Of a stretch of 25,812 nucleotides of DNA, positions 1-25,812 are shown piece by piece. The notes under the pieces were generated by a model. The model worked only from the letters and a program-made list of their open reading frames with translations. It ran no database searches and was not told where the DNA came from. How positions within the stretch are numbered: the first letter of the stretch is position 1; each line of letters opens with the position of its first letter. This DNA is from a virus, in the IMG/VR virus record IMGVR_UViG_3300020190_000317, positions 1 to 25,812 of that record. One strand, given 5' to 3'. Position numbers and translations under genes: made by a program.

Positions 1-2
1 AC

Positions 3-539
3 AGTACCAGTGATGACGCAATGGACAAGTATATTGAAGAATATAAAGAGTTTCAAGCAAAAGCAGATTCCGTCACTGAACTTGCTGATAGTTTGAAAGG
101 AGAAATTATCATTGCTGATAACGAATCCAGAGCGGCAGAAGGTCGTGCAAAGATACTAAGTCGTCAGGTAAATTCATTAAAGAATGAAACACTGAGTATG
201 GAAGAACGAGCAGAAGTAATGAAGGAAACTCTCCTTGATACGTTAGAGTTGGCTCGTCAAGTATTACCATTAAAAGATTCTATTATTGCAAAACAAAAGG
301 AAACCATAGCAGCACAAGGTACCCAAGTCACTGAATTAGAAAGTGCATTACAAAGTAAAGATAATGCCTTACGTATGGCAATGATGCGTGGTGATAGTCT
401 CCAAATGGTGGTCAATCTTATCCCACCTGCCCCAAAGAATCCTAACCGTATGTTTGGGTTCAAGTTACCAAGTCGTAAGGCATCATTTGCAGTTGGATTA
501 GCAATGGGACTTGGAACAGGAATTCTTGTAATCAAGTAA
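3..539 (+). CDS. Coiled-coil protein with C-terminal membrane segment, 5' end outside window
   Basis: The reading frame is open to the left edge. The first in-window ATG is at 21, but it has no Shine-Dalgarno sequence, so the true start is probably upstream. From that ATG there are 172 residues. About residues 5-125 are charged and heptad-like (E, K, Q, L rich), which suggests a long coiled coil. A short proline stretch follows, and the last 20 residues form a hydrophobic Gly-rich segment that looks like a membrane helix ending in a lysine. The gene ends 8 bases before terminase and is probably co-transcribed with it. The family is not recognised. A coiled coil linked to a membrane anchor would fit a spanin-like or other lysis or envelope-associated protein, but nothing proves this. 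Confidence 0.6.
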   Translation, partial: STSDDAMDKYIEEYKEFQAKADSVTELADSLKGEIIIADNESRAAEGRAKILSRQVNSLKNETLSMEERAEVMKETLLDTLELARQVLPLKDSIIAKQKETIAAQGTQVTELESALQSKDNALRMAMMRGDSLQMVVNLIPPAPKNPNRMFGFKLPSRKASFAVGLAMGLGTGILVIK

Positions 540-547
540 GAGGTTTT

Positions 548-2131
548 ATGAACGCAACATCACAACAGTTACGTGACAAAATCAAAGAAGAATTTAAGAA
601 ATGTGCGTTAGACCCTGCATATTTCCTATCACGATATTCCTATATCCAACACCCGATTCGTGGTCGGGTGTTGTTTGATTTATACCATTATCAGAGAACT
701 GCTCTAAAAGATTTCGAAGGTAACGATTATAACATTGTTCTCAAAGCTCGTCAAATTGGTATTTCCACATTGGTTGCAGGGTATGCTCTTTGGTTGATGT
801 TGTTCCATAAAGACAAGAACGTATTGGTTATCGCAACTAAGCAAGAAACAGCAAAGAACTTGGTTACCAAAGTAAAGTTTATGCACCAAAACCTTCCAGT
901 ATGGTTACGAGGTAATGTCATCACGGATAATAAGTTATCATTACAATTTGGTAACGGGTCACAAATTAAAGCAGTGGCATCAAGCCCAGATGCAGGTCGT
1001 TCTGAAGCATTGTCTCTTCTCATCCTTGACGAAGCTGCGTTCATTGATGCAGCAGATATTATTTGGACAGCAGCATCCAGTACATTATCAACGGGTGGTA
1101 AAGCAATCCTACTGTCCACTCCAAACGGCGTTGGTAACTTCTTCCATAAGATGTGGCAACAAGCTGAAACCAAAGCCAATAATTTTAATACTATTTTATT
1201 AAATTGGAAGGTACATCCAGAACGTGACCAAGCGTGGCGCGACCGTCAAACGGAACTGATGGGTGAGATGCAGGCAATTCAAGAACACGATGCATCGTTT
1301 ATTTTCTCAGGCAACACGGTAGTTCCAGCAGAAATACTTGAATTCTATAAGAAAACATATGTTCAAGAACCAATATCAAAAGAGGGATTTGATGGAAATT
1401 TGTGGGTATGGGAATATCCGCACCCATCTAAGTCATATATTGTGTGTGCTGACGTTTCCCGCGGGGATGGGGAGGATTACTCAACTTTCCACGTAATTGA
1501 TATCGAAGCATCGGCACAAGTCGCAGAATATAAAGGTAAAATTGAGACAAAAGCATTTGGAAATATGTTGGTGTCTATCGCAACTCAGTATAATGATGCT
1601 CTCCTTATTCCAGATAATAGTAGTATTGGGTGGAATGCTATCCAACAAATTATCGACCGTGGGTATAAAAATCTCTTCTATATGTCCAGAGATTTACAAT
1701 ATGTGGACGTAGAACATCAAATGACGGGAAAATACCACAAAGAAGAACGAGGAATGGTGCCAGGATTTATGATTTCTCAAAGAACCAGACCATTAATTAT
1801 TAACCGATTAAAAGAGTATATGTTGGAAACATCGTTTACTGTTCGGTCAAGTCGAATGATTGCGGAGTTAGAAACATTTATCTGGAAAAATGCTAGACCA
1901 GAAGCATTATCTGGGTATAATGACGACTTAGTTCTTGCCCTTTGTATTGGGTTATGGGTTCGGGATACCGCTCTTAGATTACATCAAGAAGGAATTGAAT
2001 TGACTAAGTTAGCTATCGATAAAGCTAAGTATCAACTAGGGTCTATGGTCTATACCACCAACGGCTTAAACCACAATCCATACGAAATGAATATTGGGGA
2101 AAATAAAGAGAATTTACGGTGGTTACTGTAA
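548..2131 (+). CDS. terL: Terminase large subunit (T4 gp17-like)
   Basis: This is the DNA-packaging motor, an ATPase that pumps DNA through the portal joined to a nuclease that cuts concatemers. It has 527 residues; T4 gp17 is somewhat longer. The ATPase domain has a deviant Walker A (KARQIGIST, 66-74), Walker B (LLILDE, 157-162) and a coupling motif (LSTPNG, 189-194). The nuclease domain of the RNase H fold has acidic clusters at D302 (CADVSRGDGEDYS), D356 (IPDNSSIGWN) and D459/D460 (YNDDLVLAL), as expected for TerL. The start is set by AGAGG just upstream of the ATG. No small terminase subunit is seen in the window. The usual lysine before Thr/Ser in Walker A is absent (GIS instead of GKT), with K66 earlier in the loop; similar shifted P-loops occur in other TerL proteins. 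Confidence 0.96.
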   Translation: MNATSQQLRDKIKEEFKKCALDPAYFLSRYSYIQHPIRGRVLFDLYHYQRTALKDFEGNDYNIVLKARQIGISTLVAGYALWLMLFHKDKNVLVIATKQETAKNLVTKVKFMHQNLPVWLRGNVITDNKLSLQFGNGSQIKAVASSPDAGRSEALSLLILDEAAFIDAADIIWTAASSTLSTGGKAILLSTPNGVGNFFHKMWQQAETKANNFNTILLNWKVHPERDQAWRDRQTELMGEMQAIQEHDASFIFSGNTVVPAEILEFYKKTYVQEPISKEGFDGNLWVWEYPHPSKSYIVCADVSRGDGEDYSTFHVIDIEASAQVAEYKGKIETKAFGNMLVSIATQYNDALLIPDNSSIGWNAIQQIIDRGYKNLFYMSRDLQYVDVEHQMTGKYHKEERGMVPGFMISQRTRPLIINRLKEYMLETSFTVRSSRMIAELETFIWKNARPEALSGYNDDLVLALCIGLWVRDTALRLHQEGIELTKLAIDKAKYQLGSMVYTTNGLNHNPYEMNIGENKENLRWLL

Positions 2132-2183
2132 ATACATAATACTTATATAGTAGTGTCATTATATACTATTTTTGAGATAATAT

Positions 2184-2588
2184 ATGAAAGCTGAAGATAT
2201 TCGTCGTATAATTCATGAAGAACTTGAGAAAGTTATCAATGAGCAAGCATATCAATGGTGGTTAAAACCAGCGGAGGCGGAAACTCCCGATGCGCATTTA
2301 AATCCAAGTCAAGTTCACGAAGAAATGTGTGAAGGTGAAGGTTGTCTTGACGAAAAATCAGTCCCAGAACCATATAATCGTAAGTCACCACCGCGTAGAC
2401 CAATGACTAAATCTCAAATAGATAAAAGACAAAAAATTGGTCGTAATATGTTGTCAAATGAAAAAGTGGTTAGTAGATTTCGTAAAGATTACGGTGATGA
2501 ATGGAAAGACTATCTTTGGGCAGCAGCAACCTCAGCAACATTCAGACAACGTGGTAGTTCCAAGAGTGACGATAAACGGAAAAAATAA
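2184..2588 (+). CDS. Small basic protein, candidate internal head protein
   Basis: The product has 134 residues and is not assignable to a named family. The N-terminus is an amphipathic helix ending in I-N-E (18-20), matching the [L/I]-x-E pattern of T4 gp21 cleavage. The middle (about 28-70) is acidic and proline-rich with C49 and C54. The C-terminal half (about 74-134) is basic with aromatic residues (RFRKDYGDEWKDYLWAA) and a lysine-rich end, and looks like a folded nucleic-acid or capsid-binding unit. GAGA precedes the start. It follows terminase after a 52-base AT-rich gap and leads a run of small genes reaching to the portal. A role inside the head is inferred from the leader, the charge and the position. 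Confidence 0.75.
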   Translation: MKAEDIRRIIHEELEKVINEQAYQWWLKPAEAETPDAHLNPSQVHEEMCEGEGCLDEKSVPEPYNRKSPPRRPMTKSQIDKRQKIGRNMLSNEKVVSRFRKDYGDEWKDYLWAAATSATFRQRGSSKSDDKRKK

Positions 2589-2605
2589 TACATTTGGAGA
2601 GCAAT

Positions 2606-3277
2606 ATGATTAGATTGTCAGGATTAGTGAATCTAAAGGCATTAAAAGAAGAATCACACGAAGAACCAACACCAGCTCCAACTGTAGCTGTTGATAAAAA
2701 GTCTCGCGTTGAAATGAAATTAAAGAGACTCAAAGAAATGCAAATGACCCCGGACCAAGAAAAGAAGGTGGATGAACTCTTGGTTCAATATGAAGAATTA
2801 ACCGCTAAGCAAAAGCAACTTGATGTAGATAAGGACGGCAAGATTGAAGCTGATGATTTAGCAAAACTTCGTGCTGGTAAGAAGGCTGACGAAGCAGTTG
2901 GGGAAGACCACGAAGTATCAATGGCATCCAAGACCCTTGACTCTATCATCAGACACGCAACCGAATTAAAGGGTAAGATTGGAATGGAAGAAAAGGACAT
3001 TCCAGCATGGATTCAAGACCATATTGCAGTTGCTGAAAACAACCTTGACCAAGCAAATACCAGTTATCACGAATACGGTGATGAAGAAAAGACTGATATG
3101 CCAGTAGACAAGGATTTAGAAGCAATGAAAGAAACAGTTAATGAAGCAGCACCAGAAGGTTGGGAAAAGACTGTATTGGCTATGAAGAAGCACAAAGAAA
3201 TTGACAATCCTTGGGCACTTGCGCATTGGATGAAAAGCAAGGGATATCAACAACATAAGAAAAAAGGAAAAGAATAA
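2606..3277 (+). CDS. Putative virion protein with EF-hand-like loop
   Basis: I start this gene at ATG 2606, which has GGAGAG correctly spaced before it. An in-frame TTG at 2594 would place that ribosome binding site inside the coding sequence. The 223 residues have a modular look. There is an N-terminal leader with L-K-E at 13-15, and a Pro/Thr linker. A charged helical region contains a canonical EF-hand/dockerin-type loop, DVDKDGKIEADD (73-84), with acids at positions 1, 3, 5, 9 and 12. A helical unit follows (about 105-157, containing WIQDHI), then a C-terminal unit (about 184-220, GWEKTVLAMKKHKEID then a basic tail). The loop suggests calcium binding. The other units resemble short modules seen in many T4-like phage virion proteins, a statement from memory. 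The gene overlaps the next by one base. Confidence 0.8.
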   Translation: MIRLSGLVNLKALKEESHEEPTPAPTVAVDKKSRVEMKLKRLKEMQMTPDQEKKVDELLVQYEELTAKQKQLDVDKDGKIEADDLAKLRAGKKADEAVGEDHEVSMASKTLDSIIRHATELKGKIGMEEKDIPAWIQDHIAVAENNLDQANTSYHEYGDEEKTDMPVDKDLEAMKETVNEAAPEGWEKTVLAMKKHKEIDNPWALAHWMKSKGYQQHKKKGKE

Positions 3278-3639
3278 TGGAATCCGTCGCAAAGTTTATC
3301 TCAGTGCTTCTTGCTAGTCGTGAACAAGCCCATATCTTCCATCTTCAATCTCCTTCATATGCTCAACATAAGGCATTACAAGGATACTATGAAGATATCG
3401 TAGACTTGGTTGACACCTATGTAGAATCATACCAAGGCCGTTACGGAATTCTAAAGGGATATAAGCCAACAACTCAAATTTTTGAAGATAACTCAACTCT
3501 TCGCTATTTTGCAGGATTATTATCATATGTCGATAATACCCGTAAAGAACTTCCACAAGACGGTGAACTCAATAATACCGTAGATGAAATCGTTGGTCTT
3601 ATTTCCAGTACTCACTACAAACTCAAATTCCTAAAGTAA
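3277..3639 (+). CDS. Dps/ferritin-like protein (candidate)
   Basis: The product has 120 residues, predicted largely helical. Residues 16-53 align by eye with the ferroxidase helices of bacterial Dps. H19, H31, D46 and E50 have the same spacing as E. coli Dps H51, H63, D78 and E82 (H-x11-H then +15 and +19). The flanking pattern is shared too: QAH around the first His, L-x-G-[FY] after the second, and D-x-x-D-x-x-x-E. The Dps Asp67 position is Q35 here, so iron chemistry may be altered or lost. Dps proteins bind iron and protect DNA as cages. The start overlaps the preceding stop by one base. It sits between putative internal head proteins but lacks their [L/I]-x-E leader. It may instead be a structural four-helix protein with no ferroxidase activity. 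Confidence 0.6.
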   Translation: MESVAKFISVLLASREQAHIFHLQSPSYAQHKALQGYYEDIVDLVDTYVESYQGRYGILKGYKPTTQIFEDNSTLRYFAGLLSYVDNTRKELPQDGELNNTVDEIVGLISSTHYKLKFLK

Positions 3640-3640
3640 T

Positions 3641-3946
3641 ATGAAATACAGAGACTTTTTTCCAGAAGGGTATTCAGACGGTACATCATTTTCACAAACC
3701 AAAGCAGATTTTGGTCAAGAAAAACCAGAAGAAATGCCAGAAACCGACCCAAAAGATTTAGCAGTTCGTTCGGCTCGTATTAGTGATATCCTAGAACGTA
3801 ACATTCCAACCAGTCCAGAAAAGTGGGCAAGGGCAAAAGCAGCAGCACGTTCTAAATTCAAGGTTTACCCATCTGCATACGCTAACCTCTGGGCAGCAAA
3901 GAAGTACAAGAGTATGGGTGGTGGATGGAAGAAGGGAAAGAAGTGA
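3641..3946 (+). CDS. Small basic protein with C-terminal KWARAKAAAR/YPSAYAN motif
   Basis: The product has 101 residues. The first 9, MKYRDFFPE, resemble the T4 capsid-targeting peptide MKTYQEFIAE in length and pattern, although the residue two before Glu is Phe rather than Leu or Ile. The middle (about 12-45) is polar and acidic. The C-terminus (about 58-101) is a compact basic unit rich in Ala, Lys, Trp and Tyr: KWARAKAAAR, VYPSAYANLWAAKKYK and GGGWKKGKK. I recognise that unit as recurring in aquatic phage and large-virus proteins, with no assigned function. It starts one base after the previous stop, consistent with coupled translation, and its TGA overlaps the next start (GTGA). A role in head-DNA association is an inference. 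Confidence 0.78.
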   Translation: MKYRDFFPEGYSDGTSFSQTKADFGQEKPEEMPETDPKDLAVRSARISDILERNIPTSPEKWARAKAAARSKFKVYPSAYANLWAAKKYKSMGGGWKKGKK

Positions 3947-4098
3947 TTAAGTTAATGGACCTTATACCAGAAGAATGGACGAAAAAGTATAAGAAATCTA
4001 TTAACTGTAGTAATCCAAAAGGTTTTAGTCAACGAGCCCATTGCGCTGGTCGCAGAAAGCGAAAGCGTGGTGGTAAAACTAAATCGAAACCAGTATGA
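3943..4098 (+). CDS. Very small basic protein, NPKGFSQRAHC motif
   Basis: This is a 51-codon frame from GTG 3943, which overlaps the previous TGA and has GAAGGG about 6 bases upstream. An in-frame ATG at 3955 would give 47 residues. The GTG start gives MIKLMDLIPEE, matching the leader style of neighbouring genes (I-P-E). The rest contains NPKGFSQRAHCAG followed by a run of Arg and Lys (RRKRKRGGKTKSK). Two cysteines and one histidine could contribute to metal binding, but there are too few for a stand-alone zinc finger. The end overlaps the next gene as ATGA. The strongly cationic tail suggests binding to DNA or to the acidic scaffold core. The family is recurrent in phages, to my recollection, but has no known function. 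Confidence 0.7.
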   Translation: MIKLMDLIPEEWTKKYKKSINCSNPKGFSQRAHCAGRRKRKRGGKTKSKPV

Positions 4099-4424
4099 CA
4101 CGATTCTCTGATTTATTAGTTGAAGTATCAATTGACCTTGACGAAAAGTACAAAACCAAGGGAAGTCTTGGTAAGTGGCTTCGTCAAAAGTGGGTTGATA
4201 TTTCTCGTAAAAACAAAGATGGTACACATCCACCATGCGGTGCTTCTGCTGGCAAAAAGGAACGAAAGGGTGGGTCAGCAAAATATCCAAAGTGTCGTCC
4301 TGCCCGTTCTGCTGCGGCAATGAGTAAGGGTGAAAAGCGGTCAGCAGTCACTAGAAAGAGAAAGGCAGGAAACCCAGGCGGAAAGCCAACAATGGTATCC
4401 ACATTTAAGAAAAAAGAAGAATGA
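4095..4424 (+). CDS. Small basic protein, KWVDISRK / HPPCG...YPKC motif
   Basis: The product has 109 residues and starts in an ATGA overlap with the gene before. The leader MTRFSDLLVE ends in L-V-E, a candidate prohead-protease site. From about residue 24 the protein is strongly basic: SLGKWLRQKWVDISRK, then HPPCG (C48), YPKC (C67), MSKGEKRSAVTRKRKAG and a C-terminal PGGKPT block. The two cysteines sit in short conserved-looking motifs, possibly one half of a metal site. I recognise the KWVDISR...C...YPKC arrangement as a recurring small module in marine phage genomes without assigned function. The context, between other leader-bearing basic proteins and upstream of the portal, suggests a packaged internal protein. 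Confidence 0.8.
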   Translation: MTRFSDLLVEVSIDLDEKYKTKGSLGKWLRQKWVDISRKNKDGTHPPCGASAGKKERKGGSAKYPKCRPARSAAAMSKGEKRSAVTRKRKAGNPGGKPTMVSTFKKKEE

Positions 4425-4425
4425 T

Positions 4426-4842
4426 ATGGAAAACTTAAATGAAGCCTGTTGGGAAGGATATAAGGCAATTGGTGGAAAAATGAAGAACGGTAAAATGGTA
4501 CCGAATTGTGTTCCTATCAATGAGGATGATATTATTGAAGAATATTGCCCACGTTGTTTAGCAACCGAAATTATACGAGCAGCAACACAACCACTACAAG
4601 AAGCAGAATATCACGGACGAAAGGTTACTCTTGGAAAACCTATGCGAGGCGATGTAAAGAAGTTTAAGGTGTTCGTCAAAGACCCAAGTACTGGTAACGT
4701 CAAGAAGGTTAACTTCGGTGACAAGACAATGAGAATTAAGAAGTCAAATCCAGCTCGTCGTAAGTCATTTAGAGCACGACATAATTGTGACACTCCGGGG
4801 CCAAGAACAAAAGCACGATATTGGTCATGTCGTAAGTGGTAA
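4426..4842 (+). CDS. Cys-containing basic protein, two modules separated by a possible LQE/A cleavage site
   Basis: The start is ATG 4426, two bases after the previous stop, with AGAAG upstream. A longer in-frame version would run back through the preceding gene and is unlikely. The 138 residues begin with L-N-E (4-6). The first module has CWEGYKAIG...GKMVPNC (C8, C28) and CPRC (C41, C44). L-Q-E (57-59) then precedes a basic second module (60-138) containing GKPMRGDVKKFKVFVKD, VKKVNFGDKTMRIKK, NPARRKSFRARHNC and a final YWSC (C121, C135). If gp21-like cleavage occurs at LQE, a roughly 79-residue cationic peptide is released. Six cysteines could bind zinc or form disulfides. Both modules look like recurring phage units of unknown function. 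AT-rich sequence with a promoter-like TTGACA follows. Confidence 0.8.
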   Translation: MENLNEACWEGYKAIGGKMKNGKMVPNCVPINEDDIIEEYCPRCLATEIIRAATQPLQEAEYHGRKVTLGKPMRGDVKKFKVFVKDPSTGNVKKVNFGDKTMRIKKSNPARRKSFRARHNCDTPGPRTKARYWSCRKW

Positions 4843-4850
4843 TTTCCCCC

Positions 4851-4879
4851 TTGACAATTAATACAATTTATTATACATT
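4851..4879 (+). promoter_or_regulatory. Host-type (sigma70-like) promoter candidate before 4906 gene
   Basis: TTGACA (4851-4856) matches a perfect bacterial -35 box. About 15-17 bases later lie TATACA / TACATT, acceptable -10 boxes. AATTTATTATA (4865-4875), resembling the TATTTA late motif, overlaps. It would drive the 4906 gene and the portal. Confidence 0.4.
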
Positions 4880-4905
4880 ACTACAATAGTGTGTGGAGAA
4901 ATAAA

Positions 4906-5244
4906 ATGGCATTATTAAAAGATTTACTCAATGAGGCTACCAGTCAAACCACGCGTAGAGTTCATTTAATGCGAGTGGAAACAATATTAGAAAATATTGC
5001 TCCAAGACTTAAACAGGCTGACCAAAAGAAACTTGCAGAAATTTATATTGAATTAAAGCAAATGGCAGAAATGTTAAATGAAACCCCATATACAATTTTT
5101 AATACACAACAATGGGCTTTATTAGAAATCGTATTAAAAGGTAAGGTGGCAGAATTTAAGTTAATTGCAGAGGACATTGCAGAAAATAATAAAGATGTTG
5201 ATTGCTGGCCTTTGGCGTATGCAATCGATACAATTCTCATTTAA
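4906..5244 (+). CDS. Small helical protein, unknown function
   Basis: I place the start at ATG 4906 with GGAG at the right distance, rather than at the GTG 15 bases upstream, which precedes the ribosome binding site. The 112 residues open with MALLKDLLNEA, where L-N-E is a candidate prohead-protease site followed by Ala. The rest is predicted as amphipathic helices (for example RLKQADQKKLAEIYIELKQM) with a C-terminal block around KDVDCWPLAYAIDTILI. No family is recognised. It is the last gene before the portal and is preceded by a promoter-like region. It is less basic than its upstream neighbours, so if packaged it may play a structural or enzymatic rather than DNA-binding role. Confidence 0.72.
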   Translation: MALLKDLLNEATSQTTRRVHLMRVETILENIAPRLKQADQKKLAEIYIELKQMAEMLNETPYTIFNTQQWALLEIVLKGKVAEFKLIAEDIAENNKDVDCWPLAYAIDTILI

Positions 5245-5254
5245 GTGAGGGGTT

Positions 5255-7141
5255 ATGGCAGATACTAGTGTATTTGGTCGCCTACGGAAACTGTTTTCCA
5301 CAAACACAGTTGTCCGCAATGTAGGTGGTAAAAAGTTAAAAGTTGCAGATACGGATAACGTTCAATCCTTTATTAACCGTAGAGGCATTGACCGTTATCA
5401 TCGTGTCTATTCGTCAATGACCGGCGGATATGGTGCAGCAGGTGGTCGGTATGAATCTGCAGCAGCATTTCAAGGGTCACGTTTACAATTGTTCCGTGAT
5501 TATGATATGATGGATAATGACCCAATCATCTCATCAGTAATGGACATTTACGCAGACGAATCCACTGTAAAAGACGAATTTGGTCAAGTACTTAGTATCC
5601 GTTCAAAGAACCAACAAATCCAAGATATTCTCCATAACTTATTCTATGATGTATTGAACGTTGAGTTCAATCTCTGGCCCTGGGTCAGAAATATGGCTAA
5701 GTATGGGGATTTTTTCTTATTCCTTGATATTGACGAAAAGTATGGCGTAGTCAATGTCATTCCGCTCTCGGTATATGAAACGATTCGTATTGAAGGACAA
5801 GACCCAGGTAATCCATTCTCGGTGAAGTTTAAAGTAGAAAATGATTTCTTAGCACTTGGAAAGAAAGAATTTGATAATTATGAAGTTGCCCATTTCCGTC
5901 TTCTCTCCGATACTAACTTCCTTCCATATGGTAAGGCAATGATTGAGGGTGGTCGTCGTATTTGGAAGCAACTTCAATTGATGGAAGATGCAATGTTAAT
6001 TCACCGTATCATGCGAGCACCAGACAAGCGTAAGGTGTTGGTTGATATTGGAAATATTCCAGCAAACGAAATTGATACACACATGCAACGTATTATCGAC
6101 CGCATGAAAAAGACACCATTGGTTGACCCAAAGACAGGGGATTACAACCTTCGGTATAATATGATGAATATCACAGAAGATTTCTATCTTCCTGTTCGTG
6201 GTAAAGATTCTGGAACAGATATCCAAAACCTACCAGGCTTACAATTTAACGCAATTGAAGATATTGAATACCTTCGTAACAAGTTGATGGCAGCATTCAA
6301 AGTACCGAAGTCATTCTTGGGGTACGAAGAAGATACTAATGGTAAGGCAACATTGGCAGCACAAGACGTTCGTTTCGCACGTACCATTGAACGCATTCAA
6401 CGCATTATGGTGTCAGAACTTACCAAGATTGCTATCATCCATTTATACGTTCAAGGATTCACCGATGAAGAACTAATTGACTTTGAACTTGAAATGACCT
6501 CACCATCAGTCATTTATGAACAAGAAAAGTTAAACTTGTGGAAGGAAAAGGTAGCATTGTCTAAAGATATTGCAGACAGTAAGTTCTTGTCACGTGACTG
6601 GATTTACCACAACATTCTTCAAATTGCCGAAGATGACGCTCGTACGGAACAAGAAAAGATAGTCAAGGATGTTGAGTGGGTCGGCAAGGCCGAAGCAGCA
6701 CAACAAGCAGCTGCACAACCACAACAACCACAAGCTGGGGCAGGTCAGCCTGAAGCAGAAGCACCAGCAGAACCAGAAGCTGGAGCAGAAGAGGAACAGC
6801 AACTGGATACTGTAGACGCTGTACTTGCATCTCTTGAGGATATCCCAACAGAAGAAGAAGGTGGGGATGAAGCTGAGTTGGAAGAAGCTAAGATGGGGCG
6901 TCCAAAGGTTGGTCAAAAGTATGGCCAAGACAGTCACCCACGTGGTCGTGACCCACTCGGACATAAAGAAAATCTAGGTGCATTACGTGTAGGACAACAA
7001 CGCAAACCTTCCAGAAAGTCTCCGTTGTCTCTCGAAAATCATGAAATTTCGGGTCTAATTAAACAACTAAACGCTCATAAAATTGCACCAGAAACCTCTA
7101 GTATCTTAAACGAAGACAATATTTTAGACATCGAAAACTAA
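5255..7141 (+). CDS. 20: Portal vertex protein (T4 gp20-like) with extended C-terminal tail
   Basis: The dodecameric portal forms the channel for DNA packaging and ejection, nucleates the prohead and docks terminase. The 628 residues compare with 524 in T4 gp20. Residues 1-478 carry the family core, including RDYDMMDNDPIISSVMDIYA, a WPWVRNMAKYGDFFL segment, and the stem/wing region with FLGYEEDTNGKATLAAQDVR. Beyond this comes a low-complexity Ala/Gln/Pro/Glu stretch (479-515), an acidic stretch to about 545, then a basic unit with GRPKVGQKYGQDSHPRGRD (548-566). The extension is the main difference from T4. GAGGGG precedes the start. The gene ends before an AT-rich inverted repeat and a promoter candidate. 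Confidence 0.94.
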   Translation: MADTSVFGRLRKLFSTNTVVRNVGGKKLKVADTDNVQSFINRRGIDRYHRVYSSMTGGYGAAGGRYESAAAFQGSRLQLFRDYDMMDNDPIISSVMDIYADESTVKDEFGQVLSIRSKNQQIQDILHNLFYDVLNVEFNLWPWVRNMAKYGDFFLFLDIDEKYGVVNVIPLSVYETIRIEGQDPGNPFSVKFKVENDFLALGKKEFDNYEVAHFRLLSDTNFLPYGKAMIEGGRRIWKQLQLMEDAMLIHRIMRAPDKRKVLVDIGNIPANEIDTHMQRIIDRMKKTPLVDPKTGDYNLRYNMMNITEDFYLPVRGKDSGTDIQNLPGLQFNAIEDIEYLRNKLMAAFKVPKSFLGYEEDTNGKATLAAQDVRFARTIERIQRIMVSELTKIAIIHLYVQGFTDEELIDFELEMTSPSVIYEQEKLNLWKEKVALSKDIADSKFLSRDWIYHNILQIAEDDARTEQEKIVKDVEWVGKAEAAQQAAAQPQQPQAGAGQPEAEAPAEPEAGAEEEQQLDTVDAVLASLEDIPTEEEGGDEAELEEAKMGRPKVGQKYGQDSHPRGRDPLGHKENLGALRVGQQRKPSRKSPLSLENHEISGLIKQLNAHKIAPETSSILNEDNILDIEN

Positions 7142-7152
7142 CGAACTAGAAA

Positions 7153-7187
7153 TTATCATACTATTTAATATATGATAAGGTATTTTT
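7153..7187 (+). terminator. Weak AT-rich hairpin with T-run after portal gene
   Basis: An 8-base perfect inverted repeat, TTATCATA (7153-7160) and TATGATAA (7171-7178), is followed by GGTA and seven T (7183-7189 region). AT-only pairing makes it a weak terminator. The loop holds a TATTTA promoter-like motif. Confidence 0.4.
7162..7180 (+). promoter_or_regulatory. Candidate late promoter in hairpin loop after portal
   Basis: TATTTAATATATGATAAGG begins 33 bases before ATG 7195 and shares the TATTTA core. It begins in the loop and extends over the right arm of the hairpin at 7153-7178. Confidence 0.38.
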
Positions 7188-7194
7188 TTCACTT

Positions 7195-8082
7195 ATGGCG
7201 GATTCTTTTATGAAATCTAGTATTAAGCATAATAAGCTAAGAAACACTGGTATCCTTTTTGAACTATTAGTACGTCAAATTACTGCTGACGTAATGGAAA
7301 ACAAAAAAGATGGAGTTGCTGTTAAGTTAATGCGTGAATTCTTTAATTCGAAAAAAGAATTAGGTAAAGAACTTATGTTATACCGTGCATTTTTTAACGT
7401 TCAGAACGTGTCTGAACAAAAAGCATTTCAACTATTGAAGTTAGTAACCGAGCAAAGAAAGAATCTCGACCAACATGCGTTAGACACCCAAAAATATCTT
7501 TTAATTAAAGAAATTAAAAAGAACTTTGATTTAAAAGAATTCTTCGCAGCACGTATTCCTTCATATAAGATTTATGCATCTATCTATAAGAATTTTGACG
7601 CAGCAATTAATGGAATCAACGATACGACAACTATTGAAGAATTAGCAAGTAGTCAATTTACAATTGTTGAACATCTAGCAGGTAAATCTGTAAACAAGGA
7701 AATTAAAGAACATAATGAATTGTCAAATATCATTCGTAGTCAAGATGATGATATTAGATTCCTTGCGTATAAAATTTTAATTGAACGTTTCAATGAAAAG
7801 TATAAGGGATTAGATGAAGCACAAAAGAAACTGCTTCAAGAATATATTTACAATATCTCAAATACATCAAAGTTAAAAACATATACACAAACAGAAAGTC
7901 GTCGTTTGGCAAAGGCAATTACACAATCATCTATTAAAGTTAAAGACAAGGTTACTCGTATTAAGCTAAGTGAAGTTGTATCTCAACTTCAAAAGGTACA
8001 AACCGCTACCGTCATCAAAGAAAATCATATGACCGCTATGTTAATTGGATATGAAATTCTCAAGGAGCTTAAGGCATTATGA
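7195..8082 (+). CDS. Helical protein between portal and prohead protease
   Basis: The product has 295 residues, almost entirely predicted helical and rich in Lys, Glu, Ile and Leu, with no signal peptide or membrane segment. No family motif is recognised. In T4 the small prohead core genes 67 and 68 lie between portal and protease, and this gene occupies that position, but it is much larger and no similarity can be claimed. The start ATG 7195 has only a weak AAGG upstream at a long distance. The alternative ATG 7210 has none. The gene ends with an ATGA overlap into the next, so the two are probably translationally coupled. A role in prohead core or portal assembly is a guess from position. 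Confidence 0.75.
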   Translation: MADSFMKSSIKHNKLRNTGILFELLVRQITADVMENKKDGVAVKLMREFFNSKKELGKELMLYRAFFNVQNVSEQKAFQLLKLVTEQRKNLDQHALDTQKYLLIKEIKKNFDLKEFFAARIPSYKIYASIYKNFDAAINGINDTTTIEELASSQFTIVEHLAGKSVNKEIKEHNELSNIIRSQDDDIRFLAYKILIERFNEKYKGLDEAQKKLLQEYIYNISNTSKLKTYTQTESRRLAKAITQSSIKVKDKVTRIKLSEVVSQLQKVQTATVIKENHMTAMLIGYEILKELKAL

Positions 8083-8582
8083 GTAACGAAGAAAAACTTA
8101 GAGCATTTATTCGTAAAGTTCTAGAACAAGAACTTAAAGAAATTAGTACATCAGCCGGAGCAGGTGCATATCTTACCCCTATGGCATTTCGTGGTAATGT
8201 TCAAAAAAATATTGCTAAGATGAAAAATGTAGCCACTCAATTAGGATATAAGTTATCACATCGTGGTGAAGAAGAAATGAAACGCCGTGCCGATACCATG
8301 GAACAACTTCAAAAAGAAAATCTTGTTGAAGGTAAAATTAGATATCACGAATATAAGAAAGATGAAAGTGCAACATCTACTCAAAAAATTGCAAAGACCA
8401 TTTCTGAAATCAATAAAAACTTGATGGAAATGGAACGAATGTTAAAGATGAATGCTCGTCTACAAAAAGAATCTGGAATTGCCAGTGAAGCATTGTATCG
8501 TCGTACCCAACAAGGATTATTAAAGTTAGAAGCACGGTTACTTCACCTCGCCGGTAAAGTACGGGACATAAGAGGAAAGTAA
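8079..8582 (+). CDS. Helical head-module protein with STSAGAGAYLTP motif
   Basis: The product has 167 residues and starts in an ATGA overlap with the gene before. The N-terminal helix contains L-K-E (19-21), a candidate gp21-type site. It is directly followed by ISTSAGAGAYLTPMAF (22-37), a Gly/Ala/Ser motif I recognise as recurring after the leader in small virion proteins of T4-like aquatic phages. The remainder is charged helix with coiled-coil character (about 95-160), basic overall, ending in a KVRDIRGK tail. It lies directly upstream of the prohead protease. Its position corresponds to the T4 core genes 67/68, and it could be a core or internal protein; this is inferred from the leader and location. 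Confidence 0.75.
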   Translation: MSNEEKLRAFIRKVLEQELKEISTSAGAGAYLTPMAFRGNVQKNIAKMKNVATQLGYKLSHRGEEEMKRRADTMEQLQKENLVEGKIRYHEYKKDESATSTQKIAKTISEINKNLMEMERMLKMNARLQKESGIASEALYRRTQQGLLKLEARLLHLAGKVRDIRGK

Positions 8583-8583
8583 T

Positions 8584-9171
8584 ATGAAGAATTTATTAGT
8601 TGAATACAATGTCATTGAATACGGAAAGGATTTATTAGCTGAAGCGGCTGATGTTAGTAAACCATTGATGTTAAAGAATGTTCTTCTTCAACGAGCTGAA
8701 GCAAAAAATCAAAATGGACGTATTTACCCACAAGAAATCTTACAGCGTGAAGCCGGAACTTATAAAGAAAACTTTGTAGTCCAACGCCGTGCTCTTGGTG
8801 AACTTGACCATCCAGAAAGTCCAGTGGTCAACCTTAAGAACGTATGTTGTAACGTTACGGAATTATGGTTTGAAGGGCAAGACGTTCGTGGTAACATTGA
8901 AATTCTTTCCACTCCATCGGGCAATATTGTTCGTGAACTCATCAAAAATAACATTCGTCTTGGTGTATCCTCACGTGGTATGGGGTCAGTTAAGTCAATC
9001 GGTGAAAATACCGTAGAAGTTGGTGACGACTTCTCACTTATTTGTTTTGATATTGTCAGTAACCCAAGTACACGCGGTGCATTCATTAACGAAAGTACGA
9101 AAAGTACTATCACTACACCATATTCACGTATTGATTCACTAGTATACGATTTCCTCAGTGAAGTAAAATGA
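8584..9171 (+). CDS. 21: Prohead core protease (T4 gp21-like)
   Basis: This serine protease, of the herpesvirus-assemblin-like fold, cleaves scaffold, capsid and internal proteins during head maturation. The 195 residues compare with 212 in T4 gp21. Motifs are NGRIYP (44-49), the histidine motif GELDHPES (72-79, H76), GVSSRGMGS (127-135) with the nucleophile serine, and SLICFDIVSNPSTRG (151-165). Two [L/I]-x-E sites near its own N-terminus (LVE at 5-7, LAE at 18-20 followed by AA) fit self-processing. Its start lies just after the previous stop with AGAGGAAAG upstream, and its stop overlaps the start of the following metallopeptidase by four bases. Confidence 0.93.
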   Translation: MKNLLVEYNVIEYGKDLLAEAADVSKPLMLKNVLLQRAEAKNQNGRIYPQEILQREAGTYKENFVVQRRALGELDHPESPVVNLKNVCCNVTELWFEGQDVRGNIEILSTPSGNIVRELIKNNIRLGVSSRGMGSVKSIGENTVEVGDDFSLICFDIVSNPSTRGAFINESTKSTITTPYSRIDSLVYDFLSEVK

Positions 9172-9731
9172 AATTAGCAAAGGAATTTGTTAAGTTTACA
9201 GTTAAAGAATTAGGATTAAAATCATTACCTAAGAGTATTAAGTTCGAGGGTGATGGTTATTCTGCGCAACATTTAACATTTGGAACGTATAATCCTTCTA
9301 CCGATGAAATCGTGGTGGTCAAGGGTCAACGTCATCCTATTGATGTATTACGTACATTAGCCCACGAATTGGTTCACCACAAACAACGTGAAGATGGACA
9401 AGAATTGAATGGTGAAAATGGATCAACCACGGAAAATGAAGCAAATGCAATGGCTGGAGAACTGATGAGAAAGTTTAGAACAGTTCGTCCAGAGATATTC
9501 AATGTTGGGCCTTGGGGATTTCATACCAATATGGAAGGAAAGATTCAATCTATTTTACAAGTTGCAAAAACAGGTAAAGCACAAAAGATTGAAGAACATT
9601 ATGTAGATGGATTTACTGCAAAACTATTAGTAACAGTTGCTCACAATCTATCCGCAAATAATAGAAAGAAGTTTTATAACGAATCTATAGGTGATATGGT
9701 CACCTTAGCATATAAATTAGTTACTCAGTAA
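9168..9731 (+). CDS. Putative zinc metallopeptidase (HELVH) in the head module
   Basis: The product has 187 residues. The zincin motif is HELVH (66-70), in the context LRTLAHELVHHKQ. Downstream acidic residues at STTENEANAMAG (87-98; E89 or E91) are placed as expected for the third zinc ligand of gluzincin-type enzymes. The N-terminal part (about 24-58) looks like the beta strands that precede the HExxH helix. The C-terminal 40 residues (VDGFTAKLLVTVAHNLSANN onward) form a separate small helical unit. There is no signal peptide, so it acts in the cytoplasm or the virion. The ATGA overlap with the prohead protease strongly suggests coupled expression and a role in head maturation or as a packaged protease. 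The substrate is unknown. Confidence 0.78.
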   Translation: MKLAKEFVKFTVKELGLKSLPKSIKFEGDGYSAQHLTFGTYNPSTDEIVVVKGQRHPIDVLRTLAHELVHHKQREDGQELNGENGSTTENEANAMAGELMRKFRTVRPEIFNVGPWGFHTNMEGKIQSILQVAKTGKAQKIEEHYVDGFTAKLLVTVAHNLSANNRKKFYNESIGDMVTLAYKLVTQ

Positions 9732-9743
9732 AACGGAGGCAGT

Positions 9744-9968
9744 ATGTACGTTGAAGTTAAAGGTGATAAACAAGTTGATTTAGAACGAGCACTCCAGCAG
9801 TTCGTCAAACAGGTTAAAAAAGCCGAATTGATGGAAGATTTAAAGAAGAAAGAATTCTATTTGAAGAAGTCGAAGAGACTCCAAAAGAAAAGTCAAGACG
9901 CCCTTCGCCGTAGAAAACGGGAAGAAAGTAAGGTGCAAAAGAAAAACAACAACAATAATACATTTTAA
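9744..9968 (+). CDS. rpsU: Ribosomal protein bS21 homologue
   Basis: The product has 74 residues; E. coli S21 has 71. The pattern matches S21: a short N-terminal strand, then VDLERALQQFVKQVKKAELM (11-30) corresponding to the F.ALRRFKR..EKAG helix, then KKKEFYLKKSKR with the hallmark EFY (37-39), then a very basic tail. It ends in a run of five or more Asn residues followed by TF. S21 sits near the anti-Shine-Dalgarno end of 16S rRNA and influences initiation. Phage-encoded bS21 has been reported and is thought to replace the host copy. It has one of the strongest ribosome binding sites here (ACGGAGG). The gene lies between the head proteases and the scaffold and is followed by a terminator. 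Confidence 0.82.
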   Translation: MYVEVKGDKQVDLERALQQFVKQVKKAELMEDLKKKEFYLKKSKRLQKKSQDALRRRKREESKVQKKNNNNNTF

Positions 9969-9994
9969 CTAAAAATTGATGTTTTACAAAAAAC

Positions 9995-10010
9995 AATAAT
10001 ATATATTATT
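9995..10010 (+). repeat. 16-base perfect AT palindrome before the scaffold gene
   Basis: Positions 9995-10010 read the same on both strands (AATAATATATATTATT). The palindrome lies just after bS21 and runs into a TATTTAG sequence and a terminator hairpin. It may be a protein-binding site or simply AT-rich spacer. Confidence 0.5.
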
Positions 10011-10014
10011 TAGT

Positions 10015-10040
10015 ACACCTCATTTGGGGTGTGATTTTTT
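10015..10040 (+). terminator. Intrinsic terminator after bS21
   Basis: A 7-pair stem (ACACCTC / GGGGTGT with one G-T pair) has an ATTT loop and is followed by GA and six T. It would stop transcription from the portal-protease-bS21 block before the scaffold and capsid genes. Confidence 0.8.
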
Positions 10041-10103
10041 GTTGTATATATACGTCATAATGGCTCACAATAGTCATTTTAATTCTCATAGGAGAGAAAA
10101 TTT

Positions 10104-11387
10104 ATGGCAGAGTTCGAATTCACGAACAAGCTTTTAAAGGAAGCAATTGCAGACGCAGAAGCAGTTCGTCAAACAGCAATTGAAAACGCAAAGCTTTCAT
10201 TAGAAGAAACGTTCACACCCCAAATTAAGTCAATGCTTTCACGCAGACTTCGCGCAGAAGCAGAAGGCATGGAACATGATGAAGAAGAAAAGGATGTAGA
10301 AAAGAAAGAAGAACCAAAAACAGAAATGGCAAAACCAGAAGAAGAAAAGAAGCATATGGAAACTGAAGCTGCAACTGAAACTCCATTTGAAGACGGAGAA
10401 TCAGAAGGTGGTCATCTTGCAGCAACATCAGATATCGGCGCAGGTGACAATAAGGAACCATCACCAGAAGCATTTGATTCAGCAGACGATGATGAAAGTG
10501 GCGAAGACGCAGGCGAAAGTGATACCGATTGGTATGATGACTGGTCAGACGCTGACTTTGACCTTGATGAAGTAATCAAGGAATTAGAAGCAGACCTTAA
10601 GGAAGTCTCACATGACGAAGACGAAAAGGAAGAAGAAAAAATGGACGAAGCTATGCATGACGAAGAAGAAAAGGAAGAAATGAAGGAAGAAATGCATGGT
10701 GAAGAAGACAAAGAAGAAAAGAAAGCAGACAAAGCATTCCCAATGGAAGCCCCAGAAGGTGATGCAGAAAAACCAGAAATTCCAACTAAGTCTTCAGATA
10801 TCGGAAAAGAAGCCGCACACACCGCAGCAGATGTAAATACTTTTGTAGCCGAACCATCAGATGTAAATAAGATGGAAGGTGAAGAAATGAAGGGTCACGA
10901 AGAAGAAGGCGAAGAAGAACTTGATTTAGAAGCAATTCTCGCAGAATTGGAAGCCGAAGATGAAAAACATAAGGTATCATCTGAAAAAATGGCATCCCTA
11001 GAGAAAGAACTTGCAGAATATCGTCAGGCTGTAAAGCTCCTACGAGGCAAGCTACACGAAGTCAATCTTCTCAACGCAAAACTCTTGTACACCAACAAAA
11101 TCTTCCGTAAGGAAGGTTTGACTACTGAACAAAAGGTAATGGTCGTAGAAAACTTTGACCGTGCAACCACCGTTCGTGAAATCAAGATGGTATACACAGT
11201 TTTGGTAGAAACATTAACTTCCGCAGCAAAGGTAGTAAAGGCAACAAAGGCACCAAGTAAGGTGGTCACCGAAGGGTTCGCAAGTAAGGCAACCCCAAGT
11301 ACCGCTCCAAAGACTGAAGCACCAGCAGTTATCGCAGAAAACTCTGTTGCTAAGCGTTTACAACAACTCGCAGGAATCATTTCATAA
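10104..11387 (+). CDS. 22: Prohead scaffold protein (T4 gp22-like)
   Basis: This is the main core protein on which the capsid shell assembles, later degraded by the prohead protease. The 427 residues compare with 269 in T4 gp22; the extra length lies in a long acidic region (about 50-290) rich in Glu, Asp, Lys and Met. The N-terminal helix contains L-K-E followed by A (11-14) and the family-like AEAVRQTAIENAKLSLEE. The C-terminal third is the conserved coiled-coil part, with LRGKLHEVNLLNAKLLYTNK and a VVENFDRATTVREIKMVY stretch, ending in RLQQLAGI. AGGAGAG precedes the start. The major capsid gene follows after 17 bases, so the two are co-expressed. The acidity could recruit the basic small proteins encoded upstream. 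Confidence 0.92.
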   Translation: MAEFEFTNKLLKEAIADAEAVRQTAIENAKLSLEETFTPQIKSMLSRRLRAEAEGMEHDEEEKDVEKKEEPKTEMAKPEEEKKHMETEAATETPFEDGESEGGHLAATSDIGAGDNKEPSPEAFDSADDDESGEDAGESDTDWYDDWSDADFDLDEVIKELEADLKEVSHDEDEKEEEKMDEAMHDEEEKEEMKEEMHGEEDKEEKKADKAFPMEAPEGDAEKPEIPTKSSDIGKEAAHTAADVNTFVAEPSDVNKMEGEEMKGHEEEGEEELDLEAILAELEAEDEKHKVSSEKMASLEKELAEYRQAVKLLRGKLHEVNLLNAKLLYTNKIFRKEGLTTEQKVMVVENFDRATTVREIKMVYTVLVETLTSAAKVVKATKAPSKVVTEGFASKATPSTAPKTEAPAVIAENSVAKRLQQLAGIIS

Positions 11388-11404
11388 CTCACTAGGAGAT
11401 AAGC

Positions 11405-12988
11405 ATGTCAGACGTAAATTCACTTATCAACGAAGCCGGTTCAGCACACAAGGTAATCGTTGAACAATCCCGCCAATTAGCAGGTAAGTGGGAAAAGTCA
11501 GGTCTTCTTGAAGGCTTGAAGGGAACAGAAAAGCAAGGTATGGCAGTAATGCTTGAAAACCAAGCTTCACAACTTCTCTCAGAAAACTCATTCACCAACC
11601 AAGCAGGCACCTCAGGTGAACAATGGGCAGGTGTAGCACTTCCATTAGTCCGTAAGGTCTTCGGAAGTATCGCAAGTAAGAACTTCGTATCAGTCCAACC
11701 AATGAACCTTCCTTCAGGACTTGTGTTCTTCATGGACTTCAAGTACGGTAACACTATACTTGGAAAGACCGCAGGTCAATCACTCTATGGTACCGCACTT
11801 TCAAACACCTACAGTGCATTTGGTAACCAAGATGCAGGTGGCTTATACGGCGCAGGTGCATTCGGCTACTCAATCAACGATGCATCAACAAACATCGTTC
11901 CAGTAGCTTCACAATCAGTAAGTTTGTCAGATATCAACTTCAACACTCTTTTCAACACTGCAAGTCTCAGTAAGTACGTAGTACCAGCAGTAAGTGCTTC
12001 AAACGCAGACTTCTTAGCAGTACGTACCTTCGTACCAAGTGGTTCAGGTGCAGACATGGCAGCACTTGTCCTCCAAGAATTCACCAAGTACGATGGCACC
12101 AACATCACCTTCATCGTCAACACCGCAGCATCAGGTACCAAGACTGTTGACAAGATTACTTTCGTCAAGCAACCAACCGACACCACCCGTGGTGACTTCG
12201 AAGATCGTGATGGTTCAACCGACTTAGCAATTCCACAAATCGATCTTGAACTCCGTTCAGAAACTATCGTTGCTAAGACACGTAAGTTAAAGGCAGTCTG
12301 GTCACCAGAACTTGCACAAGACTTGAACGCATACCACAGTGTGGATGCAGAAGCTGAATTAACAGCAATGTTAAGTGATTACATCTCAACCGAAATCGAC
12401 CTCGAAATCCTTGATATGTTAATCGCAGCTGTACCAAGTCTTACCACCGAATTCTGGTCAACCCAAATCGGTAGTGTATACAATTCAGTAACCGGTGCAT
12501 TTGCAGTATCTTCATACACTGGTACCGCATGGACCAATATGACCTGGTTCCAAACACTTGGTCAAAAGATGCAAAAGGTAAGTAACAAGATTCATCAACT
12601 CACCATGCGTGGTGGTGCAAACTTTGCAGTATGTTCACCAACCGTCGCAACAATCCTTGAAACCATCCCAGGCTTCATGGCAAACACAGATGGTGACAAG
12701 ATGGAATTTGCAGGTGGCGTAACCAAGGTTGGTTCATTCCAAAACCGTTACACCATCTACAAGAACCCATACATGAAGGAAAACGTCCTATTATTGGGCT
12801 TCCGTGGAAGTAACTTCCTCGAAACTGGTGCAGTATATGCACCATATATCCCACTCATCATGACTCCGCTCGTGTATGACCCAAACAACTTCACCCCACG
12901 CCGTGGTGTGATGACCCGTTACGCAAAGAAGGTAGTACGTCCTGAATTCTTCGGTAAGGTTCTTATCGACGGATTAAACTTACTATAA
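11405..12988 (+). CDS. 23: Major capsid protein (T4 gp23-like)
   Basis: This HK97-fold shell protein has 527 residues (T4 gp23 has 521). The N-terminus has I-N-E followed by AG (8-12), and a second site, LSE (58-60), close to the position where T4 gp23 is cut (after residue 65). The family signature SVQPMNLPSGLVFFMDFKYG lies at about 96-115. Later segments include ELRSETIVAKTRKLKAVWSP and a C-terminal FTPRRGVMTRYAKKVVRPEF, typical of gp23. AGGAGA precedes the start, and an intrinsic terminator lies 28 bases after the stop. Codon use is noticeably enriched in C-ending codons compared with neighbouring small genes, as expected for a very highly expressed protein. No separate vertex protein (gp24) is seen in the window. 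Confidence 0.97.
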   Translation: MSDVNSLINEAGSAHKVIVEQSRQLAGKWEKSGLLEGLKGTEKQGMAVMLENQASQLLSENSFTNQAGTSGEQWAGVALPLVRKVFGSIASKNFVSVQPMNLPSGLVFFMDFKYGNTILGKTAGQSLYGTALSNTYSAFGNQDAGGLYGAGAFGYSINDASTNIVPVASQSVSLSDINFNTLFNTASLSKYVVPAVSASNADFLAVRTFVPSGSGADMAALVLQEFTKYDGTNITFIVNTAASGTKTVDKITFVKQPTDTTRGDFEDRDGSTDLAIPQIDLELRSETIVAKTRKLKAVWSPELAQDLNAYHSVDAEAELTAMLSDYISTEIDLEILDMLIAAVPSLTTEFWSTQIGSVYNSVTGAFAVSSYTGTAWTNMTWFQTLGQKMQKVSNKIHQLTMRGGANFAVCSPTVATILETIPGFMANTDGDKMEFAGGVTKVGSFQNRYTIYKNPYMKENVLLLGFRGSNFLETGAVYAPYIPLIMTPLVYDPNNFTPRRGVMTRYAKKVVRPEFFGKVLIDGLNLL

Positions 12989-13016
12989 TCTAGTAAGCTA
13001 ACGGAGGGAATAAACT

Positions 13017-13041
13017 GGGTGGCCGAAAGGTCACCCTTTTT
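13017..13041 (+). terminator. Intrinsic terminator after major capsid gene
   Basis: An 8-pair stem, GGGTGGCC / GGTCACCC with one G-T pair, is closed by a GAAA tetraloop and followed by TTTTTATTT. It is the strongest terminator in the window and would insulate the capsid transcript from the neck genes. Confidence 0.88.
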
Positions 13042-13078
13042 ATTTGCCTTAAAATAAGAGTTAATGATTTAATAAAAC

Positions 13079-13091
13079 TATTTATTATAAG
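13079..13091 (+). promoter_or_regulatory. Candidate late promoter before neck gene
   Basis: TATTTATTATAAG begins 32 bases before the ATG at 13111, directly after the capsid terminator, where a new transcript should start. It shares the TATTTA core with other gaps in the window. The left part overlaps an AT inverted repeat (13070-13087). Assignment as a promoter is inferred from recurrence and position. Confidence 0.42.
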
Positions 13092-13110
13092 TCCCTAATT
13101 AGAGAGAATT

Positions 13111-14265
13111 ATGGAAACACAAGAACCAATTTTTTACGACGGTAATCCAAGAAATCCATTTGGTATAACACCATTTGGGTTTTTCGATAACGATCAAGAG
13201 TTCGTTACCGATGCTCCACGGGCGGCTGAATTCGTGGCACGGAAATTGGGGTATCCAGTTGTCGAAGTAGAATTGACTGATAAACAAATTTACGCATGTT
13301 TTGAAGAAGCTATTACCACGTATGGTAATCAAGTTAATCAATTTAATGCACGTGAATACATGATGTCTTTACAAGGTGTTAGTACAGCAACATCTGCTAC
13401 ACAACGAAATATTATAGGAACACCATTACCTCAATTAATTAGACTTGCAAATGATTATGGTGTAGAAGCTCAATCCGGTGGAAATGTTGAAATTAAAAGA
13501 GGGTATATTTCTGCATCTATTGGAACACAAAGTTATGATTTAAAATCATTGTGGGCAAACGTATACGAAAGTGGATCAGCAATTGAAATTCGTCGTGTAT
13601 ATCACTATATGCCGTCAGCAGTAGCTCGTTACTATGACCCATTTGCAACCACGGGTCTTGGTCTAACTAACCTAATGGCAGAATTTGGATTTGATGGATT
13701 TTCACCACCAGTCACATTTGTGATGATGCCAGCATACGAAGACTTACTCCGTATTCAAGCAATCGAAATCAACGATATGATTCGTAAGAGTCAATACGGA
13801 TTTGAAATATCAAACAACATCATCAAATTCTCTCCAGTATTTAAGAGAGATTCAGTTATTTATTTTGACTATAATGTAGCAAAAGACAAACAAGCAAATA
13901 TATTCCAATCTGGGTCGAATGTAGCAAGTGACCTTTCAAATGTTCCATATGAACATATCAATTACACCAAGACAAATGATATGTCACGTACATGGATATT
14001 CAGATATACACTTTCATTAGCAAAAGAACTGTTAGGTATTATTCGTTCTAAGTTTGAAAATATTCCTTATCCAGACGGAATTATCAGATTAGATGGTGAA
14101 ATGCTTCGTCGTGAAGCAGTTGCAGAAAAAGAAGCATTGACCAAAGAACTTCGAGAAACACTTGAAGAAACTGGTATGCAAGCACAAATGAAAAAACAAG
14201 CAGAAAATGCAAAGATGATGCAAGAAACATTTGCAAAGATACCAACACTCATTTACATAGGTTAA
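13111..14265 (+). CDS. 13: Neck protein (T4 gp13-like)
   Basis: This head-completion protein of the neck joins the filled head to the tail. It has 384 residues (T4 gp13 has 309). The N-terminal pattern (FGITPFGFFDNDQEF, then a LGYPVVEVELTDKQIYACFE stretch and YGNQVN) is the one I associate with gp13 homologues of aquatic T4-like phages. The centre has a hydrophobic beta-rich region (RVYHYMPSAVARYYDP). The C-terminal 60 residues are a charged helix (REAVAEKEALTKELRETLEE) that may form a coiled coil. AGAGAG precedes the start. The next gene starts 3 bases after its stop, forming a neck operon with the two following genes. Assignment rests on pattern and on position before a gp15-like gene. Confidence 0.85.
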   Translation: METQEPIFYDGNPRNPFGITPFGFFDNDQEFVTDAPRAAEFVARKLGYPVVEVELTDKQIYACFEEAITTYGNQVNQFNAREYMMSLQGVSTATSATQRNIIGTPLPQLIRLANDYGVEAQSGGNVEIKRGYISASIGTQSYDLKSLWANVYESGSAIEIRRVYHYMPSAVARYYDPFATTGLGLTNLMAEFGFDGFSPPVTFVMMPAYEDLLRIQAIEINDMIRKSQYGFEISNNIIKFSPVFKRDSVIYFDYNVAKDKQANIFQSGSNVASDLSNVPYEHINYTKTNDMSRTWIFRYTLSLAKELLGIIRSKFENIPYPDGIIRLDGEMLRREAVAEKEALTKELRETLEETGMQAQMKKQAENAKMMQETFAKIPTLIYIG

Positions 14266-14268
14266 TAA

Positions 14269-14727
14269 ATGGCACGCTTTGTTACGCAACGTGACTTTGA
14301 ATTCATCCAACACATCACTCGGGAATTGATTGATGAAACGATGGATGTGGCGGTCGTATTGTATAAAATTGTGGTAGAATCAGCTAAGGTTAATATTTAC
14401 GGCGAAAGTACGGTAAAACCACGTTATACACCCGTTAAGGTTAACGCAATCATTAAGTATGATAAGAATACTCCAGTACGAGAAGAAGGATTTGGGTCAA
14501 ACCAAGAGCAACAAACAGAATTTAAATTTGCTCGTCGTATGTTACAAGAAGTAAACACATATCCAGAAATTGGTGATATTATTGGATATAATAATCATTT
14601 TTACGAAGTTCATAATATCACAGAAACACAACTTATTGCAGGTAAGCCAGGGTTTAATACCGCAATCATTTGTATGGCACACTTAACTCGTCGTACAAGT
14701 ATTGACATTGAAGAGGCACAAGTATGA
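14269..14727 (+). CDS. Neck / head-closure protein, gp14 position
   Basis: The product has 152 residues, lying between gp13-like and gp15-like genes where T4 encodes gp14 (256 residues). N-terminal helical region (about 8-45), then a beta-rich part with NIYGESTVKPRYTPVKVNAI, an EFKFARRMLQE helix-strand and PEIGDIIGYNNHFYEVHNI, whose GD-x-[IV]...N...YEV pattern is typical of small beta-barrel head-closure proteins. It is considerably shorter than T4 gp14, so it may be a reduced homologue or a different adaptor. Its stop overlaps the next start by four bases (ATGA), supporting coupled production with the tail terminator. Confidence 0.72.
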   Translation: MARFVTQRDFEFIQHITRELIDETMDVAVVLYKIVVESAKVNIYGESTVKPRYTPVKVNAIIKYDKNTPVREEGFGSNQEQQTEFKFARRMLQEVNTYPEIGDIIGYNNHFYEVHNITETQLIAGKPGFNTAIICMAHLTRRTSIDIEEAQV

Positions 14728-15521
14728 CCTTTGACCCAGAATATAAAGAACCCATAAACGTTGTTAGGGATGCACAACAAACTACGACAGTAGAAAATAG
14801 AGCAAATGATACACAATTTGGTTCACTCAAACCAATTGCGGTAACATTATACACAATAGATAATGCGATTTTACAACATATGAATGAACGTATTAAACCT
14901 ATTGTAACACAAAATGGAAACGAAGTTAAAGTACCTGTTATTTATGGCGATCCCGAACGATGGAAGTCCGCTCAACGAGATGGTATCATGCGTGACTCTA
15001 TTGGAAAGATACAACTTCCAATGATTATGATTCGTCGTTCTGGTATGAAAAAATCAGGTATCAATTCACCTGTCAACAAGTATCTTGAACGGACATTTGA
15101 AACGGGATGGAACAAAAGAACCCCATATGACCAATTTGCAGTGAAAAATGGTATTACCCCAAGTCGTGAATATTTAGTCACCACGGTACCTGACTATTAT
15201 GAAATCACCTATCGCTGTATTATTTGGACTGAATATATGGAACAAATGAATGCGGTAGTAGAAAACGTTTCATTCGAAACTGACCAATACTGGGGTGAGC
15301 AAAATAACTACAAATTTCGTACATCGGTAAAGTCATTTGAACCGCTTACGGAATTACCAACGACACAAGACAGAATAGTACGAACCCAGTTCGATATGAC
15401 GGTATATGCCTACCTCTTACCACAAGACGCATTGGACCGACACAATAATAGAGGTACTACCACGAAGGTACGATATTCTACTAAAAAAACGGTCACTTTT
15501 ACCGAAATAGAAAGTGAATAA
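14724..15521 (+). CDS. 15: Tail completion / sheath stabiliser (T4 gp15-like)
   Basis: This is the tail terminator, a hexamer that caps the completed tube and sheath and makes the contact with the neck. It has 265 residues (T4 gp15 has 272). A central segment, VPVIYGDPERWKSAQRDG followed by IQLPMIMIRRSGM, matches the gp15 pattern of a conserved strand with PERW followed by LP-x-[IM]. Further segments are YLVTTVPDYYEITYRCIIWT and a beta-rich C-terminus with DMTVYAYLLP. It lies in an ATGA overlap with the preceding neck gene and is followed by a 63-base AT-rich gap with a promoter-like motif. Confidence 0.88.
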   Translation: MTFDPEYKEPINVVRDAQQTTTVENRANDTQFGSLKPIAVTLYTIDNAILQHMNERIKPIVTQNGNEVKVPVIYGDPERWKSAQRDGIMRDSIGKIQLPMIMIRRSGMKKSGINSPVNKYLERTFETGWNKRTPYDQFAVKNGITPSREYLVTTVPDYYEITYRCIIWTEYMEQMNAVVENVSFETDQYWGEQNNYKFRTSVKSFEPLTELPTTQDRIVRTQFDMTVYAYLLPQDALDRHNNRGTTTKVRYSTKKTVTFTEIESE

Positions 15522-15545
15522 TTGATGTTTAGGTAAAAAAACAGA

Positions 15546-15560
15546 TATTTATAATACGAG
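15546..15560 (+). promoter_or_regulatory. Candidate late promoter before the sheath block
   Basis: TATTTATAATACGAG begins 39 bases before ATG 15585 and shares the TATTTA core with other gaps. It could drive the small coiled-coil, sheath and tube genes. No clear terminator precedes it. Confidence 0.42.
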
Positions 15561-15584
15561 TTATATTGTATCAACGAGGTTACT

Positions 15585-15851
15585 ATGTCGTCTATTGGAA
15601 ATGAAGATTTAAAAGAAATTACAGATTTACGAAATAAGTTGTCTACAATTGTTAATGAAGTTGGCCAATTCAGCTTACAGATTGAATTATTACAGGCTGA
15701 CATTGATGAATTAAAAAAGAAGGTTAGTGGTCACTCATTGACTTTTAAAAAGTTGTTAGATGATGAACAATCGTTAGTTAATCGGTTATCTGAAAAGTAT
15801 GGCGCTGGTCAAATCAACTTTGAAACTGGCGAATTCACACCAGAGAAATAA
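15585..15851 (+). CDS. Small coiled-coil protein upstream of sheath
   Basis: The product has 88 residues. About residues 5-70 are heptad-like (NKLSTIVNEVGQFSLQIELL, then ADIDELKKKV), giving a strong coiled-coil impression. The C-terminus, EKYGAGQINFETGEFTPEK, looks like a short beta tail, and I recall similar ends in small proteins at this position in other T4-like aquatic phages. GAGG precedes the start, and the sheath gene begins 24 bases after the stop. No function is known. Proximity to sheath and tube suggests a minor tail component or an assembly helper. Confidence 0.8.
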   Translation: MSSIGNEDLKEITDLRNKLSTIVNEVGQFSLQIELLQADIDELKKKVSGHSLTFKKLLDDEQSLVNRLSEKYGAGQINFETGEFTPEK

Positions 15852-15875
15852 CAAATTTAGTTTGGAGAATACCGT

Positions 15876-18176
15876 ATGGCAGAACGTATCGTGTCACCAG
15901 GCGTTTTTACGCAAGAACGTGACCTCTCATTCCTCCCAGAAGGAATAGCTCAGATTGGAGCAGCTTTCGTGGGTCCGACAGCAAAGGGGCCAGCATTTAT
16001 TCCTACCACAGTTGAAGGTATTGATGGGTTCGTAACAGCGTTCGGTGAACCTACTGATACTTCATATGTTGGATTTGCGGCTAAGAATTATTTACAAGAA
16101 GCCGGCAGTGCAACTGTTGTTCGTGTGTTGGGATTGGGTGGATACAGTACCACAGTCGCAACACTTTACGCCACAGGTTCTGCTGGACGTAGAGTATTTG
16201 CAATTCTCCACGCAAATTCTGGAAGTAGTATGACTGGAGCATCAGTCACTACTCCTGGAAACACTGGAAGTTTTGGACTCGTACTTAGTAGTTCAGTAAG
16301 TTCAGTTGCTGTAACTGGATTAAGTGGACTAGAAAGTTCACCAGCATTCGTCGGTAAGTACTTTGGAACAAATCCAGTAGCAAGTGCAAATTATCCAGCA
16401 TATGTTTACGCAGTATTTCCAAATGCATTAACACAAGCTGGTGGTGGTGTTTCAATGTCAATTGAAACATCAAGTTTAGACCTTACCACTCAATATGATA
16501 ATCCAACAACTCCTTGGATTCGTTCACAACCAATTGCAGGAACAAAGTACGATCTCTTCAAGGTCCACAGTTTAAGTGACGGTACTTCGGCAAATACTCA
16601 AATTAAGATTTCAATCACTGGTATCTCACCAAGCACCGACCCAGACAGTGAATATGGTTCATTCTCACTCTTGGTTCGTGATTTCAATGATACCGATACT
16701 TCATTAAACGTTCTTGAACAATTTGATAACTTAAATCTTGACCCAACAAGTGCACAATATGTTGCAAGAGTTATTGGAAACAGTGCACCAATTTACAACT
16801 CAACTACTGGTGAAAACTACTACGAAGGCGATTATCAAAATCTCTCAAGATATATTCGTATTGAAATGAGTGATGACGTTATTCCAGAAAATGCAGTACC
16901 ATACGGATTTGCAGCATTAAACTCTGTATTTAGTTCAACTTCTGGTGAAGTAGTTAGTGGTTCATATGTAACCAGTCGTTGGTTAAGTGGTAGTGTTGCT
17001 GGTTGGAATGCAGATGCGGTAGACAAGAAATACTTCTATGGTTACAACGTAGAAGATACTACCAGTCTTTCATATCTTGCACCAATCGTGGGAAGTAACG
17101 TAGTAGGTACAGAATTCAACATTAGTGGTTCAGTCACCGCTGGTGAAGTAAATGGTACCGATATCTCATTAACAAACAGAACTCACGCAGCATATCGTAA
17201 GTTCACTGTACCAATGCAAAGTGGATTTGATGGATTTAATCCAGCACGTATCGTTCGTATGGGGGCAGGTATCACCGCAACCAATTCACAAGGATTTAAT
17301 CTTTCAAATGCATCCGCATCTGGTTCAGTTGAATTCAAGAGAGCATTAAATCAACTTAGTAATCCAGATAGAATTGATTTTAATCTCTTGGTAATTCCTG
17401 GTGTAATCAATTCTCTCCATAGTTATATTGCAACCGAAGCCATCGACCTTTGTGAAACTCGTGGTGACGCATTCTATATCCTTGACCTTGATACACAAGG
17501 AGCAACAATTGATTCAGTAACCGCTCAAGCAGAAACACTTGATACTAACTACGCAGCTAGTTACTATCCTTGGGTTCGTGTAGTAGATACTGCAACTAAT
17601 AAGTTAATTTGGGCACCACCGTCAGTAGTTCTTCCAGAAGTATATGCATATAGTGATAATGTTGGTGCAGAATGGTTTGCACCAGCAGGATTGAACCGTG
17701 GTGGTATTCCAGGCGCCGTCGGTGTTAAGACTCGTCTAACTCAAGCACAACGCGACGACTTATACGAATCAAAGGTCAATCCAATTGCACAATTCCCAGG
17801 CCAAGGTATATGTGTTTGGGGACAAAAGACACTCCAACGTAGAGCATCAGCACTTGACCGTGTAAACGTTCGTCGTCTTCTTATCACTGTCAAGAAGTAT
17901 ATTGCAAGTTCAGCACGTTACCTTGTCTTCGAACAAAATACCGAAGCAACACGTAACCGTTTCTTGAACATCGTCAATCCATATCTTGCAGGTATTCAAC
18001 AACGTTCTGGATTGACCGCATTCCGTGTGGTTATGGATGAAACCAATAATACTCCAGATATTATTGACCGCAACATCTTGGCTGGAGCAATCTTCCTCCA
18101 ACCAACCCGTACTGCAGAATTCATCAAGTTGGACTTCAACATTCTCCCAACTGGTGCAACCTTCGATACCATCTAA
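15876..18176 (+). CDS. 18: Tail sheath protein (T4 gp18-like)
   Basis: This is the contractile sheath subunit, which polymerises around the tube and contracts to drive it through the envelope. It has 766 residues (T4 gp18 has 659). The N-terminus ERIVSPGVFTQERDLSFLP and the nearby IAQIGAAFVGPTAKGPAF are typical of the family. The C-terminal part, with a LIWAPPSVVLPEVYAYSDN stretch, SALDRVNVRRLLITVKKYI, FRVVMDETNNTP and LQPTRTAEFIKLDF, is the conserved core that makes the inter-subunit mesh. The long middle (about 95-460) is Ser/Thr/Gly-rich and variable, consistent with exposed protrusion domains. GGAGA precedes the start. Confidence 0.96.
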   Translation: MAERIVSPGVFTQERDLSFLPEGIAQIGAAFVGPTAKGPAFIPTTVEGIDGFVTAFGEPTDTSYVGFAAKNYLQEAGSATVVRVLGLGGYSTTVATLYATGSAGRRVFAILHANSGSSMTGASVTTPGNTGSFGLVLSSSVSSVAVTGLSGLESSPAFVGKYFGTNPVASANYPAYVYAVFPNALTQAGGGVSMSIETSSLDLTTQYDNPTTPWIRSQPIAGTKYDLFKVHSLSDGTSANTQIKISITGISPSTDPDSEYGSFSLLVRDFNDTDTSLNVLEQFDNLNLDPTSAQYVARVIGNSAPIYNSTTGENYYEGDYQNLSRYIRIEMSDDVIPENAVPYGFAALNSVFSSTSGEVVSGSYVTSRWLSGSVAGWNADAVDKKYFYGYNVEDTTSLSYLAPIVGSNVVGTEFNISGSVTAGEVNGTDISLTNRTHAAYRKFTVPMQSGFDGFNPARIVRMGAGITATNSQGFNLSNASASGSVEFKRALNQLSNPDRIDFNLLVIPGVINSLHSYIATEAIDLCETRGDAFYILDLDTQGATIDSVTAQAETLDTNYAASYYPWVRVVDTATNKLIWAPPSVVLPEVYAYSDNVGAEWFAPAGLNRGGIPGAVGVKTRLTQAQRDDLYESKVNPIAQFPGQGICVWGQKTLQRRASALDRVNVRRLLITVKKYIASSARYLVFEQNTEATRNRFLNIVNPYLAGIQQRSGLTAFRVVMDETNNTPDIIDRNILAGAIFLQPTRTAEFIKLDFNILPTGATFDTI

Positions 18177-18196
18177 TCAGTTTTTTCGATAACCAC

Positions 18197-18211
18197 TATT
18201 TATTTAAAGTA
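18197..18211 (+). promoter_or_regulatory. Candidate late promoter before tube gene
   Basis: TATTTATTTAAAGTA begins 38 bases before ATG 18235. A separate promoter would give extra tube protein relative to sheath. Same TATTTA core as other gaps. Confidence 0.4.
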
Positions 18212-18234
18212 CCAATCTATATTTGGAGAGCCAT

Positions 18235-18723
18235 ATGGCAAATTTGGTCAGTGAACAAGAACTATTTTTCACCGCTTTTGAACCAAAGACTCAAAATCGG
18301 TATATCATGTCAATCGACGGTATTCCTTCTTATTTAATTAAGAAAACCGATCGTCCAAAGATTACCCAAGAAAAGAAGCGTTTGGACCATATTAATCTCC
18401 AACGTTATGTCAAGGGTAAGACTGTATGGGACGAAATGACCATTGATTTATACGATCCAATCGTACCATCGGGCGCACAAGCAGTGATGGAATGGGTTCG
18501 TCTTCATCACGAATCAGTCACCGGCCGTGACGGATACGCAGAATTCTATAAGAAGGACATCACTATCACTGTTCTTGGTCCAGTAGGCGATAAAGTAGAA
18601 GAATGGATTGTTAAGGGCGCACAAATCACCAAGGTTGAATTTGGTGAATTAAGTTGGGAAAAGGATGATCCCGCAGTAATTAGTCTTACTATCCAACCAG
18701 ACTTCTGTATTCTTAACTACTAA
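18235..18723 (+). CDS. 19: Tail tube protein (T4 gp19-like)
   Basis: Subunit of the inner tail tube, stacked as hexamers inside the sheath. I start it at ATG 18235, which has GGAGAG in place; an in-frame TTG 12 bases upstream would swallow that site. It has 162 residues (T4 gp19 has 163). Family pattern: N-terminal FFTAFEPKTQNRYIMSIDGI, then PSYLIKKTDRPKIT, TVWDEMTIDLYDPIVPSG, a WVRLHHESVTGRDGYAEFYK helix, VLGPVGDKVEEW and a final WEKDDPAVISLTIQPDFCIL. It directly follows the sheath gene, the standard order in contractile tails, and is followed by a clear terminator. Confidence 0.96.
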   Translation: MANLVSEQELFFTAFEPKTQNRYIMSIDGIPSYLIKKTDRPKITQEKKRLDHINLQRYVKGKTVWDEMTIDLYDPIVPSGAQAVMEWVRLHHESVTGRDGYAEFYKKDITITVLGPVGDKVEEWIVKGAQITKVEFGELSWEKDDPAVISLTIQPDFCILNY

Positions 18724-18745
18724 AAAATAATTTGTAGTATCAATA

Positions 18746-18771
18746 AACCCCACCTAAAAGTGGGGTTTTTT
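18746..18771 (+). terminator. Intrinsic terminator after tube gene
   Basis: A perfect CCCCAC / GTGGGG stem, extended by AA/TT, has a CTAAAA loop and is followed by a run of six T. It ends the sheath-tube transcript. Confidence 0.88.
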
Positions 18772-18793
18772 GTTATATACCAATAATTTATGA

Positions 18794-18806
18794 TACTTAT
18801 AGAAAG
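18794..18806 (+). promoter_or_regulatory. Candidate late promoter before fibre block
   Basis: TACTTATAGAAAG begins 35 bases before ATG 18829 and just after the tube terminator. It differs from the common TATTTA core by one base. Confidence 0.33.
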
Positions 18807-18828
18807 GTGTATTTTTTCGAGGAAAACT

Positions 18829-19167
18829 ATGGCAGAAATTACTGAATTTAATATTGGTCAAGGGGAAACCTTCAAGATTTTAGCCACACTAGAAAACGCA
18901 GATAGTGGTAGTTATCTAAATATTACCGACTATACGTTTGAAGGACAAGTCCGTGAAAACTTCAACACGGATGAAATTGCAGCTACGATTAATGTAACTA
19001 AAATCGTTCCATTCGTGTCTGGTGGAATCACCATAGAGTTAACTTCTACACAAACCAATACATTCACTCAACGTAAGTATGTCTACGATATTAAAATGAC
19101 CAGTGGTTCCATCACTCGTCGTATTTTGGAGGGATATTTCGTAGTACGTCCTGCTGCAACGAGATAA
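18829..19167 (+). CDS. Small tail-associated beta-sandwich-like protein
   Basis: I start it at ATG 18829, which has GAGGA upstream; an in-frame ATG 39 bases earlier lies before that site and inside the promoter candidate. The 112 residues are predicted as beta strands, with GQGETFKILATLENADSG near the N-terminus, a central GQVRENFNTDEIAATINVTK, a RKYVYDIKMTSG strand pair and an ending of ILEGYFVVRPAATR. The pattern looks like a small immunoglobulin-like or baseplate-upper-protein-like N-terminal domain common in phage tail loci, but I cannot name the family. It sits three bases before the first fibre gene, so it may be an adaptor that links fibres to the tail. Confidence 0.75.
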   Translation: MAEITEFNIGQGETFKILATLENADSGSYLNITDYTFEGQVRENFNTDEIAATINVTKIVPFVSGGITIELTSTQTNTFTQRKYVYDIKMTSGSITRRILEGYFVVRPAATR

Positions 19168-19170
19168 TAG

Positions 19171-19896
19171 ATGACCGTTTCTGGCGTACCAAATATTCGA
19201 GTAATCTTACGAGAAGCTGACGAAGATAATTTATTGGTAGATGTACCGAATCTAACTGTAAAAATCATTCAAGATTCTTCTTATAATGTTAACACTACCC
19301 AACCGGTAACTGTTACATTCTTTAGCGGATCGTATAATCGATTTGCTGATGTTGCATTACTCGCATATACTGCATCACATGCTATCACTTCTAGTTATGC
19401 AGTAACATCGTCATATGCAGAAAAAGTAAATCAAAATTTCAGTGGTAGTGTATTAGTAACTGGTTCTGTGTCAGTACAAGGGTCAATTAGTGCATCATCT
19501 GGTATCACTGGTTCACTTAAAGGTGAACAATTTCAATTAAATGCCGGAACGGTTTCCATCATATTTACGGGGTCAGTTAATACAGGAATATTTGGGGTAA
19601 CCGAATATATTTATCCATATATCTCAACCACAGAATATTCAGGAATGACCGTGGAATACCTTGCCCAACGTCCCGGTGCATGTCGCATGGGTATTATCAT
19701 GTCATCATGGTTAAATACGGCTAGTGTCGTATTTACAGACATCTCCACTACGGATATTGGGGATACCAGTGATATATCATTTATGTTTCTAAGCAGTTCG
19801 AATCAATTACGGTTACGGGTCAATAGTAACGGGTCAGGCAGTGGAGCTTGGACCGTACAAAGTTTATTCAAATTGTTTCCAAATTTGAATCCTTAA
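19171..19896 (+). CDS. Fibre/adhesin-like tail protein with GDTSD C-terminal domain
   Basis: The product has 241 residues. The N-terminal part (1-55) resembles a small beta domain continuing the theme of the preceding gene (GVPNIRVILREADEDNLLVD). The middle (about 65-120) is Ser/Ala/Gly repeat sequence with ITSSYAVTSSYAE and SGSVLVTGSVSVQGS, typical of triple-stranded fibre shafts. The C-terminal domain (155-241) contains FTDISTTDIGDTSDISF and is matched by the end of the next protein (its residues 586-663). It lies three bases after the previous stop and is probably co-expressed with it. It is likely a short fibre or a fibre-tip subunit; receptor binding is inferred. Confidence 0.8.
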   Translation: MTVSGVPNIRVILREADEDNLLVDVPNLTVKIIQDSSYNVNTTQPVTVTFFSGSYNRFADVALLAYTASHAITSSYAVTSSYAEKVNQNFSGSVLVTGSVSVQGSISASSGITGSLKGEQFQLNAGTVSIIFTGSVNTGIFGVTEYIYPYISTTEYSGMTVEYLAQRPGACRMGIIMSSWLNTASVVFTDISTTDIGDTSDISFMFLSSSNQLRLRVNSNGSGSGAWTVQSLFKLFPNLNP

Positions 19897-19908
19897 AAAA
19901 GTATTTAA

Positions 19909-19921
19909 TATTTATATACTG
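19909..19921 (+). promoter_or_regulatory. Candidate late promoter before fibre gene
   Basis: TATTTATATACTG begins 35 bases before ATG 19944 and is followed by GATAAC. Same TATTTA core and spacing as the neck, sheath and tube gaps. Confidence 0.4.
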
Positions 19922-19943
19922 ATAACCCCGTTGGGAGAACTGT

Positions 19944-21935
19944 ATGGCAAATGAATTTGTTGCACGTAAAGGTCTGATAGTCCTTGCGAATGGCGCAAGG
20001 GTAACAGGCTCTTTAGGTGTTCAAGGTGATATTAACGCAACTGGTTATAATGTCACTGCGTCAAATTTACAATTATCTGGAAATGCCAATATCGATGGGA
20101 ATGTCACTATCGGCGGTAATATCACGGTCGGTAACGCTGATATCGATGTCGTCAAGTTTCTGGCGGAAGTTAGTTCTTCCATCGTCCCCGACGTTAATAA
20201 TGCGTTTGACCTCGGTTCTGGGTCCAAGTACTGGAAGGACTTATATGTAAGTGGTACCGCATATATCGGTAGTGTTCAAGCAACCACTATTAATCTTAAT
20301 AGTATTACGGTTCTTAATGACTTAACAGTTGATGGAAATACTAAGTTAGGCAATGCATCAACTGATAACGTTTCTATTACTGGTAGTGTTGTTTCAACGG
20401 GGCCAGTTACCGCACAATCATTCTCGGGGTCATTCTCTGGTAGTGGTGCACAAATCACCAATATTCCAAATAGTGGACTAGTTAATAGTTCTGTAACGGT
20501 CACCGCAGGTACAGGACTAGCAGATGGTGGTCTAGTTGCATTAGGTGGTTCTGTTACCCTTAACTTGGACACTGGTTCGTTTACCTTTACTGATGGTGTT
20601 AAAAAGAAGTTAAATGCAGATGCAGTAGTCAGTAGTTCGGCACAAATTGATGTAACACAAACTACCAATATTGCAACAATCGCAACTACTGGTTCAAACA
20701 CCTTTACTGGTGTACAGACTATTTCCAATACAACAAACAGTACCAATTATACAAACGGTGCGTTAGTTGTTGATGGTGGTGTGGGTATCGCTAAGGATGT
20801 AAACATCTCTGGTAGTTTGACTGTTACTGGATTGTTGACTGCAATCAGCATGTCAACGCAGTTCGTAACATCATCGCAAATTCTTATCGCAGATAATGAA
20901 ATTATACTTAATACAACCAACGCAGTACGATTTGGTGGAGTCTCAGTTGTAGACTCTGGTTCCGCAACGCCACTCACTGGGTCATTATATTGGGATAGTT
21001 ACACCAATCGTTGGTTAGTACAAAATATCTCTGGTTCATCAATTACGAGTGGTATCCTCATACTTGGTCCAGAAAATACAGGATCAACTGGTACAGAAGT
21101 TTCACTGGTTGAAGGACGTATTCCAGTAGCAACAGAAGGTAATCATATTGATAATAGACCTGCATATTCACCACTTCGTATTGAAGGTAGTACACTTCAC
21201 GCAGAAGAAAATGTATATGTAACGGGGTCTGTGAGTGCATCAGCATTTGCAGGTGACGGTAGTAACCTTACTGGTATCGTCACTAATCTTAATGTCTCGG
21301 GTTCAGATGGTGGTACCAGTACTGTCTCCCTAAAGACACAATCATTAATTGTTAGTGGTACCAACGGTGTTGCAGTTACCGCAACGGGGCAAACACTTAC
21401 TGTTAGTGGTAGTAACGCAACCACTAATAGTCGTGGTGTTGCATCGTTCAATGGAACAAACTTTACTGTAACTAACGGCGATGTTGCATCTAATGCAATT
21501 AACTTCAATGGTGCAAATATTAATCTTGGTGGGGTACACTCATTTGGTCTACAAAATATTACTCCATATGGTACATCAACCACGGACCAAGTATCACTCC
21601 AAGGTGGTGCAATTATCCAAGGTGTACTCTTTACTACCGCTAGTAACGCCGATGTTGACACAGGTACAGAAGTAGTAGCTACGGTTTCAACTGGAAGTTA
21701 TGATAGTGCATTCTTTGATTACGTGGTAAAGAAAACAACCAACTACCGTGTTGGTACAGTTATGGCGGTATGGGATAGTACTAGTAACGTAGAATTCACA
21801 GATACATCAACAAATGACTTAGGTGACACTAGCGATGTTATTTTCACCGTTGATGTTCTTTCTGGTAACGCACGTTTGAAGGCAACGGTCACCACAAATG
21901 ATTGGGTAATTAAGACCGCAATAAGAGCGATGTAA
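19944..21935 (+). CDS. Tail fibre-like protein (663 residues), paralogue of next gene
   Basis: The N-terminus MANEFVARKGLIV is shared with the next fibre gene (MAHEFIARKGLIV) and probably attaches both to the same site on the tail. The shaft is Ser/Thr/Gly/Asn-rich with repeats such as GNANIDGNVTIGGNITVG, FSGSFSGSGAQITNI and FAGDGSNLTGI. YWKDLYVSG (96-104) is a motif I recall from other phage fibres. Residues 235-437 are homologous to 257-453 of the next protein. The C-terminal domain (586-663), with FTDTSTNDLGDTSDVIF, matches the end of the preceding gene product. GGGAGA precedes the start. Likely role: host-surface recognition. No chaperone or auto-cleavage domain is recognised. Confidence 0.87.
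   Translation: MANEFVARKGLIVLANGARVTGSLGVQGDINATGYNVTASNLQLSGNANIDGNVTIGGNITVGNADIDVVKFLAEVSSSIVPDVNNAFDLGSGSKYWKDLYVSGTAYIGSVQATTINLNSITVLNDLTVDGNTKLGNASTDNVSITGSVVSTGPVTAQSFSGSFSGSGAQITNIPNSGLVNSSVTVTAGTGLADGGLVALGGSVTLNLDTGSFTFTDGVKKKLNADAVVSSSAQIDVTQTTNIATIATTGSNTFTGVQTISNTTNSTNYTNGALVVDGGVGIAKDVNISGSLTVTGLLTAISMSTQFVTSSQILIADNEIILNTTNAVRFGGVSVVDSGSATPLTGSLYWDSYTNRWLVQNISGSSITSGILILGPENTGSTGTEVSLVEGRIPVATEGNHIDNRPAYSPLRIEGSTLHAEENVYVTGSVSASAFAGDGSNLTGIVTNLNVSGSDGGTSTVSLKTQSLIVSGTNGVAVTATGQTLTVSGSNATTNSRGVASFNGTNFTVTNGDVASNAINFNGANINLGGVHSFGLQNITPYGTSTTDQVSLQGGAIIQGVLFTTASNADVDTGTEVVATVSTGSYDSAFFDYVVKKTTNYRVGTVMAVWDSTSNVEFTDTSTNDLGDTSDVIFTVDVLSGNARLKATVTTNDWVIKTAIRAM
20646..21254 (+). repeat. 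Fibre module shared between two genes, copy 1
   Basis: This encodes residues 235-437, starting IDVTQTTNIATIATTGSNTF, through GALVV-x-GGVGI, NISGSLTVTGLLTA, WDS, GPENTG and GRIP-x-AT to VYVTGSVSASAF. It matches copy 2 at 22768-23358 in protein and, in its first 150 bases, clearly in DNA. Duplication or exchange between fibre genes is indicated. Confidence 0.8.
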
Positions 21936-21999
21936 AATAATAAAAAGGTTATATTATAATTGATAACACTCACCTTTGGATATGTGAAGAAGGGGAATT

Positions 22000-24900
22000 A
22001 TGGCACATGAATTTATAGCCAGAAAGGGGCTTATTGTCCCCTCTGGTAGCTTATTAGTTAATACTGGATCAGTAAATGTAGGTGGAACAATCACCGCATC
22101 TTTCTTCAAAGGTGATGGTAGTAATCTAACAAACTTACCAGCAACCACCATAGCATCGTCGGTTGTTATTACAAATACATTTACTGGTGATGGTACTACC
22201 AATACATTTAATTTAGGTAGTCAGTATATTGCCAATTCCCTTATGGTCAGTGTTGACGGTTTGTTCTATACTCCGTCCACCGACTTCACGATTTCTAGTA
22301 ATGATATCGTCTTTACATCTGCACCACCATCTGCGTCGGACATTACGGTTCGAGCAATGGTCAATATCGTTAGTGGTGGTGTCGGGACATATAGTGGGTC
22401 ATTCATTGGTACTGCATCGTTTGCAACCACCGCGCTCACCGCAAGTTATGTGTCGGGAGCAGCAAGTGACTGGAATACATTAAATAACAAACCAGCAGGT
22501 ATCGTATCCAGTTCGACTCAAGTTGACTATCTCCAATTACAAAATATTCCGTCAGACATCGTATCTAGTAGTACGCAAGTTGTTGCGTTACTTCCAACTG
22601 GTACGGTATCTAGTTCTGCGCAAATCAATACAGGATCCTTTAGTGGGTCATTTACTGGAAGTGTTCTGGGAACTAGTAGTTTGGCACAAAATGCTGTTAC
22701 CGCATCTTATGTAGAATATACAAATATTGGTAATAAACCAACGTTAGTATCTGCGTCATCTCAGATTGATGTAACACAAACTACCAACATTGCAACAATT
22801 GCAACCACGGGTTCAAATACATTTACGGGTATTCAAACCATTAATAACACCACTAATAGCACCAGTTATCTAGATGGTGCGCTAGTTGTTGCTGGTGGAG
22901 TGGGGATTACTAAAAACGTAAATATCTCCGGCAGTCTAACAGTTACAGGATTATTGACCGCAGTATCAATGTCCACCCAATACGTGACTTCTTCACAGTA
23001 TGTGGTGGGCACCAGTCGTGTCATTCTCAATGATGATGATTTAGTACGATTTGCTGGACTATCAATTGTAGATTCTGGGTCAGCATCTCCAACTACTGCA
23101 TCTATTCTATGGGATAGTTTACAACACAGATTCATTTACGAAAATCTCAGTGGGTCTGGATACAACAGTGCCATCATTATCGCTGGTCCAAAGAATACGG
23201 GGTCACTTGGAGATGAAACCGAATTAACGGTTGGTCGAATTCCGTATGCAACTGGTGGTGACCATATCGATAACTCTCCAGCTAGAGTAGAAGGTACTAC
23301 TGTTCATTTTGATGCAAATGTATATGCAACTGGGTCAATTACCGCTGCAGCATTTACGGGGTCTGTATTCGGTACCACCAGTACTGCCTCGTATGTAGAA
23401 TATAATAATGTTACGAACAAACCAACATTAGTATCGGCATCATCACAAATATCGTATGGTGGACTTTCAAACATCCCAGCAGATATTGTCAGTAGTTCGG
23501 CTCAAGTTATTGCATTCTTACCAACGGGCACTGTATCATCCTCTGTACAAATTAACACGGGGTCATTTACCGGATCGTTTATAGGAGAGCTAACGGGCTC
23601 ACTATTAGGTACTAGTAGTCACGCAGTTGCAGCAGTCAGTTCGTCATATGCATTAACTGCATCCTTTGCAATGAACGGTGGTGGAGGCGGTGGGTCTGGA
23701 TTCCCATTTGCTGGTGATGCGGTCATTACGGGGTCACTATATGTGACTGGTAGTACCATTTCGGGGTCATTCGTTGGTGATGGGTCTGGTATCACTGGTG
23801 TCAACGTTTCTACCTCTGTAGTCAGTGATATATATCAGTTTGTAGGTAATGGGTCAACACAACTCTTTGTTCTTTCTCAAAGTTATCTAGGAAACAATGT
23901 ACAAGTTAGTGTTGATGGTTTGGTCTTTACTCAAGGAGTGGACTACACATATACCACGGGATCTATTACATTTGTCGTAGCACCACCGTCCTCATCAAAC
24001 GTCCTCGTTTCTGCATTACTCAATAGTCAAACAAATCTTAGTGGGTCATTTTCTGGATCGTTTATTGGTGACGGTCATGGTATAACTAATCTTCCACTAG
24101 CAATTACTATCGACACCTATAAGTTCTCAGGTGATGGTGTTACTACCGCATATAATTTAAATTATGAATACGGTCCCAACTCACTGTTCATAGACGTTGG
24201 GGGTATTACCTATGTGCATCCAGAAGATTATACCATTAGTGGAACCACGATTACCTTTACCGAAGTCCCTGCTTCATCATCTAATATCCTTGTTCGTGCA
24301 TTCCAATCCCAATCATTCTTAGGTAGTTCAAGTTTCTCTACTACGTCCTCATATGTGGATTATACAAATGTAGGAAATAAACCGACACTTGTATCTGCGT
24401 CATCTCAAGTATCGTATTTAGGATTATCAAATATTCCTGCAAACATTGTTAGTAGTTCTACCCAAGTCACCGCATTCTTACCTACGGGAACCGTATCCAG
24501 TTCGGTACAAATCAATACAGGCTCATTTAGTGGGTCGTTTACTGGTACATTAACTGGTACTTCAAGTTTGGCAAGCAACGCAGTAACCGCCTCATACGCA
24601 CTGACCGCATCCTACGCAGAAAATGCAGGTGCAGGAGCAGGATTCCCATTCAGTGGGTCAGCAGTTATCACGGGTTCACTTCTGGTGTCACAAAGTGGGG
24701 TTACCGTCAGTGGGTCAGTAAATGTAAGTGGAGGTATCACAGGATCATTTAGTGGGTCAGGAGCAGGACTTACTGATTTACGGGCATCTATTGGCATTGA
24801 CACTTATACCTTTGTTGGCAACGGCAGTACCACCGAATATTATCTCTCACAATCGTATACCTCAAATTCATTGTTGGTATCGGTTGAAGGTATCAATTAC

Positions 24901-25626
24901 GCTGTTACCGAAGATTATGCTTTGTATGGACCAACGATGTCCTTTACCGTTGCTCCACCAAGTCAATCTAATGTGGTGGTCAAGGCGTTCCTTGCAGTCA
25001 GTTCGGGGTCATACATTAATTATACTGGGTCATTTATTGGTGATGGGTACGGATTAAATAACCTTCGCGGGTCATTGGCAATAGATGAATATATCTTTAT
25101 TGGTAATGGATCAACCACTTCTTATGTCTTATCGTCATCGTATGCACCACCATCACTCAATGTGACCGTGGGTGGATTGCGATATGTCAGTCCAAACGAT
25201 TATACGGTCACAGGCAGTACGATTAACTTCACCCAAGCACCAGCATCACAATCACTCATTGTTTTTGATGGATTCGTCGTAGTCAGTTCTGGGTCGGTTG
25301 GAACCTTTAGTGGGTCATTCCTCGGTAACGCAACCACGGCAACATCTGCATCATATGCCACCACATCAAGTTTTGCAAGTAATGTGTTGAAAACCAAAGC
25401 AGGGTTGCTCACAAATACTTCGTTTGGTGGTACACCATATACCGCAAGTGTGACCTTCAGTAGTGCATTTAATAATATTAACTATTCTATCGCAGTCACA
25501 GGTGAAGATGCAAGAATCTTTACCGTAGAAAGTAAGACCGCAAGTGGGTTCGTGGTCAACACCAACAGTAATACCGCAGTAACAGGAACCACCTATTGGA
25601 CCTGCACGGCATTTGGGGAAAACTAA
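22000..25626 (+). CDS. Giant repetitive tail fibre / adhesin-like protein (1208 residues)
   Basis: The N-terminal attachment-like sequence is MAHEFIARKGLIVPSG. The body is built from recurring units. Five copies of a beta module of about 67 residues (56-121, 607-673, 702-768, 931-998, 1026-1092) have the pattern D-x-Y-x-F-x-G-[DN]-G-x-T, then L-x-x-x-Y, V-x-V-x-G, DYT, and APPS-x-SN. Three copies of a SASSQ...VSSS-x-Q...GSF-x-GSF unit start at about 178, 478 and 798. One copy of the module is shared with the previous fibre gene (257-453). FPF-x-G-x-AVITGSL occurs at 567 and 881. A poly-Gly hinge lies at 560-565. The C-terminal domain (about 1129-1208: VTFSSAFNNINYSIAVTGED, a FTVESKTASGFVV strand and a final YWTC) could be an H-type-lectin-like beta-sandwich tip. 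AAGGGG precedes the start. Confidence 0.88.
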   Translation: MAHEFIARKGLIVPSGSLLVNTGSVNVGGTITASFFKGDGSNLTNLPATTIASSVVITNTFTGDGTTNTFNLGSQYIANSLMVSVDGLFYTPSTDFTISSNDIVFTSAPPSASDITVRAMVNIVSGGVGTYSGSFIGTASFATTALTASYVSGAASDWNTLNNKPAGIVSSSTQVDYLQLQNIPSDIVSSSTQVVALLPTGTVSSSAQINTGSFSGSFTGSVLGTSSLAQNAVTASYVEYTNIGNKPTLVSASSQIDVTQTTNIATIATTGSNTFTGIQTINNTTNSTSYLDGALVVAGGVGITKNVNISGSLTVTGLLTAVSMSTQYVTSSQYVVGTSRVILNDDDLVRFAGLSIVDSGSASPTTASILWDSLQHRFIYENLSGSGYNSAIIIAGPKNTGSLGDETELTVGRIPYATGGDHIDNSPARVEGTTVHFDANVYATGSITAAAFTGSVFGTTSTASYVEYNNVTNKPTLVSASSQISYGGLSNIPADIVSSSAQVIAFLPTGTVSSSVQINTGSFTGSFIGELTGSLLGTSSHAVAAVSSSYALTASFAMNGGGGGGSGFPFAGDAVITGSLYVTGSTISGSFVGDGSGITGVNVSTSVVSDIYQFVGNGSTQLFVLSQSYLGNNVQVSVDGLVFTQGVDYTYTTGSITFVVAPPSSSNVLVSALLNSQTNLSGSFSGSFIGDGHGITNLPLAITIDTYKFSGDGVTTAYNLNYEYGPNSLFIDVGGITYVHPEDYTISGTTITFTEVPASSSNILVRAFQSQSFLGSSSFSTTSSYVDYTNVGNKPTLVSASSQVSYLGLSNIPANIVSSSTQVTAFLPTGTVSSSVQINTGSFSGSFTGTLTGTSSLASNAVTASYALTASYAENAGAGAGFPFSGSAVITGSLLVSQSGVTVSGSVNVSGGITGSFSGSGAGLTDLRASIGIDTYTFVGNGSTTEYYLSQSYTSNSLLVSVEGINYAVTEDYALYGPTMSFTVAPPSQSNVVVKAFLAVSSGSYINYTGSFIGDGYGLNNLRGSLAIDEYIFIGNGSTTSYVLSSSYAPPSLNVTVGGLRYVSPNDYTVTGSTINFTQAPASQSLIVFDGFVVVSSGSVGTFSGSFLGNATTATSASYATTSSFASNVLKTKAGLLTNTSFGGTPYTASVTFSSAFNNINYSIAVTGEDARIFTVESKTASGFVVNTNSNTAVTGTTYWTCTAFGEN
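22768..23358 (+). repeat. Fibre module shared between two genes, copy 2
   Basis: This encodes residues 257-453 of the giant fibre and corresponds to 20646-21254. The order of motifs is conserved (TTNIATIATTGSNTFTG, NISGSLTVTGLLTA, GP-x-NTGS, GRIP, HIDN), with divergence in the middle. Confidence 0.8.
23428..24024 (+). repeat. Internal duplication of giant fibre, copy 1 (about 200 residues)
   Basis: Residues 477-675 contain in order LVSASSQ, LSNIPA-x-IVSSS, AFLPTGTVSSSVQINTGSF, FPF-x-G-x-AVITGSL, GDG, and one D-x-Y-x-F...APPS beta module. The same order recurs at 24388-24999. Confidence 0.78.
24388..24999 (+). repeat. Internal duplication of giant fibre, copy 2 (about 204 residues)
   Basis: Residues 797-1000 repeat the motif order of 23428-24024 with moderate divergence. 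One extra beta module (702-768) lies between the copies. Confidence 0.78.
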
Positions 25627-25629
25627 CCT

Positions 25630-25812
25630 ATGACAATATTTTCAATTAATTCTGGAAGTTTCGGTGATGTCACAGTCACAGGTATCGTCTCGGCATCCAC
25701 ACTCAAAGGTGATGGTAGTCAGATTACCAGTGTATCCTACGACAACATCGCAAGTAAACCCACCTTAATTTCAAGTTCAACCCAAGTGACCGCACTCTTA
25801 CCTGCGGGCACC
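25630..25812 (+). CDS. Third fibre-like gene, 3' end outside window
   Basis: Starts at ATG 25630, three bases after the previous stop, with GGGGA upstream, and stays open for 61 codons to the window end. It lacks the ARKGLIV attachment sequence of the two fibre genes before it and begins MTIFSINSGSFGDVTVTG. It then has the shared repeat elements STLKGDGSQITSV, NIASKPTLISSSTQVTALLP and AGT, clearly related to the SSS-x-Q unit of the giant fibre. Probably another fibre subunit, perhaps a distal segment that joins the upstream product rather than the tail. Confidence 0.8.
   Translation, partial: MTIFSINSGSFGDVTVTGIVSASTLKGDGSQITSVSYDNIASKPTLISSSTQVTALLPAGT

Follow-up and report, generated by a model that had tools for sequence, protein, structure and literature searches.

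The window analysed here, i.e. the whole stretch of 25,812 nucleotides, is a T4-type head/tail module containing genes for the terminase large subunit, a DUF5856 protein, the portal protein, a prohead protease and the major capsid protein Gp23 (Table 1). PHROG and Pfam matches place the DUF5856 gene between those for terminase and portal, in agreement with the head-module context proposed in an earlier reading made without database searches (the sequence-only reading), and Gp23 is closest to that of Flavobacterium phage immuto and of uncultured giant phages. The DUF5856 reading frame starts with ATG at 3277, stops with TAA at 3639 and encodes 120 amino acids. The gene just upstream (2594-3277) has no PHROG match, and part of its product, DVDKDGKIEADDL, weakly resembles an EF-hand (Pfam EF-hand_5, E 0.009, below cut-off); on this sequence likeness its product is possibly a second metal-binding protein beside that of the Dps-like gene described below. 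Elsewhere in the window, directly after the prohead protease gene, 9168-9731 encodes an IrrE/M78-like putative zinc protease (LAHELVHHKQ, of HExxH type), and 19944-25626 encodes two long, tail-fibre-like Ser/Thr/Gly-rich proteins with repeated segments (e.g. the DVTQTTNIATIATTGSNTFTG repeat).

Table 1. Positions in the window of the genes discussed, and of the predicted helices and key residues of the DUF5856 protein.
Feature	Position	Strand	Basis or remark
Terminase large subunit	548..2131	+	PHROG 2, E 2.8e-47; Pfam Terminase_6N
DUF5856 / PHROG 858 protein, predicted Dps-like four-helix bundle, 120 aa	3277..3639	+	Pfam PF19174, PHROG 858, AlphaFold2
Helix A, residues 2-24, with H19 and H22	3280..3348	+	DSSP on model
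H19	3331..3333	+	95% conserved; more likely the upstream His of an H-x-x-H motif
H22	3340..3342	+	In all covering relatives; probable Dps H51 equivalent
Helix B, residues 28-56, with H31, D46 and E50	3358..3444	+	AlphaFold2 model
H31	3367..3369	+	Dps H63 equivalent, in all covering relatives
Q35	3379..3381	+	Dps D67 position, not conserved
D46	3412..3414	+	Dps D78 equivalent, invariant
E50	3424..3426	+	Dps E82 equivalent, invariant
B-C crossover, residues 57-73, no BC helix predicted	3445..3495	+	AlphaFold2 model
Helices C (74-89) and D (96-118)	3496..3630	+	D103, Y114 and L116 conserved
Portal protein	5255..7141	+	PHROG 213, E 3.1e-61
Major capsid protein Gp23	11405..12988	+	Pfam PF07068, E 1.1e-73

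Profile matches assign the window protein clearly to DUF5856 (PF19174; E 1.8e-23, 83.8 bits against a Pfam cut-off of 34.6 bits) and to PHROG 858 (E 5.3e-27), and PF19174 is matched by 31/31 members of the family alignment; NCBIfam gave no match for the window protein. Relatives were identified by tblastn in 1,405 phage records, including T4 (rI.-1, also MobD.6), Slopekvirus KP15, Ackermannviridae, GAP32 and Aeromonas phages, and span genome sizes from the small phage P19250A up to phages of more than 600 kb. Searches of viral contigs yielded 80 loci at first and about 140 more when other family members were used as queries; the 31-member alignment has no conserved stretch of 7-10 columns, and the collection scans used single proteins. 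A scan of genome contigs, by a method that detects close relatives only, gave no cellular relatives of the window protein. Amongst 14 control genomes B. subtilis was the sole match for PF19174 (below cut-off) and PHROG 858, and the gene behind this match, which was left out of account, may be a Dps such as MrgA. The literature searched contained no paper mentioning DUF5856, and no published function for DUF5856 or PHROG 858 was found. The database name of PHROG 858, 'starvation-inducible transcriptional regulator', is Dps-flavoured, whereas the other database entry is a DUF without a name; a role as transcriptional regulator was rejected, there being no sign of a DNA-binding regulator among the fold matches.

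The sequence-only reading had proposed that H19, H31, D46 and E50 reproduce the spacing and local contexts of the ferroxidase residues H51, H63, D78 and E82 of E. coli Dps, a bacterial protein that handles iron and guards DNA, with Gln at the Asp67 position. These features are present exactly as described: the window protein carries the four residues, QAH (17-19), L34-x-G36-Y37, D43-x-x-D46-x-x-x-E50 and Gln at 35, and the MG1655 protein has H51, H63, D67, D78 and E82 in the same local contexts. The pattern Hx11Hx14Dx3E was found in one of the 112 window ORFs of at least 60 aa (the window protein itself). Among 3,100 unrelated phage ORFs it turned up once, and shuffling the window protein 200,000 times produced it 69 times.

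Conservation was assessed across 74 relatives less than 85% identical to one another. D46 and E50 are invariant (74/74 each), and H31 and H22 are each present in 73/74, the single gap being a truncated sequence, i.e. in all covering relatives. H19, at 70/74 (95%), is less conserved than H22; free variation of H19, H31, D46 and E50, which the sequence-only reading had named as evidence against itself, is thus not the pattern observed. D103 (71/74, 96%) and Y114 (73/74) are also conserved, and L116 is near-invariant. The spacings of 15 between H31 and D46 and of 4 between D46 and E50 are fixed in 73/73 members and identical to those of Dps, and the H22-H31 spacing is 9 in 55 members, 12 in 12 and 13 in six. 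Since the H19-H31 spacing differs between members (12, 15 or 16), the exact match to E. coli Dps over this interval is partly coincidental; QAH and G36 are not family-wide either (A18 in 29/54, G36 in 18/54). In the alignments the Dps ligands H51, H63, D78 and E82 find counterparts in H22 (or H19), H31, D46 and E50, whereas D67 has none, position 35 being Gln in the window protein and free in the family (Q in 41 relatives, G in 19, D in six, A in three and E in two).

AlphaFold2 predicts four helices for the window protein (residues 2-24, 28-56, 74-89 and 96-118 by DSSP; pLDDT 94.3) and the same fold for ORF078 of phage LIMEstone (~34% identical; pLDDT 93.1); on these models the protein is a ferritin-type four-helix bundle, the architecture on which the sequence-only reading had staked its proposal. 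No BC helix is predicted, either at residues 57-73 of the window model or in the LIMEstone ORF078 model. Foldseek comparison of the window model with the PDB gave mostly Dps and other ferritin-like chains, with TMq of 0.65-0.74 and no E below 0.001; for the LIMEstone model nearly all of the best 50 matches were Dps or ferritin-like (probability 1.00), with TMq up to 0.78 and a best E of 0.019. Profile searching of PDB sequences returned the Dps family first (2d5k, 7.5e-5; H. pylori-type NapA, 1.9e-4 to 6e-4), designed (de novo) helical bundles also appearing near 1e-4 in one such search, and the resulting alignments place H22, H31, D46 and E50 on the Dps ferroxidase ligands. The same residues were aligned by hhalign against seven Dps sequences, at a probability of only 16-20%. 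The Pfam Ferritin profile (PF00210), which all true Dps controls match, has no match in the window protein and matches in 2/31 family members (best E 0.06).

The four-helix fold in two models, the profile matches to Dps and the conserved H/H/D/E set uphold the proposal that the window protein is Dps-like, and it is probably Dps-derived. It is, however, outside the Dps family in the strict sense, because it falls below the PF00210 cut-off and has neither the Asp67 ligand nor the BC helix. Foldseek comparison of the window model with a viral library further returned predicted proteins from giant viruses of eukaryotes (Pithovirus LCPAC404, Fadolivirus) and a 'DpsA' from a crAss-like phage; on these model comparisons the fold family may not be confined to tailed phages. 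A separate observation concerns the Dps gene of Staphylococcus epidermidis plasmid pSWS47, in which an in-frame stop codon directly follows that for the ferroxidase His (TH*YMRG) and which is probably a pseudogene.

The assignment of H19 as the counterpart of Dps H51 in the sequence-only reading, which had missed H22, appears to require correction. Profile alignments to NapA, 2d5k and a Dps profile put H22 on H51 with a three-residue gap in the A-B loop, and the helix ends likewise indicate H22 and an A-B loop three residues shorter. H19 then aligns three residues before H51, where Gram-positive Dps and NapA too have His (K-V-H-N-F-H-W), and in the 12 members with an A-B loop three residues longer the Dps spacing of 12 is restored, counted from H22. 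A single-sequence phmmer alignment to E. coli Dps nevertheless favours H19, and a PSSM register test, in which all scores were negative, gave a mild overall preference for H22 (mean -21.8, vs -27.1 for H19), which was the choice of 5/7 Dps, E. coli and Roseobacter Dps preferring H19; the correction to H22 is therefore likely but not proven.

Two published proteomes place relatives of the window protein in virions. The annotation of LIMEstone1 gives ORF078 as a 'confirmed structural protein' and puts a late promoter immediately before the gene, and ORF78 was detected in the LIMEstone1 virion proteome as a 13.15 kDa protein with 3 unique peptides and 28.21% coverage (PMC3296691); the ORF078 sequence (117 aa, 13,149 Da; 33/117 = 28.21%) agrees with the published table, and the LIMEstone preparations contained rIIB, ligase and PhoH too (PMC3296691). 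In CsCl-purified virions of ValerieMcCarty03/04 a 'starvation-inducible transcriptional regulator' was recorded with 26/27 spectra, respectively, above the contaminant cut-off of 15 spectra set by the authors (PMC13119998), and this protein is placed in the family by its product name, which family members in a T4-like Klebsiella phage also bear, rather than by its own sequence. A TATAAATA late-promoter match lies upstream of the T4 rI.1-rI-rI.-1 operon. In several unrelated phages the family gene lies next to those for the portal, terminase or head-tail adaptor, in many others it is away from head genes, and in T4 and many of its relatives it lies beside lysis-inhibition genes, not head genes.

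Our preferred reading, to which we assign a probability of roughly 0.6, is of a minimal Dps-derived, ferritin-like protein that is made late, is carried in the virion and has an inter-subunit H/H-D/E metal site, probably for iron and with putative oxidation activity. The gene product (~120 aa), ferritin-like and of Dps descent, would be made together with the products of the late structural genes, some or all of it entering the virion. In the predicted structure H19 and H22 lie at the end of helix A and H31 at the start of helix B, with D46 and E50 fifteen and nineteen residues further on. H31 and E50 are thus modelled 19 residues and ~28 Å apart on one straight helix, and therefore the ligands cannot meet within one subunit. 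Dps ferroxidase ligands meet across an antiparallel subunit pair, and we infer that here, too, the site would form only by antiparallel pairing, so that each of the two sites per dimer would set H22 (with H19) and H31 from one subunit opposite D46' and E50' from its partner. Such a site would most likely bind iron, Zn or Mn being possible, and might serve to clear ferrous iron or peroxide from the surroundings of the particle or the DNA.

A more far-reaching version, in which a virion-packaged, shrunken Dps-type protein, from T4 to the giant phages, gives metal-dependent redox protection to packaged or injected DNA through a modified site (H-x-x-H plus H, D and E, without Asp67), T4 rI.-1 being such a virion metalloprotein, is offered tentatively, as we consider the odds to lie somewhat against it. 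The condensation of DNA suggested in the sequence-only reading is not supported. Family members are acidic, with a median pI of 5.3 and a core net charge of -5, and the N-terminus of the window protein is three residues long and lacks the Lys-rich tail, itself a feature of some true Dps only; as the BC helix and Lys-rich N-terminal tail are absent and the protein is acidic, DNA condensation is unlikely, and condensation or coating by way of a basic tail was rejected on the grounds of charge and the missing tail. According to its title, PDB entry 1o9r is a Dps belonging to a family whose protection of DNA does not involve binding.

Presence in virions, a gene that in several types of phage neighbours those for portal, terminase and head-tail adaptor, an unconserved D67 ligand, small size and the lack of a basic tail would suit a repurposed Dps fold whose role in the head or neck is purely one of structure or assembly, with the H/H/D/E set holding a structural metal (e.g. 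Zn) or dimer-interface hydrogen bonds and no oxidation of iron. A purely structural metal would not, however, need an Asp/Glu pair at the exact Dps spacing (73/73), and in many phages the gene is kept away from the head genes; we regard this explanation as rather unlikely.

The T4 locus suggests a different role, that of a lysis-inhibition accessory, as proposed for rI.-1, working together with RI and RIII inside the infected cell and not in the particle. T4 rI.-1 overlaps rI within the rI operon, an arrangement shared by KP15 and SmallBear_ER8, and over-expression of rI.-1 is described as slightly delaying the collapse of lysis inhibition (Golec 2010, as reviewed in PMC6832632). That effect is given in the review as slight and as obtained by over-expression from a plasmid (PMC6832632), whilst RaK2 carries the family gene without any of rI, rI.1, rIII and holin t (PMC3622015), there is no recognised rI neighbour in the window, and family members occur in virion proteomes; a lysis role for the family is accordingly judged very unlikely. 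It could also be argued from the weak Foldseek and hhalign statistics, and from the designed bundles among the profile matches, that the protein is a generic four-helix bundle and resembles Dps by convergence. The best natural matches are nevertheless consistently Dps, four invariant residues fall on the ferroxidase ligands and the Hx11Hx14Dx3E pattern is rare by chance, and we find convergence scarcely credible.

That the family is catalogued, that database names hint at Dps and that true Dps genes occur in phages (PMC8008677) was already known; newly described here are the invariance of the ligands across the family, the correction of the register, the absence of Asp67 and of the BC helix, and the connection of the fold with two virion proteomes. 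If the virion-carried metalloprotein reading is true, a DUF present in more than 1,400 sequenced phage genomes, that of T4 among them, would gain a fold, a metal site and a location, the virion, and Dps-type redox chemistry would occur in or on phage particles, making virion-carried iron or metal chemistry directly testable, including in T4.

Compared with Dps, NapA and Dpr (PF00210; PDB 1dps, 1ji4, 2d5k, 3ge4), the window protein has the four-helix bundle and the H-H...D...E arrangement with spacings of 15 + 4, and its helix B is of the type HKAxxxxYExxxDxxDxxxE, as in NapA. It differs in length (120 aa against ~145-170 aa), in being acidic and without an N-terminal tail, in an A-B loop that is three residues shorter in most members, in the loss of the Asp67 ligand and the BC helix, and in falling below the Pfam Ferritin threshold. 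T4 rI.-1 is a homologue (~25-26% identical) with the same invariant H/H/D/E residues, but its gene neighbours rI, and its residue at the Dps D67 position is Asp, as against Gln in the window protein. The LIMEstone1 homologue (Ackermannviridae), of the same predicted fold, is encoded among unknown virion protein genes near the DNA primase gene, rather than in a terminase-portal cluster. The true Dps proteins of phages ('Gratiaviridae', Lactobacillus and Streptomyces phages) are, like DUF5856, ferritin-like and phage-encoded; they are found by ordinary Dps similarity, whereas DUF5856 forms a separate and much more divergent family (PMC8008677).
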